Source: Bacteroidales bacterium (lineage in GTDB: Bacteria; Bacteroidota; Bacteroidia; Bacteroidales; F082). From it: a DNA stretch of 64,000 nt. The notes under the pieces were generated by a model. It saw nothing but the letters and a program-made list of their open reading frames with translations, was not told the origin of the DNA and made no database searches. The position numbers and the translations under genes were made by a program. The DNA lies in NCBI GenBank assembly GCA_024400305.1, contig JAKSMX010000002.1, positions 113,345 to 177,344 on the forward strand, in the 5' to 3' direction. Positions within the stretch are counted from its first letter, which is position 1, and every line of letters starts with the position of its first letter. Below are positions 1 through 64,000 of the stretch, piece by piece.

Positions 1-115
1 TACTACTGTTACTGAATTGAAACTTTTTTATCATAATAAAACAAGATTGGTGACTTTCAACGAAGGCATAGAAGAGAACAAATTCTACAAGGTATCGGTT
101 GACTTCAAAAAATAA
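1..115 (+). CDS. C-terminal end of an unidentified protein (partial, left edge)
   Basis: An open frame enters from the left edge (first full codon at base 2) and ends at TAA 113-115, giving 37 residues that finish with YKVSVDFKK. The strand-like ending resembles the last beta strand of Bacteroidota surface or fimbrillin-type proteins, but this is only an impression. A strong intrinsic terminator lies 110 bp downstream on the same strand, which supports a real transcript. Family and function cannot be assigned from this fragment. Confidence 0.55.
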   Translation, partial: TTVTELKLFYHNKTRLVTFNEGIEENKFYKVSVDFKK

Positions 116-225
116 CCGTAAGCTGCATCACAGAATACGTTGCTGAAGGCAGCGCCTGTCCAGGTGCGTGCGGCAGCGTTACGTGCATCTCCGCCCGAGT
201 GGAGAGGAGATAGACAATTCAAGAG

Positions 226-257
226 AAGGCCTCACTTAATGGTGAGGCCTTTTTTTT
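226..257 (+). terminator. Intrinsic terminator
   Basis: A 10-bp perfect stem (AAGGCCTCAC / GTGAGGCCTT, 226-235 and 242-251) with a 6-nt loop runs into a T-tract at 250-257. It can end transcription from the partial gene at the left edge. Between 116 and 225 and between 258 and 421 I see no convincing gene. Confidence 0.85.
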
Positions 258-421
258 GGCTTCGATGACCGCCAGGGCAAGGAGGTTGAGGAGACAGAGC
301 GTTTCCCCGGCAATATCGGCAACGTGCTGATAAACGGCACGCAGTTTCCGCACAACCGAATCCATGACCTGTTTGACAGCGAATCTCAATCTGGGTGGCG
401 CATTGACGAAGCAAGGAGTTT

Positions 422-1645
422 TCAGATAACTTCAATTGGTTTGCCGCTGTCTTTCTCTTTCGTCCAGGCATCCACGATCATCATCAGGGCTCCGTCGCCG
501 CACACGTTGACGGCTGTCCCGAGGCTGTCGAGCGCGATGCTCAGCGTGACCGTGATGGCGATCATGTCGGTGTTGAAACCGAGCATCACCTCAATCATTC
601 CGACGGCGGCCATGATGACACCGCCCGGTATGCCCGGCGCGGCCAGCACGGTTATGGAGAATATCATGATGAATCCGAGATACTGCATTGTGGTATATGG
701 CATGTCGAACATCAACATCGTGGCGACGGTAATCGCCACCGTCCTGACAGCGGCGCCGCTAAGGTGAATGTTGGCGCACATCGGGATGACGAAGTTGACG
801 ACGTTTTTGCGCGCACCCATTTTCTCGGCGCAACGCAGCGTCACCGGGAGTGTCGCCGCTGACGACGATGATGCGAGTGCTGTTATCAACGCCGGGAACA
901 TGGTCTTCAATAACTTAAATGGATTTCTGTGGCTCACGAGGCCGGCGATGACATACTGCGCGAGAAGCACCACGATGAAGAGAATCACCATGACGACAAT
1001 CACCTTTATATATACGTGCGTCACCATTTTCATCTCGCCCGAGACCTGCATTTTCATGAACATCCCGAAGATGTAAAAAGGCAGAAGTGGAAGCACAACC
1101 TTTGTTATTATCATCATCACGACGTCGCGAAGCTCGTTGACTAAGCCTTTTATCACGGGCATACTGAATTTCAATATCGCCAGGCCGAACATGAAGCTGA
1201 GCAGCAGGGCCGACATCGTGTCCATTATCGGCGGGAAGGCGAATGTGAAATACGGCGCGAGGTCTTCGGCAGGGATGACTCCTTCCATCGTGCCGCCAGC
1301 TCCGGCTTTCATCGTGACTAATTTCGGGAAGACAATGTCGCTCACGCCATACGTGAACATCCCGGCGAGGACGGTCGATACGTATGCCAGCGAAACGGTG
1401 ATTACCAGCATCTTGCCGGCTCCGTTGCCGGTGTCGGCGATGGCGACTGTGACAAGCGCCAGGATGAGCAGCGGCACCGTGAAGCTGAGGAGCGACGAGA
1501 ATATCGCATTAAATGTCGTAAAGATTCTGACAAACCACAGCGGCACGAATGTCCCGAATGCGATTCCGAGGGCGATCATCGCGATGACAGCCCAAATCAG
1601 GTTGCCGGAGAAAAATTTCCAGATTTTCAAAAGAGTCTCTTTCAT
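422..1645 (-). CDS. Dicarboxylate/amino acid:cation symporter (DAACS family)
   Basis: A 407-residue, highly hydrophobic carrier of the glutamate/serine (GltPh/SstT) fold. The re-entrant HP1 serine stretch (ASSSSAATLP, about residues 255-265) and the TM8 signature DSLGTAVNVCGDG (about 378-390) are clear, including the Asp, Thr, Asn and Asp that bind substrate and Na+. The TM8 position that is Arg in acidic-substrate carriers is Gly here, so a neutral amino acid (serine, threonine or alanine) is more likely than glutamate. The TM7 NMDGT motif is replaced by NIHLS. It starts 7 bp after the AGCS symporter stop and is probably co-transcribed with it. Inner-membrane location is inferred from family. 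Confidence 0.85.
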   Translation of the reverse strand: MKETLLKIWKFFSGNLIWAVIAMIALGIAFGTFVPLWFVRIFTTFNAIFSSLLSFTVPLLILALVTVAIADTGNGAGKMLVITVSLAYVSTVLAGMFTYGVSDIVFPKLVTMKAGAGGTMEGVIPAEDLAPYFTFAFPPIMDTMSALLLSFMFGLAILKFSMPVIKGLVNELRDVVMMIITKVVLPLLPFYIFGMFMKMQVSGEMKMVTHVYIKVIVVMVILFIVVLLAQYVIAGLVSHRNPFKLLKTMFPALITALASSSSAATLPVTLRCAEKMGARKNVVNFVIPMCANIHLSGAAVRTVAITVATMLMFDMPYTTMQYLGFIMIFSITVLAAPGIPGGVIMAAVGMIEVMLGFNTDMIAITVTLSIALDSLGTAVNVCGDGALMMIVDAWTKEKDSGKPIEVI

Positions 1646-1652
1646 TTTATTT

Positions 1653-3101
1653 TTATTTTTTATGTTTCCAGAAGTCGGCGTTCTTGATGTTCAAATCATC
1701 AGGGTCAAAAACAGGCTCTTTGCCTTCTTTCTCTTGCTTTTCGTAGGAACGGAGGCAGCGGAACACGATTGGTGACAGCAGCAGTATCGCAATGATGTTT
1801 ATCCATGCCATCATGCCGACGCCGATGTCGGCGAGGTTCCAGATGGTGCCGGCTTCAATGACGGTGCCTAAGAACACCATGATGATGATGACTGCGCGGA
1901 AGATGTTGATTACGAGATGTTCATGTCTGCCTTTGCGAAACAGATATGAGATGTTGGTTTCGGAATTGTAGTAATACGCCAGCACTGTCGTGAATGCGAA
2001 GAACAGCAGCGCTATCGAAATGACGATTCCTGCGGCGTAGTCACCTGTCAGTGTGGCGACGGCCGATGTGGTGTACGACACATCCGGCTCGCCGAGTCCG
2101 GCGGTGGGGGAGTGGAAAATGATGTTGCCCTGCGGGTCGATGACGTTGTAGGTCTGGCATGCCAAGATCATGACGGCTGTTGCCGTGCAGACCATCAGGG
2201 TGTCGATATATACCGAAAACGCCTGGACGAGACCTTGTTTCACTGGGTGTGACACGTTTGCGGAAGCAGAGACGATGGCGCCCGAGCCTTGTCCTGCCTC
2301 GTTGGAGTACAGCCCGCGTTTCACGCCCATGGAGATGGTCCAGCCCATGATGCCTGCGAACGCCTCGTTGAACCCGAAGGCGCTTCTTATCATGTTTGAA
2401 AATGCCGCCGGCACTTCGGAAGCGTTGACGATCAAAATCACTATCGAGAGTGTTATGTATCCTATCGCCATGAAAGGTGTCACGATCTCCGCAATCTTGG
2501 CGATTCGCTTCACGCCGCCGATGATTATCAGCGCCAAAAGCACTGCCAATACGACACCTACAATCCACTTTTCAACTCCGAACGTGTTGTGAAATGATGT
2601 CGCAATCCCGTTTGATTGTATTTGTGGCGACAGGAAGCCGAGTCCGATGACGGCGGCGACGGCGAAAACCGTGGCGAACACTTTGGAGTGGAGTCCTTTC
2701 TCGATGTAATAGGCCGGACCGCCACGGAACTGCCCGTCGTGCTCGCTTTTGAAGACCTGTGCCAATGTCGATTCCGCGAATGCAGTGGAAGCCCCGAAGA
2801 ACGCCACGATCCACATCCACACTATCGCGCCCGGCCCGCCGAACCCGATGGCGGTGGCCACTCCCATGATGTTGCCCGTGCCGACTCGCCCCGACAAGGC
2901 CATGGCGAAAGCCTGAAACGACGTAACGCCGTCTTTTTTGTTCTTGTTCTCGGATGAGAAAAGCAGACGCACCATCGTTTTCAGACGCCTTATCTGCACA
3001 AAACGCAACCCGAACGAAAAATACAAGCCTGTTATGAGGCATAAAATGACCAATGCCGGACTCCAAATCCAACCGCAAATTAAATCTATTGCATGACTCA
3101 T
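1653..3101 (-). CDS. Alanine/glycine:cation symporter (AGCS family)
   Basis: A 482-residue polytopic protein with AGCS hallmarks: GRVGTGNIMGVATAI near the N-terminus and NEAGQGSGAI in the middle, about ten hydrophobic segments and a charged C-terminal tail. Members import alanine or glycine with Na+ or H+. It is the first gene of a likely two-gene unit with the DAACS carrier downstream, so two amino-acid importers are made together. This fits an amino-acid-using lifestyle. Substrate is inferred from family only. The 148-bp gap upstream separates it from the divergent cysS. Confidence 0.9.
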   Translation of the reverse strand: MSHAIDLICGWIWSPALVILCLITGLYFSFGLRFVQIRRLKTMVRLLFSSENKNKKDGVTSFQAFAMALSGRVGTGNIMGVATAIGFGGPGAIVWMWIVAFFGASTAFAESTLAQVFKSEHDGQFRGGPAYYIEKGLHSKVFATVFAVAAVIGLGFLSPQIQSNGIATSFHNTFGVEKWIVGVVLAVLLALIIIGGVKRIAKIAEIVTPFMAIGYITLSIVILIVNASEVPAAFSNMIRSAFGFNEAFAGIMGWTISMGVKRGLYSNEAGQGSGAIVSASANVSHPVKQGLVQAFSVYIDTLMVCTATAVMILACQTYNVIDPQGNIIFHSPTAGLGEPDVSYTTSAVATLTGDYAAGIVISIALLFFAFTTVLAYYYNSETNISYLFRKGRHEHLVINIFRAVIIIMVFLGTVIEAGTIWNLADIGVGMMAWINIIAILLLSPIVFRCLRSYEKQEKEGKEPVFDPDDLNIKNADFWKHKK

Positions 3102-3264
3102 CTTGTTGATCTATAAAACGTTACTTTAAGTTTTTCCATTATGTTCCCCGCACTTGTCATCATCTTGGTGATGAAAGGGATTTCAAGCCGCAAATTTACG
3201 TAATTTTTCAAATAATATGATTATAAAAATGAGGTGATTTTCCGTTTAATTGGAAAATAAATGT

Positions 3265-3272
3265 TATCTTTG
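3265..3272 (+). promoter_or_regulatory. cysS promoter, -7 box TATCTTTG
   Basis: A perfect Bacteroidota TAnnTTTG box lies 16 bp before the ATG at 3289. It rules out the upstream in-frame TTG at 3250 as the real start, because that codon would lie upstream of the transcription start. Confidence 0.75.
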
Positions 3273-3288
3273 CAAAAATTTTTCAAAA

Positions 3289-4779
3289 ATGGAAAACGCA
3301 TTATATATTTACAATAGCTTGAAGAGAATTAAGGAGCCGTTCCGCCCGATTCACGAAGGTCATGTGGGAATGTACGTCTGCGGCCCGACCGTCTATGGCG
3401 ACGCACATCTCGGTCACGCCCGTCCGGCAATAACTTTCGATCTGGTTTTCAGATACTTGAAACATCTCGGATATAAAGTCCGCTACGTCCGCAACATCAC
3501 CGATGTCGGGCATCTCGAACATGACGCCGATGAAGGCGAGGACAAAATCGCGAAGAAAGCCCGCCTCGAAGACCTCGAACCGATGGAAGTGGCCCAGTAT
3601 TACACCGTCAGATACCATCAGGCGATGGACAGGCTCAATGTTCTCCGTCCTTCAATCGAACCTCACGCCTCCGGCCATATCATCGAGCAGATTGCCATGA
3701 TACAGAAGATTTTAGATGCTGGTTTTGCTTACGTTGAGAATGGTTCGGTTTATTTTGACATCAAGAAATACAGCGAGAAATATCATTACGGCATCCTTTC
3801 GGGAAGAAACATCGAGGAGATGCTCAACAACACGCGCGAACTCGCCGGACAGAGCGAGAAGCACAACCAGATTGACTTCGCCCTGTGGAAGAAGGCCGAG
3901 CCGAAACACATCATGCGCTGGCCTTCGCCGTGGAGCGACGGCTTCCCGGGCTGGCACATGGAATGCTCGGCGATGGGCTGCAAATACCTCGGCGAGGAGT
4001 TCGACATCCACGGCGGCGGCATGGATCTCATGTTCCCGCACCACGAGTCGGAGATAGCGCAGTCGATGGCCGCCAACGGCAAGGCGCCGGTGCGCTACTG
4101 GATGCATAACAACATGATTACCATAGCGGGACAGAAGATGGGCAAGTCGCTCGGCAACTTCATCACACTGCCGGAGTTCTTCGCCGGAAGCCACAAGAAC
4201 GCGAAAGGCGAGGAGATGCTTGCACAGCCTTACAGCCCGATGACGATACGTTTCTTCATCCTTCAGGCGCAGTACCGTAGCACCGTCGATTTCTCCAACG
4301 AGGCGCTTCAGGCCGCCGAGAAAGGCTACAAACGTCTCATGGAAGCCGTTGATCTCCTCGAAAGACTTTCGGCCACTGACGGAGCGGAAGACCTTGGCGT
4401 TCAGAAGATTATGGATGCGTGCTACGATGCGATGAACGACGATTTCAACAGTCCAATCGTGATAGCGAACCTCTTCGAGGCAGCCCGCATCATCAATTCC
4501 GTCAAGGACGGTCACTCGAAGATTAATCCGGCTGAACTTGACCTTTTGAAGAAGCTCATACAGACATTCGTGTTTGACATTCTCGGTCTCGTGAAGGCTG
4601 ACGGCGGCAATGACGACAACGGCATCGTTGACGGTCTGATGAACACCATCATCGACATCAGGAAGGAAGCCCGCGCGAAGAAAGACTGGGCGACATCCGA
4701 CCTCATCCGCGACAAGCTCGCCGCCCTTGACATCGTTCTGAAAGACGGAAAAGAGGGGACGACGTGGTCTCGCAAATAG
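3289..4779 (+). CDS. cysS: Cysteine--tRNA ligase
   Basis: Class I aminoacyl-tRNA synthetase that charges tRNA-Cys. From the chosen ATG it has 496 residues, normal for the family. It shows the [16 protein letters not shown] block (zinc-ligand Cys plus HIGH-type HLGH), [23 protein letters not shown] (further zinc ligands) and the KMSKS-type loop KMGKSLGNF. The C-terminal helical domain ends in a lysine/arginine-rich tail. The reading frame could begin at TTG 3250, but that codon sits upstream of the -7 box, so ATG 3289 is preferred. The stop codon TAG is the first three bases of the inverted repeat that flanks the next element. Confidence 0.97.
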
Positions 4780-5290
4780 TCTTTAGTCTTTAGTTGTTAG
4801 TCTTTAGTTATCAGATGCTGATGAAACTGAAGGCTAACAACTGATTTTAATAAATTCAAAAACTAAAAATATGAAATCAAGTGATTACAAACAACTTATA
4901 GTATGGCATAAGGCTATGGATTTGGTAGTGGAGGTTTATTCTCTGGTGAAATTACTGCCTAAAGAAGAATTATATTCGTTATCAGATCAGATGAGACGGG
5001 CTTGTATCAATTCCATCTAATATTGCGGAAGGGTCAGGACGTAATTCTGATAAAGAATTTATTCAATTTTTATCAATATCTCGAGGCTCATTGTGGGAAC
5101 TTGAAACTCAGATAGAAGTTTGTGAAAAACTCAATTATATTGATAGTTACAAAACTTCAAAAACCAAAATTTTGATTGCAGAAATAAGCAAAATGCTAAA
5201 TTCATTAGCCAACTCATTATCAAAAAAATAGACTTTAGCTTTTAGCTATAACACTAAAAACTAAAGTCTAAAAACTAAAGACTAAAGTCT
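4777..5290. mobile_element. Inverted-repeat-flanked element carrying an IVP-like gene
   Basis: The whole cysS-tsf spacer is one unit. Its left end (4777-4812) is built from the phrase TAGTCTTTAG and variants, and its right end (5253-5290) holds the reverse complement (CTAAAGACTAAAGTCT). The ends are near-perfect inverted repeats of about 36 nt. The left end overlaps the cysS stop codon, and the right end stops one base before the tsf stop codon. Inside is a single small gene of the four-helix-bundle family (23S rRNA intervening-sequence protein type). Mobility is inferred from the terminal inverted repeats and from the family being carried in rRNA intervening sequences; no transposase is present. 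Confidence 0.55.
4871..5231 (+). pseudogene. Four-helix-bundle protein (23S rRNA IVP / S23 family), frameshifted
   Basis: The frame from ATG 4871 reads MKSSDYKQLIVWHKAMDLV and stops at TAA 5018-5020 after 49 residues. In the +1 frame from 5007 the family continues with SIPSNIAEGSGRNSDKEF and ends at TAG 5229-5231. The family consensus at the join is RRA(S/C)VSIPSNIAEG, so the simplest reading is loss of a GT dinucleotide around 5003-5006 (TGTGTA to TGTA). Restored, the protein would be about 120 residues. Family members are four-helix bundles related to the Avd protein of diversity-generating retroelements. The break could be a true mutation or an assembly error. Confidence 0.8.
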
Positions 5291-5291
5291 C

Positions 5292-6287
5292 TTATCCGAG
5301 TTGGACTCTCTTGAAAGCTGTGACTGTGGCTTCCTTGTCGGCCTTCTGGATGAACTGGCGCACTGTGATTGTGCCGTCGATGAGAGACATCTGGTCAAGG
5401 AGGCAGTTCTCCTTGAAGAATTTTGCCACGCGACCTTTGGCGATGTTCTCAACCATTGCCTGTTTCATGTTGGCGAGTGCTTCTTCAGTGACTCTCGTTC
5501 TGATTTCGCGTGCCTGTTTTGCCTGTTCCTCTGTAATCCAGCCTTTTGCCATGTTGGAGTCGATGTGAGCGTCTGAATCGACGTGTGCAGGGTTGATGCC
5601 GGCTTTCTTCAGTGCGACGTCAACGGCTTTGGCGGCCTGTTCCTGTTTCGTCTTTTCGACTGCCACTTCGTACTCGCGGGCCTTTGTCTCTGCCGGGACG
5701 TCGTTCTCGTCAACGGCGATCGGTGACATTGCTGCTGTGTGCATTGCAACTTCGTGAGCTGTCTCTTCGATACCTTCAAAGGCCTTGTTGAAGCCGACTA
5801 TGGTGGCGAGGCGGTTGCCCTGATGGTTGTAGTTTGCAACGTAAGGAGCTTCGATGACTTCGAGATGTTTGAGTTCTGTCTTCTCACCGGTCTTGGCTGT
5901 GAGGTCGGTGACGAGGTCGTTGACTGTGCGGCCGTTCATGGTGAAAGCCTTGAGTTCGTCGAGGTTCTTGATCTTGTTTTCGATGGCTGCATTGAGGAAG
6001 CTCTTTGCTGCGCCAACGAAGTCAGCGTTTGAACCCACGAAGTCTGTCTCGCAGTTGAGCATGATGACTGCGCCGTATGTGTGGTCGGCTGTTGTGGCTG
6101 AAATGACGACACCTTCAGCTGCTTCGCGGTCGGCGCGTTTCTCGGCGATTTTCTGGCCTTTCTTGCGGAGGAAGTCGATGGCTGCCTCTTTGTCGCCATT
6201 GCATTCAACGAGTGCTTTCTTGCAGTCCATCATTCCCGCGCCTGTCATCTGTCTGAGTTCATTGACTTGAGCTGCAGTAATATTCAT
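5292..6287 (-). CDS. tsf: Translation elongation factor Ts
   Basis: Guanine-nucleotide exchange factor for EF-Tu. The 331-residue protein begins with the UBA-like module (LRQMTGAGMMDCKKAL, about residues 11-26) and carries the TDFV motif (NCETDFVGSN, about 79-88) that contacts EF-Tu, followed by two core subdomains and a C-terminal module. It is the last gene of the rplM-rpsI-rpsB-tsf unit, 27 bp after rpsB. Its stop codon abuts the inverted repeat of the IVP-type element; the repeat hairpin could end the transcript. Confidence 0.97.
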   Translation of the reverse strand: MNITAAQVNELRQMTGAGMMDCKKALVECNGDKEAAIDFLRKKGQKIAEKRADREAAEGVVISATTADHTYGAVIMLNCETDFVGSNADFVGAAKSFLNAAIENKIKNLDELKAFTMNGRTVNDLVTDLTAKTGEKTELKHLEVIEAPYVANYNHQGNRLATIVGFNKAFEGIEETAHEVAMHTAAMSPIAVDENDVPAETKAREYEVAVEKTKQEQAAKAVDVALKKAGINPAHVDSDAHIDSNMAKGWITEEQAKQAREIRTRVTEEALANMKQAMVENIAKGRVAKFFKENCLLDQMSLIDGTITVRQFIQKADKEATVTAFKRVQLG

Positions 6288-6314
6288 TGTCCGTGTTTTT
6301 TTCTTTGTTAATAA

Positions 6315-7136
6315 TTAGTTTCTCTTATTGACAGCTTTGCGAGGACGGCGAGGGCGTTTCTCCTCTTCCTTTTCTTCCTCTTCGACTGTGTTGTCCAACA
6401 TTTCCTCTTCAGCTTCTTCTTCGATTGCGTCAGAATCCTTCATGTTGTTCTTGCGTTCGTTCATGCCTTCCTCAATGGCTTCGACCATCTTGCTGACGAT
6501 GAGTGCGATTGACTTTGAAGCGTCGTCGTTTGCCGGGATCGGGTGGTCGATGAGGTTAGGATTTGAGTTCGTATCGACGATGGCGAAGGTTGGGATGTTG
6601 AGTTTTCTCGCTTCTGCCACTGCGATATGTTCCTTGATGACGTCAACGACGAACACTGCGCTCGGGAGGCGGTTGAGGTCAGCGATGGAACCGAGGTTCT
6701 TCTGGAGCTTCTCAAGTTCGCGCTCGACCTGGAGGCGTTCGCGCTTCGACAGGTTACTGTACTGTGAGCTTGTCATCAGTTTCTGGAGGCTGGTCATCTT
6801 ACGCACCGCCTTGCGGATAGTGGTGAAGTTTGTGAGCATGCCGCCTGGCCAGCGTTCTGTCACGAATGGCATGTTGACTCTTGAAACGAGTTCGGAGACG
6901 ATGTCTTTAGCCTGTTTCTTTGTAGCTACGAAAAGGACTTTCTTTCCTGCTCTTGCCATCTGCTGAAGTGCCTGTGCCGCCTCGTCGATCTTGGCCTGGG
7001 TCTTGTACAGGTCGATGATATGGATACCGTTACGTTCCATGAAGATGTACGGCGCCATGTTCGGATTCCATTTTCTTCTGAGGTGACCGAAGTGGCAACC
7101 AGCATCTAATAATTCTTCGAATGTTGCTTGTGTCAT
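6315..7136 (-). CDS. rpsB: 30S ribosomal protein S2
   Basis: From ATG 7136 the product has 273 residues and starts MTQATFEELLDAGCHFGHLR, the universal S2 N-terminus; the open frame extends 33 codons further but that part overlaps rpsI and has no family match. The core has RWPGGMLTNF and PSAVFVVDVIKEHIA. The last 40 residues form an acidic stretch (repeated Glu runs) followed by a basic RPRRPRKAV tail, an extension beyond the usual S2 core. A purine-rich site (AAAGGAAAAG) precedes the start. Part of the rplM-rpsI-rpsB-tsf operon. Confidence 0.97.
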   Translation of the reverse strand: MTQATFEELLDAGCHFGHLRRKWNPNMAPYIFMERNGIHIIDLYKTQAKIDEAAQALQQMARAGKKVLFVATKKQAKDIVSELVSRVNMPFVTERWPGGMLTNFTTIRKAVRKMTSLQKLMTSSQYSNLSKRERLQVERELEKLQKNLGSIADLNRLPSAVFVVDVIKEHIAVAEARKLNIPTFAIVDTNSNPNLIDHPIPANDDASKSIALIVSKMVEAIEEGMNERKNNMKDSDAIEEEAEEEMLDNTVEEEEKEEEKRPRRPRKAVNKRN

Positions 7137-7158
7137 GATTTCTTTTCCTTTTGATAGA

Positions 7159-7548
7159 CTAACGTTTACTGAACTGGAATTTCTTACGTGCACCTGGCTG
7201 ACCTGGTTTCTTACGTTCGACCATACGTGGGTCACGACGCATCAGACCTTTGGCCTTGAGAATCGGACGATACTCGTCGTTGTTGATTTTGCAGAGTGCA
7301 CGGGCGATTGCGAGACGGAGGGCTTCCGCCTGACCGTTGATGCCGCCGCCGTTGAGGTTGACCTTGATGTCATATTTCCCAAGGTTGTCTGTGAGCATCA
7401 ATGGCTGTTCAACCACGTAATGCAGGATGCTTGTCGGGAAATAGACCTTGTAGTCACGTTTGTTAACCGTAATGGTGCCGTTGCCAGCTTTCATGTAAAT
7501 ACGGGCGACGGCTGTCTTTCTTCTACCTAACGCGTTGATTACTTCCAT
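7159..7548 (-). CDS. rpsI: 30S ribosomal protein S9
   Basis: A 129-residue small-subunit protein with the family N-terminus (NALGRRKTAVARIYMKAG), the central GGGINGQAEALRLAIARAL segment and the basic C-terminal tail ending FSKR, whose last residues reach the P-site tRNA in known ribosomes. It follows rplM by 5 bp and precedes rpsB by 22 bp, the gene order usual in Bacteroidota. Confidence 0.98.
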   Translation of the reverse strand: MEVINALGRRKTAVARIYMKAGNGTITVNKRDYKVYFPTSILHYVVEQPLMLTDNLGKYDIKVNLNGGGINGQAEALRLAIARALCKINNDEYRPILKAKGLMRRDPRMVERKKPGQPGARKKFQFSKR

Positions 7549-7553
7549 TTTGC

Positions 7554-8003
7554 TTATTTCTTAATTGTTAATACTTGTGGTTGCTGGGCCTCATGCTTGT
7601 GATTCGGTCCTTCATAAACGTAAAGATTACGGAAGATGGCATTGCCAAGGCGTGTCTTCGGGAGCATGCCTTTCACTGCGTGTTGGATGACGAATACAGG
7701 TTTCTTTTCGAGAAGATCCTTTACGGTTCTCACGCGCTGACCACCAGGATAACCTGTGTAGTGTACGTAAACCTTCTTGTCCATTTTGTTGCCGGTGAGG
7801 ACTACTTTTTCGGCATTGATTACGATGACATTATCGCCACAATCACTGTGGGGAGTATAGCATGCCTTCCTCTTTCCTCTTAAAACCTGAGCAATTTCTG
7901 ATGCCATGCGGCCCAGAACTTGTCCTTCAGCATCAACGACATACCACTTCTTGTTGGCATGTTCCTTGTTGACGCTAACTGTTTTGTAACTTAATGTATC
8001 CAT
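7554..8003 (-). CDS. rplM: 50S ribosomal protein L13
   Basis: A 149-residue large-subunit protein with VVDAEGQVLGRMASEIAQVL near the N-terminus, the YTPHSDCGDNVIVINAEKV block and the GMLPKTRLGN motif of L13. First gene of the operon that continues with rpsI, rpsB and tsf. A Bacteroidota -7 box lies about 60 bp upstream, leaving room for a short leader. Confidence 0.98.
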   Translation of the reverse strand: MDTLSYKTVSVNKEHANKKWYVVDAEGQVLGRMASEIAQVLRGKRKACYTPHSDCGDNVIVINAEKVVLTGNKMDKKVYVHYTGYPGGQRVRTVKDLLEKKPVFVIQHAVKGMLPKTRLGNAIFRNLYVYEGPNHKHEAQQPQVLTIKK

Positions 8004-8064
8004 TTAATTTTTAATTAGTTTATGTGTTTTATTACACTATTTCCTTTTTGAAAATTTTGAGTTG

Positions 8065-8072
8065 CAAAAGTA
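8065..8072 (-). promoter_or_regulatory. rplM operon promoter, -7 box TACTTTTG
   Basis: On the minus strand the sequence reads TACTTTTG, a perfect TAnnTTTG box, about 60 bp before the rplM start. The predicted leader is about 50 nt. The rest of the 8004-8410 spacer is AT-rich; apart from this box and the divergent promoter at 8335 I see no gene or repeat in it. Confidence 0.65.
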
Positions 8073-8334
8073 CGAATTATTTTCATACGAAAAACATTTC
8101 CAATGAATTAATTTTCAACATTTTTTAAGCACCGATTTTTTTCTGCCTTTACGCAACGTGTTTTGTAAAAATGTTTACACCTTATTAATTAATGCGCTTC
8201 CTGATTCGAAAAAATGACGTGGGAAACAACCGGTCGCTCTGCCTTGAAAGATCGTTTTGCTTGGATTTCATTGCTGGCGAATTGCCAAATTCAAAAAAAA
8301 ATAAAATTTTGATGCCGCATTAAGAAATTATTGA

Positions 8335-8342
8335 TACCTTTG
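8335..8342 (+). promoter_or_regulatory. Promoter of the T9SS cargo gene, -7 box TACCTTTG
   Basis: A perfect TAnnTTTG box, 69 bp before the ATG at 8411. A TTTTG lies about 23 bp upstream as a possible -33 element. Confidence 0.65.
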
Positions 8343-8410
8343 CAACTTGAAAATAAAGAATTTGTTTACAGAAAAAATTTAAAAATACTAATTAATTAAA
8401 TGTTCTATTT

Positions 8411-10009
8411 ATGAAAAAATTATTACTTATCTCATTGATGCTGATTACTTTCAGCTTCGCAAACGCACAAGACATCCCCGGCGGCTTCGACCAGACTTTC
8501 GGAGAATGGGGCTTCACCACTCAGGAATTGAACAACCTCAGCGTTTTCATGACCGGAAAAGGCTCTGTGTCACTTCAGTCGGACGGCAAAATCGTCACCT
8601 ACACACAGTTCGGCGAGGATTACGGAAAGTCGGATATTTTAATCATGCGCCACAACCCTGACGGCACACTCGACACTTCATACGGCGACAATGGCTGCCT
8701 CCGCATGTCTCCGTTGAACAAGAGTTTCTTCTCTTTCGACTCGAAGATTGTCGAGGACGACAACCTGCTCATCCTGGCTTATACTTACAGCGGCAGCGAA
8801 GGCGGCAACATGTTCCTGATGAAGCTCGACTCGAACGGCAACCCTGTGACATCATTCGGCACCAACGGCTACGTCACATTCAACAAACAAGCCGGTTGGA
8901 CGTTGGTCGTCAGGTCAATGGCGGTGCAGCCTGACGGCAAAATCGTTGTCGGCGGCGAATACGGCGAAGGCGATTACTCATCATGCATCCTTCGTTTCAT
9001 GCCTGACGGACAGCTTGACACTTCCTTCGGTGACAACGGCATGTTCATCAACGAGTCGCACGACCACCTGGGCTACCTTTCAATGTCAGTCGGTGAGAGT
9101 GTCTGCATCGCTCCTGACGGACGCATATACCTCTGCGGCTGGCGTGTCACTCCTGACGAATACTGGGGATCGCCCTACGACAGCAAGATCGTCTGTGTTG
9201 ACACCAACGGCAACCTCGTCACCACTTTCGGCGAAAACGGTGTTCTGGAGTTCAGCGTCAGCGAGGTCATCGATGTCATCCAGGATGCCGAGGTCCTTCC
9301 CGACGGAAAACTGCTCGTCGGCGGACAGTCCGAAATCTACGTTGAAGATCCGGGCGACGGCCCGAACTACGAACTCTTCCTCGCAAAATTCAACGAGGAC
9401 GGCTCATTCGACGAGAGCTTTGGCAACGATGGCGTGACAAAAGTCCAGTACCAAGAAGATTCCTACCACTACTGCTGTGAGATCGCTGTCGCCGAAGACG
9501 GACAGGTCTTCATCGGCGGCTACTTCTGGGACGAATTGAAGGACGTCCTCATCACGGGCTTCAACCCCGACGGCTCATTGAACCTGGAGTTCGGCGACCA
9601 AGGCTTCACGTACTTCTCGTTCGGCGGCACCAAGTCAAGCTGCATCACCGACCTCGCCATGCAGCCCGACGGAAAGCTCGTCGCCATCGGACACTACGAG
9701 CACGAGGAGACTTTCGCCGACTACCTTTTCTGCCGCTTCCACACATCACTGAGCCTTGATGATGATGTTGAGGAAAACACAATGGCCGAATACGTAAGCA
9801 CCTATCCTAACCCAGCTGTCAACGAAGTCAGTTTCGTGAATCTCGAAAACGAATGCGTCGCCAACGTTTACGATGCCATGGGTCGTCTGGTCATGAGTGA
9901 GACCGTTTCAGCCAACGGCAAACTGAATGTTTCCGGACTTACTTCAGGCAACTATTTCGTCGAGTTGATCGACGGCGGTCAGATCATCAAAACAAGATTC
10001 ATGAAGTAA
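8411..10009 (+). CDS. Secreted delta-60 repeat protein with type IX secretion sorting domain
   Basis: A 532-residue protein with a signal peptide (MKKLLLISLMLITFSFANAQ) and six or seven repeats of the delta-60 type, each with a QPDGKIVVGG-like strand and an NPDGTLDTSYGDNG-like end, predicted to form a beta-propeller-like fold. The last 75 residues match a type A T9SS C-terminal domain: YPNPAVNEVSF, then DAMGRLV, then SGLTSGNYFVEL and a final KTRFMK. The protein should cross the outer membrane by T9SS and stay on the surface or be released. It has its own promoter and terminator. The ligand or activity is unknown. Confidence 0.9.
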   Translation: MKKLLLISLMLITFSFANAQDIPGGFDQTFGEWGFTTQELNNLSVFMTGKGSVSLQSDGKIVTYTQFGEDYGKSDILIMRHNPDGTLDTSYGDNGCLRMSPLNKSFFSFDSKIVEDDNLLILAYTYSGSEGGNMFLMKLDSNGNPVTSFGTNGYVTFNKQAGWTLVVRSMAVQPDGKIVVGGEYGEGDYSSCILRFMPDGQLDTSFGDNGMFINESHDHLGYLSMSVGESVCIAPDGRIYLCGWRVTPDEYWGSPYDSKIVCVDTNGNLVTTFGENGVLEFSVSEVIDVIQDAEVLPDGKLLVGGQSEIYVEDPGDGPNYELFLAKFNEDGSFDESFGNDGVTKVQYQEDSYHYCCEIAVAEDGQVFIGGYFWDELKDVLITGFNPDGSLNLEFGDQGFTYFSFGGTKSSCITDLAMQPDGKLVAIGHYEHEETFADYLFCRFHTSLSLDDDVEENTMAEYVSTYPNPAVNEVSFVNLENECVANVYDAMGRLVMSETVSANGKLNVSGLTSGNYFVELIDGGQIIKTRFMK

Positions 10010-10033
10010 TTCGTATCAAAAAATATCAGAATG

Positions 10034-10062
10034 AAAAAGCCGGCGTAATACCGGCTTTTTTT
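10034..10062 (+). terminator. Intrinsic terminator
   Basis: AAAAAGCCGG (10034-10043) pairs with CCGGCTTTTT (10051-10060) around a 7-nt loop, running into T at 10056-10062. It closes the T9SS cargo gene, 24 bp after its stop. Confidence 0.9.
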
Positions 10063-10088
10063 CATATTGAAAAACAACAAGGTCTCCA

Positions 10089-10310
10089 ATGTGCAGATAC
10101 AGACAGTATAATCTTGCCGCAAACAGGTTGTACTATGCTTTGTATTATGCAGCTTCTTCAACATTGATTTCCAAGGGATTGATGTCTCATTCTCACTCGG
10201 GAATGCTGGCAATGATGCATCTGCATTTTGTTAAAACAGGAAAGCTCACAAAAGAAAATGGTGCTTGCACCAACTGTTGTTTGCCGGATAATCACACATT
10301 TCCCCGATAG
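10089..10310 (+). pseudogene. Remnant of a HEPN-domain protein
   Basis: The reading frame contains ANRLYYALYYAASSTLISKG and MLAMMHLHFVKTGKLTKENG, which align to residues about 30-80 of the intact HEPN protein at 15034-15429 (ANRMYYAAFHAVSALLISNG, HQHYIKTGILEKKYG). The N-terminal part is missing and homology ends at about 10260, after which the frame turns into an unrelated Cys-rich tail. No partner nucleotidyltransferase gene is seen. It looks like a decayed copy of a MNT/HEPN module. Confidence 0.75.
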
Positions 10311-10365
10311 TTTAAGTCCTCAAAATAAATTAAAGAAAACCGATACATTTTTCCAACGGATTTTG

Positions 10366-10373
10366 TATTTTTG
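10366..10373 (+). promoter_or_regulatory. kbl promoter, -7 box TATTTTTG
   Basis: A perfect TAnnTTTG box, 32 bp before the kbl start at 10405, in the AT-rich gap after the HEPN remnant. Confidence 0.7.
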
Positions 10374-10404
10374 CGCCCAAGAATTATTTTAAAAAATAAA
10401 TATC

Positions 10405-11592
10405 ATGTACACAAATTTCCAAAAGTACCTACAGCAGGAATTGGCTCAAATTGAAGCCGATGGACTGTACAAGAATGAACGTATCATCGAAAGCCCGCAG
10501 GGTGCCGAAATCCTTGTGAAAGGCAAGAAATGCTTGAACTTCTGCGCGAACAACTACCTCGGTTTGGGCAACAACCCGGAACTCATCGCAGCAGCGAAGA
10601 AAGGCATGGACGAGCGCGGCTTCGGCATGGCCTCGGTGCGTTTCATCTGCGGTTGCCAGGACCTGCACAAGAAACTCGAACAGAAGATCGCCGAGTTCTT
10701 CGGCACTGAAGATACCATCTTATATGCAGCTTGCTTCGACGCAAACGGCGGCGTGTTCGAGCCGTTGCTCGGCGCCGATGACGCCATCATCAGCGACTCT
10801 TTGAACCACGCCTCCATCATCGACGGAGTCCGTCTCTGCAAGGCACAGCGTTTCCGCTACGCCAACGCCGACATGGCCGACCTCGAAAAACAGCTCCAGG
10901 ACGCACAGAAATGCCGCTTCCGCCTCATCGTCACCGACGGCGTGTTCTCGATGGACGGCAACGTCTGCCCTCTCGACAAGATATACGAACTCGCACAGAA
11001 ATACGACGCGATGGTCATGGTTGACGAAAGCCACTCGGCAGGTGTCGTCGGCAAGACAGGCCGTGGCGTGACAGAGCGATACAACCTCCGCGGCAAGATC
11101 GAAATCCTCACCGGCACCCTCGGCAAGGCGTTCGGCGGCGCGATGGGCGGCTTCACGACAGGTCGTAAGGAAATCATCGACATGCTCCGCCAGCGCTCGC
11201 GTCCGTACCTCTTCTCCAACTCAATGGCACCGGGCCTCGTGGCGGCAGGCATCCGCATGTTCGAGATGATGACCGAGACCAACGAGCTTCAGGACAAGCT
11301 CCACGCGAACACCGACTACTTCATCAAACAGATGCTCGCAGCCGGCTTTGACTGCAAGCCGTCGGAGTCAGCCATCTGCGCTGTCATGCTCTACGACGCA
11401 CCGCTTTCACAGAAGTTCGCCGCCAAGATGCAGGAAGAAGGCATCTTCGTGACAGGCTTCTACTACCCTGTCGTCCCGAAAGGCCAGGCTCGTATCCGCG
11501 TCCAGATCTCGGCAGCACACGAGAAAGAACATCTCGACAAGTGCATCGCAGCATTCTGCAAAATTGGTAAAGAATTAGGTGTAATAAAATAA
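10405..11592 (+). CDS. kbl: Glycine C-acetyltransferase (2-amino-3-ketobutyrate CoA ligase)
   Basis: A 395-residue pyridoxal-phosphate enzyme of the alpha-oxoamine synthase family that splits 2-amino-3-ketobutyrate with CoA into glycine and acetyl-CoA. Visible are NFCANNYLGLGN (N-terminal substrate region), DSLNHASIIDG, VDESHSAGVVG (Asp and His that hold the cofactor) and the cofactor lysine in TGTLGKAFGG. The length is that of the family. It has its own promoter, and the SDR-type threonine dehydrogenase follows 67 bp later, so the two genes form the threonine-to-glycine pathway. Confidence 0.95.
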   Translation: MYTNFQKYLQQELAQIEADGLYKNERIIESPQGAEILVKGKKCLNFCANNYLGLGNNPELIAAAKKGMDERGFGMASVRFICGCQDLHKKLEQKIAEFFGTEDTILYAACFDANGGVFEPLLGADDAIISDSLNHASIIDGVRLCKAQRFRYANADMADLEKQLQDAQKCRFRLIVTDGVFSMDGNVCPLDKIYELAQKYDAMVMVDESHSAGVVGKTGRGVTERYNLRGKIEILTGTLGKAFGGAMGGFTTGRKEIIDMLRQRSRPYLFSNSMAPGLVAAGIRMFEMMTETNELQDKLHANTDYFIKQMLAAGFDCKPSESAICAVMLYDAPLSQKFAAKMQEEGIFVTGFYYPVVPKGQARIRVQISAAHEKEHLDKCIAAFCKIGKELGVIK

Positions 11593-11605
11593 TTTGAACC
11601 CTCTA

Positions 11606-11646
11606 CAATCTCGTAGAGATTGCATATCAGTAGAGATTGCATATCA
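11606..11646 (+). repeat. GTAGAG-type hairpin and 17-bp tandem repeat
   Basis: CAATCTC (11606-11612) and GAGATTG (11616-11622) form a perfect 7-bp hairpin. The 17-mer starting GTAGAGATTGC occurs twice head to tail (11613-11629 and 11630-11646), filling the kbl-tdh gap. There is no T-tract, so it is not a typical terminator; it could be a REP-like element or an mRNA-processing or stability site. Confidence 0.6.
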
Positions 11647-11659
11647 ATAGAATTAAATA

Positions 11660-12610
11660 ATGAAAAAGATATTAATCGTTGGTTCCGGCGGTCAGATCGG
11701 AACAGAATTGGTAAAGAAGCTCCGCGGCATCTACGGCAACCAGAATGTAGTAGCCAGCGACCTTCGCCCTTTGACAGGTGAGATTGTCGAGAACGGCCCG
11801 TTCGAGCGCATCGACTCGACACAGATAATGCAGATTGCTGAAGTAGTGAAGAAATATGACATCGACACCATCTACAACCTCGCGGCGATCCTTTCGGCGA
11901 CAGCCGAGAAGAACCCGATGCTCGGCTGGAACGTCGGCATCGGCAGCTTGGTAAACTGCCTTGAGGTGGCACGTCTCTTCGGCTGCGCAATGTTCACGCC
12001 GTCGTCAATCGGCGCTTTCGGCGCATCGACACCGCGCGACAACACGCCCCAGGACACAATCCAGCGTCCTAACACGATTTACGGCGTGACGAAGGTGACA
12101 GGCGAACTGTTGAGCGACTATTATTTCACGCGTTTCGGCGTTGACACACGTTCCGTCCGTTTCCCAGGCCTCATTTCAAACCTCACACTGCCGGGCGGCG
12201 GCACGACAGACTACGCAGTCGAGATCTATTATTCAGCCGTCAAAGGCGAGAAGTTCATCTGCCCTATCGCTAAAGGAACGTTCATGGACATGATGTACAT
12301 GCCCGATGCCCTCGACGCGATGGTCAACATCATGGAGGCCGACCCTAAAAAGCTCGTACACCGTAACTCATTCAACGTCACGTCGATGAGCTTCGACCCG
12401 GAGATCATCTACAACGCAATCAAGAAGTACTATCCGAAGTTCGAGATGGAGTACAAGTTCGACCCGATCCGCCAGGCCATCGCCGACTCATGGCCGAACA
12501 AGATGGACGACAGCTGCGCCCGCAACGAGTGGGGCTGGAATCCGAAGTACGACCTCGACAAGATGACCGTCGATATGATTGAGACGCTGAAGGTGAAACT
12601 GCTGAAGTAA
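11660..12610 (+). CDS. tdh: L-threonine 3-dehydrogenase, SDR (epimerase-like) type
   Basis: A 316-residue extended short-chain dehydrogenase. It has the Rossmann motif GSGGQIG (residues 8-14), NLAAILSA, the catalytic Tyr-Lys pair in YGVTK (about 140-144) and PSSIGAFG with the catalytic Ser. Sequence blocks such as RFPGLIS and PGGGTTDYAVEIY are typical of the UDP-galactose-epimerase-like threonine dehydrogenases, which oxidise threonine with NAD+ to 2-amino-3-ketobutyrate. The kbl gene just upstream encodes the next step, which strongly supports the assignment over a sugar epimerase. Confidence 0.9.
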   Translation: MKKILIVGSGGQIGTELVKKLRGIYGNQNVVASDLRPLTGEIVENGPFERIDSTQIMQIAEVVKKYDIDTIYNLAAILSATAEKNPMLGWNVGIGSLVNCLEVARLFGCAMFTPSSIGAFGASTPRDNTPQDTIQRPNTIYGVTKVTGELLSDYYFTRFGVDTRSVRFPGLISNLTLPGGGTTDYAVEIYYSAVKGEKFICPIAKGTFMDMMYMPDALDAMVNIMEADPKKLVHRNSFNVTSMSFDPEIIYNAIKKYYPKFEMEYKFDPIRQAIADSWPNKMDDSCARNEWGWNPKYDLDKMTVDMIETLKVKLLK

Positions 12611-12693
12611 AAAAAAATAACAAACTGATTATTAACCAAACATTTTGCCTATGAGATAGACGCATTAAGCGGTATGCACATCATAGAATAAGG

Positions 12694-12873
12694 AAAAGCG
12701 AAGTAGCTTGCACTGGTTATTCTGAAACTTGGACACTTTCAGTTAATCTACCCAGAGTAAAGCAACGGCGCTCCCGCCAACAGGCGTGGGCTTTACTCGT
12801 TGTAATTGGGTAGATTAGGTAGTCCAAGACCTCAGAATAACCAATGAAGGCGAAAAAGTGCCACGCTTTTTTT
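12694..12873 (+). ncRNA. Structured RNA candidate, about 180 nt (6S-like shape)
   Basis: One long interrupted hairpin can be drawn. From outside in: AAAAGCG 12694-12700 / CGCTTTT 12864-12870; GCAC 12710-12713 / GTGC 12858-12861; TGGTTATTCTGA 12714-12725 / TCAGAATAACCA 12832-12843; CTTGGAC 12728-12734 / GTCCAAG 12822-12828; TAATCTACCC 12744-12753 / GGGTAGATTA 12808-12817; GAGTAAAGC 12755-12763 / GCTTTACTC 12790-12798; and a GC-rich apical hairpin. The outer stem ends in a T-tract (12867-12873), as in a terminator. Length, single long arm and internal loops suggest 6S RNA, but I cannot recognise a family signature. No open frame fits here. Confidence 0.6.
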
Positions 12874-12916
12874 GTGTGCACATCACAATGAGACCTTCGG
12901 CACGAAAAAAATTTAA

Positions 12917-12959
12917 ATCATTTACAAAAAAACCGATGAGCCGATGGGATATAACCGGC
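12917..12959 (+). repeat. Repeated leader, copy 1
   Basis: The block ATCATTTACAAAA, then AACCGATGAGCCGATGGG, then ATATAACCGGC lies 11 bp before the start of the first small secreted protein. The same block recurs before the next two small genes. Within it GCC-GG and CC-GGC can pair around a GATATAA loop just upstream of the ribosome-binding region. Confidence 0.85.
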
Positions 12960-12969
12960 AAAATTTAAA

Positions 12970-13341
12970 ATGAAAAACAAAAAATTTTTGTTAACAATTT
13001 CTATGATTTTCGCTTTTACGACTGTCGTAGCAACGTTGTCTTCATTTACCACACCAAAGCAGGATGTAAAATCTGAATGTTCTCAAATCAAAGCTGATGA
13101 TGATTGGATGCTGTTTAGAGAAAATGTACCATATTGTGATGTCGATACTCAAACTTGTGAGGGGTATGGATATGTTTGGGTAAATAAGGCTAATTATCAG
13201 ATTGCATTTTCAATTACAAAAACAGGCAAAAAATATGATTTAGCGGAATATACCGGAAAAGACGGCTATAATATGCGTTTTTGGTATAACTCGAAGTATC
13301 ACTATGTAAATATCTATGTTCCGAGTTCGGTGTTCAATTAA
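12970..13341 (+). CDS. Small secreted protein, unknown function
   Basis: A 123-residue protein starting with a signal peptide (MKNKKFLLTISMIFAF, hydrophobic to about residue 28). The mature part has a Cys-rich stretch (SECSQ, PYCDVDTQTCEG) and aromatic strand-like segments ending YHYVNIYVPSSVFN. I recognise no family. The gene is clearly more AT-rich than the neighbouring kbl and tdh genes, which suggests separate origin. It is the first of three small exported-protein genes that share a repeated leader, and it follows the structured RNA candidate by about 100 bp. Confidence 0.75.
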   Translation: MKNKKFLLTISMIFAFTTVVATLSSFTTPKQDVKSECSQIKADDDWMLFRENVPYCDVDTQTCEGYGYVWVNKANYQIAFSITKTGKKYDLAEYTGKDGYNMRFWYNSKYHYVNIYVPSSVFN

Positions 13342-13400
13342 TGTTCTTATGCAGTAAAACTGTTTAAAAAACGAAGACAAACGTCAATGATATGAATCCT

Positions 13401-13490
13401 CGAAAGTTAGACGAAATACTTTTGGGTACATGTCACACTTAAACAAAATCATTTACAAAAAAACCGATGGGCCGATGGGATATAACCGGC
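13401..13490 (+). repeat. Repeated leader, copy 2 (long form)
   Basis: About 90 bp nearly identical to 13693-13786: an AAGTTAG...ACTTTTGGG hairpin, GGTACATGTCACACT, then ATCATTTACAAAA and the CCGATGGG...ATAACCGGC block. It ends 11 bp before the ATG at 13502. It contains a perfect -7 box (TACTTTTG, 13417-13424), so it is likely a promoter plus 5' leader cassette. Confidence 0.85.
13417..13424 (+). promoter_or_regulatory. -7 box TACTTTTG inside leader copy 2
   Basis: Perfect TAnnTTTG, giving a predicted transcript start near 13431 and a leader of about 70 nt that contains the conserved repeat. In copy 3 the equivalent box is AAACTTTTG-like and less perfect. Confidence 0.55.
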
Positions 13491-13501
13491 GAAAAGAAAA
13501 A

Positions 13502-13651
13502 ATGAAAAGAAAGAGATTATTAATTCTTACAATTGTTACAATCATCACAATGTCCTTTATGACATCTTGTGCAGTAATGAATGATCCTGATTTCCAAGAA
13601 GGATTTAGACAGGGATGGAATTCAACCTGTCCATCAGGATATGAATACTAA
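13502..13651 (+). CDS. Small lipoprotein, unknown function
   Basis: A 49-residue product from ATG 13502 with a basic start (MKRKR), a hydrophobic core and a lipobox ending FMTSC (Cys23). The mature part of only 27 residues contains PDFQEGFRQGWNS. The frame is open further upstream (to 13430), but that part is the repeated leader, so the ATG next to the leader is chosen. Membrane-anchored, small and AT-rich. No family recognised; the short DFxxGFRxGW motif may be a useful search handle. Confidence 0.7.
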   Translation: MKRKRLLILTIVTIITMSFMTSCAVMNDPDFQEGFRQGWNSTCPSGYEY

Positions 13652-13692
13652 AAAATGGATTGTAAAAACAAAAGTTATCTGTGACATACACT

Positions 13693-13786
13693 TCAAAAGT
13701 TAGATAAAAAACTTTTGGGGTACATGTCACACTCAAACAAAATCATTTACAAGAAAAACCGAAGAGCCAAATGGGATATAACCGGC
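13693..13786 (+). repeat. Repeated leader, copy 3 (long form)
   Basis: Nearly identical to 13401-13490, here with a perfect CAAAAGTT / AACTTTTG hairpin at the upstream end and GAAGAGCCAAATGGG in place of GATGGGCCGATGGG. It ends 10 bp before the ATG at 13797. The differences fall outside ATATAACCGGCGAAAA, the best-conserved part. Confidence 0.85.
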
Positions 13787-13796
13787 GAAAATTAAA

Positions 13797-14189
13797 ATGA
13801 AAAAAATATATTATGTTTTATTTACAGCTGTCATGGCATTTGGAATGCTGATTTCTACAGCTTATGCTGCATCTAATTCAGACAATGCTTATTCAACACA
13901 ACAACAAAAAGATGAATTAACCATCGGTTGCGGTGCTATCTACAATGTTGCTGTTTACGAATTAAAACAAGGATCTGGAACACTTACTATCAAAAAAACC
14001 ATAAATGCTGAATACGATGATGAAACCGATGAAATAATAATCAACGGATATAGATATAGATGGACTAATAATCCATACTATGGAAAATCAGAATACGGAA
14101 AAGCTGCACATTATAAATATATTGTAGCTGGAAAGTACTATTTCAATTGGGAATACCAAGGAAATGGTAGATTTAGAGAAGAATTGTAA
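13797..14189 (+). CDS. Small secreted protein, unknown function
   Basis: A 130-residue protein with a signal peptide (MKKIYYVLFTAVMAFGMLIS, cleavage likely after AYAA). The mature part is rich in Tyr, Asn and Gly and contains YDDETDEIIINGYRYRW, with alternating strand-like segments; no conserved catalytic residues stand out. AT-rich like the two genes before it and behind the third copy of the leader. A strong terminator follows 20 bp after the stop. Family not recognised. Confidence 0.75.
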   Translation: MKKIYYVLFTAVMAFGMLISTAYAASNSDNAYSTQQQKDELTIGCGAIYNVAVYELKQGSGTLTIKKTINAEYDDETDEIIINGYRYRWTNNPYYGKSEYGKAAHYKYIVAGKYYFNWEYQGNGRFREEL

Positions 14190-14208
14190 AAACAAACATC
14201 ACGTTTTG

Positions 14209-14246
14209 AATCAAAGCGTGTCAATGACACGCTTTGATTTTTTTTT
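14209..14246 (+). terminator. Intrinsic terminator of the small-protein cluster
   Basis: TCAAAGCGTGTCA (14211-14223) pairs with TGACACGCTTTGA (14225-14237), followed by a run of T (14238-14246). It ends the cluster of three small exported-protein genes. Confidence 0.9.
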
Positions 14247-14250
14247 GCAA

Positions 14251-14274
14251 AATATTCACAAATTTGTGAATATT
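14251..14274. promoter_or_regulatory. 24-bp perfect palindrome, likely operator of the HigA-type gene
   Basis: AATATTCACAAA is followed directly by its reverse complement TTTGTGAATATT. It lies 14 bp upstream of a near-consensus -7 box (TACCTTCG, 14289-14296) and 43 bp before the start of the XRE regulator at 14318. A perfect dyad in the -33 region fits autorepression by a dimeric HTH protein. Confidence 0.75.
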
Positions 14275-14317
14275 TATTTTAATCTTTATACCTTCGCGCC
14301 GAAACAAGACAAATACC

Positions 14318-14653
14318 ATGGAAGCAAATAAACTTGAGCCCTTCATCCCCACTCATCCCGGTGAAATCATCAAGGATGAAATAGAATATCGCGGTATTTC
14401 GCAACGTGCATTGGCAATGCAAATCGGAGTGTCATACACTCAACTTAATGAGGTTTTGAATGGCAAAAGAGCATTGAATACCGAGATGGCATTGCTCATC
14501 AGCACGGCTTTGGACATAGACGCCGAGCCATTGTTAGCAATGCAAACCCGCTATAATATAATCACAGCTCGCCGGAACAAGACGTTCTCACAAAAATTAA
14601 ACTCAATCAGAATCAACATAAATCAGGGAAACACACACCGCCAAATACAATAA
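14318..14653 (+). CDS. HigA-type XRE family antitoxin/regulator (orphan)
   Basis: A 111-residue DNA-binding protein with the HigA/VapI signature PTHPGEIIKDEIEYRGISQ (about residues 11-29) and the helix-turn-helix GVSYTQLNEVLNGKRALN. Such proteins pair with a HigB RNase and repress their own promoter. No HigB-like gene is present: upstream is a terminator plus palindrome, downstream is an MNT/HEPN pair with its own promoter. It may be an orphan left after toxin loss, or a regulator of the neighbouring module. The palindrome at 14251-14274 is the probable target. Confidence 0.85.
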   Translation: MEANKLEPFIPTHPGEIIKDEIEYRGISQRALAMQIGVSYTQLNEVLNGKRALNTEMALLISTALDIDAEPLLAMQTRYNIITARRNKTFSQKLNSIRININQGNTHRQIQ

Positions 14654-14698
14654 ATCACTGAAATTTTTCTTAAAAGCATTTTTTTGTTGAAATTTATG

Positions 14699-14706
14699 TA
14701 ATTTTG
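14699..14706 (+). promoter_or_regulatory. Promoter of the MNT/HEPN pair, -7 box TAATTTTG
   Basis: Perfect TAnnTTTG, 17 bp before the start of the nucleotidyltransferase gene, with TTG motifs 10-16 bp upstream in a T-rich tract. Confidence 0.65.
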
Positions 14707-14722
14707 CAGAAATATTTTTGGC

Positions 14723-15037
14723 ATGGATTATATCGAAATCATAAACATATTGCGTGAATCGGGTGAGAAAATTCTTCCACCTGAAGCCCGGCTATATCTT
14801 TATGGTTCACGTGCCCGTGGTGATTATAACGAAAATTCCGATTGGGATCTGCTCCTGCTACTCAATCGTCCTAAACAAAATGACGATTATGAAAAAATAG
14901 CATATCCTTTGATGGAATTGGGCTTTGACTTAGGACAATATTTCAGCGTACACACCTATTCAAAAGACGAATGGGACAGAATGTCGTTTTTGCCATTTTT
15001 CAAAAATGTGGAACGTGATAAAATTGCATTGGTATGA
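14723..15037 (+). CDS. Nucleotidyltransferase-fold antitoxin (MNT/MntA-like)
   Basis: A 104-residue minimal nucleotidyltransferase with the polymerase-beta-type motif YGSRARGDYNENSDWDLLLL: GS plus the DxD metal pair. Proteins of this kind in two-gene MNT/HEPN modules neutralise the HEPN partner, in characterised cases by transferring AMP to it. The stop overlaps the start of the HEPN gene by 4 bp (ATGA), so translation is likely coupled. The upstream promoter is clear. Activity on the partner is inferred from family context. Confidence 0.88.
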   Translation: MDYIEIINILRESGEKILPPEARLYLYGSRARGDYNENSDWDLLLLLNRPKQNDDYEKIAYPLMELGFDLGQYFSVHTYSKDEWDRMSFLPFFKNVERDKIALV

Positions 15038-15429
15038 GCTTGAGTGATGAAGAAAGAAAAATTGTTATTGGTTTGGAAACCGAGAAAGCAAGGAAAACTT
15101 TCGCTGAAATTGAAATCTTGCGTCAAGCAGGACTGTGGGACAACATCGCCAACCGGATGTATTATGCAGCATTTCATGCGGTCAGTGCATTGCTGATAAG
15201 CAACGGACATATTGTTGGAACACATCAAGGCGCAGTGATTATGTTGCATCAGCATTATATCAAAACAGGCATTCTTGAAAAGAAATACGGCACACTTTAT
15301 TCACGACTTCAGACCATGAGGGAGCAAAGTGACTACAACTGCACATACAACGCCACAGAAGAAGAGATAACTCCTCTGATATCATTAACCGGAGAGCTTA
15401 TCGAAAAAATATTAGCAATTATAAAATGA
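15034..15429 (+). CDS. HEPN-domain protein (partner of MNT)
   Basis: A 131-residue helical protein of the HEPN type usually encoded next to minimal nucleotidyltransferases. It has NIANRMYYAAFHAVSALL and, near the end, RLQTMREQSDYN, the (L/M)Rxx(A/S)DY pattern of this subgroup. The RNase motif R-x4-6-H of toxic HEPN proteins is not evident, so it may be non-catalytic or act differently. It overlaps the MNT gene by 4 bp. A degraded relative lies at 10089-10310. Confidence 0.82.
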   Translation: MSLSDEERKIVIGLETEKARKTFAEIEILRQAGLWDNIANRMYYAAFHAVSALLISNGHIVGTHQGAVIMLHQHYIKTGILEKKYGTLYSRLQTMREQSDYNCTYNATEEEITPLISLTGELIEKILAIIK

Positions 15430-15492
15430 TGATTTGTCCTGACATTTGCCCCTCTTACACAAACACATTTCAGGACAAATCACAAACTCCAC

Positions 15493-15900
15493 TCACCTAA
15501 CCCACGTCTGCGACCTGCCAAGCATTCCGGCCTTGTCGAGCGAGCCGCGCAACGTGATGGTGTTGTCTTTCTTGTTATAAGAAATCTTTGCGTAATAAGT
15601 CTTCTGACTTTCAGGATCATACACGGTGCCACCCTTGAGAGTGCCTTTTTCGTCTTTCATGTCCTTGATAATCACAAGTCCTACAAACTGAGGGTCGAAA
15701 ATCTCCTTGCCGTCCTTGTAGCAGTGGATGGTTTTCCCGCAATAGGAATTTGTGGCATCGTCAAAATAAATTGAAACGACACCTTTCGTCTCGCCCGTCT
15801 TGTCATCAACAGTGCGCCATTCGCCGACAATCTTGTCAACCTGTGCATTGGAAATCAATGCGATAAGCAATAACATTGCTGTAAAAAATACTTTTTTCAT
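15493..15900 (-). CDS. DUF2147 family exported protein
   Basis: A 135-residue protein with a signal peptide (MKKVFFTAMLLLIALISNAQ) and the single DUF2147 domain: GEWRTVDDKTGETKGVVSIY, a YCGKTIHCYKDG segment, VGLVIIKDMK, GGTVYDPESQKTYYAKI and the closing RGSLDKAGMLGRSQTWVR. The family is periplasmic or outer-membrane associated and of unknown function. It is 33 bp after purN in the same direction and probably at the end of the ftsZ-distal transcript. Confidence 0.88.
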   Translation of the reverse strand: MKKVFFTAMLLLIALISNAQVDKIVGEWRTVDDKTGETKGVVSIYFDDATNSYCGKTIHCYKDGKEIFDPQFVGLVIIKDMKDEKGTLKGGTVYDPESQKTYYAKISYNKKDNTITLRGSLDKAGMLGRSQTWVR

Positions 15901-15933
15901 CTTTTTAAATATTAAAATTAAACTTTATAAACT

Positions 15934-16554
15934 TTACAAACTTTTCAGCAATTCATCAATGACAGCCGGGAAATAATCCTTTTCCAAAACGTGAATCTTC
16001 GCCGCTACATCATCGGCGGTGTCGGTTTCCGAAAGCGTCACGGATTTCTGGAAAATGACATCTCCGCTGTCGTAACGTTCATTCACGTAATGTATTGTGA
16101 TGCCCGACTCTTTTTCGTGATGCGCCACGACAGCCTCATGGACATGATGACCGTAGAAGCCTTTCCCGCCGTATTTCGGCAGCAATGCCGGATGAATGTT
16201 TATGATTTTCCCGTCAAAAGCATCAAGCAGATGCCGAGGAATCAACCAGAGGAAACCAGCGAGGACAATCAAGTCAACCTCAAGCGATTTAAGATATTCC
16301 GAAAACGCAACATCTTGGAAATCAAAAGTCTTTGACACTTCGTATCGGCTTTGCAGTTCAAGGTCATGAATTTTCGCCTTTGAATTGAGCATGACCAACG
16401 GGATGCCGAGGTTCTTCGCCCTGACATTGGCGAAAGCATCCTTGTTGTTGCTTACGACACAAACGATTTTCACCTCCGGATTCGGAGCGAAATATTCGGC
16501 GATCTGCTGCAAATTGGTGCCGCCGCCGGAAACAAATATTGCAAGTCTCTTCAT
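15934..16554 (-). CDS. purN: Phosphoribosylglycinamide formyltransferase
   Basis: A 206-residue GAR transformylase using 10-formyltetrahydrofolate in purine synthesis. It starts with the nucleotide-binding FVSGGGTNLQ (residues 7-16), and the catalytic triad is visible: Asn and His in NIHPALLPKYGGKGFYG and Asp in YDSGDVIFQ. Length is typical. It follows the deacetylase-like gene by 10 bp, so it may be read through from the dcw operon. Confidence 0.94.
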   Translation of the reverse strand: MKRLAIFVSGGGTNLQQIAEYFAPNPEVKIVCVVSNNKDAFANVRAKNLGIPLVMLNSKAKIHDLELQSRYEVSKTFDFQDVAFSEYLKSLEVDLIVLAGFLWLIPRHLLDAFDGKIINIHPALLPKYGGKGFYGHHVHEAVVAHHEKESGITIHYVNERYDSGDVIFQKSVTLSETDTADDVAAKIHVLEKDYFPAVIDELLKSL

Positions 16555-16564
16555 TTTATGATGA

Positions 16565-18850
16565 TTATTTTACTTTATCTCTACTCTCCACTCTAATTAC
16601 GGCCTCCTCATCGGGATCCAAGTCAAAAAAGATGACATATTCTCCTTTGGAAATCCGTGTTTCATATTTTTTGTCTTCGATTCTCATCTCGGATTTTGAG
16701 ATGAGAGAAAGTCCTTTCAAAGCATTTGGATTATTGTTTTTCAAAACGACATTTCCGTCATTATCATAATGATAGTCAATATTTTGAAGTTGTTCCTGAT
16801 AAGACATATACTTGTCAATTGTGGTCGGGAGCATCAGTTTCTCGTCACGAAGTCTTGCAATCCGTTCGAGAGCCTGATTGAAATCAGGTTTTGCGACCGC
16901 TTTCCCGTCTTCCATGTCCCAAAAGCCGCGGAATGTCTCGACCCACGCCGGATAGGTGTGCAGGATGAGAACCGAGCGGCTTTCGACAACCTTCATCAGC
17001 CTTTCCGTATTGTAAAAATAACTCCACGAATCGCCCGGCTCCGTCGTGTATTCCGTTGACCAAAGCAGGAAATCCGGTTCGTCAGGCAGACGCATCACCC
17101 TCGGCTTCGGAAACGCATCGCTGAAAAACGGGTACGGCCTCTGCAAACAGTTGTCAAACAGATAGTTATCAAAAGGTTTCAACTCCTCATACGCCGCATT
17201 CCATGGATATTTCACGCCGTTTTCGCGCCAAAGATCACATATATAATAAGGTGACGACTTGTCAAGCCCGTCGCAGACGATATTTTCACGATTGTGTTCC
17301 GATGAATTGTTGTATCCGTGATCAATCCACGATGGCGAACCGAAGTTTTCCTTCATGAAACCAAGAGCCTCCGACAGATTTGAAGCCGTCGTCGTGTATT
17401 GTTCAGGAGTGTGTAAACAAATGTCGAAACCTTTGTCTTTCAATTGTTTAAGAAAATCAAAGAACAAAGAATCCGTCGTTATTGTCGAATGAAGACCGGG
17501 AAATTCGGAGTTTTTCACGATATTTCTGACGCTGTCGGGATTGCAGTAAAACACGCTTTTTGTCACGGGGATGCCGTAATAAACGAAGCCACCGACCGCA
17601 CTGTCGGCGCAGCTGACGTCCTCGCTTCCGAAACACACGGCACGATGGGTGCGAATATCCGTCCAGTCAGCATGTTCAGTGAAGATAACTGCGGATTCAT
17701 AACCGTCCCAAACCGGCATGATTCGCGGCAAATCAACAGTTTGTGTCATGCTTAAGATGAAAGATGCCTTAACGGCATCACCTTTTTCAACCTCGCGCAT
17801 CGACTTGTCAGCAAAATAATCAGAAGTGTCGTCATCAAACGGAAAATGCACGAAAGGATGGTCTTTCTCGTAATCCAAATTCAAAAAGAGCAATTTCTTT
17901 TTCAAATCAAGTTGCATTGATGACAATTTCTCCGGATGATACAGATTCAACTGTTTCTCATTGATTTTCAATGAAAAACCTTCTTTATCAAGATAATATT
18001 CGTCTTTGCGGAGCGAATCTCTCACAACTCGCATGTAATCGTCGTAAAGCTCAAACTCGCCGTTTCTGAAAGGCAGCATCATCGCAAGCCTTTCGATTTT
18101 GACATCCTTTTTGAATTCCGTTTTCAATTCAACCCTGACATCGGGGCTTCCTTTGAAAAACGTCATTTTCATCCTCGTCGATGCAAATTCATTTTCGTTT
18201 TCAAAAAAAGCCGAAATCAAATCATCGCTTTTTTCAAATGATTTCTTTTTCCATTCAGACGATTGATTTTCAATATATTGACCATCACAATATCCTAAAA
18301 GCAGCATCGTCAGAGGCCTTGTGAGAATATTGTTTTTCACATCAGAAAAGACGATACTTTTTTCTTTTTTTGAGAAAAGAATCTTAAGATCACCAATGTT
18401 GTCAAGTTCCGGCAGATATTCCATCACAAATGGATATCTTGGCAGACCAACATCAGGCACAAACGACGGAAACTCAACAAAATCAACATCATACGTCAGG
18501 CTGTCGATTGTCAGCATTTCAAGTTTCGGATTGTATGCGTAGCATTTTACAACCCCACCTTCAAAAATGTCGCACGGGATGACGAACTTCATTGAGAAAT
18601 CAGGCACGACAGGGAATGACCGCCACGAGGTAGAATTACCACCTTTCGTAGCAGTCACCACATATTTCGCAGCTGTGTTTTCGTTGCAAACGGCGCGGAA
18701 GCTCACCGAGAGTTCCATTGTTTTCCCATGAAACGACGGATTGTCTTCTATATCGAACTTGCCGAGGTACATCTCCTGCGCCGCAACTCTCCCGAAAGAA
18801 AGCATCATGACCGTTGCAAAAAATGCAAATATCCTCGGCATTTTCATCAT
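16565..18850 (-). CDS. Large secreted protein with a polysaccharide-deacetylase-like (NodB-type) region
   Basis: A 761-residue exported protein with a signal peptide ending FGRVAAQ. Residues about 25-380 are a beta-rich region with no family I recognise. From about 385 the layout recalls a NodB-type barrel: AVIFTEHADWTD (acidic/His strand), FDICLHTPEQ (His), PSWIDHGYNN, and a last strand VLILHTYPAW (His). These would be metal ligands and active-site strands of a de-N-acetylase or related hydrolase acting on a glycan. It sits 13 bp after ftsZ on the same strand, so it is likely co-expressed with the cell-wall genes; a peptidoglycan or envelope-glycan substrate is inferred, not shown. Confidence 0.6.
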   Translation of the reverse strand: MMKMPRIFAFFATVMMLSFGRVAAQEMYLGKFDIEDNPSFHGKTMELSVSFRAVCNENTAAKYVVTATKGGNSTSWRSFPVVPDFSMKFVIPCDIFEGGVVKCYAYNPKLEMLTIDSLTYDVDFVEFPSFVPDVGLPRYPFVMEYLPELDNIGDLKILFSKKEKSIVFSDVKNNILTRPLTMLLLGYCDGQYIENQSSEWKKKSFEKSDDLISAFFENENEFASTRMKMTFFKGSPDVRVELKTEFKKDVKIERLAMMLPFRNGEFELYDDYMRVVRDSLRKDEYYLDKEGFSLKINEKQLNLYHPEKLSSMQLDLKKKLLFLNLDYEKDHPFVHFPFDDDTSDYFADKSMREVEKGDAVKASFILSMTQTVDLPRIMPVWDGYESAVIFTEHADWTDIRTHRAVCFGSEDVSCADSAVGGFVYYGIPVTKSVFYCNPDSVRNIVKNSEFPGLHSTITTDSLFFDFLKQLKDKGFDICLHTPEQYTTTASNLSEALGFMKENFGSPSWIDHGYNNSSEHNRENIVCDGLDKSSPYYICDLWRENGVKYPWNAAYEELKPFDNYLFDNCLQRPYPFFSDAFPKPRVMRLPDEPDFLLWSTEYTTEPGDSWSYFYNTERLMKVVESRSVLILHTYPAWVETFRGFWDMEDGKAVAKPDFNQALERIARLRDEKLMLPTTIDKYMSYQEQLQNIDYHYDNDGNVVLKNNNPNALKGLSLISKSEMRIEDKKYETRISKGEYVIFFDLDPDEEAVIRVESRDKVK

Positions 18851-18863
18851 ATCATTTTATAGA

Positions 18864-20528
18864 TCAATCCAAATCAACATGGATGTAGGTATTATCTTCG
18901 CTGAGTCCCGTGGTTTTATTAACAGATACATGAGAAAGTTTCTCTGAATCCTTGCTGTTAATATCAAGTCCGAGTCGGGCGTATGCCGGCACGTTCTCCA
19001 TGTTTTCCAATCCCTGCTGGGTCTTGAAGCTCATTCCGAGGTCAACAAGACGCTTGCGGCGGAGTTCTTCCCTGAGGTCAATCTGTTTCTTCTGCACTGG
19101 CTTAACCTCCACCGCCGTTGACGTTGAAGCCATGTTTTTCACAGAAGGGACGTCAATATCATCATCATCATTGACGAACGGATTGTCATATCTTCTGATT
19201 GAAGGCGTGGCGGACTCCTGTGCGCGATGAATTTCAGGTTGATGTTCGTTGGTGATTCTTCTCACGGTATAGCCGCCGTTGTCTTCTTCAGTATCTTCTT
19301 TCTTTTCCTCAACAGGTTCAGGTTCAATATCATAAAGAGTATGTGTCTTCTTTGCCGGCTGTTGTTCGGTCTTTTCGGTCGCAGGCTTTGGCTGTTCAGG
19401 CTCGTCATGTTTTATGATGACACGAATCTGTTCTTCTTCCTTTTCCAAATCCACCGTTTCCTTTTCTTGTTTCGGTGCAGCTTTCTGTTCAGGTTGCGGC
19501 TCTTGTTTAGGTGTTGATTTCAACACGTTCTCGGCACAAGTATGAACGACGGGCTCTTCCTTGGCCTTCTCCATTTCGAAACCCGTGGCGATTAACGTGA
19601 CACGGATGCCATTTTCAAGGCTCATATCTTCGCCGTTGCCCCAGATGACCTCAGAGACATTTCCAGTTGCATCTTGAACATATTCAATTATTTCCGTGAC
19701 CTCATCGAGAGAAACCTCTTCTTTTCCCGATGTGATGTAGGCAAGAATGTTCTTCGCACCGGTGATGTCAGAATCATCGAGAAGCGGTGAACTGACAGCC
19801 TCTTCGACGGCGCGCAAGGCTCTGTTTTCGCCGTCCGCATAGCCGGAACCCATGATGGCCTTGCCGCTTTCACGCATCACCTTATTGACATCTTCAAAGT
19901 CAACGTTGACGTAGCCCGTGACGGTGATGATTTCCGCAATGCCTTTGGCTGCGATTTTCAACACATCGTCGGCTTTCTTGAACGCTTCGGTGAGTTTCAT
20001 GTTGCCGTATTCCTCACGGAGTTTGTCATTGCTGATGACAATCAAAGCATCGACGTTCTTACGGAGTTCGGCGATACCTTCTTCCGCCTGTTGCTGACGG
20101 CGTTTGCCCTCGAAGCTGAAAGGAAGCGTCACTATGCCGACCGTCAGGATGCCGAGTTCGCGTGAAATCCTTGCGACAACCGGAGCGGCTCCCGTACCGG
20201 TGCCGCCGCCCATACCAGCGGTGACAAACAACATCTTGGTGTCAGCACCGAGCACCTCACGGATCTCGTCTTCCGTCTCCTCTGCCGCCTGACGACCCAC
20301 CGCAGGGACGTTGCCGGCTCCAAGGGAATGCTCGCCGATGTGAAGTTTGTTCTCCACCGGACTCTTCTGCAACGCTTGGTTGTCAGTGTTGCAGAGAATG
20401 AAATCAACACCTGTAATGCCGTCGGTGAACATGTGCGTCACGGCATTGCTGCCGCCGCCTCCGACACCCATCACCTTGATAATGTTTGGCTTGGCATCAG
20501 GCGCATCAAATCTTACAATATCTGTCAT
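18864..20528 (-). CDS. ftsZ: Cell division protein FtsZ
   Basis: A 554-residue tubulin-like GTPase that forms the Z ring. The core (about residues 1-325) has [10 protein letters not shown] and the GTP-binding [10 protein letters not shown], plus the T7-loop region [11 protein letters not shown]. It is followed by a long linker rich in Glu, Lys and Pro (about 330-480). A conserved-peptide-like [11 protein letters not shown] occurs about 40 residues before the end, unlike the usual terminal position, so a further tail follows it. Last classical gene of the dcw cluster. Confidence 0.97.
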
Positions 20529-20546
20529 ATCTTTTTTGTTTTCTTA

Positions 20547-21890
20547 TTAATCCTTGTCAATTTCATCATCTTTGAAAAGATTTTTCGAGAAACTGGTAAT
20601 CAGTCTCTCTTTGAAATCCGAGAAGAACCTGCTTTTCTTCTCCTCTTCAACGGCTTTCTTTACCGTGACTTCCGGTTCATCAGACTTCTTCTGGTCGTTG
20701 CCGCTTGCCGTACATGCATTTTTCTTCACGGCCATCTCATAACGTTTGACACCTTCGATGACGAGGCCTACGCCTGTTGAATACATCGGGCTTGCCAATT
20801 CCTCCGATGTCTCGTTGGCGAGATATTCGTTCGGATAACCGATCCTCACGTCAAGACCCGTCTTGAAGGCTGCGAGCTGCTGGATGTGTTTCATCATGGC
20901 GCCGCCACCTGTCAACACTATGCCTGCAATAAGCTTATGTTGACTATTAACTCTTTGAATTTCAACATTTACCAAATCAAAAATCTCATCAAGGCGAGCT
21001 TGGATGATACTTGCCAATGTCTTGAAAGAAATCTCTTTCGGGTCGCGTCCGCGGATGCCAGGGATTGAGACGACCTCGTCGTCACGGTTCTCGCTTGCCA
21101 CCGCCGAGCCGAACTTCACCTTGATTTCCTCCGCGTGTTTCTTGATAATCGAGCAACCCTGTCTGATGTCTTCAGTGATGACATTGCCGCCAAACGGAAT
21201 GACCGCCGTGTGGTAAATGATGTCGTCATAGAAAATGGCGATGTCGGTCGTGCCGCCGCCGATATCGACGAGAGCCACACCCGCTTCCTTTTCATCGTCA
21301 CCGAGAACGGCCTCCGCCGAAGCTATCGGCTCCAGAATCATGTTTTCCATCTCCAAACCTGCACGGTTGATACATGTCAAGATGTTTCTCGCCGCCGACA
21401 CCTGCCCGATGATGACATGGAAGTTGGCTTCGAGCTTGCTTCCGAGCATCCCCTTCGGATGGCGGATTCCCGGCTCGTCATCAACGATATATTCCTGCGG
21501 GATGACATCGATAATCTCCTCGCCAGGTGTCATGCTCAACTTGAACACATCCTGACGTAGTTTTTCGATTTCAGCGTCGTTGATTTCAACATCAGAATTT
21601 TCGCGCATCAAAACGCCGCGGTGCTTGAGACTCTTGATGTGATGTCCGGCGATGCCGACATTCACCGTGCGAATTTCGACGTTCGACTGCTCGGACGCCT
21701 GACTGACAGCGCGTTTGATGGCGTCAACAGTTTCGTCGATGTTAAACACCATGCCGCGTTTAACACCCGTTGACTCTGTCTTGCCGTAGCCACGGATCAC
21801 GATTTTTCCATTCTCAACCTTTTCGCCCACAAAACAGGCAATTTTCGTAGTGCCAATGTCAAGGCCTACTATATAAGCAGGATTACTCAT
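20547..21890 (-). CDS. ftsA: Cell division protein FtsA
   Basis: A 447-residue actin-like ATPase that anchors FtsZ to the membrane. It starts with VGLDIGTTKIACFVG (phosphate-1 loop), has DIGGGTTDIAIF (phosphate-2) and GIVLTGGGAMMKHI (adenosine motif). The 1C-domain is present. A charged tail of about 60 residues ends in an amphipathic segment (FKERLITSFSKNLF), the usual membrane-targeting helix. It overlaps ftsQ by 4 bp. Confidence 0.97.
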   Translation of the reverse strand: MSNPAYIVGLDIGTTKIACFVGEKVENGKIVIRGYGKTESTGVKRGMVFNIDETVDAIKRAVSQASEQSNVEIRTVNVGIAGHHIKSLKHRGVLMRENSDVEINDAEIEKLRQDVFKLSMTPGEEIIDVIPQEYIVDDEPGIRHPKGMLGSKLEANFHVIIGQVSAARNILTCINRAGLEMENMILEPIASAEAVLGDDEKEAGVALVDIGGGTTDIAIFYDDIIYHTAVIPFGGNVITEDIRQGCSIIKKHAEEIKVKFGSAVASENRDDEVVSIPGIRGRDPKEISFKTLASIIQARLDEIFDLVNVEIQRVNSQHKLIAGIVLTGGGAMMKHIQQLAAFKTGLDVRIGYPNEYLANETSEELASPMYSTGVGLVIEGVKRYEMAVKKNACTASGNDQKKSDEPEVTVKKAVEEEKKSRFFSDFKERLITSFSKNLFKDDEIDKD

Positions 21891-22675
21891 TTTACTGTAT
21901 TTTTAGTACACACAACTTGATTTTCAAAATTAAAATTGACCTTGCAATAATTACCGAGGTCAGGATTACCTTGCATCTGCTCAAAAAAGCACTGAAGGTT
22001 GTGCAGTTTCAGATCCGTATTTTCGCCATCACCGAGGACGACCTCCAGATCCACATTATTCATTGTCAATTCATAATTCCTGTTTTTCGCAAGATAGACC
22101 TGCTTGACGCAACAGTTTGTATATGAATTATTTATGACACTCATCATTACCGAGAAAAATTCCGGAAGATCGGTATTCTTGTATTTTTCATCATAAATGC
22201 TCGATGATGTCTTTGTCACAGCAGGGAAATCAGCGTAGCCGCTTCCAATTATCAGATGCGGAACATATTGACTGTTAACCGGATAGATATTTCCATCCGC
22301 ATCAAGATAAACTGACTTGCCAAGTTTGTTATAGATGCGCATAACCGGCTGACATTCAACGATGTTCACCACCAAAATCTCATCAAGAGAAATATCTGCC
22401 TCAGTGAAAGTCGCCCACGGAATTGTGTTCAGATAGTTTCTCACCGAATCAACAGGAATCATTGTAACATCGGTGTTGGTCGCCGTATCGCAGATACTCA
22501 TGATGTCGTGATAGACCTCACTATAGTTGATGAAACCGACTTCGCTCTCACGGTCAAGCGTCAGCATCACGTCCTTAAGCGGATGCTCGATATGCTCCTT
22601 GTGAGTGAACACCCAACCGGTGACAATCGCGCCGACCGTCAAGACCCAGACTGATATTTTCAAAAAATTCTTCAT
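21887..22675 (-). CDS. ftsQ: Cell division protein FtsQ (DivIB-like)
   Basis: A 262-residue bitopic protein with a single N-terminal membrane segment (about residues 5-24) and a periplasmic part. The block VECQPVMRIYNKLGKSVYLD followed by ADGNIYPVN matches the beta domain of FtsQ/DivIB proteins, which link FtsA/FtsK to the septal synthase. POTRA similarity is weak, as in other Bacteroidota. Its position between murC and ftsA and the 4-bp overlap with ftsA support the name. Confidence 0.85.
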   Translation of the reverse strand: MKNFLKISVWVLTVGAIVTGWVFTHKEHIEHPLKDVMLTLDRESEVGFINYSEVYHDIMSICDTATNTDVTMIPVDSVRNYLNTIPWATFTEADISLDEILVVNIVECQPVMRIYNKLGKSVYLDADGNIYPVNSQYVPHLIIGSGYADFPAVTKTSSSIYDEKYKNTDLPEFFSVMMSVINNSYTNCCVKQVYLAKNRNYELTMNNVDLEVVLGDGENTDLKLHNLQCFFEQMQGNPDLGNYCKVNFNFENQVVCTKNTVK

Positions 22676-22678
22676 GAT

Positions 22679-24046
22679 CTAAGCAATCTGTTTGGTGAAC
22701 AACTTTTCAAAAACCGGCACAAAACGGTCAACATCTCCGGCACCCATCGTCATAACCAATTCCGGATCAATGGTTTTCACTGTAGAAACGAGATTCTCCT
22801 TTGTGCAGAGCATCTTGTCTCTCGAAGTGATTTTATTGAGAAGAGCAGACGAAGTGACACCTTCTATCGGCAGTTCCCTCGCCGGATAGATGTCAAGCAG
22901 AATCACTCTGTCGGCTATTGACAGGCTTTCCGCAAAGCCATCCATGAAGTCACGGGTTCTGGTGAAGAGATGCGGCTGGAACACAACCGTCAACTCTCTG
23001 TCAGGGAACACTTTGCGTGCCGCCGTCAGAGCAGCTTTTATCTCTTCAGGATGATGTGCGTAATCATCGACATAAACGTGTTTTTCATCTCTGATGCGGA
23101 TGTCGAAACGACGTTGCACGCCTTTGAAAGTCAGTAACGCCTCTTTCAAGGTGGCGGTATCGACACCCAAAAAAGCGCAGATCAGAACAGCTGCGAGAGC
23201 GTTTTGGACGTTATGATTCCCATAAAGCGGCATAACAAACCGTTCGCCGCAAAGACCGAATCCGCATTCACAGGAAGTCATTATTTCAAATTCCGTCAAG
23301 CCGTTGACAATCTGAATATTACGAGCCACGAAATCAGCATTTCCCAAACCGTATGTAAGATGTTTCTTCGCGGTTTTTACCGGAAGGTTTTCATGGTAAA
23401 TGACTATTCCGTCATCAGAATTCTTATCTGCGAACTCATTGAAACTTTCCACAAGATGCTGATAATCACCGTAAATGTCAAGATGGTCGGCATCTATCGA
23501 AGTGATGATGCTTGCGAAAGGCGAAAGTTGCAGGAACGAATGGTCGAACTCGTCGGCTTCCGCCACAACAAAGTCGTCGTCAGCGTCGCCGATGACCACA
23601 TTGCTGCTGATATTACGCGAAATCCCGCCTATGAACGCTGAAATTTTCTTTTTTGCGGTCAACATGATATGCGTCACCAGAGCGGTTGTCGTCGTCTTGC
23701 CGTGCGTCCCCGCCACCGCGAGTGTCCTGCAACGGCGTGACAACATCCCCAAGACCTCGGCTCTTTTGACGATTTTCACATTTCTACTTCTTAAAACATT
23801 GAGTTCCTGTAGGTTAGCAGGAATTGCAGGTGTCAGGACCACAAATTCGACGTTTTCAGGAATCAACGAGGAATCATCCACATAATGTATCTTAATTCCT
23901 TCATTTTCAAGATTCTGCGTCAGCTGAGAACAGGTACGGTCATAACCTGCCACTTCAAAGCCTTGAGCCTTGAAATAGCGGGCGAGGGCACTCATCCCGA
24001 TGCCGCCGATCCCTAAAAAATACACTATTCGACCGTTATTCATCAT
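22679..24046 (-). CDS. murC: UDP-N-acetylmuramate--L-alanine ligase
   Basis: A 455-residue Mur ligase adding L-Ala to UDP-MurNAc. Visible: FLGIGGIGMSALA (UDP binding), VAGTHGKTTTTALV (ATP P-loop), DADHLDIYGD, and in the C-terminal domain DDYAHHPEEI. All three Mur domains are complete. It sits between murG and ftsQ, 3 bp from ftsQ. Because the nearby murD is only a remnant, the completeness of MurC here is a useful contrast. Confidence 0.97.
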   Translation of the reverse strand: MMNNGRIVYFLGIGGIGMSALARYFKAQGFEVAGYDRTCSQLTQNLENEGIKIHYVDDSSLIPENVEFVVLTPAIPANLQELNVLRSRNVKIVKRAEVLGMLSRRCRTLAVAGTHGKTTTTALVTHIMLTAKKKISAFIGGISRNISSNVVIGDADDDFVVAEADEFDHSFLQLSPFASIITSIDADHLDIYGDYQHLVESFNEFADKNSDDGIVIYHENLPVKTAKKHLTYGLGNADFVARNIQIVNGLTEFEIMTSCECGFGLCGERFVMPLYGNHNVQNALAAVLICAFLGVDTATLKEALLTFKGVQRRFDIRIRDEKHVYVDDYAHHPEEIKAALTAARKVFPDRELTVVFQPHLFTRTRDFMDGFAESLSIADRVILLDIYPARELPIEGVTSSALLNKITSRDKMLCTKENLVSTVKTIDPELVMTMGAGDVDRFVPVFEKLFTKQIA

Positions 24047-24052
24047 TTTTTA

Positions 24053-25183
24053 CTACACAATTCCCAAAACTTTATCTATTTCATTCACAATATCTTCGGC
24101 TGCGTTCGGCCTTGCAAATTTAGAAATATTTTTCGACATGGCGGACATTTTTTCTTTGTTTTTAAGCAAATCGAAAACGACAGGCAAAAGTTCTGTTTCC
24201 GTCTTGTCGTTTTTCACCATCACAGCCGCATCAGCATCGACCAAACTCTGCGCGTTTTTCGTCTGATGGTCTTCGGCTGCTGTGGGGAGCGGCACGAAAA
24301 CGACAGGTTTCTTCACCAATGAAAGCTCGGAGATTGACATGGCACCGGCTCTTGAGATCACGATGTCGGCGGCGGCGTAAGCGAGATCCATTCTCTCTAT
24401 GAACACCATCGTTTTCACCCTTGCAGAAAGGCCGTACATCCCGATTTCATCCTCCGCACGGTCGATATAGAACTTACCTGTCTGCCAAATCATCTGATAA
24501 TCATTTCCATTGAACATGCCAAGTTGTGCGGAAACACCTTTGTTGATTCCGAGTGCGCCTTGGCTTCCGCCCACGAGCAGGATTATCGGCTTCTGCGGGT
24601 CGAGACCGAAGAAACGTGCGCCTTCCTCTTTAAGGTTCTCGTCAGAAACGATATTGTTTCTCAACGGGTTGCCGGTCAAGACGATCTTGTCTTTCGGGAA
24701 CCATCTGTCCATCTTTTCATACGCGACGCATATTCTGGCGGCTTTCGGCGCCACGATTTTGTTTGTGACACCCGGAAACGAATTCTGTTCCTGTATTACC
24801 ACAGGTATCCCCAAGGCCGTTGCCTTTCGCATCGTCGGCCCGCTGGCGAATCCGCCGACACCGACGACGGCATCTGGTTTGAATCTTTTCAGGATTTTCC
24901 TTGCTTTGCAGAGGCTGCTTATCAGTTTGAAGGGGAAACTGAAGTTGTCGAGTGACAGCTCACGCTTGAAACCGCTGATCCACAGTCCTTCAATAGGATA
25001 ACCAGCCTTAGGCACGCGTTCCATCTCCATCCTGCCCTTTGCCCCGACGAAAAGTATCTCGGCATCAGGATGACGTCTTTTGAATGCGTCCGCAATCGCA
25101 ATGGCCGGGAAGACATGGCCTCCCGTGCCGCCGCCGCTAACTATCAGCCTCGGCGACTTCAAGTTCCGCTTCTCTTTCATCAT
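24053..25183 (-). CDS. murG: UDP-GlcNAc:lipid I N-acetylglucosaminyltransferase
   Basis: A 376-residue GT28 glycosyltransferase making lipid II at the inner membrane face. It has the N-terminal loop SGGGTGGHVFPA (about residues 15-26), GVGGFASGPT, and the C-domain GGSQGALGIN and RAGAMSISEL motifs that bind UDP-GlcNAc. The start overlaps the end of ftsW by 47 bp, so the two are translationally close; a later in-frame Met does not exist before the glycine-rich loop except Met2. Confidence 0.96.
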   Translation of the reverse strand: MMKEKRNLKSPRLIVSGGGTGGHVFPAIAIADAFKRRHPDAEILFVGAKGRMEMERVPKAGYPIEGLWISGFKRELSLDNFSFPFKLISSLCKARKILKRFKPDAVVGVGGFASGPTMRKATALGIPVVIQEQNSFPGVTNKIVAPKAARICVAYEKMDRWFPKDKIVLTGNPLRNNIVSDENLKEEGARFFGLDPQKPIILLVGGSQGALGINKGVSAQLGMFNGNDYQMIWQTGKFYIDRAEDEIGMYGLSARVKTMVFIERMDLAYAAADIVISRAGAMSISELSLVKKPVVFVPLPTAAEDHQTKNAQSLVDADAAVMVKNDKTETELLPVVFDLLKNKEKMSAMSKNISKFARPNAAEDIVNEIDKVLGIV

Positions 25184-26324
25184 TCTTGTTTATATCTTTC
25201 GTTACACTTATTATTATTCCCAAAGCCATTCCCGTGAACAACAACGAAGTACCGCCCATGCTCACGAACGGCAACGGCTGTCCCGTCACAGGCAAAAGTC
25301 CGACCGCGACACCCATGTTTATCATCGCCTGCATGACAATGCTGAACGCAAGACCGATGCAGAGCAAGCCACCGAACGGATGCGCTTTTTTCACCACACG
25401 CATCGCACGATACAGAAGAATCATGTAAATCAACAGCACCGCAATGCCGCCGACAAGCCCGTACTCCTCAATGATTATCGCATAGATGAAGTCGGAATAC
25501 GGATGAGGCAACACGTTACGTTGGGTGCTTTTTCCGGGTGACTTCCCGAAAGCGCCGCCGCCGGCAATGGCGATCTCCGCCTGTTTGACCTGGAAATTCG
25601 CGTCACTGTCAATCTCTTCCTCGTCAGAGAAAAACCTGTCAAACCTGTTCACCCACGTCGTGATTCTGTTGTCAGCGTCAGGATTTGACTTTGAAATCAT
25701 CAGGCCGACAGATATGAAAAGGCCACCTGCAACGACCACGATTCCGAGAAACCCCAGAATGTATTTCATATCCAACCTGCTTATGAACATCATCACGAGG
25801 CAGACCACGAACAGCATCGCCGCCGTCGAGAAATTCTCCGGGAAAATAAGTCCGACCACGACGGTCACCGGAAGCATCACCCTCCAGGCCACCACCTTGA
25901 ACGTGATGAGCTCGTCGTGGCCGATGGCCAGCACTTTGGCGAGATAGCCCACGAGCGCGATTTTCGCCAAGTCGCTGGTCTGGAACGTCAGGCCGCCGAT
26001 GCCTATGACGCGCGAAGCATGGTTGAGATTCTGCCCGAAGAAAAGCGTATAAGCAAGCAACGGTATTGAAATCCAACACAATAACGTCAGAATCCATGAA
26101 TATTTTCTGTATTTGACACATGAGGCGAGAACCATGAAAACAAAGCCCAACACCAAGAGAATCGAGTGTTTCAACAACACAAAAGCGTTGCTGCCGTGAT
26201 ACCTGTTGTTTGCATACGACTCCGACGCGCTATAGACAGCGAGCATCGAGATCAGCATGAGAAAGATCACCATGACCCAGATGACCTTGTCCCCTTGAAC
26301 CAATTTTTTGATTTTTTCCTTCAT
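25137..26324 (-). CDS. ftsW: Septal peptidoglycan glycosyltransferase FtsW
   Basis: SEDS-family polymerase. From ATG 26324 the product has 395 residues and about ten membrane segments. It shows WVMVIFLMLISMLAVYSASE at the start, the LPHPYSDFIYAIIIEEYGLVG region and VSMGGTSLLF near the end, all SEDS hallmarks. The frame is open nine codons further upstream without a good start context, so the internal ATG is used. It pairs with the FtsI transpeptidase in the same cluster. The C-terminal charged tail overlaps the murG start. Confidence 0.95.
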   Translation of the reverse strand: MKEKIKKLVQGDKVIWVMVIFLMLISMLAVYSASESYANNRYHGSNAFVLLKHSILLVLGFVFMVLASCVKYRKYSWILTLLCWISIPLLAYTLFFGQNLNHASRVIGIGGLTFQTSDLAKIALVGYLAKVLAIGHDELITFKVVAWRVMLPVTVVVGLIFPENFSTAAMLFVVCLVMMFISRLDMKYILGFLGIVVVAGGLFISVGLMISKSNPDADNRITTWVNRFDRFFSDEEEIDSDANFQVKQAEIAIAGGGAFGKSPGKSTQRNVLPHPYSDFIYAIIIEEYGLVGGIAVLLIYMILLYRAMRVVKKAHPFGGLLCIGLAFSIVMQAMINMGVAVGLLPVTGQPLPFVSMGGTSLLFTGMALGIIISVTKDINKNDEREAELEVAEADS

Positions 26325-26347
26325 CTTTTTATTGTTTTTATTGATTA

Positions 26348-26887
26348 TCAATTGTTTCTTGCATATTTCACGAATTCGGAGGCGAGAACATCGTCGTTCA
26401 TCTCAACAGACTTCGCAGCCGGCGAGAAGATGACATTCTGGCCTGAAACCGTCATGGACTCAACGATTTTCATCGCTTCTTCCATGTTCCCGGCATTTCT
26501 TACGCCGCCGCGGACCACGCCGCCGAATGACTTGCTGACGTTTTCGCAGTCATTGCCGATACACACAATCGCCACCACGCATTGACGCACGACCGGGATA
26601 AGTTCCTCATAATCATCACATCCGCCGATGGTCAGCCATATTGTCGGAGCCGTGATGTCGCTCAAAGTGAAATACGTGGCGGTGATGCTTTTCGCGCCCG
26701 AATCGTCAATAAAGCTCACGCCGTTTCTCATTTCGACGACCTCATTTCTGTGTTTGATATGTTCGCAGTCAATGAAACTGTCGCGCAGATTCGCCTTGCG
26801 AGCCTGGAAAATGTTGCTGCTAATAGTGGCAGCCGTCGTAAAAGTCTCTGTTCTTCTACCCTGTTTTGCAAGTTGTTCTAAAGTCAT
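26348..26887 (-). CDS. murD: MurD remnant: C-terminal Mur-ligase domain only
   Basis: A 179-residue product where a full MurD of about 440 is expected. It aligns with the last part of MurD: IKHRNEVVEMRNGVSFIDDS, the APTIWLTIGG strand, and IFSPAA near the end. The N-terminal UDP-binding domain and the whole ATPase domain with its P-loop are absent, and only 31 bp separate this gene from mraY, so no broken upstream half remains. Key residues are changed: the usual DSKATN reads DSGAKS, the DKGxDY loop reads CDDY, and SPACASFD reads SPAAKSVE. It cannot be a working ligase by itself. A full MurD should exist elsewhere in the genome. Confidence 0.85.
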   Translation of the reverse strand: MTLEQLAKQGRRTETFTTAATISSNIFQARKANLRDSFIDCEHIKHRNEVVEMRNGVSFIDDSGAKSITATYFTLSDITAPTIWLTIGGCDDYEELIPVVRQCVVAIVCIGNDCENVSKSFGGVVRGGVRNAGNMEEAMKIVESMTVSGQNVIFSPAAKSVEMNDDVLASEFVKYARNN

Positions 26888-26918
26888 TTTCTTAAAATTT
26901 AAATATTGTTTTTTATAA

Positions 26919-28199
26919 TTATCTTATTTTCAATGTTAAAATAGCGACAGCCACAAGAATTATCGTCACGATCCAGAATCTGACCGTGATTTTCATTTCA
27001 TGAAGCAGGTCGCCTTTGCCTTTGTAAATCACGCTGCTCGTAGGATCCAATTTCAGAACCTGGTCCATTGAGGTGCGGAAATGGTCGTGGATAGGAGTGC
27101 GTTTCCAGATGCGGCGATGCACGCCTTTGCGTTTTCCTGAGACATAAAACATCCGTTGTCCTATGACAGATACGCTTTCAAGAAGGAAGATGCCGCACAT
27201 CACCGGGAGCAGCAGTTCCTTATGAATGATTATCGCCGAAACAGCGATGATGCCGCCGATGGTGAGACTTCCGGTGTCGCCCATGAAGACCTGCGCCGGG
27301 AACGAGTTGTACCAAAGGAAACCTATCAAAGCACCGATGAACGCTGCAAGGAAAATCACAACTTCTTCACTGCCAGGGATATACATAATATTCAAATACC
27401 CGGAGAGCATGGCGTTACTCGAAAGATACGCCAAGATGCCGATGCCAAGTCCGATGATAGCCGAGTTCCCGGCCGCCATGCCGTCCATGCCGTCGTTGAG
27501 GTTCGAGCCATTTGAAACAGCCGCCACTACGAAGACGGTCAGCGCAACGAAGAAAATCCAACCGGCGTAATATTTGTAAGGCTCGCCAAGAAAACTGAAA
27601 ATGTCAGCGTAGTTCAGGTTGTTGTTCTTCAGAAACGGTATCGTCGTTCTCGTTGACTTCACGCCCGGTGACTTCACCACGATTTCCTTGTTGTTTTCAA
27701 TTTTCTTCACAACACTTTCATTCATAACGACTTGCGGGCTAAAACGAAGCGTAAGTCCGACGATGAGACCGAGTGCCACCTGACCGAAAATTTTGTACCA
27801 ACCCTTGATGCCGTCCTTGTTTTTCTTGACCGTCTTGATGTAGTCGTCGGCAAAGCCGATTCCGCCAAGGATGACAGTCGTGACAAGCATAAGAATCATA
27901 TATACGTTATGCAGTTTCCCGATGAGGAGGCATGGGATCAATATTGACGCGATGATTACGATGCCGCCCATCGTCGGGACGCCTTTCTTGTTGACGTTGA
28001 ACGGGTCAATCTTCGCATCACGCTGGGTTTCAGAGATGTTATGCTTTTTCATGTAATTGATGAAAACCTTTCCGAGCCATATTGACACGACGAGTGCGAT
28101 GATTATGGCGACGATGGCGCGGAATGTGACATAATTGAACATTCCGGCACCAGGGAAATTCAACCTTTCATCAAGAAAATCAAAGAGATAATACAACAT
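26919..28199 (-). CDS. mraY: Phospho-N-acetylmuramoyl-pentapeptide transferase
   Basis: A 426-residue integral membrane enzyme that forms lipid I from UDP-MurNAc-pentapeptide and undecaprenyl phosphate. Conserved blocks: GGIVIIASIL, GFADDYIKTVKKNKDG (Asp pair), NGSNLNDGMDGMAAG, FMGDTGSLTIGG (catalytic Asp) and RIWKRTPIHDHF (the HHH-like loop). About 30 extra residues lie in a periplasmic loop, common in Bacteroidota. It starts 12 bp after murE. Confidence 0.97.
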   Translation of the reverse strand: MLYYLFDFLDERLNFPGAGMFNYVTFRAIVAIIIALVVSIWLGKVFINYMKKHNISETQRDAKIDPFNVNKKGVPTMGGIVIIASILIPCLLIGKLHNVYMILMLVTTVILGGIGFADDYIKTVKKNKDGIKGWYKIFGQVALGLIVGLTLRFSPQVVMNESVVKKIENNKEIVVKSPGVKSTRTTIPFLKNNNLNYADIFSFLGEPYKYYAGWIFFVALTVFVVAAVSNGSNLNDGMDGMAAGNSAIIGLGIGILAYLSSNAMLSGYLNIMYIPGSEEVVIFLAAFIGALIGFLWYNSFPAQVFMGDTGSLTIGGIIAVSAIIIHKELLLPVMCGIFLLESVSVIGQRMFYVSGKRKGVHRRIWKRTPIHDHFRTSMDQVLKLDPTSSVIYKGKGDLLHEMKITVRFWIVTIILVAVAILTLKIR

Positions 28200-28211
28200 T
28201 TTCCGTCCCCC

Positions 28212-29666
28212 TTATTTTTCGTTAAAAGCATTTTCAAGTTCTTCTCTGTCATCAAAATGGTACTTCACGCCTTTCACATCCTGATAATTCTCATGGCCTT
28301 TTCCGGCGACGAGGATGATATCACCTTTCTTGGCGAGAGCGACGGCTGTACGTATTGCCTCGCGGCGGTCGGTGATACACAGCACCTTATTATAAAACGC
28401 GCCGTTCACGCCGGCTTTCATCTGCGCGATGATGTCTTCCGGATTCTCGAATCGCGGGTTGTCGCTTGTGATTATAAGTCTTTCGGACCTTGTCACGGCG
28501 GCGGCGGCCATCTCCGGGCGTTTCGCCGCATCGCGGTTTCCGCCGGCACCGGCGACGGTTATAAGTGTCTCATTATGAGTGCGAATCTCGTTTATTGTGT
28601 CAAGAACGTTTTTCAAAGCGTCTGGCGTGTGAGCGTAATCAACGATGCCAATGACACCTGATTTCGAATACACCATCTGAAAACGACCCGCCGCGCTGTG
28701 CAGCTTGCTGACCCCGCAGAGCAGCTCGTCTTCCTTCATCCCAAGCAACGACGCCGCTCCGTAAATCGCAAGGATGTTCGATGCGTTGAATCGTCCGACA
28801 AGAAGCGTGAACAATTCTTTCCCGTTGATTCTCAATTTCATTCCGTCGAAACAGCTTTCAAGGACGACGGCCTTGAAGTCGGAGTCATGCAGCAGCGAAT
28901 ACGTCTTTTTTCTTGCTTTCGTGTTCTGAAGCATCACCATCCCGTTCCTGTCATCGAGATTGGTGAGAGCGAAAGCCGTTGCCGGAAGGTTGTCGAAGAA
29001 TTTCTTTTTTGCATCGCGGTAGGCGGCGACGGTCTTGTGATAATCAAGATGGTCGTGAGTCAGATTCGTGAAGATTCCGCCCTCGAACACAAGTCCGGCG
29101 ATTCTGTCCTGATCAACGGCATGCGAGCTGACCTCCATGAAGGCGTATTCGCATCCGGCATCGACCATCTTTGCAAGCAACTCATTGAGTTCCAGCTGGT
29201 CGCCAGTTGTATGAGTTGACGGTATGACTTTTCCGTCGATGATGTTTTCTATTGTGGAAAGAAGTCCGCAGGCATATCCGGCATCGGTGAAGAGCCTGTA
29301 AAGCAACGTCGCTATTGTCGTTTTTCCGTTGGTTCCGGTGACGCCGACGAGACGCAGCTTTGAAGAAGGATTCCCGAAATATTCAGAAGCGGCATATCCA
29401 AGAGCCTTTGCGCTGTTCCCGACCACGACGTATGTAACGTCAGCGGCGTACATCTCCGGAAGCTGTTCACACACAACCGTCACGGCACCGTTCTCAATCG
29501 CCTTGGAGATATAGTCGTGACCGTCAACCTGAGTGCCGCGAACCGCGAAGAACATGCTGCCTTTCACGCATTTCCTCGAATCAAAAGCGAGCATGGTGAC
29601 TTCACAGTCAGTCGTCCCGACAGTCTTCACCACATCGCAATTCCTTAATATTTCGTTTATCTTCAT
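28212..29666 (-). CDS. murE: UDP-MurNAc-L-Ala-D-Glu:meso-diaminopimelate ligase
   Basis: A 484-residue Mur ligase with all three domains: FDSRKCVKGSMFFA near the start, the P-loop GVTGTNGKTTIATLLY, HLDYHKTVAAY, and SDNPRFENPEDI. The DNPR motif is the marker of meso-diaminopimelate (not lysine) selectivity, which agrees with dapD at 36.4 kb. Encoded between ftsI and mraY. Confidence 0.97.
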   Translation of the reverse strand: MKINEILRNCDVVKTVGTTDCEVTMLAFDSRKCVKGSMFFAVRGTQVDGHDYISKAIENGAVTVVCEQLPEMYAADVTYVVVGNSAKALGYAASEYFGNPSSKLRLVGVTGTNGKTTIATLLYRLFTDAGYACGLLSTIENIIDGKVIPSTHTTGDQLELNELLAKMVDAGCEYAFMEVSSHAVDQDRIAGLVFEGGIFTNLTHDHLDYHKTVAAYRDAKKKFFDNLPATAFALTNLDDRNGMVMLQNTKARKKTYSLLHDSDFKAVVLESCFDGMKLRINGKELFTLLVGRFNASNILAIYGAASLLGMKEDELLCGVSKLHSAAGRFQMVYSKSGVIGIVDYAHTPDALKNVLDTINEIRTHNETLITVAGAGGNRDAAKRPEMAAAAVTRSERLIITSDNPRFENPEDIIAQMKAGVNGAFYNKVLCITDRREAIRTAVALAKKGDIILVAGKGHENYQDVKGVKYHFDDREELENAFNEK

Positions 29667-29674
29667 GACAAAAA

Positions 29675-31792
29675 CTATTTCAAAACAAATGTTATCGTCT
29701 TACCTTTCTCCAATTCCGTCCCTGCCTCCACCGACTGTTTCTTCACTATTCCGCAGCCGTTGAAATCGGCTTTCCAGCCCATGTTTTCGATGAGATATAC
29801 GGCATCGGTCACGTTCATGCCGGTCAGTTCGGGAACGATATTCTGTTCATTTTCAACATTTTCAATCACCACACCTCCGTTGCTCGAAGGTTTCACCTTC
29901 ACCCATTCAGAACCGAGTTCGCTGTCAACCATCCGCACTCCTGCCATCTTGCAATATTCGTTGACATCATGGTAATAGACCTGCGATGCCTTGGTGTATT
30001 TGTCGCAGTTGGCGTCGAAGCTGCATGTCTCATCGGTGATGCCGAGTTCGGTGGCATAGACTTTTTCGGATATTTCCTTGAAGACCGGCGCTGACACCGA
30101 TGCGCCGTAATATTTCCCTGCCGAGGGGTTGCATACCACCACGATGCATGTGTATTTCGGCTTGTCGGCCGGGAAATACCCGACGAACGAGGCCGTATAG
30201 TCTTTCTTGTTATAGCCTTCTTTTCCGCCGGAGATTTGTGCGGTTCCGGTCTTTCCCGCCACCGGAAACGAGCAGTCGTTCATCACTTTCGCCGTACCGT
30301 GCTCCACCACGCCGCGCAACAATGTCTGCAACGTCTTGATTGTACGCTCCGAAGCGATGCTCTCGTTGATGACGACAGGGTCGAATTTCCTCACGACCTC
30401 GTTGCCGCGACGGATTTCCCTCACGAACTGGGGTTTCATCATCCTGCCGTTGTTGGCGATGGCGTTATAATATGTCAGAAGCGTTATCGGTGTCACAGTC
30501 AGTTCATAACCTATTGACATCCAAGGCAATGAAACCTTTGACCAATATTTGCTGTCAGTGCCTTTGATATACGGTTTCCCTTCGCCTTTCAGATCGAGGT
30601 TCAGCGGTTCGTTGATTTTCGTCTTCCTGATCTGGTCGATGAACGCCTGCGGTTTGTCGCCGAAAGCCTCCGTCGTGAGAAATCCGAACGCGATGTTCGA
30701 CGACTCCCAGAAAGCCTGCTTGACCGTCGGCTTGCCGTTGGCGACGACATGCGAGTCGGTCATGAAGCGGTTATGGAACTTCATCCTCGCCGCCGTTCCG
30801 AGATCCAAAACCCTTTCTATGTCAAAATCCGGGTCATTCTCTAATAACGCCGTCATGGTGATTGCCTTGAAAGTGGAGCCGGGCTCGACGTTCTCGGCAA
30901 TGGCGAAATTATACGACTCCTCGTATCTGTCTTTTTTCTCATTGTATTTCAAGGAAGCCATCACCTCTATGAAACCCGTCTCGACATCCATCATTATCAC
31001 GCAGCCTTTCGCAGCCTTGTTGTCGGCGAGGCAACGACGCAACGACTCCTCAGCGAGGTCCTGCATCTCGATGTCGATGGACGTGTAGATGTCCTTTCCG
31101 TTTTCGGGCAGCACATTGATGGAAGCCGGCACGTTGATGAAGCGCCCGCCGTTCACGCGCCTCTGCATCTGAAGGCCGTTCTTTCCGACGAGGCAGGTGT
31201 CGTATGCGCCTTCAAGCCCGACCTTGATCGGATTGACGGAATCCTGAATGACATAGCCGACGGTTCTCATCGCGATGTCGCCATACGGACGCTCCCTGAC
31301 ATACTGCTTCTCCACAATCAAGCCGTTGTACCGCTGATTGAAGATCGGGAAGGAACGCAGACGCTCGTAATCGTCTTTCTTGAGTTTCCTCGCAATTTTC
31401 ACGTAACGTTTGTTATTGTCTCTCGCCTTATTCAACTTACTGACATACTGCGACTTGGAATAGTCCTTAAACATTTTTGACAGGCTGTCGGCCAGGGCTT
31501 TGACATTCTTTTCATAAACCGAATCAGCGATGGCTACAGGATCGAAATGAATGTCATAGACCGGTATCGAGGTGGCAATGATAGTATTATTTTTTGAAAA
31601 AATATTACCTCTGATGCCTTCCGTCCTGATGACTCTGGTGCCGAATTTTTCCGCATATTCAAGCAATTCCTCACGCTCGGCGACCTGAATGTAAATAATC
31701 CGGCCCACTATTGCGAGGCCGAATAGCAACATGGCAACGTAAATCAGATATACGCGCCCCATAGTTTCGTCTTTTGATTCCATTTTCTTCAT
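29675..31792 (-). CDS. ftsI: Septal transpeptidase FtsI/PBP3-type with one PASTA domain
   Basis: A 705-residue class B penicillin-binding protein. It has an N-terminal membrane anchor (about residues 15-32), a dimerisation domain, and the transpeptidase with SxxK in EPGSTFKA, SxN in ESSNIAFG and KTG in AGKTGTAQISGG. The last 65 residues form one PASTA domain (LTGMNVTDAVYLIENMGWKA). It works with FtsW in septal synthesis. The gene lies between ftsL and murE in the usual order. Confidence 0.96.
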   Translation of the reverse strand: MKKMESKDETMGRVYLIYVAMLLFGLAIVGRIIYIQVAEREELLEYAEKFGTRVIRTEGIRGNIFSKNNTIIATSIPVYDIHFDPVAIADSVYEKNVKALADSLSKMFKDYSKSQYVSKLNKARDNNKRYVKIARKLKKDDYERLRSFPIFNQRYNGLIVEKQYVRERPYGDIAMRTVGYVIQDSVNPIKVGLEGAYDTCLVGKNGLQMQRRVNGGRFINVPASINVLPENGKDIYTSIDIEMQDLAEESLRRCLADNKAAKGCVIMMDVETGFIEVMASLKYNEKKDRYEESYNFAIAENVEPGSTFKAITMTALLENDPDFDIERVLDLGTAARMKFHNRFMTDSHVVANGKPTVKQAFWESSNIAFGFLTTEAFGDKPQAFIDQIRKTKINEPLNLDLKGEGKPYIKGTDSKYWSKVSLPWMSIGYELTVTPITLLTYYNAIANNGRMMKPQFVREIRRGNEVVRKFDPVVINESIASERTIKTLQTLLRGVVEHGTAKVMNDCSFPVAGKTGTAQISGGKEGYNKKDYTASFVGYFPADKPKYTCIVVVCNPSAGKYYGASVSAPVFKEISEKVYATELGITDETCSFDANCDKYTKASQVYYHDVNEYCKMAGVRMVDSELGSEWVKVKPSSNGGVVIENVENEQNIVPELTGMNVTDAVYLIENMGWKADFNGCGIVKKQSVEAGTELEKGKTITFVLK

Positions 31793-31804
31793 AATCTTTT
31801 TTCT

Positions 31805-32212
31805 TTAATTATTATTTTGACTTACATCTATTGTTATTTTTTTCAATGGTTCGACAGACTCCTTTATCCCCTTGTATTTCAATTGTTTTGCGAGCTGCGT
31901 CTGTTTCGTGAGCTTGGTGATTTCAGATTTGTTGTAGATATATTCCACGTGTTTGCTCTCAAGCACGCGGTTCTGTTTCATAAGCTCGCTGTTCACGTCT
32001 TCCGCGACGTAAGTGTTTGTTATATAGATCATTGACAACGCCACTATGTAAATGATGAATGGCAGTTGCTTGGTGACAGTCTTCTTTTTGAACAGGTCGC
32101 CGCCAATAAAGTCAGGCAGGAACGACGTGTTTCTCTTTTTCGGAAGTTTCATTGTCTGCTCTTCCGGAAGAGTCTGTTTTTCTTCTTTTATCGGAAGTTC
32201 ATCGTTACTCAT
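31805..32212 (-). CDS. ftsL: FtsL-like cell division protein
   Basis: A 135-residue bitopic protein: a charged cytoplasmic part (residues 1-47), one membrane segment (LPFIIYIVALSMIYITNTY, about 50-68) and a coiled-coil-like periplasmic part (SELMKQNRVLESKHVEYIYN). This layout and its place between rsmH and ftsI identify it as the Bacteroidota FtsL type, which acts with FtsQ/FtsB to activate FtsWI. It overlaps the rsmH stop by 4 bp. Confidence 0.85.
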   Translation of the reverse strand: MSNDELPIKEEKQTLPEEQTMKLPKKRNTSFLPDFIGGDLFKKKTVTKQLPFIIYIVALSMIYITNTYVAEDVNSELMKQNRVLESKHVEYIYNKSEITKLTKQTQLAKQLKYKGIKESVEPLKKITIDVSQNNN

Positions 32213-33108
32213 TCCGTCCTCCTTTCCGCTATCCTGAGCTTTGCGCTTCTCGCCCTGCTGTTGACGGCGATTTCCGCGTCTGTCGGCACAATCGGTTTGT
32301 GCGTTATTAATTTATAAGGTGTAATTTGGTTTCCGAAGAAATCCTTCTCCACCTCGCCGTTTGCGTTCCCGCTTTTCATGAAGTTTTTCACGAGGCGGTC
32401 TTCGAGCGAATGGTACGACATCACCACAATGCGTCCGCCCGGTTTCAGCACGTCGGCGCACTGCGAGAGGAAAGCCTCAAGCACTTCCATCTCCTTGTTC
32501 ACTTCTATCCTCAACGCCTGGAAAATCTGCGCAAGCATCTTATTTTCAGCACCTTTCTGAAGGTGAGAAGCGACCGCTTCCTTCAGGTCTGTCGTTGTCT
32601 CAAGCGGTTTCACCGAACGCGCCGCATCGATGTCGCGAGCCAGTGCCAAGGCATTCTTCAGTTCGCCGTAACGCGAGAACACGCTTGCCAGCGAGCCGAC
32701 TTCGTAGCTGTTCACGACTCCGGCCGCGTCAACGGGTGATTTCTGATTCATGCGCATGTCCAACCGACCCTCGAAACGCGTGGAGAAACCCTTCTCCGGC
32801 GTGTCGAACTGATACGATGACACGCCGAGGTCGGCGAGGATGCCGTCAACCTTAGAACGGGCATGAAGCTGCACGAAGTTTTTCATATACCTGAAATTCT
32901 GCGGGATGAACGTGAAACGCGGGTCGTCAAAAGCGTTTCTCGCGGCGTCGGCGTCCTGGTCGAAGGCGTAGAGATGGCCGCCGTCGAGCTGCTCCAGAAT
33001 ACGGCGCGAATGGCCGCCGCCGCCGAAAGTGACGTCAACATACAGTCCGTCCGGGTTGATTTTCAGCCCGTCCATGCATTCTTCCAACATCACCGGATTA
33101 TGATACAT
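32209..33108 (-). CDS. rsmH: 16S rRNA (cytosine-1402-N4)-methyltransferase
   Basis: A 299-residue SAM-dependent enzyme (MraW). It starts MYHNPVMLEECMDGL, has the SAM loop VDVTFGGGGHSRRILE, ADLGVSSYQFDTPEKGFS, and VMSYHSLEDRLVKNFM, all RsmH signatures. It methylates C1402 in the P site of the small subunit. Second gene of the dcw operon, 18 bp after mraZ. Confidence 0.97.
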   Translation of the reverse strand: MYHNPVMLEECMDGLKINPDGLYVDVTFGGGGHSRRILEQLDGGHLYAFDQDADAARNAFDDPRFTFIPQNFRYMKNFVQLHARSKVDGILADLGVSSYQFDTPEKGFSTRFEGRLDMRMNQKSPVDAAGVVNSYEVGSLASVFSRYGELKNALALARDIDAARSVKPLETTTDLKEAVASHLQKGAENKMLAQIFQALRIEVNKEMEVLEAFLSQCADVLKPGGRIVVMSYHSLEDRLVKNFMKSGNANGEVEKDFFGNQITPYKLITHKPIVPTDAEIAVNSRARSAKLRIAERRTE

Positions 33109-33126
33109 ATCTTTATATTTGTTTTG

Positions 33127-33591
33127 TTATACATTAAAATCGACGTTTCCGAGGTTCTCGTCAACCATCTTCATGAAGTCCTCGTCGGAAACCTCCGCGT
33201 TGCTCTTTTCGAGCTGTTCCTGTCCCCAGATCTGCATCCTGTCGGTCAGCGATGAGATCACCACATCCTTCACCATGCCGCATTTCTCCAGAAGATCCTT
33301 CGGAATCTGGAGACGCCCGCTGCCGTCAATCTTCACGAGACGCGCGCCCGCATTTATCCTGCGCTGTATTATCAGCGTCTCCTTCTTGAATGAGTTCATC
33401 TTTCCGAGACGTTCCTGGAGCTTGCGCCAGTCGTCCATCCCGAACATGTCGAGACACGGCTCATACAGCCCCGGACGCAACACAAAACCGTCGTCCAACG
33501 CCGTTCCGAGCTGTTCCTTGAAACTGCTCGGCAGCAGAAGACGACCCTTTGCGTCTAATTTACAACCATATTCGCCTATCGGATAAATCAT
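33127..33591 (-). CDS. mraZ: Transcriptional regulator MraZ
   Basis: A 154-residue protein made of two SpoVT/AbrB-like repeats: DAKGRLLLPSSFKEQL (about residues 13-28) and DGSGRLQIPKDLLEKCG (about 90-106). MraZ forms rings that bind TGGG repeats upstream of its own gene to repress the dcw operon. Two such repeats with 10-bp period lie 43-56 bp upstream of this gene (33634-33647), so the regulatory loop seems conserved. Confidence 0.95.
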   Translation of the reverse strand: MIYPIGEYGCKLDAKGRLLLPSSFKEQLGTALDDGFVLRPGLYEPCLDMFGMDDWRKLQERLGKMNSFKKETLIIQRRINAGARLVKIDGSGRLQIPKDLLEKCGMVKDVVISSLTDRMQIWGQEQLEKSNAEVSDEDFMKMVDENLGNVDFNV

Positions 33592-33614
33592 TTTTCATTC
33601 AATTTTTCAAGTTG

Positions 33615-33622
33615 TAAAAATA
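33615..33622 (-). promoter_or_regulatory. Possible dcw operon promoter, -7-like box TATTTTTA
   Basis: On the minus strand TATTTTTA differs from TAnnTTTG only in the last base. It lies 23 bp before the mraZ start and 11 bp downstream of the TGGG repeats, a fitting place for repression. Confidence 0.45.
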
Positions 33623-33633
33623 CTACATTTTTT

Positions 33634-33647
33634 CCCACATTAACCCA
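33634..33647 (-). promoter_or_regulatory. MraZ operator: two TGGG repeats
   Basis: On the minus strand the sequence reads TGGGTTAATGTGGGA: two TGGGN boxes whose starts are 10 bp apart, exactly the spacing known for MraZ binding sites. They lie just upstream of the putative -7 box of mraZ. Only two boxes are seen, fewer than in E. coli. Confidence 0.75.
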
Positions 33648-33780
33648 CTTTTTTAATTTTTTCTGACAAAAAGTTATCAACATTTTAGTAACACCGCTGT
33701 AAACACCAACAAACACTGGCATTTACAACGACAAAGTTATCAACAAATATTTTTTCGGGCTTTTATGAAAAGAAATTTCT

Positions 33781-33788
33781 TATTTTTG
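33781..33788 (+). promoter_or_regulatory. engB promoter, -7 box TATTTTTG
   Basis: Perfect TAnnTTTG, 14 bp before the ATG at 33803; the leader would be only a few nucleotides long. Confidence 0.7.
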
Positions 33789-33802
33789 CAAAAAATAATT
33801 TC

Positions 33803-34408
33803 ATGGTAATAAAGACTGCAACTTTTCTGCAAAGCAACACGAAAATCGACAAGCTGCCGGCGGCGGACAAGCCGGAATACGCTTTCATCGGACGTTCCAA
33901 CGTGGGAAAATCCTCATTGATCAATATGCTGACGAACAACGGGAAGCTGGCGAAGGTGTCGGCGACACCGGGCAAGACGATAACGATCAACCACTTCCTT
34001 ATCAACAATGAGTGGTATCTTGTTGACCTTCCGGGATACGGATTTGCGAAACGCTCGCAGAAAGACCGCGAGATGTGGCAGAAGATGCTCGACAGTTACA
34101 TCATGGGACGCCAGAACCTTATTGCGACCTTCGTTCTGGTTGACAGCCGCATCAAGCCGCAGAAAATCGACTTGGAGTTCATGGCGAAACTCGGCGAGAA
34201 CCAAGTCCCTTTCGTGATAATCTTCACGAAAGCCGACAAGCTGAAGAAAAACCAACTGATTGACAATATCGAAGCCTACAAGACGCAGCTTCTCGAAGAA
34301 TGGGACGAACTTCCGACGATGTATGTGACATCATCGGAAATCGGCCTCGGAAAAGACGACGTGCTGAATTTCATCGAGGAATACAACAAGGAATTCAAAC
34401 ATATTTAA
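33803..34408 (+). CDS. engB: Ribosome biogenesis GTP-binding protein EngB/YsxC
   Basis: A 201-residue TRAFAC GTPase needed for large-subunit assembly. G1 is GRSNVGKSSLIN (about residues 29-40), G3 is DLPGYG, G4 is TKADK and G5 TSSE. Length is typical. Divergent from the dcw operon with its own promoter. Confidence 0.96.
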   Translation: MVIKTATFLQSNTKIDKLPAADKPEYAFIGRSNVGKSSLINMLTNNGKLAKVSATPGKTITINHFLINNEWYLVDLPGYGFAKRSQKDREMWQKMLDSYIMGRQNLIATFVLVDSRIKPQKIDLEFMAKLGENQVPFVIIFTKADKLKKNQLIDNIEAYKTQLLEEWDELPTMYVTSSEIGLGKDDVLNFIEEYNKEFKHI

Positions 34409-34450
34409 GCCTTTACGGATTTTTCGGCTTTTGAAATTCCTTTTCTTTCC

Positions 34451-34957
34451 TCACTCCTCCATCGCCTCGAATTTCTTCACGAGTTCCTCAGGCGTGAGAC
34501 CGAGGTTTTCGATGGAGGCGCGGCAGTCAGCGGCCATTTCGCCTTCAGGGTAAAGTTCGAGATACTTCTCGTATGCGGCCTTGGCCTGTTCGATGTTGTT
34601 GTAACGTGTCTCATAGATGAAACCTTTCACGAACACCGCCATCGGGGTCTTCTCATAATCAGGGTACTCCTGCACGAGACGGTCGATAATATCGAAAGTC
34701 TTGACCGGGTTGTCGAAATTCATCGAGACATCCACGGCTTTGAAAAGATATTCAGCAGACTGTTGGTTTTCCGGATTTTGCGTCGCGAAATCGCAATAAA
34801 CGTCAACGAGTTGCTCCGCGATTTCAGGATTCACCGCACTTTCCGTAGAGAAAGCCTGTTTCTCAAGTTTAGCGATTCTGTCCGACAGATTTTCATTTCC
34901 GCAGCTTAAAAGCATCATGGAAACCGCCACAATTAATAAAGGTGTAATTCTATTCAT
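34451..34957 (-). CDS. TPR-type lipoprotein
   Basis: A 168-residue lipoprotein with lipobox MLLSCGN (Cys19) and helical repeats of the TPR kind, clearest in AKAAYEKYLELYPEGEMAAD. The layout resembles small outer-membrane TPR lipoproteins of the BamD/YbgF sort, but it is too short to be BamD. It probably mediates protein contacts at the inner face of the outer membrane; no partner can be named. 112 bp with AAAGTTTATAAAG repeats separate it from def. Confidence 0.75.
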   Translation of the reverse strand: MNRITPLLIVAVSMMLLSCGNENLSDRIAKLEKQAFSTESAVNPEIAEQLVDVYCDFATQNPENQQSAEYLFKAVDVSMNFDNPVKTFDIIDRLVQEYPDYEKTPMAVFVKGFIYETRYNNIEQAKAAYEKYLELYPEGEMAADCRASIENLGLTPEELVKKFEAMEE

Positions 34958-34967
34958 ATAGTTTGTA

Positions 34968-35005
34968 AAGTTCGAAAGTTTATAAAGTTTGTAAAGTTTA
35001 TAAAG
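34968..35005. repeat. AAAGTTTATAAAG-type spacer repeat
   Basis: The spacer between def and the TPR lipoprotein gene holds tandem variants of GTTTATAAAGTTTGTAAAG. The same phrase recurs at 35648-35703, 36201-36236, 15921-15940 and, shorter, near 60115-60132. Confidence 0.6.
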
Positions 35006-35068
35006 TCTTTTGCATCAGGCTTCTCTCCTATCTCAACTTTCCTCTCTTAACCCTAATCTCTTAACCAA

Positions 35069-35641
35069 CTATCCTCTCCCCTTCCTCTTATTCGGGAAAA
35101 TCATCTTGTAATCAACTTCCACGCGACCTTCCGAAATGTTACGCAACTTATTCTTAAGCAGCATCTTGCGCATCGGGCTGAGGCGGTCAACATATACTTT
35201 GCCTTCGAGATGATCGTATTCATGCTGGATGACGCGTGCCACGATTCCGGAGAATGTGTCTTCATGTTCCACGAAATTCTCATCCAAGTAATTGATTTTC
35301 ACTGTGCTTGGGCGTTCCACGTCTTCGCCCATTTCAGGCAGGCTGAGGCAGCCTTCCTTGAATATCCACGGTTCGCCGGAAAGCTCGATGATTTCGGCAT
35401 TTATGAATACCTTCTTGACACCGGCACCATCGGGATATTTTTCCTTGAACGGGTCGCAGTCGATGACGAAAAGCCGAATCGACCTGTTCACCTGCGGAGC
35501 CGCGAGACCGACACCCTCGGAGTGATACATCGTCTCGAACATGTCGGCGATAAGTTTCTGAATTTCAGGCGTGTTTTCTTCAATATCTTCAGCCACACGT
35601 TTCAAAACCGAATGGCCGTATGCTACTACTGGTAAGATCAT
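35069..35641 (-). CDS. def: Peptide deformylase
   Basis: A 190-residue metalloenzyme that removes the N-terminal formyl group. The three motifs are intact: GVGLAAPQ (about residues 40-47), EGCLSLPE (metal Cys) and QHEYDHLEGK (HExxH-type metal ligands). Length and order fit type 1 deformylases. It follows ruvX (84 bp apart) on the same strand. Confidence 0.97.
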   Translation of the reverse strand: MILPVVAYGHSVLKRVAEDIEENTPEIQKLIADMFETMYHSEGVGLAAPQVNRSIRLFVIDCDPFKEKYPDGAGVKKVFINAEIIELSGEPWIFKEGCLSLPEMGEDVERPSTVKINYLDENFVEHEDTFSGIVARVIQHEYDHLEGKVYVDRLSPMRKMLLKNKLRNISEGRVEVDYKMIFPNKRKGRG

Positions 35642-35647
35642 TTTAGT

Positions 35648-35703
35648 TAAAAGTTTGTAAAGTTATAAAGTTATAAAGTTATAAAGTTATAAAGTTTGTA
35701 AAG
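35648..35703. repeat. Tandem GTTATAAA / GTTTGTAAA repeats
   Basis: Four head-to-tail copies of AAGTTATA (35661-35692) lie between AAAGTTTGTAAAG units, in the gap between ruvX and def. Likely slipped-strand expansion; no coding potential. Confidence 0.75.
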
Positions 35704-35725
35704 CATGAGAGACTTTCGTACTCAA

Positions 35726-36169
35726 TTAGAAATCCGTCAGCGTTTTTCGATTCAGGTTTTGATTGAACTCCATGAACGATTGCAGGATCAACGTCGCGCT
35801 GATGGTGTCAACGAGTTCCTTGTTCTGACGTTGTTTCCTGCTGAGTCCGGCATCTATCATCGCCTGATGTGCGATCACGGAGGTGAAACGCTCGTCGTAG
35901 CGTTTTATTTCAATGTCCGGGAAATTTTTTCTAAGCTGTTTAACGAAAGGTTCGATGTACTTTGCCGACTCCGAGGCGTTGTTTTTCATGTCTTTCGGCT
36001 CACCGACGACGATAATATCGACCTGTTCAGTCTTGACGTAGTTCTGTATAAAGGCCATCAGTTCATGTGCCGGCACGTTGGTCAGGCCGTTGGCGACAAT
36101 ACGCAACGGGTCTGTCACAGCGACACCGCAACGCTTTCTGCCATAATCAATTGCCATTATTCTACCCAT
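35726..36169 (-). CDS. ruvX: Putative Holliday junction resolvase / pre-16S rRNA nuclease (YqgF)
   Basis: A 147-residue RNase H-fold protein of the YqgF family. The first strand MAIDYGRKRCGVAVTDPL carries the catalytic Asp, IIVVGEPKDMKN follows, and RYDERFTSVIAH with the acidic C-terminal site is present. In E. coli the homologue matures 16S rRNA; a resolvase role has also been proposed. Confidence 0.92.
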   Translation of the reverse strand: MGRIMAIDYGRKRCGVAVTDPLRIVANGLTNVPAHELMAFIQNYVKTEQVDIIVVGEPKDMKNNASESAKYIEPFVKQLRKNFPDIEIKRYDERFTSVIAHQAMIDAGLSRKQRQNKELVDTISATLILQSFMEFNQNLNRKTLTDF

Positions 36170-36200
36170 TCCAAAAATTTTTGCAAAAATAACTATTTTT

Positions 36201-36236
36201 TAGTTATAAAGTTCATAAAGTTTGTAAAGTTTGAAA
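36201..36236. repeat. AAAGTTTGTAAAG-type spacer repeat
   Basis: Variants of ATAAAGTT and GTAAAGTT follow each other upstream of the tRNA-His promoter; same phrase as at 34968 and 35648. Confidence 0.6.
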
Positions 36237-36272
36237 GTGTTTTCACCAACGAAAAAAATTTTCAAAAAAAAG

Positions 36273-36302
36273 TTGCGCGTATTGAAATTTGTTGTACTTT
36301 TG
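36273..36302 (+). promoter_or_regulatory. tRNA-His promoter, TTG-N19-TACTTTTG
   Basis: TTG at 36273-36275, 19 bp, then a perfect -7 box TACTTTTG at 36295-36302, 17 bp before the tRNA. This is the best-spaced promoter on this strand of the window. Confidence 0.8.
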
Positions 36303-36318
36303 CACCCGCAAACCCGAT

Positions 36319-36393
36319 GGTAGATGTAGCTCAGCTGGTTAGAGTACCGGATTGTGGTTCCGTGGGTCGTGGGTTCGAATCCCACCTTCTACC
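36319..36393 (+). tRNA. tRNA-His (anticodon GTG)
   Basis: A cloverleaf can be drawn: the extra G at -1 (36319) that marks tRNA-His pairs with C73; acceptor GTAGATG / CTTCTAC (one T-T mismatch); D arm AGCTCAGCTGGTTAGAGT; anticodon loop TTGTGGT; T arm GTGGGTTCGAATCCCAC. The 3' CCA is not encoded. The dapD stop codon on the opposite strand begins one base away. Confidence 0.93.
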
Positions 36394-36394
36394 C

Positions 36395-37204
36395 TCAAAC
36401 CTGAACATCTCTTAACGCCTCGTTGAGAGATGTTTTTTTGTCCGTTGACTCGTTCCTTTTCTTTATTATCAAAGCGCACGCCACCTGAAAGTCGCCGGCG
36501 GGGAAATGCTTTGTGTATGAGCCTGGTACGACCACCGAGCGGGCCGGGACGAAGCCTCTGTATTCGACGGGCTCGTCTCCCGTGACATCGATTATTCTCG
36601 TCGATTGCGTGATGACGGTGTTTGCGCCGAGCACTGCCTCCTCTTCAATCCTGACGCCTTCGACGACGATGCAGCGCGAGCCGATGAAGCAGTTGTCTTC
36701 GATGATGACGGGTGCGGCCTGCACCGGCTCCAGCACTCCGCCGACGCCGACGCCGCCGCTCAAATGTACGTTCCTCCCGATCTGTGCGCATGAGCCGACG
36801 GTGGCCCAGGTGTCAACCATCGTGCCGCTATCGACAAACGCGCCGATGTTGACGTACGACGGCATCAAAACCACACCTTTATTAATAAAAGCACCGTAAC
36901 GCACCGTCGCCGGTGGCACCACGCGCACGCCAAAACGCTCGAAACCGTCCTTCAGGGCAATCTTGTCGTGATATTCAAAGATGCCGCTTTTGCTCACTTC
37001 CATCTTGTTAATCGGGAAAAACATGATGACGGCTTTCTTGAGCCATTCGTTCACAAACCATTGTCCTTCAATCTTTTCGGCGATACGAAGCTGTCCGCAG
37101 TCGAGGAGACGAACCGCTTCGCGAACCGCCTCGCATGTCTCGCTTTTCTCAAGCAAAGAACGGTCGTCCCATGCGTTTTCTATGATCGTTTTTAAGTTGT
37201 CCAT
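36395..37204 (-). CDS. dapD: Tetrahydrodipicolinate N-succinyltransferase
   Basis: A 269-residue hexapeptide-repeat acyltransferase in the succinylase branch of diaminopimelate/lysine synthesis. The left-handed beta helix is clear from about residue 110 (VLMPSYVNIGAFVDSGTMVD, GSCAQIGRNVHLSGGVGVGG, EDNCFIGSRCIVVEG). The start at ATG 37204 (MDNLKTIIENAW) matches the family; 26 more codons upstream overlap the oppC-type gene's promoter region. Meso-DAP made here would feed MurE. Its last codons also form the terminator of the convergent tRNA-His. Confidence 0.95.
   Translation of the reverse strand: MDNLKTIIENAWDDRSLLEKSETCEAVREAVRLLDCGQLRIAEKIEGQWFVNEWLKKAVIMFFPINKMEVSKSGIFEYHDKIALKDGFERFGVRVVPPATVRYGAFINKGVVLMPSYVNIGAFVDSGTMVDTWATVGSCAQIGRNVHLSGGVGVGGVLEPVQAAPVIIEDNCFIGSRCIVVEGVRIEEEAVLGANTVITQSTRIIDVTGDEPVEYRGFVPARSVVVPGSYTKHFPAGDFQVACALIIKKRNESTDKKTSLNEALRDVQV
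36404..36439 (+). terminator. Terminator of tRNA-His, inside the dapD coding end
   Basis: ACATCTCTTAACG and CGTTGAGAGATGT form a 13-bp stem with one G-T pair around loop CCT, followed by seven T (36433-36439). On the other strand the same bases encode the last residues of DapD (TSLNEALRDV). Confidence 0.9.
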
Positions 37205-37271
37205 AATTTTATGTAAATGAAAATGCAAATGTAAGACAAAAATAAATATCTTTGCCCAATAAATTTTCACG

Positions 37272-38399
37272 ATGAAAAACAAGAAATTTCTATCTCCGTC
37301 GCAGATTGCGTGGCAGCGTTACAAGAAAAATGCAACCGGCATGATTTCATTGATTTTCATTATATTATGCACTTTAGTGGCGATATTTGCATATTACATA
37401 ATCCCAGACGACACACCCGACGCGAACACTCAGATTCTCGAAATAAGCACGCAGAAGCCCGGATTTGAAGTTGACATTTTGCTTGTCCCGAAGCCAATCA
37501 ATGTCGAAAAGTCCGGATTCTGGAAGAAACTCGTCAGCGGCCAGCCGAGTCCGTATCGTCAGATTCCGTTCGACTCACTGAAAATCGATGAAAAGACGAC
37601 GACCGTTTACATTTTCAATCCCGAACATTCCGGCGAAGTCAAGACAGAAACGATTGACAATAAAGCATTTGAGTCATCAAACCGAAACACATCCCAGACC
37701 GTGTCAGTTCTTGATTTCGTCGTCCACAAACGTTATCTTCTCGGCACCGACCAGTTCGGGCGCGATTTCTTGAGTCGATTGCTTCTCGGCACAAGGATAA
37801 GTCTTTCTGTCGGTTTCATCGCCGTCATCCTCAGCGTGGTCATCGGTTTGTTCATCGGCGGTGTCGGCGGTTTTTTCCGCGGTCGCGTTGACGATGTGGT
37901 GATGTGGTTCATCAATGTGGTATGGTCACTTCCCACCTTATTGATTGTCATAGCGATAACATTTGCGTTAGGCAAAGGCATCGTTCAGGTTTTCATCGCC
38001 GTCGGCCTCACGATGTGGGTTGAGGTGGCGCGTGTGACGCGCGGCCAGATACTTTCCATCAGGGAGACGACTTTTGTCGAAGCCGGCCGCGCCTTGGGAT
38101 TCAGGAACGCGAGGATCATCATCAGGCATATAATCCCGAACGTGATAAACCCGATTATCGTCATCTCCGCCGCGAACTTCGCCACTGCGATATTGCTTGA
38201 GGCGGGACTTAGTTTCCTCGGCATAGGCGTCCAGCCCCCGATGCCGTCGTGGGGCTCGATGATTAAAGAAAACTACGCATATATCATCTTGAACGACGCG
38301 TATTTAGCGATACTTCCGGGCATCGCAATCATGCTTTTGGTGCTCGCTTTCATGCTCATGGGCAACGCATTACGCGATGCATTAAACGTGAAAAAATGA
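37272..38399 (+). CDS. Oligopeptide/dipeptide ABC transporter permease (OppC/DppC type)
   Basis: A 375-residue inner-membrane permease. After the first membrane segment (about residues 20-42) comes a roughly 110-residue periplasmic region with no match I know; the permease core follows (LGTDQFGRDFLSRLLLGTRI, then five segments). The ABC-coupling EAA loop is EAGRALGFRNARIIIRHIIP, followed by LSFLGIGVQPPMPSWG, a hallmark of DppC/OppC. No binding protein, OppB or ATPase lies nearby, so its partners must be elsewhere. It ends 1 bp from the convergent DUF5723 gene. Confidence 0.9.
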   Translation: MKNKKFLSPSQIAWQRYKKNATGMISLIFIILCTLVAIFAYYIIPDDTPDANTQILEISTQKPGFEVDILLVPKPINVEKSGFWKKLVSGQPSPYRQIPFDSLKIDEKTTTVYIFNPEHSGEVKTETIDNKAFESSNRNTSQTVSVLDFVVHKRYLLGTDQFGRDFLSRLLLGTRISLSVGFIAVILSVVIGLFIGGVGGFFRGRVDDVVMWFINVVWSLPTLLIVIAITFALGKGIVQVFIAVGLTMWVEVARVTRGQILSIRETTFVEAGRALGFRNARIIIRHIIPNVINPIIVISAANFATAILLEAGLSFLGIGVQPPMPSWGSMIKENYAYIILNDAYLAILPGIAIMLLVLAFMLMGNALRDALNVKK

Positions 38400-38400
38400 T

Positions 38401-39981
38401 TTATCTGCCGTGTTTTTTCGAAACATGATAGGGTTTGAGACAGTCTTCGTACCGGTCCGTCAGACATTTTCCCTTATTGAAATTGAATTTCAATGAGACA
38501 TACAGATCGAGACCGTAAAGTTCGCCTACACCGATGAGATTCAACAGGTTCTGCGTCCCGACTGTCAGGAATGCCGCACGGAAAGACGCTCCGAGAAGCA
38601 GACGATTGTAATTCACGACAGTCACAGGCATCGTGACATCAAACCACTGCGACTCGAAACGGGGCGACAAAAGCATCTGCGCATCCCGCATGACATGATA
38701 TTTTGTAATTGCAACCGGCTGGATTACGACTGCATTCACAAAGAAATGCCTGTTAAAACTGTAATCAAACTGAAGGCTCAATGATGTCGGCAGCCCCATC
38801 CAGAACCCTTTTCGTTCAATTTCCGAGTCAAACGCTTCATTTACAACGTCCATAAATTCATGGACGGTATTGACATCATTGAATCTCTCCGTGTTGAGTT
38901 CTGCATTTTTGGTGTCATATTCCGACACTTCGGCGTCATTGCCGAAATACACCGCACCAAGATCGATGACGGAAAAGCCAAGTCTCCAAATATAATCAAC
39001 AGGGCTTATTTCACAGTTCCTTTTAAGCCTGCCCTCCGCCCTGGAATTCCTCAAACGCGTATATGTCACTCCGACATCTATGCCTCCGCCGAATCCTGCA
39101 ATGCGATTTTTAATCAAGTCATCATTGAAATCTCCATCCACAGTGAAATACGTGTCGTAACCTAAAGGCAACGAATAGGCCATACCACCTGTCATACGGT
39201 CAAAAAACCAAACGGAATCATTCATTCCGATACTGTCACCGAGTTCAAGATGATAGTCCAACTTCTTGGAAGACAATGCGACAGCCCCGACAGACATGGC
39301 CACTTTCGCATTCACTCCGAGGTCAACACGATGTCTGAATCTGTTAAAAACGACAGTGGAATATGACAGGCCGAACTCCGACCAAGCCATGATGCCGACG
39401 TTTACATTTTTTCCTGAATAATTGCGGGCATATTGGGTGTAATACACTGTAGTGTCAGCCGGATCACCATCATTTATTCTGTAGTTGTGGTCAAAACCGA
39501 CCATACAAACCTCAAGTATCTCACTCGGGAATTTATGAACATCCACGTTAGCGCGTGTCCGTGCGAAAAAGCCGACAGCATGTCTGCCCCTGAAATTATA
39601 CATCCCGCTTAAAACCACGGCGTCGGCACCGACATTCGCTGTTGCACGTTTGCTGCTTCCGTAATTGAAATCCAAGTCAAAAACTCGCGGAAAACCATTG
39701 ATAATCTTTGTATAAGACATCTTAAATGATTTGTCGAAAACAGACTTGAAAGCGTCAGCAGAGGGAACATGGAAATAATTGTTGTAAGCAGAAAGACCGA
39801 GATTCAAGCCGAAATCCGCATAGACGCCAGATGTGGTCAATGACGACGGATTCAGCAATGCGCCATGTGAACCTGCATGATTTCCGTATGCACCAACAAT
39901 TGATTGTGATTTCACATAATCAATTGACGTACAAGTAATCATCAATACCATCAGCAACGATTTCAGCAGCTTACCATTCAT
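38401..39981 (-). CDS. DUF5723 family outer-membrane-type protein
   Basis: A 526-residue exported protein with an N-terminal signal (hydrophobic to about residue 25, ending VKSQS). The beginning IVGAYGNHAGSHGALLNPSS and the many alternating aromatic strands suggest an outer-membrane beta barrel of the Bacteroidota DUF5723 (PorV/FadL-like) group. The C-terminus has DLYVSLKFNFNKGKCLTDRY. Function unknown. Read toward the permease gene; the two stops are one base apart. Confidence 0.75.
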   Translation of the reverse strand: MNGKLLKSLLMVLMITCTSIDYVKSQSIVGAYGNHAGSHGALLNPSSLTTSGVYADFGLNLGLSAYNNYFHVPSADAFKSVFDKSFKMSYTKIINGFPRVFDLDFNYGSSKRATANVGADAVVLSGMYNFRGRHAVGFFARTRANVDVHKFPSEILEVCMVGFDHNYRINDGDPADTTVYYTQYARNYSGKNVNVGIMAWSEFGLSYSTVVFNRFRHRVDLGVNAKVAMSVGAVALSSKKLDYHLELGDSIGMNDSVWFFDRMTGGMAYSLPLGYDTYFTVDGDFNDDLIKNRIAGFGGGIDVGVTYTRLRNSRAEGRLKRNCEISPVDYIWRLGFSVIDLGAVYFGNDAEVSEYDTKNAELNTERFNDVNTVHEFMDVVNEAFDSEIERKGFWMGLPTSLSLQFDYSFNRHFFVNAVVIQPVAITKYHVMRDAQMLLSPRFESQWFDVTMPVTVVNYNRLLLGASFRAAFLTVGTQNLLNLIGVGELYGLDLYVSLKFNFNKGKCLTDRYEDCLKPYHVSKKHGR

Positions 39982-40081
39982 ATCTCAAATAAAGCTGCAA
40001 AAATATGAAATATTTTAATCGGCCTGAAATTCAATCGACATATTTTTTTAAAATATTTGTGATTCCTGCAAAAAAATTTTG

Positions 40082-40089
40082 TAATTTTG
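40082..40089 (+). promoter_or_regulatory. tRNA-Leu/tig promoter, -7 box TAATTTTG
   Basis: Perfect TAnnTTTG 24 bp before the tRNA, with TTTG at 40056-40059 as a possible -33 element. No other promoter is seen between the tRNA and tig, so both may share it. Confidence 0.7.
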
Positions 40090-40113
40090 CACGCTCAAAA
40101 AATAGGCTGAACT

Positions 40114-40195
40114 GCGGATGTGGCGTAATTGGTAGCCGCGCCAGACTTAGGATCTGGTTTCGTAAGAAGTATGGGTTCGAGTCCCTTCATCCGCA
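40114..40195 (+). tRNA. tRNA-Leu (anticodon TAG)
   Basis: Class II tRNA: acceptor GCGGATG / CATCCGC, anticodon stem CCAGA / TCTGG with loop CTTAGGA (anticodon TAG), a long variable arm TTTCGTAAGAAGTA, and T arm TGGGTTCGAGTCCCT. CCA is not encoded; discriminator base A. The tig start codon is 23 bp downstream. Confidence 0.95.
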
Positions 40196-40218
40196 CTAAT
40201 AATCAACATATTACAGAA

Positions 40219-41319
40219 ATGAAGACAACACAGACAGCAAAGGGCGACCTTCTCGCCACGATTCAAATTGAGATAGAGAAAGCAGACTACGCAGGCGAAG
40301 TCACAAAAGCATTGAAAGATTACCAACGCAAGGCTTCAGTTCCAGGCTTCCGTCAGGGTAAGGTCCCGTTCGGGATGATTCAGAAAATGTACGGCGCGGC
40401 GGTCACTTTCGACAAACTCAACCAGAAGGTCTCTGAAGCTCTTAACCAGCATATCAAAGACAACGATCTCGACCTCATGGGTTATCCGCTTTCAGACCCG
40501 GAAAAAGAACAGCCTGCGGATCCAGAGACTCAGGAGACGATGACATTCTACTTCGAGGCGGGTCTCAAGCCGGAAGTGAAAGTCAACCTCGCTGAAATCA
40601 GCATGGATTACTACAACATCAAGGCTTCGGAAAAAGAAATCGACGCCACGGTGACGCGCATCCAGGAAAACAACAAGGCCGAAGACGGCACCGTCGCGGA
40701 ACTCAACGAGGAATTCTTCAAGAATTTCTTCCCCGGCAAGGACATCAAAGACATCGAGACATTCCGCAAGGAAGTCGCCGGTGAGATGGAGAAACAATAC
40801 GTCATCGAAGCCGACAGGATGTTCTACAACCTCGCCATCGACAAGCTCGTGAGCGAGATCAAGTTCGACATGCCTGACGCATTCCTGAAACGCTGGATCG
40901 TCGCCAACAGCGAAGGCAAAATCACAGCCGAAGACGCAGAAAAGGACTACGACAACACATATTCAAAGTCATTCAGATGGCAGCTCATCGAAGAATCCAT
41001 TGCGAAGGCGAACCCTGAACTCGTTCTTAAAGAAGAGGAGATCAGAGAATTTGTCACCAAGATGTATTTCGGGCACCTTGACATGTCGGGCATGGACGAT
41101 GAGATGAAAGGCCGCCTCAACGGAATCATCGACTCTGTCTTGAAAGACGAGAAACAGCGTGAGACAATCTACAACCAGGTTGCAGATCAGAAATTCACGG
41201 CGTTCTTCAAAAACAACATGAAGGTCAACACCGTCGAGACAGACTACGAAGGCTTCATGAAGGCAGTCATGCCGGAGATGCCTGAAATGCCGGCAGCCGA
41301 GACAACAGAAGAAAAATAA
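40219..41319 (+). CDS. tig: Trigger factor lacking the PPIase domain
   Basis: A 366-residue chaperone from ATG 40219 (the longer frame overlaps the tRNA). The N-terminal ribosome-binding domain contains the contact motif in VPGFRQGKVPFGMIQKMYG (about residues 41-59). After the linker (KEIDATVTRIQENNKAEDGT, about 145-165) the sequence passes directly into the C-terminal domain (AELNEEFFKNFFPGKDIKD), so the roughly 90-residue FKBP-like PPIase insert is missing; trigger factors usually have 420-450 residues. Acidic, Met-Pro-rich tail (MPEMPEMPAAE). Followed by clpP and clpX. Confidence 0.92.
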   Translation: MKTTQTAKGDLLATIQIEIEKADYAGEVTKALKDYQRKASVPGFRQGKVPFGMIQKMYGAAVTFDKLNQKVSEALNQHIKDNDLDLMGYPLSDPEKEQPADPETQETMTFYFEAGLKPEVKVNLAEISMDYYNIKASEKEIDATVTRIQENNKAEDGTVAELNEEFFKNFFPGKDIKDIETFRKEVAGEMEKQYVIEADRMFYNLAIDKLVSEIKFDMPDAFLKRWIVANSEGKITAEDAEKDYDNTYSKSFRWQLIEESIAKANPELVLKEEEIREFVTKMYFGHLDMSGMDDEMKGRLNGIIDSVLKDEKQRETIYNQVADQKFTAFFKNNMKVNTVETDYEGFMKAVMPEMPEMPAAETTEEK

Positions 41320-41342
41320 TCAGTTAATTAAACAAAGGATGT

Positions 41343-41370
41343 AGAGGCGCCACTGTGTGACGTCTCTATA
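41343..41370. repeat. GTAGAGGCG-type palindrome between tig and clpP
   Basis: TAGAGGCG and CGTCTCTA (with one G-T pair) form a hairpin around CCACTGTGTGA. There is no T-tract. Like the kbl-tdh hairpin it begins with GTAGAG, so the two may belong to one REP-like family. Confidence 0.55.
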
Positions 41371-41391
41371 TTCGTCTAAACAAACAACATT

Positions 41392-42063
41392 ATGAACACC
41401 AACAACGAATTCTACAAGTATGCCACCAAGCACATGGGCATCAACGGATTAGGTCTTGAAAAATACGCCAACAATGTCACGAGCTACATCTCCCCCACTA
41501 TCATTGAGGAACGTCAGCTCAACGTCGCCCAGATGGATGTCTTCTCACGTCTTATGATGGACCGCATCATATTCCTCGGCGACCAGATTGACGATTACGT
41601 GGCGAACATCATCCAGGCCCAGCTGCTGTTCCTGGAGTCGTCAGACCCGAAACGCGACATTCAGATTTACCTCAACTCACCCGGCGGCTCGGTCTATGCG
41701 GGACTCGGCATCTACGACACCATGCAGTTCGTCCAGCCTGACGTCGCGACTATCTGCACCGGCATGGCGGCGTCGATGGCGGCCGTCCTCCTATGCGCAG
41801 GCGCGGCCGGCAAACGCTCGGCCCTCAAGCACTCACGCATCATGATCCACCAGCCGATGGGCGGGATGCAGGGACAGGCTTCTGACATCGAAATCACGGC
41901 AAGAGAGATACAGAAACTCAAGAAAGAACTCTACGACATCATCGCCACACATTCAGGACAGCCTTTCGACAAGGTGTGGGCCGACTCCGACCGCGACTAC
42001 TGGATGACTTCGGCGGAAGCCAAGGAATACGGGATGATTGACGAAGTGCTTTCAAAAAAATAA
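41392..42063 (+). CDS. clpP: ATP-dependent Clp protease proteolytic subunit
   Basis: A 223-residue serine peptidase. The catalytic Ser128 is in GMAASMAA and His153 in SRIMIHQPMGG; the Asp follows in ADSDRDYWM. LNSPGGSVYAG forms the oxyanion loop. The N-terminal 30 residues include a likely propeptide. It forms the ClpXP protease with the next gene. Encoded between tig and clpX, the classical order. Confidence 0.97.
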   Translation: MNTNNEFYKYATKHMGINGLGLEKYANNVTSYISPTIIEERQLNVAQMDVFSRLMMDRIIFLGDQIDDYVANIIQAQLLFLESSDPKRDIQIYLNSPGGSVYAGLGIYDTMQFVQPDVATICTGMAASMAAVLLCAGAAGKRSALKHSRIMIHQPMGGMQGQASDIEITAREIQKLKKELYDIIATHSGQPFDKVWADSDRDYWMTSAEAKEYGMIDEVLSKK

Positions 42064-42069
42064 TTTTCT

Positions 42070-42140
42070 TAAGTGTTGAGTTTTAAGAGTTGAGAGTGAA
42101 GTTACTTTCAGCTCAACTCTCGAAATTCAACTCTCAAAAC
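42070..42140. repeat. Inverted repeat in the clpP-clpX spacer
   Basis: AGAGTTGAG and CTCAACTCT form a 9-bp hairpin, flanked on each side by a further variant (GTTGAGTTTT upstream, TTCAACTCTC downstream). The style (short phrase repeated on one arm, its complement on the other) is that of the element at 4777-5290 but with different words and no gene inside. Confidence 0.6.
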
Positions 42141-42150
42141 CATTAAAAAC

Positions 42151-43395
42151 ATGGCAAAAAGACCGGAAAACCATTGCTCGCTGTGCGGAAGGCCGGAGAG
42201 CATGGTGAATATTCTGATAACAGGACTGGACGGATTCGTCTGCGATGAATGTGTGAACCGCGCACACTTGATGCTCCATGAAGAGGAAAATCACCGCAAG
42301 AAGACTTCAACTCCCGACTTCAAACTGATGAAACCATTGGAAATCAAGAATTTCCTTGACCAATACGTCATCGGGCAAGACAATGCGAAACGTGTTTTAG
42401 CAGTGGCGGTATATAATCATTACAAACGCCTGAACCAAGCTGACGACAAAAACGACGTTGAGATTGAGAAATCGAATGTCGTTCTCGTCGGCGAGACCGG
42501 AACCGGCAAGACACTGCTGGCCAAGACGATAGCCCGTATGCTCAACGTGCCGTTCGCCATCGCCGACGCCACAGTGCTGACCGAGGCCGGTTATGTGGGC
42601 GAAGACGTGGAAAACATCCTCGTCAAGCTGCTGCAGGCCGCCGATTACGACGTCGCCGCCGCTGAAAAAGGCATCGTCTTCATCGACGAAATCGACAAGA
42701 TCGCAAGAAAAGGCGACAACCCAAGCATCACCCGCGACGTCTCTGGAGAAGGTGTCCAACAAGCCATGCTCAAACTCCTTGAAGGCACCGTGGTGAACGT
42801 CCCGCCACAAGGCGGACGGAAACACCCCGAACAGAAGATGATCCAGGTCAACACCAAAAACATCCTGTTCATCGCCGGCGGCGCATTCGACGGAATCGAC
42901 AAGATTATCGCCAACAGAGTGGGAACCAACGCGATAGGCTACGGCTCCGACCTCAAAGAACAAATAGACCGCGATAACCTCCTGCAATATATCGCTCCTT
43001 CAGACCTGAAGAAATTCGGTCTCATACCGGAAATCATCGGACGTTTCCCGATACTCACATATCTGAATCCTTTGGACAGACAGACATTGAAACGTATCCT
43101 CACCGAACCGAAGAACGCCATCACCAAACAATTCACGAAATTGTTTGCGATGGACGACATCAAACTGATTATCAACGAAGAAGTCCTTGATTTCATCGTT
43201 GACAAAAGCATTGAGTTCAAACTCGGCGCACGCGGACTGCGTTCAATACTTGAAGCGATTCTCAATGACGCGATGTTCGACATGCCATCATCAGGCGAAA
43301 AAGAACTTAACATCAATCTGGCATACGCGAAAGAGAAATTGGGCAAATCGAAAAATCATTTCCCGCGGCCCTGCACGACAATCAACATCGTGTAA
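42151..43395 (+). CDS. clpX: ATP-dependent Clp protease ATP-binding subunit ClpX
   Basis: A 414-residue AAA+ unfoldase. The zinc finger is CSLCGRPES...CDEC (about residues 10-32); Walker A GETGTGKT, Walker [11 protein letters not shown], and the IGF-type ClpP loop region is NAIGYGSD. The C-terminal sensor 2 [11 protein letters not shown] is present. The last about 13 residues ([13 protein letters not shown]) lie in the 40-bp overlap with the convergent sugar transferase gene and are not typical of ClpX tails. Confidence 0.96.
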
Positions 43396-44783
43396 ATCAA
43401 TATCTTGATGTCAACCGCGAGGTTCATGTTTTCAATGTAAAGAATGTCGTATTTCAGACGTTCCACCATTTCATCGACCGTTGAGGCGTAACCGTATTTC
43501 ACTTCGCCCCAGCTCGTGATTCCCGGTTTAATCTTCAGAAGCATCCTGTAATGCGGTGCTTTCTGGACAATCTGATCGATATAGAACTGGCGTTCCGGCC
43601 TGTAGCCCACGATTGACATCTTCCCGCCGAGGACGGTGAAAAACTGTGGAATCTCATCAAGCCTGACCTTACGCATGAACCGACCCCATTTGGTGATTCG
43701 CGGGTCGTCGTCTGTTGAAAGCTGCGGTCCCATATCCTCCGCATTGACATACATACTTCTGAATTTCAACATATTAAACGGACGGCCATGTTTCCCGATT
43801 CTTTCCTGACGATAGAAAACAGGACCCGGCGACGAACGCTTCACCATAATTGCGGTGAAGAGATAGACCGGCGACAGAATTATTATCACCAATATTGAAG
43901 CAATGATGTCAAAGGCGCGTTTCGCCACCGACTGCCACACCGGCATCGGCTCCGGTGAAATCTCTATCAGCGGGGCATGCCAGATCCCCTCCTGCTTGAC
44001 GGTTCCGAAAACCAGATCCTGCATTATCGGTATGATCTTCACAGTGGCGTTGGTGAGTTCCAACGCGACAAGAATCTTGTCGATAGTTTCAGTCTCCGAA
44101 CGCTCGATGGCTATTATAACCTCCTCAATATCATAGTCTTTGATAATCTGCGCCACATCTTTGTAATAGCCGAGACGCGGAACATATTTTTCAAGTTTGT
44201 AAATGCTCTTGTCATAGACATTCACGAAGCCGACGATGACACTTCCGGATGAAAGTTCCTGATTTTCAATCTCTTTATAAATGTCGCACGCATTGCCGTT
44301 ACTACCGATAATCAACGTGTTATAACCGATTTTCTTATTATGGATCTGTCTTGCCGTAATTGTGGTTATGGTCAGCCTTCCACAGTAACTTATGATAAAC
44401 TGCAGGAAATAAAGCACCAGAAACGACGAGTAATACGTCTTGTAAGTGACAATTGTGTCGTTAAGAATCGTTGCGAAGAAAAGTATCACGGTGCCGACGA
44501 GCGTCACCAACAAGGTCTCACCCAACTCGCTGACACGTGATTTGAAATAAACCTTACGGTACGAACCGGCGAGAAGATAAAGGAAGACCCATCCTATCGG
44601 GATGAAGATGATGCCGATCCAGAAGTTCAGGTCATCATAAACAACATCAAACCTGTCTAAAAAATCAGGCAATTCAGTGCTTTTGCGATAACAGAAAAAC
44701 AGAAACCACGTCACGACCGACGCGATCCAATCCCACATCACATATTTGAATGTCTGTTTTTTCTTATTTATCTTTTTAATCAC
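43356..44783 (-). CDS. Undecaprenyl-phosphate sugar phosphotransferase (WcaJ/WbaP family)
   Basis: A 475-residue polyisoprenyl-phosphate hexose-1-phosphate transferase that starts a surface polysaccharide repeat. It has four or five N-terminal membrane segments, a nucleotide-binding-like middle domain ([15 protein letters not shown]) and the catalytic C-terminal domain: [44 protein letters not shown] and [10 protein letters not shown]. The 3' end overlaps clpX by 40 bp, and the start overlaps the stop of the upstream lipoprotein gene by 8 bp. Confidence 0.93.
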
Positions 44784-45738
44784 GATAAATCAGCTTTATG
44801 TTGTCGAAATAAAAGTCCGCCGTCTCGCCATCCAGGATGGAACCGGCCAAGAACAGCTTGAAATATGAAGCACCTTGGTTGTTTGTGACAGTCGGACCAA
44901 TGTTGACGTAGGCCTTTTTCCACTCATTCGCAGGTCTGAGATATAGAATTTCAAATGTCTCTATTCCATTCTTGGTTTTTGCGAAAAGACCGACTTCAAA
45001 TTCGACATCACATTTGTAATCAATCTCAAGCAGGATATAATTCCCCTGATTCGGCAATCCATAAATCGGGTCGGTCGCGACGCAGAAATACCTTGTAGAA
45101 TCGCCAAGCCACACATGGCCGGAATAGACAGAATGCGCCAGGTCGCCAGTCCACGCATTCGGGTCGGTGAAGCGGCTGGCCTTGACAATTGTGGTATCAC
45201 TGTTGCTCGTCTTGGTGAATTTCAGCTGCGGGCTCTCGAAATCCTCCATAACCTTGAAATGAAAGAAACCCTCGTCAATATCGTAATATTCCGTTGACGG
45301 GCTGATGGTGTCAATTTTCCCGGGGACAAATTCGTAATCATTGATTTTGAATGGTTTATAAAATGGATATTGGATTCTCGTGGAAGCTATTCCGTTAAGT
45401 TTCACCCCAGGATATAAAATCACGTCGTGTTTGCCTTCGCTTAAGACCGGTATCATGACGGATTCGTCAAATACAGTATCAACTTCGTGGGTCAATGGAT
45501 TTTCCACAAGAGAAAATTTCGGACGGATTTCGTAGCAGCCGTGGACGTTGCCGTCAACATAGATCCACGCATCGGTGATGGCTTCGGTTGCCGCGCCTTC
45601 TCGTGTGTAGTCGGTTGCAAAATCCCAGGACTTTATGCACATATACGCAGGAACTTCCTGATTTCCTTTGAATCTTGTGCATGACATGAAAGACACGACA
45701 ATAATCCCGATTAGGAACAAACCATGTAATTTCTTCAT
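44776..45738 (-). CDS. Lipoprotein of unknown function
   Basis: From ATG 45738 a 320-residue lipoprotein with lipobox VSFMSC (Cys20); the 12 codons upstream lack a signal and are left out. The mature part is beta-rich, with segments EITDAWIYVDGNVHGCYEI-like early on and GNYILLEIDYKCDVEFEVGL toward the end, suggesting jelly-roll or carbohydrate-binding-like folds. It overlaps the sugar transferase start by 8 bp, so the two are likely co-translated; an envelope role is inferred from this only. Confidence 0.7.
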   Translation of the reverse strand: MKKLHGLFLIGIIVVSFMSCTRFKGNQEVPAYMCIKSWDFATDYTREGAATEAITDAWIYVDGNVHGCYEIRPKFSLVENPLTHEVDTVFDESVMIPVLSEGKHDVILYPGVKLNGIASTRIQYPFYKPFKINDYEFVPGKIDTISPSTEYYDIDEGFFHFKVMEDFESPQLKFTKTSNSDTTIVKASRFTDPNAWTGDLAHSVYSGHVWLGDSTRYFCVATDPIYGLPNQGNYILLEIDYKCDVEFEVGLFAKTKNGIETFEILYLRPANEWKKAYVNIGPTVTNNQGASYFKLFLAGSILDGETADFYFDNIKLIYRD

Positions 45739-45798
45739 TTCCGAAAAGATTATAACACTTTTTTGATACTGCAAACGTGCAATGATAAAAAATATTGC

Positions 45799-46794
45799 CT
45801 AACTTAAATGTTTTTGAAGCGATTCCTGATGTTTGCCTATTTCATCAAGAATCATATATGCTGTCTTCAGCACTTCAACGCCGTCTTCGATTGTCACAGG
45901 CGGCTCGGTGTCATTCACGATGGCATCGTGGAAACGTTCAAGTTCGGTCTTGATGGCGTTTATCTGATTGATTTGCAATTCTTCGACGGATATTTTCTTG
46001 CTTATTCCGCCCGGAATGTCAATCGTCATGTCGAACGGTCCCGGGACTCCGTTCACGTCTTCAATCTTTACGACATCGGCTTTTTTCTCCAAGAAATCCA
46101 TCGTGATGTAGGCGTCTTTCTGGAAAATCCGGAATTTCCTCATGTTTTTCAACGAGATACGGCTTGTCGTGAGATTCGCCACGGCTCCGTTTTCAAATTC
46201 GATCCTCGCCGTCGTGATGTCCGGTGTCGGACTTACAATCGAGACGCCGCTTGCTCCGATTGACTTTATCTTCGACTTGACAATTGTGAGAAGGATGTCG
46301 ATGTCATGAACAGTGAGGTCGAGCACAACCGGGACATCGCATCCACGAGGATTAAACATCGCAAGCCTGTGAGCCTCAATGAATAACGGATCGTTGATAT
46401 AACGTTCAGCGGCGATAAATGCCGGATTGAAACGTTCGACATGACCGACTTGAACCTTTACATTCGCTTTTTTCGCGAGTTTGACAAGTTCGTTGGCTTC
46501 TTCAACAGTCGCCACAATCGGTTTCTCAATGAATACATTCTTGCCTTTGGCAATGGCTTTCGAAGCACAGGCAAAATGGGCGATTGTCGGTGTCACAATA
46601 TCCACGACATCCACAGAATCAATAAGTTCATCAATAGATTCATAATTCTTCACTCCCATATTGGCGGCAACTTTGGCAGCCGTATCAGAATCCTGATCGA
46701 AGAATCCGACGAGTTGGTATTTCTCAATTTGTTTGAGGCAGTTGATGTGGATCTTTCCAAGATGACCTGCGCCCAAAACTCCTATTTTTAACAT
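45799..46794 (-). CDS. Gfo/Idh/MocA family NAD(P)-dependent oxidoreductase
   Basis: A 331-residue enzyme from ATG 46794, where MLKIGVLGAGHLGKIHINCL gives the Rossmann GxGxxG at the very start; the 20 codons before it run into the promoter. EKPIVATVEEAN carries the conserved EKP lysine, and the C-terminal alpha/beta domain has DLTVHDIDILLTI with the His-Asp pair. Such enzymes oxidise or reduce sugars or related polyols; the substrate is unknown. It shares a bidirectional promoter with pcm. Confidence 0.9.
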   Translation of the reverse strand: MLKIGVLGAGHLGKIHINCLKQIEKYQLVGFFDQDSDTAAKVAANMGVKNYESIDELIDSVDVVDIVTPTIAHFACASKAIAKGKNVFIEKPIVATVEEANELVKLAKKANVKVQVGHVERFNPAFIAAERYINDPLFIEAHRLAMFNPRGCDVPVVLDLTVHDIDILLTIVKSKIKSIGASGVSIVSPTPDITTARIEFENGAVANLTTSRISLKNMRKFRIFQKDAYITMDFLEKKADVVKIEDVNGVPGPFDMTIDIPGGISKKISVEELQINQINAIKTELERFHDAIVNDTEPPVTIEDGVEVLKTAYMILDEIGKHQESLQKHLS

Positions 46795-46805
46795 GTTCAA
46801 AATTT

Positions 46806-46838
46806 TTGCAAATTTAGGAATTTTTTGTATTTTCGCAA
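46806..46838. promoter_or_regulatory. Bidirectional promoter between the oxidoreductase and pcm
   Basis: Plus strand: TTG 46806-46808, 19 bp, TATTTTCG 46828-46835. Minus strand: TTG (complement of 46836-46838), 19 bp, TAAATTTG (complement of 46809-46816). Each -33 element directly abuts the other strand's -7 box, so one 33-bp block can start transcription both ways. Confidence 0.75.
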
Positions 46839-46852
46839 CATAAAATTTCAAC

Positions 46853-47512
46853 ATGCAGGAAGATAATTATCGTCATAAGGGAATGCGCCAGAATTTAGTG
46901 CAAGTGCTTAAGGATAAGGGCATTAGTGATGTGAACGTATTAAAGGCCATAGGCGAGGTGCCGCGACACGTTTTCCTTGAATCTTCGTTTGTAGAGTTTG
47001 CATATCAGGACAGACCGTTCCCGATTGGTTCGGGGCAGACAATCTCGCAGCCTTTCACCGTGGCCATGCAGAGTCAGATTCTGATGGTGACGAAAGGCTT
47101 GAAAGTGCTTGAGATAGGCACCGGCTCCGGCTATCAGGCGTGCGTGCTGGCGCAGATGGGCGCAAAAGTGTTCACGATCGAACGGCAGCGTAACCTTTAC
47201 AACAAAACAAAGCCACTGCTGGCAGAACTGCATTATCACATAAAAACATTTCTCGGCGACGGCAACAAAGGGCTTCCGACATTCGCGCCTTTCGACCGCG
47301 TGATAATCACTGCGGCGGCGCCGGAAATCCCACAAAACCTCGTTGACCAACTGAAAACCGGCGGCATCATGGTAATACCGCTCAACGACGAGGACGATGC
47401 CTTGAAACAGCGCATGCTCCGCCTCACCAAACAGGAAGACGGAACCCTGAAAAGAGAAGAGTTCGGAGAGTGCAAATTCGTCCCGATGCTGAAAGAGGTC
47501 GGGAATGATTAG
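46853..47512 (+). CDS. pcm: Protein-L-isoaspartate O-methyltransferase
   Basis: A 219-residue SAM-dependent repair enzyme for isoaspartyl residues. It shows VPRHVFLESSFVEFAYQDRP near the N-terminus, GSGQTISQPFTVA, the SAM loop VLEIGTGSGYQACVLA, and VIITAAAPEIPQNLVDQL. Length is normal. Confidence 0.95.
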   Translation: MQEDNYRHKGMRQNLVQVLKDKGISDVNVLKAIGEVPRHVFLESSFVEFAYQDRPFPIGSGQTISQPFTVAMQSQILMVTKGLKVLEIGTGSGYQACVLAQMGAKVFTIERQRNLYNKTKPLLAELHYHIKTFLGDGNKGLPTFAPFDRVIITAAAPEIPQNLVDQLKTGGIMVIPLNDEDDALKQRMLRLTKQEDGTLKREEFGECKFVPMLKEVGND

Positions 47513-47538
47513 CTAAAAGATGAGAGACGAGAGAATTG

Positions 47539-48207
47539 TTATTGTTTATTAATCTGATACTTCAAGTATTTGATTGTCAATCCCTGATTCAGCCAGATAC
47601 CTTCGTAGTAAGTGCGGATTGACTTCACCTCCAAATCATCGTCGTTGGCGTACAAGTCGTTATAATTGTGAACTATCGGGAAATTATTTTCCTTGATGAG
47701 ACCGCAGGTGTATTCATAAAGAATGTCGCTGTCGGTCTTGAGATTCACATAGCCGTCATGTCTCAGAAACGTGCGGTATCTCTCGACATACGGCATCGCG
47801 GTGAGACGTTTGCGGGCCTTAAGTATCTGAGGGTCAGGGAAAGTGATCCATATTTCAGAGATTTCGTCCTTGTCGAAGAAATTCTCTATCAACTCGATGC
47901 GCGTACGCACGAAAGCGACGTTTTTCAGTCCTTCCTCGATCCCTTGTTTGATTCCGACCCACATTCTGGCGCCTTTGATATCAACGCCGATGTAGTTGTT
48001 TTCAGGGTGAACCTTGGCGAGGCCGACGGTATATTCGCCTTTTCCGCAGCCGAGTTCGAGGATTATCGGATTGTCGTTGCCAAAGAACTCACGCCATTTC
48101 CCCTTTAGCGGGAATTTCTCGTCACGAATGCGTTCAAAAGAGTATTCAAACAGATTCGGAAATGTCTTGCATTCGGCAAAACGTTCGAGTTTGTTTTTCT
48201 TTCCCAC
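47539..48207 (-). CDS. trmB: tRNA (guanine-N7)-methyltransferase
   Basis: A 222-residue SAM-dependent enzyme making m7G46. ILELGCGKGEYTVGLA is the SAM loop, NYIGVDIKGARMW follows, and WITFPDPQILKARKRLT is the family hallmark (usually FPDPWPKKRH). It is 4 bp downstream of the HU/SPOR gene, probably in one unit. Confidence 0.94.
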   Translation of the reverse strand: MGKKNKLERFAECKTFPNLFEYSFERIRDEKFPLKGKWREFFGNDNPIILELGCGKGEYTVGLAKVHPENNYIGVDIKGARMWVGIKQGIEEGLKNVAFVRTRIELIENFFDKDEISEIWITFPDPQILKARKRLTAMPYVERYRTFLRHDGYVNLKTDSDILYEYTCGLIKENNFPIVHNYNDLYANDDDLEVKSIRTYYEGIWLNQGLTIKYLKYQINKQ

Positions 48208-48211
48208 GTTC

Positions 48212-49279
48212 TTACTTTTTTATCAGGAGCCAAGCCGACTCGTTAACCGTATTCTTTATGACTTCAAGGCGTTCTATCGCAGCTTCCTTTCCGGCAACGG
48301 CTTCATATTCGACACGATATTTGCCGCTTTTCTCCGGCAGCACCTGCGCATTCACAAAACCCGATTTCCTGAACTTTTCAGCACATCTCTCCGCGTCTTC
48401 CGCATTGTTCAGCGACGCTCCGATTATGCTGTAATATTTTTCATTCCCGATGGTCTTTGGCTTTTCGACTTCAACCTTTCTCAATGTAAGTTCCGGATTG
48501 AATTCAAAGACCGGCACTTTGACATCAACGGCATCAAGTCCGTCAACGGCGAAAGTCTCACGGGCATTGAATTTCTCACTTAAATGTTTGACTACAAACT
48601 CATTAGGTGAAGAATAGAACAACGGATTCCATGAAGCCAATTTGGAGTCATTTCTGTCCGCACCCCAGCCGAGAACCACCATGGCCGTCGCCACGAGCGT
48701 CGAATAAGCAGCCGCACGGTACCACTTGTAGTTGGAACGCGTAAGCTTGTGAGGCACTGATTCTTCAACTTCAGCGACAACAGTCATCGGGGTGTTTTTC
48801 GCCTTCTGCTTTTCTTCAATACTCATCTGCAGCACTTGGTATGTCTCGCTTCTGTAAATCGGCTGAGCCGTAAATACAGCGAGACCGAATGCATCGCCAT
48901 TGAAGTTCACATCCGCATCGGCAGCAAATGCAATATTCTGACTGTCAATATAATAGAGTGTTCCTATTCCTTCAAGATTCAGTTCCTTGTCAACTTCAAG
49001 TTTTGCGAGACACTGCATCGCGAAATCATGCAGCAGCGAAACGGCTTCCTGATATGTAACATGTTGTCTTTCACTAAGATAATTTGCGAAGACATCGTCA
49101 TCGGAAACGAGCTGCGTGTTAAACACAAATTCCTTTGACGGAGGCGTGAGGCGATGCACGGCATAATCGAGACGCGCCGGGCGGTCTTTGGAGATAAAAG
49201 CACCGAATTCAGGGATAATCACGCATTCGCGACTACGCATGAGTTCGGCTAAACATTTAATTATCAAAGTGTTCATCAT
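48212..49279 (-). CDS. HU-CCDC81-like and SPOR domain membrane protein
   Basis: From MMNTLIIKCL (ATG 49279, 355 residues; 13 upstream codons have no family match). Residues about 1-130 form the two HU-like modules common in Bacteroidota (AELMRSRECVIIPEFGAFIS and LNLEGIGTLYYID). A basic stretch and a single membrane segment follow (about 210-226). The C-terminal 80 residues are a SPOR domain (YYSIIGASLNNAEDAERCAE, then RKSGFVNAQVLP), which binds denuded septal peptidoglycan. It may link DNA or a cytoplasmic partner to the division site; a guess from domain order. Confidence 0.82.
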   Translation of the reverse strand: MMNTLIIKCLAELMRSRECVIIPEFGAFISKDRPARLDYAVHRLTPPSKEFVFNTQLVSDDDVFANYLSERQHVTYQEAVSLLHDFAMQCLAKLEVDKELNLEGIGTLYYIDSQNIAFAADADVNFNGDAFGLAVFTAQPIYRSETYQVLQMSIEEKQKAKNTPMTVVAEVEESVPHKLTRSNYKWYRAAAYSTLVATAMVVLGWGADRNDSKLASWNPLFYSSPNEFVVKHLSEKFNARETFAVDGLDAVDVKVPVFEFNPELTLRKVEVEKPKTIGNEKYYSIIGASLNNAEDAERCAEKFRKSGFVNAQVLPEKSGKYRVEYEAVAGKEAAIERLEVIKNTVNESAWLLIKK

Positions 49280-49365
49280 TACAAAAAAATTTAACACATT
49301 ATTTTTGCATCGCCGCAAAATTACACATTTCTGAAATATCCGGCGATGTCAAAGAAAAATTTTTA

Positions 49366-50115
49366 TCAACAATTTTTAAAAACCGACTCGATCTTTTTGA
49401 TGTCGTCAGGCACGTCAACAGAATAACTTTCAAATTCTGTCACTCCCATCCTCACGGAATAGCCGTTTTCAAGCCATCTCAGCTGCTCCAGCGACTCCGC
49501 CAGCTCCAGCCCTGACTGCGGAAGCGCCGAGATCTCTTTGAGAACCGACGACTTGTAGGCATAAATACCGACATGTCTGTAATAAGTCCTCAAACTCATC
49601 CATTTGGCGGTGTCGCTTTCGTTTCTCTGGAAAGGTATGGTGTATCTGCTGAAATACAACGCCTTGCCGTTTTTGTCGATGACGACCTTCACCGCATTGT
49701 GGCTCAACAGTTCGTCAAGGTCGCGAATCGGCTTGCAAAGCGATGCAATTTGTGTGTCCTCATCGGAAATCAGCTCGGCGATCTGATTGATTTGCAACGG
49801 ATTGATGTATGGCTCATCGCCTTGGATGTTAATCACGGCATCAAAGCCGGAGCCGATTTTCTCGACGACTTCACGACATCTGTCCGTTCCGCTTTTATGA
49901 CTCGATGATGTCATGACAGCCTTGCCGCCGAATCCGGTCACGGCGTCGAAGATACGCTCGTCGTCGGTGGCGACAACGACATCAGAAAGTCGGCTGGCCT
50001 TTTTCGACTGCTCGTAAACCCTCTGAATCATCATCCTGCCATTGATGAGAGCGAGAGGCTTGCCTTCAAAACGAGTGGAGCCGTAACGTGCTGGTATTAT
50101 TCCTAAAATATTCAT
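49366..50115 (-). CDS. kdsB: 3-deoxy-manno-octulosonate cytidylyltransferase
   Basis: A 249-residue CMP-Kdo synthetase from ATG 50115 (MNILGIIPARYGSTRFEGKP). VVATDDERIFDAV, INIQGDEPYINP and the late GLELAESLEQLRWLENGY are family blocks. It activates Kdo for lipid A/core assembly; waaA at 57.3 kb uses the product. Two codons upstream of the chosen start overlap the dNK stop. Confidence 0.96.
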   Translation of the reverse strand: MNILGIIPARYGSTRFEGKPLALINGRMMIQRVYEQSKKASRLSDVVVATDDERIFDAVTGFGGKAVMTSSSHKSGTDRCREVVEKIGSGFDAVINIQGDEPYINPLQINQIAELISDEDTQIASLCKPIRDLDELLSHNAVKVVIDKNGKALYFSRYTIPFQRNESDTAKWMSLRTYYRHVGIYAYKSSVLKEISALPQSGLELAESLEQLRWLENGYSVRMGVTEFESYSVDVPDDIKKIESVFKNC

Positions 50116-50117
50116 AA

Positions 50118-50729
50118 TCAAAATAATCCGTTCAACGAAGCGTTGATGTTATCAATAACTGTACTTAAATCCTCCGGGTTCTCAAGCTCGATATTGTCAC
50201 TTTCAATGATGAGAAGCTTGCCTTTATTATAAGTCGAGATCCAGTTTTCATAACGTTTGTTCAACGCCTTGAGATAGTCGAGTCGTATTGACTGTTCGTA
50301 GTCGCGGTTGCGTTTCTGGATCTGCCTGACGAGTGTCGGGACGCTCGCCCTCAAATATATAAGGAGGTCGGGGGCCTGGATGAACGAGGTCATCAGTTCG
50401 AAAAGCGACTGGTAACTCTCATAGTCGCGCGTCTCCATGAGACCCATGTCGTAGAGGTTCGCCGCGAAGATGTATGCATCCTCGTATATCGTCCTGTCCT
50501 GAATGACATCCTGCCCGCTCTGCCTGATGTCGAGGACCTGACGCAGTCTGTTGTTGAGGAAATAGATCTGGAGGTTGAACGACCAGCGTTGCATGTCGTC
50601 GTAGAAACTTTCGAGATACGGATTGTTGTCAACCTCCTCGAAATGAGGTTTCCATCCAAAGTGTTTCGCCAGCAGGCGTGTCAGTGTGGTCTTTCCGGAA
50701 CCGATATTTCCAGCTATGGCTATATGCAT
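50118..50729 (-). CDS. Deoxynucleoside kinase
   Basis: A 203-residue kinase of the dCK/dGK/dNK fold. P-loop GNIGSGKTT (residues 7-15), FEEVDNNPYLESFYDD, the DRTIYEDAYIFA signature (DR plus ED) and the lid arginines QIQKRNRDYEQ. It phosphorylates salvaged deoxynucleosides; exact base preference cannot be read. Overlaps nothing but sits 2 bp from kdsB. Confidence 0.9.
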   Translation of the reverse strand: MHIAIAGNIGSGKTTLTRLLAKHFGWKPHFEEVDNNPYLESFYDDMQRWSFNLQIYFLNNRLRQVLDIRQSGQDVIQDRTIYEDAYIFAANLYDMGLMETRDYESYQSLFELMTSFIQAPDLLIYLRASVPTLVRQIQKRNRDYEQSIRLDYLKALNKRYENWISTYNKGKLLIIESDNIELENPEDLSTVIDNINASLNGLF

Positions 50730-50738
50730 GATATTTAA

Positions 50739-51812
50739 TTATTTAGGTGCTTTTATTACAAAATAAATTCCGAATAGCGAGAAAATGATGTTCGGCAGCC
50801 ATCCGGCAAGTGCGGGTGACATGCCTCCAGACATCGCGAAAACCCTCGAGAACTCGATGAAGATGATGTACGCAAACGTGATTGTTATCCCGATGCCGAG
50901 GCTGAGTCCCATCCCGCCTCGCGTCTTACGGCACGACACCGCCATCCCGATGACAGTAAGGATGATGATGGCCGCCGGCGACGCCAACCTTTTGTGCATC
51001 TCTATCTCATATGTCAGGACGTTATCCGCACCTTTCATCTTCTGATAGTTGATATAATTTTTCAGCTCGACGAGATTCATCTCCTCGAAATCCTCGAAGA
51101 CGTTGTACAAGTCGGTGGGGCGCAGCATTATCGTGGTGTCTTTCGACTTGCCTCTCACGAGATACTCCTCCGGCTCGATGAAATGCTCCACGTAATTAAC
51201 GATGTTCCAGTTGGCGTTCAAGGTGTCGTATTTGATCCTGTCGGCCATGATTTTATACGTCAAGGTGTGATTGTCAAACTTTTCCATGGTGAATTTGTAT
51301 CCCGTATAATTTCTCACGTCATAGTTGGCGACATAGACGTAGGTGTCGGGACTTATCTGCGCATGGATGTTCACCCCCGCGCTGCGGGCGAGCACGGTGA
51401 TGTATTTGTTTTTGAAATCCCTTCTGATCCTGTCCGTCCTCGGAATGAGGAAGTTGCCGAGATAGAACGACGTCACGGCAAGCAGCAGGGCCGCCACCAT
51501 ATAAGGTTTAAGCAGCCGCCAAAAACTCACGCCGCTGCTCAGGATTGCGATGATTTCGGTGTGCCCCGCCATCTTTGAAGTGAAAAAAATGACAGATATG
51601 AAGGTGAAAAGGAAAATGAACAGGTTGATGAAATAAGGGATGAACGGAAGGTAGAAGTTGAACACCACCTCCTTCAAGGTTGCGTGGTTGGTGATGAAAT
51701 CGCCGACATTCTCGGCCACGTCGAACACTATCACGACGACAATGAGCAGGCTGATGGCAAAGAAGAACGTGCCAATGTATTTTTTGAAAATATACCAGTC
51801 AAGTTTCGTCAT
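50739..51812 (-). CDS. LptF/LptG family LPS export permease
   Basis: From ATG 51812 (MTKLDWYIFKKYIGTFFFAI) the product has 357 residues, six membrane segments and one periplasmic beta-jellyroll part (about residues 120-270). AGHTEIIAILSSGVSFWRLL is the coupling-helix region typical of YjgP/YjgQ. It forms the LptB2FG transporter that moves LPS to the outer membrane; F versus G cannot be told. The 22 extra upstream codons overlap tgt and are rejected. Confidence 0.92.
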   Translation of the reverse strand: MTKLDWYIFKKYIGTFFFAISLLIVVVIVFDVAENVGDFITNHATLKEVVFNFYLPFIPYFINLFIFLFTFISVIFFTSKMAGHTEIIAILSSGVSFWRLLKPYMVAALLLAVTSFYLGNFLIPRTDRIRRDFKNKYITVLARSAGVNIHAQISPDTYVYVANYDVRNYTGYKFTMEKFDNHTLTYKIMADRIKYDTLNANWNIVNYVEHFIEPEEYLVRGKSKDTTIMLRPTDLYNVFEDFEEMNLVELKNYINYQKMKGADNVLTYEIEMHKRLASPAAIIILTVIGMAVSCRKTRGGMGLSLGIGITITFAYIIFIEFSRVFAMSGGMSPALAGWLPNIIFSLFGIYFVIKAPK

Positions 51813-51832
51813 GTCACCGTTGTCGTTTTTCG

Positions 51833-52966
51833 TTAAGATATTCTGTTTGTGACCTTTGGCAGGATCATGTCGCGCCATTCGGTGAAGTCGCCTTCGATGA
51901 TATGTCTTCTCGCCGTCCTGGCGATCCAGAGATAGAAGCCGAGATTGTGCACGGTCGCTATCATCGGGCCGAGTATCTCCTTTGAGATGATGAGATGCCG
52001 CAGATACGCCTTTGAGTAGTGGCGGTCAACATAAGTCGTGCCGTTTTCGTCGAGCGGCGAGAAGTCGTATTTCCAGCGTTCGTTCTTGATGTTTATGATG
52101 CCTTCGGATGTGAAGAGCATCCCGTTGCGTCCGTTGCGCGTGGGCATGACGCAGTCGAACATATCAACGCCGCGCGAAATTGCCTCTATGATATTGGCGG
52201 GCGTGCCGACGCCCATGAGGTAACGTGGTCTGTCCTTCGGCAGGATGGCGTTCACCACCTCAATCATCTCGTACATCACTTCCGTCGGTTCGCCTACCGC
52301 GAGGCCGCCGATGGCGTTGCCGTCGGCGTTCTTCGAGGCGATGAACTCCGCCGACTGTTCGCGCAGGTCTCTGAAGGTGCATCCCTGAACTATAGGGAAA
52401 AGCGACTGATGATAACCGTATTGCGGCTCCGTCTCGTTGAAACGTTTCAGGCATCTGTCGAGCCAGCGGTGCGTGCGGCCCATCGCTTCCTTTGCGTATT
52501 TGTATTCTGAAGTGCCGGGGGCGCATTCGTCGAACGCCATCATGATGTCGGCGCCGATGGTGCGCTCGATGTCCATCACTCGCTCCGGCGTGAACAGATG
52601 CTTCGAGCCGTCGATGTGCGAACGAAACTCCACGCCCTCCTCCTTCATCTTCCGGATGTCGGTCAGAGAGAAGACCTGGAAGCCGCCGCTGTCGGTGAGT
52701 ATCGGGTGATGCCAGCCGTTGAACTGATGCAGGCCGCCGCATTCGTGAAGCACGTCGAGACCGGGACGAAGATACAGATGGTAGGTGTTTCCAAGGATAA
52801 TCTGCGCCTTGATTTCATCTTCCAAGTCCCTGACATGCGTGGCTTTAACGCTCCCGACCGTCCCGACAGGCATGAAAATCGGAGTCTCGATTTCGCCATG
52901 ATCGGTGGTCAGAATGCCGGCTCGCGCATTGCTTTTCGTATCGTTTTTTACCAATTCGTACTTCAT
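51833..52966 (-). CDS. tgt: tRNA-guanine transglycosylase
   Basis: A 377-residue enzyme exchanging guanine for queuine-type bases in GUN anticodons. LTDSGGFQVFSL has the active-site Asp, GGLAVGEPTEVMYEM and DCVMPTRNGRNGMLFTSEG the base-recognition and nucleophile region. The usual zinc motif CxCxxC before YSRAYLRHL is absent: here the stretch reads DENGTTYVDRHYSKAYLRHL, with no cysteine. Otherwise length and order are normal. A short gap of 20 bp leads to the LptF/G gene. Confidence 0.94.
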   Translation of the reverse strand: MKYELVKNDTKSNARAGILTTDHGEIETPIFMPVGTVGSVKATHVRDLEDEIKAQIILGNTYHLYLRPGLDVLHECGGLHQFNGWHHPILTDSGGFQVFSLTDIRKMKEEGVEFRSHIDGSKHLFTPERVMDIERTIGADIMMAFDECAPGTSEYKYAKEAMGRTHRWLDRCLKRFNETEPQYGYHQSLFPIVQGCTFRDLREQSAEFIASKNADGNAIGGLAVGEPTEVMYEMIEVVNAILPKDRPRYLMGVGTPANIIEAISRGVDMFDCVMPTRNGRNGMLFTSEGIINIKNERWKYDFSPLDENGTTYVDRHYSKAYLRHLIISKEILGPMIATVHNLGFYLWIARTARRHIIEGDFTEWRDMILPKVTNRIS

Positions 52967-53106
52967 CGAAAAATTTTGTGCAAAGGTAAGAAAGTTTTTG
53001 AATGGAAAGGGGGAAAAGGAAAAAAGTTTTTAATCGTTTCAATAGTTTCAAAGTTTCATCCTGAAACCCTCTGAAACTTTTAAAACCTCTGAAACAAAAA
53101 AAACAC

Positions 53107-53114
53107 TATCTTTG
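53107..53114 (+). promoter_or_regulatory. GT2 gene promoter, -7 box TATCTTTG
   Basis: Perfect TAnnTTTG, 27 bp before the ATG at 53142; it places the transcription start downstream of the alternative TTG start at 53112. The region just before it (53036-53095) repeats the phrase GTTTCAAAGTTTCA / CTGAAACTTT. Confidence 0.7.
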
Positions 53115-53141
53115 CAGCGTAATTTTAAAATTTTTAACGAT

Positions 53142-54308
53142 ATGCTTTTCAGCAATAACATATTGAGCATCATTATTTTAGGCATTTTCATCCTGACGTG
53201 GGCGATTCAGATGGCGTACATCTGGGGGCTTTTCAGCCATATCGCTTTTTTCAAGAAAAACAAATACGAAAGCAAAGGCGTGGCGAGTTATGAGCCTGTC
53301 TCCGTCATCGTATGCGCCCGCGACTCCTATGAATATCTCGTTGACCTCGTGCCAAAAATTCTTTCGCAGGACTATCCTGATTTTGAATTGGTTATAGTGA
53401 ACGACTGCTCTGTTGACGAGACGACCGAATATCTCAAGGAGCTTGCAATACAGCATCCCGAGGTGAACATCGTGTCGCTGACACAGAGCCTGAATTTCTT
53501 CCACGGGAAAAAATTCCCGCTCAGCGTGGGGATCAAATCCGCGAAGAACAACCTGCTGCTCCTCACCGACGCCGACTGCATGCCGAACGATGACCAGTGG
53601 ATCCGCAACATGGCCGGCGCATACCGTAACGGGACGGAAGTCGTTCTCGGATACGGTCCGTATTTCAGACGTAAAGGATTGCTGAACAAGCTGATACGTT
53701 TCGACACTCTCTACACTGCGATGCAATACCTTTCGATGGCACTCGGCAAGAAACCTTACATGGGCGTCGGAAGAAACCTCTCGTACCGCCGCGAGACATT
53801 TTACAAAAACAAAGGATTCACCTCACATTACAACATCCCTTCAGGCGACGACGACATCTTCATCAGTCAGGTGGCGAACAAGAGAAACACCCGTATCTTC
53901 ATCGACCCGAAAAGCAGGATCGAGTCGGAGCCGAAGCACTCTTTCGGTAACTGGATTCGTCAGAAACGCCGCCACTACTCCACCGCAAACATGTACAAAC
54001 CGCTGACAAACAGGATATTGGGGACGCTCTTGGCAAGTCGTCTTTTCTATTACGCCTCACTGATTGCATTGTTCTGCCTGCCTCATGCCTTCGACATTGC
54101 AACATGGGATTACTACTATTATATAATAATAGGTGCTTTCATGCTGCTGCACTACGGAAGCATGTTCACGGTGTATTTCCTCTCCGCCAGACAACTCGGA
54201 GAGAAGAAACTCGGTCTTGTCTTCGTCACGTTCTACGATATTTTCTTCGTGATTTTCACCATGTTGCTCGGATTAAGAAACATGATTTCCAAACCGAAAG
54301 GGTGGTAA
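53142..54308 (+). CDS. Membrane glycosyltransferase, GT2 family
   Basis: A 388-residue protein with an N-terminal membrane segment (about residues 8-30), a GT-A catalytic domain (SVIVCARDSYEYL, VIVNDCSVDET, LLTDADCMP with the DxD-like acid pair, then SGDDDIFISQ and RQKRRHYSTA as QxxRW-like motif) and two or three C-terminal membrane segments. It likely adds sugars to a lipid- or surface-linked glycan. ATG 53142 is used, since the earlier TTG lies inside the -7 box. Confidence 0.88.
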   Translation: MLFSNNILSIIILGIFILTWAIQMAYIWGLFSHIAFFKKNKYESKGVASYEPVSVIVCARDSYEYLVDLVPKILSQDYPDFELVIVNDCSVDETTEYLKELAIQHPEVNIVSLTQSLNFFHGKKFPLSVGIKSAKNNLLLLTDADCMPNDDQWIRNMAGAYRNGTEVVLGYGPYFRRKGLLNKLIRFDTLYTAMQYLSMALGKKPYMGVGRNLSYRRETFYKNKGFTSHYNIPSGDDDIFISQVANKRNTRIFIDPKSRIESEPKHSFGNWIRQKRRHYSTANMYKPLTNRILGTLLASRLFYYASLIALFCLPHAFDIATWDYYYYIIIGAFMLLHYGSMFTVYFLSARQLGEKKLGLVFVTFYDIFFVIFTMLLGLRNMISKPKGW

Positions 54309-54332
54309 ACAGCTTGTTCGCCCACGTTTTCT

Positions 54333-55577
54333 TTATTCTTCCTGTCCTTGGTAAACCAACAGGCTCGCGTCGTCTCTTCGGAAGATTTCGTTGGCGACAT
54401 CTATAAGCTCCGCGGCGGTGATTTTTTCGAGTTTCGCTATCGTCTCCGGCAGCGTCTCAATGTGTTCTTCGAAGAATCCGGCGCGTATCATGCCCAAGAG
54501 GTCGTTCATGCCCGACTCGTTACTCAACGCCACCTGCCCGATGAGTTGCTTCTTTGCGTTTGACAGCTGCAATGTGCCGAGTCTCTTTGTCATCAGTTTG
54601 TTTAATTCCTTGAATACCAATTCTATTGATTTCTCCTGTGAATGCGGGTCAACGCCCATGTAGATGGTGTAGTTGCCCGTGTCGGAATATGCGTTGTACT
54701 GTGATTCGATGGTGTATGCGAAACCGTATTTCTCGCGTATGTTGAGGCCGAGGCGTGTGTTCATGCCAGGTCCGCCGAGGATGTTGTTCAAGAGAATGAG
54801 TTTCAGCTTACGTTCGTCGTTATATGGGTATGCGAGTCCGCCTATGATGACGTGTGTGAGATGGCTGGTGCGTTCCTCTATCTGTGTCTTCGCCGGCAAC
54901 GGCGTGAACGGCACTCTCCCGAAAGGCACGGCTTCGCCTTCGCAGTCGGCGAAAAATTTCTCCGCCATGCATTTGAAATCCTCGAAGGAGATGTCGCCGA
55001 TGCAGGCGAGTACCATGCGGTCGGGGGCGTAGTGCGACTTATGGAAACGCACTATGTCGTCGCGACTGTATCCGCTCACCAAGTCGACGGTGCCGAGGAT
55101 GTTACGTCCGAGTTGGTGTCCTCTGTAGAGGAGGTTCTCGAACTCATCGAAGATCTCGTCGGCGGGTGTGTCGCGGTAGGAGTTTATCTCGTCGAGGATG
55201 ACTTCCTTCTCTTTCTCCATCTCGTTTTCCGGGAAGGTGCTGCTGAAAATGACATCGGCGAAGAGATCCATCGCCTTGCCGAGATGTTCTTTCAGGAAGG
55301 AGGCGTGGATGCAGGTCTCCTCCTTGGTGGTGTAGGCGTTGAGGTCGCCGCCCACGTTTTCGAGGCAGCTCAGGATGTGATATGCCTTGCGCCGCTTTGT
55401 GCCTTTGAACACCAAATGCTCGATGAAATGCGCCAGTCCGTTCTCGTCGGGTCGTTCATCGCGCATCCCGGCGTTGACCATGAGGGCCAGATGCGCCACT
55501 TCACCGGCGCGCCGCCGGTGAAGCAGCTTTATTCCATTTCGTAAAATCGATTGCGAAATTATAATCTCGTCAGACAT
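54333..55577 (-). CDS. M16 family zinc peptidase
   Basis: A 414-residue pitrilysin-type peptidase half. The inverted zinc motif HxxEH is HFIEHLVFKGTKRR (about residues 46-59) with the third ligand Glu about 75 residues on (KEVILDEI). The C-terminal non-catalytic half carries the conserved YNAYSDTGNYTIYMGVDP. Single-gene M16B enzymes act as homodimers; peptide processing is inferred. It ends 25 bp from the convergent GT2 gene and follows a lipoprotein gene directly (stop-to-start 0 bp). Confidence 0.92.
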   Translation of the reverse strand: MSDEIIISQSILRNGIKLLHRRRAGEVAHLALMVNAGMRDERPDENGLAHFIEHLVFKGTKRRKAYHILSCLENVGGDLNAYTTKEETCIHASFLKEHLGKAMDLFADVIFSSTFPENEMEKEKEVILDEINSYRDTPADEIFDEFENLLYRGHQLGRNILGTVDLVSGYSRDDIVRFHKSHYAPDRMVLACIGDISFEDFKCMAEKFFADCEGEAVPFGRVPFTPLPAKTQIEERTSHLTHVIIGGLAYPYNDERKLKLILLNNILGGPGMNTRLGLNIREKYGFAYTIESQYNAYSDTGNYTIYMGVDPHSQEKSIELVFKELNKLMTKRLGTLQLSNAKKQLIGQVALSNESGMNDLLGMIRAGFFEEHIETLPETIAKLEKITAAELIDVANEIFRRDDASLLVYQGQEE

Positions 55578-56300
55578 TTATTTCTTCTTTCTGAACATGT
55601 TGAAAGCGTCGCTGCTGTCGCAACTTCCTGATTCAGACGACTTTCCCATCCAGTTGTTGATCTCTGCCACTCCATCGCTGTCGCCAAGCACCCTGAACGC
55701 TCCTTCCGGTTCAAGATTGGGGTTGCCGCTCGTCTCGACAAGGATGACGGCCACCTTGAAGTCGATGATGCCGACTTTCTCATCCCAATTGCCGCTGAAA
55801 ATCGTTGATTGTTTCGCATACATGCCGTCCGGGTAGCCTTCGGTTTCGTAGTAACAACTGAAGTTGTCGCCTGTGCCCGTGATCTTCACCTTGCTGACAT
55901 GCTCCTCATAATATGCGCCGTAGCCGCCCTGCGGGTTGACGATGCTGTCATCCCACTGCTTCCCGTAGAAATCCAGTCCGTTCTCCTCGGAATAAACGAA
56001 AGCGATGTATCTGTCGTAGTAAATTGTCGAGTCCTCCGAATGGTCGTATGAAGCGCAGATGAGCATGTGAGGTGCCGACACGAACTGCCCGTTGAGATGC
56101 GGCGGCGTGGTGCCTTCGTAAATGTTCATGTATTTCGTGATTGAATCCTGAACTTCGACAGGAATCACATCCTCCGGGACATCAGGCGTGATAATCACGA
56201 CTTTGTCTTTATCTTTCTTGCATGAAACGAATGTTGTGATCGCCACTAAAACCGCCAAAAAAGCAGCTGTTCTGATTTTCTTCGATGTATCTTTTTTCAT
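55578..56300 (-). CDS. Lipoprotein of unknown function
   Basis: A 240-residue lipoprotein with signal MKKDTSKKIRTAAFLAVLVA and lipobox TFVSC (Cys27). The mature domain is beta-rich, with repeated Tyr/Asp segments (SEENGLDFYGKQWDD, VKITGTGDNFSCYYE). The last residues are a charged tail after a Cys-Asp-Ser run. No family recognised. It abuts the M16 peptidase gene, so a shared transcript is likely. Confidence 0.72.
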   Translation of the reverse strand: MKKDTSKKIRTAAFLAVLVAITTFVSCKKDKDKVVIITPDVPEDVIPVEVQDSITKYMNIYEGTTPPHLNGQFVSAPHMLICASYDHSEDSTIYYDRYIAFVYSEENGLDFYGKQWDDSIVNPQGGYGAYYEEHVSKVKITGTGDNFSCYYETEGYPDGMYAKQSTIFSGNWDEKVGIIDFKVAVILVETSGNPNLEPEGAFRVLGDSDGVAEINNWMGKSSESGSCDSSDAFNMFRKKK

Positions 56301-56389
56301 TGTGATATATTTTAGCGTGCAAAAATACTAATAATTCTTCAAATGCGTTAATTTTTTAAAAAAATAAAAAAGTGCTTTTTGAAATTCTT

Positions 56390-56397
56390 TATCTTTG
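56390..56397 (+). promoter_or_regulatory. Promoter of the 56.4-kb outer-membrane protein gene, -7 box TATCTTTG
   Basis: Perfect TAnnTTTG 20 bp before the start at 56418. Confidence 0.7.
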
Positions 56398-56417
56398 CAG
56401 AATAATTTTTAAAGGAA

Positions 56418-57233
56418 ATGAGAGCCAAAATACTTTTAGTTATCATGCTTTTAACGACGGTGTGTGCTGTCGCTCAGGAGGATTTGAGCAGGCTCAACAC
56501 ATACGGCGCGTCGAGGAACAACAAATACAGGGACATCAAAAACGAATGCATCGGCACATGGATGTTTCAGGTGACGTACGCCCACCATTGGCCGGGTGCC
56601 GACACCAAGGTGCTGTACAACCATAACAACTCCGTGGGCGGCGGTGTCTATTACAAGACCGGCAAGAACTGGCTCTTCGGATTCAACGGCAACTTCATTT
56701 CGGGAAACAGCGTCAAGATCAGCCGCGAAGACCTCTTCGGAGAGATTCTCGACGTGAACGGCGAGATCATCACCGGCGACGGCATATACGGCAGCTACGC
56801 CTTGTTCGAGAGAGGCGCACATTTCCAGCTCTGCGCCGGGAAAGTCTTCGCCTTCAAGAAACCCAACCCTAACAGCGGTATCTTCATCAAAGGCGGACTC
56901 GGCTACCTCTTCAACCGGCTCAGGACAGAGTTCGGCTCCTACGCCTCGCCACCGCCGGCACTCAACGGCGACTATCTCTACGGCTACGACCGCAAACGCG
57001 GCGGATTCGCCTATTCCGGCGAAATAGGCTATCTCTTCCTAAGCAGCACCCGCGTGCTCAACTTCTCGGTGTCGTTCGAGTTCACGCAGGCTCACACAGC
57101 CCCGCAACGCGATTGGGACTTCCATCTCATGCAGGGCGACAATGGCAAATACCTTGACAGATATTACGGAATCAGATTCGCCATCTATATTCCTACTTAC
57201 AAACGCGCACCAGCCGACTACTATTATTATTAG
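56418..57233 (+). CDS. Exported beta-rich protein, probable outer-membrane barrel
   Basis: A 271-residue protein with signal peptide ending CAVAQED. The mature part has alternating aromatic strands (WMFQVTYAHHWP, GVYYKTGKNWLFGFNGNFI, FIKGGLGYLFNRL, FSVSFEFTQAH, YYGIRFAIYIPTY), as in small outer-membrane barrels of Bacteroidota. It ends with a Tyr run. Encoded before waaA on the same strand; whether it aids LPS or another envelope task is open. Confidence 0.75.
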   Translation: MRAKILLVIMLLTTVCAVAQEDLSRLNTYGASRNNKYRDIKNECIGTWMFQVTYAHHWPGADTKVLYNHNNSVGGGVYYKTGKNWLFGFNGNFISGNSVKISREDLFGEILDVNGEIITGDGIYGSYALFERGAHFQLCAGKVFAFKKPNPNSGIFIKGGLGYLFNRLRTEFGSYASPPPALNGDYLYGYDRKRGGFAYSGEIGYLFLSSTRVLNFSVSFEFTQAHTAPQRDWDFHLMQGDNGKYLDRYYGIRFAIYIPTYKRAPADYYYY

Positions 57234-57291
57234 GAGTTTGAGGTGGTTAGGAATTTGAGGTGATTTAGGTGATAAGGAGTTTAGTTTTGAA

Positions 57292-58518
57292 ATGAGAGTT
57301 TTTTATTCTTTGATCGTGAAAACATACAGCGGCCTGATTCATGCCGCCGCTGCTTTTGGAAACAAGAAGGCCAGGTTCTGGCGCGACGGCCGCAAAAACC
57401 AGTGGGATACGTTGAAACAGGACAATCCTGACGACCAATGGGTATGGATGCACGTGTCATCACTCGGCGAGTTCGAACAGGGTCTGCCGGTAATCGAAAG
57501 ACTGAAGGAAAACTATCCGCAATACAAAATCCTGCTCACCTTCTTCTCGCCTTCCGGCTATGAAGTGAAAAAGAAATTCCCTTTAGCCGACAAAATCGCC
57601 TACATGCCGACCGACACCATCGACAACGCACGCCGACTCGCGGCGAACTTCAAACTGAAAGCCGCTTTCTTCGTGAAATATGAATTCTGGTTTAATTACA
57701 TAAAAGTGTTGAGAGACAACAACATCCCGTTGTTCTATATCTCTGTGATACTCCGTCCTGGCCAGTATTTCTTCAAGCCTTGGGGCAGATGGTTCAGAAA
57801 CGGACTCCGTGACGTGAAATATTATTTCGCCCAAAACGATGAGACGGCAAACCTGCTGAACTCCATCGGCATCGAGAATGTCACGGTGACCGGCGACACG
57901 CGTTTCGACCGCGTCTATTCAATCGCACAGAAAGCGCAGCGTTATCCTGATGTGGAGAAGTTCATCGGAGACAGGAAATGCATCATCGCGGGAAGCAGCT
58001 GGCCTTCAGACGAACGCCTTCTCTGTCCTTTCATCGAAAAAATGCCCGACGACTATTGCTTCATCATGGTGCCGCACGACATCTCCGATTCACATATCAG
58101 ACAAATCGAGTCACATCTCAAAGACTATCAGCTTTACACGGAACTGAATCCCGACGTAAAATCGAAAGTATTGGTCATCAACACGATAGGGATGCTTTCC
58201 AAGATTTACCGCTACGCACGGTTCGCCTACATCGGAGCCGGTTTCTACGACGGAATCCATAACATCCAGGAAGCAATCGTCTTCGGCGTGCCTGTCGTCT
58301 TCGGCCCGAAATACCACGACTTCGAGGAAGCCGTTGACCTCGTGGAACTGAAAGGCGCCTTCGTCATCAACAACCAGAATGAGCTTGACAGCGTCTTCGA
58401 CAGATTCATCGCCGACGAAGGTTTCTATAAGGATGCATCAAAAGTCTGCAACGACTACGTGGCAAAAAAAATCGGCGCCACCGACGTGATAATGAAAGTG
58501 CTGGAAACGGAGATTTGA
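57292..58518 (+). CDS. waaA: 3-deoxy-D-manno-octulosonic acid transferase
   Basis: A 408-residue Kdo transferase (KdtA) of the GT30 family. It starts with a membrane-proximal helix, has WVWMHVSSLGEFEQGLPVIE (with the catalytic Glu), LLTFFSPSGYEV, AAFFVKYEFWFNYI, and the C-domain AYIGAGFYDGIHNIQEA and VFGPKYHDFEEA. It moves Kdo from CMP-Kdo (made by KdsB) to lipid A precursor. Confidence 0.95.
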   Translation: MRVFYSLIVKTYSGLIHAAAAFGNKKARFWRDGRKNQWDTLKQDNPDDQWVWMHVSSLGEFEQGLPVIERLKENYPQYKILLTFFSPSGYEVKKKFPLADKIAYMPTDTIDNARRLAANFKLKAAFFVKYEFWFNYIKVLRDNNIPLFYISVILRPGQYFFKPWGRWFRNGLRDVKYYFAQNDETANLLNSIGIENVTVTGDTRFDRVYSIAQKAQRYPDVEKFIGDRKCIIAGSSWPSDERLLCPFIEKMPDDYCFIMVPHDISDSHIRQIESHLKDYQLYTELNPDVKSKVLVINTIGMLSKIYRYARFAYIGAGFYDGIHNIQEAIVFGVPVVFGPKYHDFEEAVDLVELKGAFVINNQNELDSVFDRFIADEGFYKDASKVCNDYVAKKIGATDVIMKVLETEI

Positions 58519-58565
58519 GTGGAGTGTTGAGAGTGGAGTGTTGAGAGTGGAGTGTTGAGAGTGGA
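58517..58565 (+). repeat. Tandem 14-bp repeat after waaA
   Basis: About 3.4 copies of GAGTGGAGTGTTGA, head to tail, begin at the waaA stop codon. They are followed (58575-58620) by three variants of CTTGTGTTAAAA just before the aminopeptidase start. Slipped-strand expansion is likely. Confidence 0.8.
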
Positions 58566-58623
58566 ACAAAAAACTCGTGCAACTTGTGTTAAAAACTTGT
58601 GTTAAAATTTGTGTTAAAAAAAT

Positions 58624-60060
58624 ATGACAACAACATTAAAATTCAGAAACGACGACAACGTCAAGGCGAAGGTTTTCATCCTCGACGGAATTGAGAATAT
58701 TGACAAGATAGGTCTCCGTCCCGAAGAGGCGGAGTATATTAGGAAATCATACGAGGACTCGAAGGACAAGTCCGTCGTCATCGACAGATACACGGAGCTT
58801 TTTGTGATTTTCTTCGTCGCCGCCGACGTTGAGGAGAGGGATTTCATGGAGCAATGCCGCCGCAAGGGTTCCGCCATCTGTAAGTTATTGAACAAAAACA
58901 AATACGAAGAAGTCCTCATTCAGGACATCGGCGCGAAACGCTGTGCCAAGATGGGGACGGCGGAAGGCATCATGCTGGCGAACTATGAGTTCAAGAAATA
59001 CAAGACCGATGCCAAGGCGAACACCTTGAAGACCGTCTGGCTGATGGAAGGCACGGCTTGTGAGGACTGTGTCGAGAAGATGAACGTCACCATCGAGGCC
59101 ACCTTGTTCGCCCGCGACCTCGTCAACGAGCCGGTGAACCATCTCAACGCCGAAGACCTCGCCGACATCATCAGTACGAAGGTGCGTGAAGTTGGCGGAC
59201 ATGCCGAAGTGCTCAACAAGAAGAAGATCGAGGCACTCAAGATGGGCGGTCTTCTCGCCGTCAACGCAGGAAGCACCGACGACCCGACGTTCACTATTTT
59301 GGAATGGAAACCCGAAAACCCTGTCAACGAGAAGCCTGTAGTATTGGTCGGCAAGGGCATAGTGTTCGACACCGGCGGCTATAACCTCAAGACCGCGCAG
59401 TTCATGAACGACATGAAACACGACATGGCGGGTGCCGCCACCGTGGCTGCCGCCGTCTATGCCGCTGCCAAGGCGAAGCTCCCGGTCCACGTCATCGCCC
59501 TCGTTCCGGCCACCGACAACCGTCTCGACGGCAACGCACATGTCACCGGCGACATCATCACGATGTTCGACGGCACTACTGTCGAGGTGCTGAACACCGA
59601 CGCCGAAGGACGCCTCATCCTCGCCGACGCCCTCGCCTACGCAAAGAAGTTCGACCCGATGATGGTGCTTGACTTCGCCACCCTGACAGGTGCGGCATCG
59701 TATTCCATCGGGCCATACGCCACCGTGGTGATGGGCAAGGACTCCGATGAGATATGCAAAAAACTTGAAGACATCGGCGAACGCGTCTATGAACGTCTCG
59801 TGAGATTCCCGATGTTTGAGGAATACGGCGACATGGTGAAGTCGGACCTCGCCGACCTGAAAAACGTCGGCGGCAGGTTCGGCGGCGCCATCACAGCAGG
59901 CAAGTTCCTCGAACACTTCACCGACTACCCATGGCTGCACTTCGACATCGCAGGCACGGCGTTCCTCGACAAGGCGGAATATTACAAACCCGCCGGCGCG
60001 ACAGGAATACACGTCAGACTGCTGATGAAGTTCCTCAGAGAGATGAGAGATGAGAGATGA
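58624..60060 (+). CDS. Leucyl aminopeptidase (M17 family)
   Basis: A 478-residue two-metal peptidase. The catalytic domain (from about residue 165) has VGKGIVFDTGGYNLKTA (metal-binding Lys and Asp), MKHDMAGAATVAAAV, and the signature NTDAEGRLILADALAYA. The N-terminal domain is diverged. It hydrolyses N-terminal residues of peptides in the cytoplasm, in line with peptide and amino-acid use. The ending REMRDER merges with a GAGATGAGA repeat phrase. Confidence 0.93.
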   Translation: MTTTLKFRNDDNVKAKVFILDGIENIDKIGLRPEEAEYIRKSYEDSKDKSVVIDRYTELFVIFFVAADVEERDFMEQCRRKGSAICKLLNKNKYEEVLIQDIGAKRCAKMGTAEGIMLANYEFKKYKTDAKANTLKTVWLMEGTACEDCVEKMNVTIEATLFARDLVNEPVNHLNAEDLADIISTKVREVGGHAEVLNKKKIEALKMGGLLAVNAGSTDDPTFTILEWKPENPVNEKPVVLVGKGIVFDTGGYNLKTAQFMNDMKHDMAGAATVAAAVYAAAKAKLPVHVIALVPATDNRLDGNAHVTGDIITMFDGTTVEVLNTDAEGRLILADALAYAKKFDPMMVLDFATLTGAASYSIGPYATVVMGKDSDEICKKLEDIGERVYERLVRFPMFEEYGDMVKSDLADLKNVGGRFGGAITAGKFLEHFTDYPWLHFDIAGTAFLDKAEYYKPAGATGIHVRLLMKFLREMRDER

Positions 60061-60135
60061 GAGAAGCTGGCACACGAGGAAGCAACCCCATCATGCGCCA
60101 GCCACTTTCTACTTTATGACTTTATAAACTTTCCA

Positions 60136-61719
60136 CTAAACCGCCTTCCACTCGACGATATTCTTCTTCTCGCTCGAGAAACTCACTCCGATGCGGAACA
60201 GTTTCCTCGGATCGGCGGCGTAAGGCTCGGCGTAGCCTTTGTCATCAATCTGCTTCAACGCTTCGGCGGCGGTGCCGTCAAGCTTGAACTCGAAGATATA
60301 GACGTAATCGTTCGCCTCCACGATGATGTCGGCGCGACCTCTTGAATTTTCTTTTTCAGTTAAAGTCGTATAGCAGGATAAAAGTCTGAATATCAGATAT
60401 AACGTGTAATGATAGTGGCTCTCGTAACTCCACACGCGTTCCTGATAGTTTGCGTTGTAAGGGATGCTGCCGAAGAAGCCGGTCAACGCGTCGCGCATGT
60501 CGTCGAGGCGGCATTCGTCGAGCATATCGTTGATATCCATGACCAAGCAATTCGTACCGCCGTGGCTGTCTTTGAGGTAGTCGTTGACGAGCAGGTCAAC
60601 GAAGCCGTTCTGCACCTCGTTGTTAGGGAAGTCCAATTTGTAAAGCCCCTTCCTCCCGTCATAGCCTTTTATCGTGAGGTAGCCGCTCTGGTATATCATC
60701 GCCAGCGGGTCTTCGGTGTCGGCCTTGTAGTCCATGAAATATTTCTTCGCGTACTGCTTGCTCAATATCTCCTGAATGTTCGTCCTGTTGCGGTCAAGCA
60801 GCTTCATCAGGTACGTCGGAGTGCCGGATGCGAACCAGTAGTCATCTATTTTCCTGACGTTCAGCGCATTCAGCACGCTGTACGGGTTGAAGATGTCGAG
60901 CATCACCTCTTTCGACGACTCTTCGTCCCACGCTCCCTCGGAGAAATGGTAGCCATCGTACTGTTTCTTGAGCAGCACATACATCTCGTCTTTCGTGCAG
61001 CCGTGTTTTCTCGCCATCACCGCTATCTCAGAATCGAAATATTCAACAAGTTCATCCTTCGTTATGCCGCAAAGCGCATCGAACTTCGGGTTCATGCTGA
61101 TGTCCTCCGGCTGGTTGAAGCCGCTAAAGACGCTCACCTGCGAGAACTTCGTCACGCCTGTGAGTAGCACGAAGCGGAGATGCTCGTCGGTTTCTTTGAA
61201 GGTGCTGTATATCTCCTTCAGCGCATCGCGGTTGAGCTGCTCTTCAGGCTCCATCAGCACGTCGAGCATCGGCTTGTCGTATTCGTCAACGAGGACGACG
61301 ACCTTCCGTCCGGTCTTCGCGTGCGCCGCCGCGATGACATTCGCAAAACGGATGCCAATCTCTTCATATTTTTTGCTGACACCGTATTCCTCCTCCCATT
61401 TGTCAAGATAATTTCTCATGACATTAGAGATGTAATCAGGGTTCTTGAAATTGCCTTTGGAGAAATCTATCCTGAACACCGGGTATTGCACCCAGTCCTT
61501 CTCCAATTCATCAATCTTCAGGCCTTTGAAAAGCTCCCTCTCGCCCTTGAAATAGCTTTCAAGCGTTGATATCAGCAATGATTTTCCGAACCTGCGCGGA
61601 CGGCACAGGAAGCATATATGTTTCTGCGCGAGGTCGTAAACAAGGGCGGTCTTATCGACATATACCATCCCGTTTTCGATGATGGTGCTGAACGTCTGGG
61701 TTCCGATCGGGTACTTCAT
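60136..61719 (-). CDS. AAA-ATPase-like protein with PD-(D/E)XK nuclease-like C-terminus
   Basis: A 527-residue protein of the widespread Bacteroidota family that joins an AAA-ATPase-like domain to a PD-(D/E)XK domain. YPIGTQTFSTIIENGMVYVD opens the protein, LCRPRRFGKSLLISTL is the P-loop-like motif, VVLVDEYDKPMLD the Walker B region. The end carries RADIIVEANDYVYIFEFKLD with the nuclease-type Asp and Glu-x-Lys. Members are numerous and often variable between strains; cellular role unknown. A promoter of its own lies at 61743-61750. Confidence 0.9.
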   Translation of the reverse strand: MKYPIGTQTFSTIIENGMVYVDKTALVYDLAQKHICFLCRPRRFGKSLLISTLESYFKGERELFKGLKIDELEKDWVQYPVFRIDFSKGNFKNPDYISNVMRNYLDKWEEEYGVSKKYEEIGIRFANVIAAAHAKTGRKVVVLVDEYDKPMLDVLMEPEEQLNRDALKEIYSTFKETDEHLRFVLLTGVTKFSQVSVFSGFNQPEDISMNPKFDALCGITKDELVEYFDSEIAVMARKHGCTKDEMYVLLKKQYDGYHFSEGAWDEESSKEVMLDIFNPYSVLNALNVRKIDDYWFASGTPTYLMKLLDRNRTNIQEILSKQYAKKYFMDYKADTEDPLAMIYQSGYLTIKGYDGRKGLYKLDFPNNEVQNGFVDLLVNDYLKDSHGGTNCLVMDINDMLDECRLDDMRDALTGFFGSIPYNANYQERVWSYESHYHYTLYLIFRLLSCYTTLTEKENSRGRADIIVEANDYVYIFEFKLDGTAAEALKQIDDKGYAEPYAADPRKLFRIGVSFSSEKKNIVEWKAV

Positions 61720-61742
61720 AACGATATTATTTTTTCAGGCTG

Positions 61743-61750
61743 CAAAAATA
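61743..61750 (-). promoter_or_regulatory. Promoter of the AAA-ATPase gene, -7 box TATTTTTG
   Basis: On the minus strand TATTTTTG, a perfect TAnnTTTG, ends 23 bp before the start codon at 61719. Confidence 0.65.
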
Positions 61751-61812
61751 ATAAAAGTCCAGCATACAGACGCAGATTCCGCGAGGATTTTTTTCGATAT
61801 GCCGGGTAGATG

Positions 61813-61968
61813 CCGGGCACACGTGCCGTGTACCCGGTTATTGAGGTACTGCCCTGCGGGCAGCCCGGACACGGACAGGCAGCTGACCCACAAGGAAGAA
61901 AATCCTCTTGCGCCAGCCTATCCCTCGCATGGTTGCTCCCCAGCAGAGCCATGCTCCGTTTCGGCTGA
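61813..61968 (-). ncRNA. Highly structured segment, possible RNA
   Basis: Three strong hairpins lie in 142 bp: GCATGG / CCATGC at 61927-61954 (with an inner TGCT / AGCA), CTGCCC / GGGCAG with a 3-nt loop at 61849-61863, and an 11-bp stem CCGGGCACACG / CGTGTACCCGG (one G-T) with a 3-nt loop at 61813-61837. A perfect -7 box (TAATTTTG on the minus strand, 61975-61982) is placed to start a transcript near 61968. GC content is far above the flanks. No terminator is seen at the distal end. No RNA family is recognised; reading frames here look spurious. Confidence 0.45.
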
Positions 61969-61974
61969 CGGGGA

Positions 61975-61982
61975 CAAAATTA
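61975..61982 (-). promoter_or_regulatory. -7 box TAATTTTG upstream of the structured segment
   Basis: Perfect TAnnTTTG on the minus strand, directly upstream of the hairpin-rich segment. The rest of the 61983-62244 spacer shows no gene I can support. Confidence 0.5.
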
Positions 61983-62244
61983 CAAATTAATAACGGACGT
62001 GATGCAATATCAGGAAAATAAACTCCCTGTGTCGGAAGCGTACTTATTGACAAGGTCGTTGACATCAACAGACACCATACTTTATTCTGATTTATTCGGT
62101 CACATGTCAAGCTGTACATTCATGTTTTTTTGAAAAAACTTTGACCGGGGGAACTGTTTTATGATGTTTTAAAAAGAGAATTTACAAAAGATTTTTCTCA
62201 TGTTCGTCGTCGCACGGCTTTGCAGGAAAAACAAAGGCAACGGA

Positions 62245-62279
62245 AAAGGGCTGAACCCCTTCGTGGAATTCAGCCCTTT
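62245..62279 (-). terminator. Probable terminator of the right-edge surface protein gene
   Basis: AAAGGGCTGAA (62245-62255) pairs perfectly with TTCAGCCCTTT (62269-62279). It lies 22 bp after the stop of the minus-strand gene at 62301; read on that strand the stem is followed by a short T run. Confidence 0.7.
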
Positions 62280-62300
62280 CTTTCCGCTTTTCAAAAATTT

Positions 62301-64000
62301 TCAGCGGGCGTCAGTACAATCTGACACGAGGCGCACAGCGGCTCCATTGAAACCGAACATATCGCCTACGCCTGTTGAACCAGTATCATAGAAGAATAAA
62401 TTTCTCGCTCTTCGCGAATCTCTCTCATCACCTGCTGTCGATGAAGACCAGTAGAGGCCGATTTCGTTAACACTCCAAACATAATTGCCTACGCCGCGTT
62501 GGCCAGCGGCAGGGAGGAACACGAGACCGGCGTCCTCGGCTGCTTCCCAAGTCAACGGATCAGATGTTCCATTGTACTCAGATTGAAGTGGGTAGTTCTC
62601 AAGATTCCAGTCGTCAGGGGCTATCAAAAAACCTCTCACTCCGTTGACCATAACATTTTTCTTGTACTTGCCCCTGCGGGCTTCATGATCACCATCTATA
62701 TCACATAGGTAATACCACTCATCCCCGCTCAGCGTGCGCCATATCCCAGCTTCGTTGCCGCCGTTGGCGATGGCGTTATGCACGCCCCAGTCGGCCTCGG
62801 CGAATTCATATTCGTAGTTATTTGTGAGATTGAAGCCACCGTGACCATCTTTTATCGGGCCATAACCTAAACCGACGTTCTGATATGGATTTCCTGGATC
62901 TTCCGGGTCTATCTCTTCTTCATCTTCTTCATATTCATAATCCCCCATGTAATGGGTGTTGTATGGCTGGTAGTAAATGTTTCCATTGTTCCATCCGCTT
63001 GTACCCCAGCCGAACAAGCCCACGATGTCTTGGTATTCATAGTCCTCGCCGACATCCTGACCATCACTTTCCACGGTCTCGTACTGGTTGGCGGCGAACT
63101 GCCATGTACTGCTTGACTTCACATATTGCAGGTTGCCTTGTGAGAACCAGACTTTCACATCATCTTCAGTACCATCCTCCATGTCTTCTCCAGCACTTAC
63201 GGTGAACAAGCGCGGAAGTGCGCCTACGGGTGCGGTTGGAGCGATGGTCTGTGTTGTGAAATCTTTCTGTTCACCGTAAACGATAACTTCGTTGCCGTCT
63301 TTTGCCGGTGCATATTTGGCATAAGCGCGGGCATAGTATTTCGTATTGGCAGTAAGGCCTGTAAGCGCAACGGTGTAGTTTTCTCCCTTGCATGGCGCGG
63401 TGTATGGAACCACGGTGCCATGATCCAGGTCCGGGTTTTCGCTTGTGCTGTACACAACGCCATGCTCGGTGGCCTGTGAAACAGCGTTGGGTTCGATACT
63501 GTATTTGACATCTGCGCTTTCAGCAGTAATATTTTCAACATCACCAGTAGTCACCGCTGATGTAAGATTGACCTTTATCGCATTGGTCAGAAATGCATTG
63601 CATTCTATCTCGGGCACTTCGCCGAATTCGCCGCTCCAACCACCAGAAAACGAAGCTGTGCCACCAGACACTGCACCCTGCGGGAGAAGTATCGCCCAGT
63701 ACTCGCTGCCTGATTTGTGGTTGAGGGTTATCTTGCCGTTATTGGTTTCATCTGCGATATAGCTGAAACTCCTGCCGCCTAAATCCACCGTCACCTTGTT
63801 GTTCATGCCGGTGATGCTCACCATGCCTTCGCCGTCGTAGTTCTGGACATCGAACTTCACCAAGGCGCACTTGTTCAGCAGTCTGGCCGAATAGCCTGTC
63901 ACGTCTGACGTATATTTCCTGTCCGACGCGGCGCCCGAAATCACCGGGAGTCCGTCGCTCTGGTCGCTGATGTCGGCGGTGAGTTCTGCAGTACCTGTTG
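62301..64000 (-). CDS. Large surface protein, C-terminal part (partial, right edge)
   Basis: The frame is open to the right edge, so the start is outside the window; at least 566 residues are seen. The first visible part (ALVKFDVQNYDGEGMVSITG, then GGRSFSYIAD) resembles fimbrillin-type domains. A fibronectin-III-like unit follows (ESADVKYSIEPN, YTVALTGLTANTKYYARAYA). The last 300 residues carry VWFSQGNLQYV, ANQYETV, RTLSGDEWYYL and, at the end, GLYWSSSTAGDE and GAAVRLV, the pattern of the Bacteroidota FISUMP-type surface module. Probably exposed on the cell surface. Binding target unknown. Confidence 0.8.
   Translation of the reverse strand, partial: TGTAELTADISDQSDGLPVISGAASDRKYTSDVTGYSARLLNKCALVKFDVQNYDGEGMVSITGMNNKVTVDLGGRSFSYIADETNNGKITLNHKSGSEYWAILLPQGAVSGGTASFSGGWSGEFGEVPEIECNAFLTNAIKVNLTSAVTTGDVENITAESADVKYSIEPNAVSQATEHGVVYSTSENPDLDHGTVVPYTAPCKGENYTVALTGLTANTKYYARAYAKYAPAKDGNEVIVYGEQKDFTTQTIAPTAPVGALPRLFTVSAGEDMEDGTEDDVKVWFSQGNLQYVKSSSTWQFAANQYETVESDGQDVGEDYEYQDIVGLFGWGTSGWNNGNIYYQPYNTHYMGDYEYEEDEEEIDPEDPGNPYQNVGLGYGPIKDGHGGFNLTNNYEYEFAEADWGVHNAIANGGNEAGIWRTLSGDEWYYLCDIDGDHEARRGKYKKNVMVNGVRGFLIAPDDWNLENYPLQSEYNGTSDPLTWEAAEDAGLVFLPAAGQRGVGNYVWSVNEIGLYWSSSTAGDERDSRRARNLFFYDTGSTGVGDMFGFNGAAVRLVSDCTDAR

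Follow-up and report, generated by a model that had tools for sequence, protein, structure and literature searches.

The open reading frame between mraY and ftsW in a Bacteroidales genome is the C-terminal domain (CTD) of what was once a canonical (D-Glu type) MurD, and it is not a recent leftover. In Bacteroidales, murD has very probably been truncated many times, always to this domain and usually at the same internal Met. The best reading, to which we give a probability of about 0.6 from sequence comparisons, is that a CTD product, started internally in murD and having a non-catalytic role, outlived the enzyme.

A stand-alone MurD domain between mraY and ftsW

The window (the whole stretch of DNA that was analyzed, 64,000 nucleotides) contains the truncated gene, or stub, in the following arrangement.

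26348..26887, minus strand: stand-alone CTD of canonical MurD ('MurD-C'), 179 aa, from a profile match and a predicted model
26885..26887, minus strand: start codon of the stub, which aligns with the internal Met (M-T-L-E-E-L-A-L-Q-G-K-H-N) of full-length Bacteroidales MurD
26888..26918, minus strand: AT-rich 31-bp spacer from the mraY stop to the stub start; ~800 bp of murD (N-terminal and central domains) are missing here
26919..28199, minus strand: mraY, the upstream neighbour
25137..26351, minus strand: ftsW, the downstream neighbour, given as the longest frame, from TTG; the ATG at 26324 is the probable start

The original prediction held that this gene encodes only the last Mur-ligase domain, in 179 residues, and that key residues of the domain are altered. 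Both points were borne out. The profile of canonical MurD (TIGR01087) matched the stub only over profile positions 279-424, with 69.3 bits against a cut-off of 211.95, and a Pfam search on the stub gave no match. In the predicted model, residues ~1-45 form a helical arm of low confidence and residues 46-179 a Mur-ligase C domain, which is modelled as well folded and Rossmann-like. The stub does not have the three domains, P-loop and score above the curated cut-off that mark a canonical MurD. Its motifs read DSGAKS, GGCDDY and SPAAKS; K319, T321 and K348 (E. coli numbering) are changed and the Ser of SPACAS is kept, leaving the set of catalytic and substrate residues of the canonical domain (K319, T321, K348 and S415) incomplete in the window stub. 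We rejected a split MurD with its N-terminal part elsewhere, as the one MurD-type gene above cut-off in the genome is complete and is MurD2 by its switch residues.

Across the whole window, a search with Rfam at its gathering thresholds returned two tRNAs only. Two adjoining small ORFs at 14723-15429 on the plus strand look, by eye, like a minimal nucleotidyltransferase and a HEPN protein, a pair that we take to be a common toxin-antitoxin type.

A MurD2-MurL pair in the source genome

In Xanthomonas oryzae, as described in a review (PMC8788868), MurD2 adds L-Glu and MurL epimerises the product. Both were active in vitro as recombinant enzymes, and the L-Glu preference of MurD2 is set by a Glu and an Arg at the positions that hold Asp182 and Lys348 in E. 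coli (PMC8788868).

It had been proposed, as one of two options, that MurD was moved or replaced elsewhere in the genome, and a search of the genome for a full-length copy was suggested. The search found one MurD-type gene above the family cut-off in the whole genome, at G000:C37. It is complete, but by its switch residues it is MurD2 and not the canonical enzyme. MurL is the upstream gene of the pair, and the two frames overlap by 8 bp. This MurL matched NF041275 over residues 80-420 with 267 bits (E 2.2e-79), below the curated cut-off of 700 bits of what is a Xanthomonadales model; the protein is homologous and lies outside the model's group. The pair at C37 is thus a MurD-like ligase beside MurL that carries the Glu and Arg switch residues. 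Among MurD2 sequences, Glu was found at E. coli position 182 in 62 of 63 rows and Arg at position 348 in 63 of 63 (some genomes are entered twice). Full-length MurD of the dcw cluster had Asp in 55 of 56 rows and Lys in all 56. Glutamate racemase (MurI) was not found in the source genome. Given the MurD2-MurL pair and no detected MurI, the canonical D-Glu ligase has very likely been replaced by the MurD2-MurL route, with activities assigned from homology. Together with the conservation of the stub and the purifying selection on it (below), this favours the version of the original prediction in which MurD was replaced elsewhere and the stub has a new or second role.

MurL and MurD2 were fused in a single frame of 901-954 aa in loci L066, L086, L090, L093, L097 and L327 (L066 and L097 are from one genome).

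Distribution of MurL and of the two forms of murD

We found MurL in 125 of 393 genomes of the order, and MurI (TIGR00067) above cut-off in 241 of the 393. None of the 125 MurL+ genomes had a MurI reaching the TIGR00067 cut-off; 28 gave weak matches (best E 6e-22) and the rest none. The MurD CTD of the dcw cluster was a stub in 47 of these genomes, part of a full-length gene in 68, cut by a contig end in 4 and not found in 6. Fetched loci show mraY just upstream of 46 of the 47 stubs, the exception being G040, whose contig stops short of mraY; they also cover 42 of the 68 full-length genes. Two of the genomes in which no CTD was found, G164 and G055, gave weak mraY-like matches only, and the dcw cluster is probably missing from their assemblies. 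The remaining ones are G112, G216, G271 and G195, of which G112 and G216 belong to f78. G112 (L296) has MurL and no detected stub, and its mraY is separated from the other dcw genes.

The stub search in MurL-lacking genomes of the 393 covered relatives. Full-length murD was present in 16 of these 18 genomes, a stub in G050, and neither in G052 (70% complete). In G050 (L139, f16), which is 98% complete, we found the murD stub, yet no MurL, MurI or MurD above cut-off. Outside the order, all 60 Bacteroidota genomes had a MurD match, with a frame of >=443 aa in 58 (289 aa in G437, 431 aa in G441).

Several candidate stubs were discarded. The 111-aa frame of G041 is due to a contig end; G087, G130 and G414 were classed as cut by a contig end, and G142, whose frame of 267 aa lies close to the start of its contig, was provisionally treated in the same way.

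Repeated truncation of murD

In loci that include mraY, the stretch between the mraY stop and the CTD stop measured 515-823 nt in 77 stub loci and 1335-1533 nt in 55 full-length loci, with no intermediate lengths. We constructed phylogenetic trees from concatenated MurE, MraY, FtsW, MurG and MurC. The trees of 97 and 112 rows left out most f1 rows, G003 and G041, and two 77-row trees left out 35 further rows. The minimum number of changes between stub and full-length forms was 13 (97 rows), 17 (112 rows), and 19 and 18 (77 rows, the 18 coming from a quick tree). Well-supported branches forced 13, 14, and 16 and 13 of these changes, respectively. The stubs fell into 19 maximal all-stub clades in the 112-row tree and into 19 and 20 in the 77-row trees. 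We read these changes as truncations because a gene would not be expected to regain its 5' half once it is gone. A single ancestral truncation was rejected, since the trees require 13-19 stub/full changes. Stubs and full-length genes occurred inside a single genus in f6, f35, f50, f117 and f120.

Of 79 stubs, 55 have a Met in the alignment column that holds the internal Met of full-length MurD (MTLEELALQGKHN); outside the genus of the source genome the count is 32 of 43. Stubs without the aligned Met begin near that column, and in f2, f33, f55 and f72 the N-terminus is divergent. No N-terminal piece of MurD was found in any of the 79 stub loci.

A start-like signal inside full-length murD

We analyzed the region around the internal Met in 42 fetched full-length genes from MurL+ genomes (out of 68), in 14 MurL- Bacteroidales and in 30 other Bacteroidota. 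The Met was present in 41 of the 42, 13 of the 14 and 23 of the 30 genes, respectively; in G183 the position is occupied by Ile. In the MurL+ group, the GC content of the 24 nt upstream of the Met was 0.253 against 0.413 for the gene, and the 11 windows of lowest GC, of 441, all end between codon -9 and codon +1. Synonymous AT bias in the eight codons after the Met ranked second of 443 positions, with rank 1 one codon away. Its mean z was -1.48 (-0.11 at the gene's own start), 27 of 30 family means were negative (p=3e-8), and the bias ranked 1 to 4 in 95% of 500 subsamples of 14 families. In 95% of the 42 MurL+ genes, local RNA structure at the Met was weaker than in the rest of the gene, compared with 71% and 67% in the other two groups.

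The bias was smaller in MurL- Bacteroidales (mean z -0.46, rank 46; n=14, rows clustered on the tree) and in other Bacteroidota (mean z -0.56, p=0.007, rank 16; n=30). The strongest signals of these two groups sit close to the start of the gene and at its end, the point at which ftsW would start. The differences from the MurL+ group gave Mann-Whitney p values of 0.01 and 0.001 on rows that are related to each other. Upstream of the internal Met, the Bacteroides-type -7 box TAnnTTTG occurred once against an expectation of 1.16, showing no enrichment.

Full-length murD of MurL+ genomes therefore has a conserved in-frame Met in an AT-rich, weakly structured and synonymously biased context. This context resembles a translation start region, and we lean towards predicting an internal start there. 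Given the weak bias in other Bacteroidota, the AT-rich stretch could instead be a free linker.

Catalytic residues and the source of D-Glu

In full-length murD of MurL+ genomes, the P-loop was kept in all 37 genes examined, and K319, T321, K348 and S415 were all kept in 56 of 56 full-length genes. With these active-site residues in place, the ligase does not look abandoned; it seems to be still active in MurL+ genomes with full-length murD, where a source of D-Glu may still be available. The 79 stubs kept Lys348 in 16 cases and Lys319 in 28, and the His of GKHN was absent in 76. The fold core (W72, W84, V106, P157 and F175 in CTD numbering) was conserved. Since the catalytic residues drift while the fold core persists, ligation is unlikely to be the kept function of the stub.

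Among 80 MurL+ genomes, a Dat-like fold-IV aminotransferase (~255-310 aa) was found in 29 of 42 with full-length murD and in 7 of 38 with the stub. All matches were below the TIGR01121 cut-off and were sorted by hand on E-value and frame length, with a partial frame in one of the 29. Over tree-independent pairs, the association had a median p of 0.0625. It is possible that this protein is the D-Glu source; it could also be PabC.

Conservation of the stub and selection on it

A comparison of the mraY-ftsW interval across relatives, one of the checks that had been proposed for the original prediction, gave the stub in 32 of 35 congeners, with no stop inside the match in any of the 32. In the three others the interval itself is missing: no mraY was seen in G002 or G006, and in G003 the contig ends within murG. 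We gathered 71 distinct stub sequences in the genus, including named records (58 loci); all are open. Only open frames were collected, and each of the 96 loci provided one. Where the titles of named records give a host, it is ruminants or horse. Four of the 35 congeners gave no MurL, among them G023, which is 97% complete and carries the stub. L115 (G013) and L129 (G023) showed no murG between ftsW and murC, where the other congener loci spanning this stretch have it.

A second proposed check was dN/dS, which we computed for 28 disjoint pairs drawn from the 71 sequences (dS 0.05-1.5). The median was 0.183 and the range 0.038-0.482, indicating purifying selection; the medians of the neighbouring genes were 0.06-0.13, about half that of the stub. 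Outside the genus, close pairs gave 0.054-0.211, and two f72 pairs near saturation gave 0.49 and 0.83. The stub has neither the disrupted frame nor the dN/dS near 1 of a pseudogene. It is under purifying selection as a protein, somewhat weaker than its neighbours, and very likely encodes a functional protein.

Proposed explanation and its alternatives

With MurD2 joining L-Glu and MurL epimerising the product, the D-Glu ligase would become dispensable. Before truncation, murD would already have yielded a second product, the CTD alone, from the internal AUG. Deletions of everything 5' of this AUG would then be tolerated, and loss of the CTD mostly not. The CTD would work without catalysis, most likely as a protein-contact module, a role that we propose only tentatively. 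It might fill the place of MurD among the cytoplasmic precursor proteins (MraY, MurG, FtsW and other Mur ligases) and so hold their assembly together, or it might partner or dock MurD2 or MurL. Mur enzymes, MurD included, are reported to bind MreB, MraY or MurG (PMC4929429). The odds look about even for the full sequence of events, in which murD made two products under the MurD2-MurL route and at least ~13 lineages dropped the ligase and kept the CTD for an important non-catalytic role, in the MraY-FtsW precursor machinery or at the MurD2-MurL step. The stub without MurL in G050, and MurL without a CTD found in G112 and G216 (f78), run counter to the best reading.

Alternatively, the role of the CTD might have arisen with the new route, as a dedicated subunit or activator of MurD2 or MurL, rather than going back to a general place that MurD always had in the assembly. 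Both the stubs and the start-like signal do go with MurL+ lineages, the signal is weak in the MurL- Bacteroidales and in the other Bacteroidota, and long MurD frames prevail outside the order. We nevertheless consider a dedicated subunit rather unlikely. Since MurL+ almost coincides with a clade in this set, the association is not an independent one; the stub of G050 occurs without MurL; and recombinant MurD2 and MurL of X. oryzae were functional in vitro (PMC8788868).

An effect of the DNA or RNA in the operon (spacing, translational coupling of mraY and ftsW, or an internal promoter), and not of the protein, would account for the tight fit of the stub between its neighbours and for the AT-rich start region. 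Pure coupling or a cis element is less likely because the constraint acts on the protein, at the amino-acid level and with conserved core residues. The predicted model is well folded, and the -7 box is not enriched upstream of the internal Met. Overall, we rate such a role as improbable.

The possibility that the stub is a slowly decaying remnant of a dispensable murD, open by chance, is more doubtful still. D-Glu ligation appears replaced, active-site residues drift, the dN/dS of the stub is above that of its neighbours, and f78 seems to have lost it. However, dN/dS is below 0.5 in all 28 disjoint pairs, the fold core is conserved, and many independent lineages were left with the same domain and no N-terminal piece. 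The original prediction had allowed for a fresh remnant that was open by luck; this idea does not fit a stub that is genus-wide, open in 71 distinct sequences, and matched by the same state reached independently in other families.

That an assembly or binning artefact hides a full-length murD has a negligible chance: all genomes are drafts and many are MAGs, but the same interval is seen in 32 congeners, in several sequencing projects and in contigs of >1 Mb (G292, G321), and locus lengths are bimodal.

The persistence of an internally started, non-catalytic CTD, our preferred reading, would make these genomes a natural and repeated deletion experiment on a core cell-wall enzyme, in which catalysis became dispensable and the same domain was kept repeatedly. 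A protein of 180 residues would suffice for testing the long-suspected non-enzymatic role of Mur ligases. Bacteroidales commonly have the MurD2-MurL route, and many gut bacteria appear to use this alternative route to cell-wall building blocks, with a murD that in many lineages is cut to its last domain, is under selection and probably has a second, non-enzymatic job. For annotation pipelines, a short 'murD' in the dcw cluster need not mean a pseudogene or an assembly fault.

Comparison with known systems

Searches of the open literature brought up no study of a CTD-only MurD or of MurL from Bacteroidota, and no earlier description of a repeated reduction of MurD to one domain that is tied to a pathway swap and comes with an internal start signal.

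The stub shares with canonical MurD its place in the dcw cluster between mraY and ftsW and the fold and sequence of the C-terminal domain. Unlike canonical MurD, it is without the N-terminal (UDP-binding) and central (ATP-binding) domains, and the active-site residues of its CTD are changed. As in the X. oryzae route, MurD2 and MurL are adjacent in the source genome, the L-Glu switch residues are present and MurI was not detected. The taxa that the available sections of the review give for this route are Gamma- and Alphaproteobacteria and actinobacteria, with no Bacteroidota, whereas MurL is present here in roughly a third of Bacteroidales genomes; a leftover MurD domain, present in Bacteroidales, is not mentioned in those sections (PMC8788868).

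In-frame internal starts are known to give C-terminal proteoforms in bacteria and phages (PMC11005335, PMC12203907), and the predicted shorter second product of murD would likewise come from one frame. The Bacteroidales short form differs in being predicted from sequence bias, and it would be the sole product after repeated 5' deletion. Mur ligase complexes scaffolded by MurG or MreB offer a possible reason for keeping a MurD-shaped part; the available text on them describes no CTD-only member and no CTD interface (PMC4929429), whereas the Bacteroidales stub consists of the CTD only.
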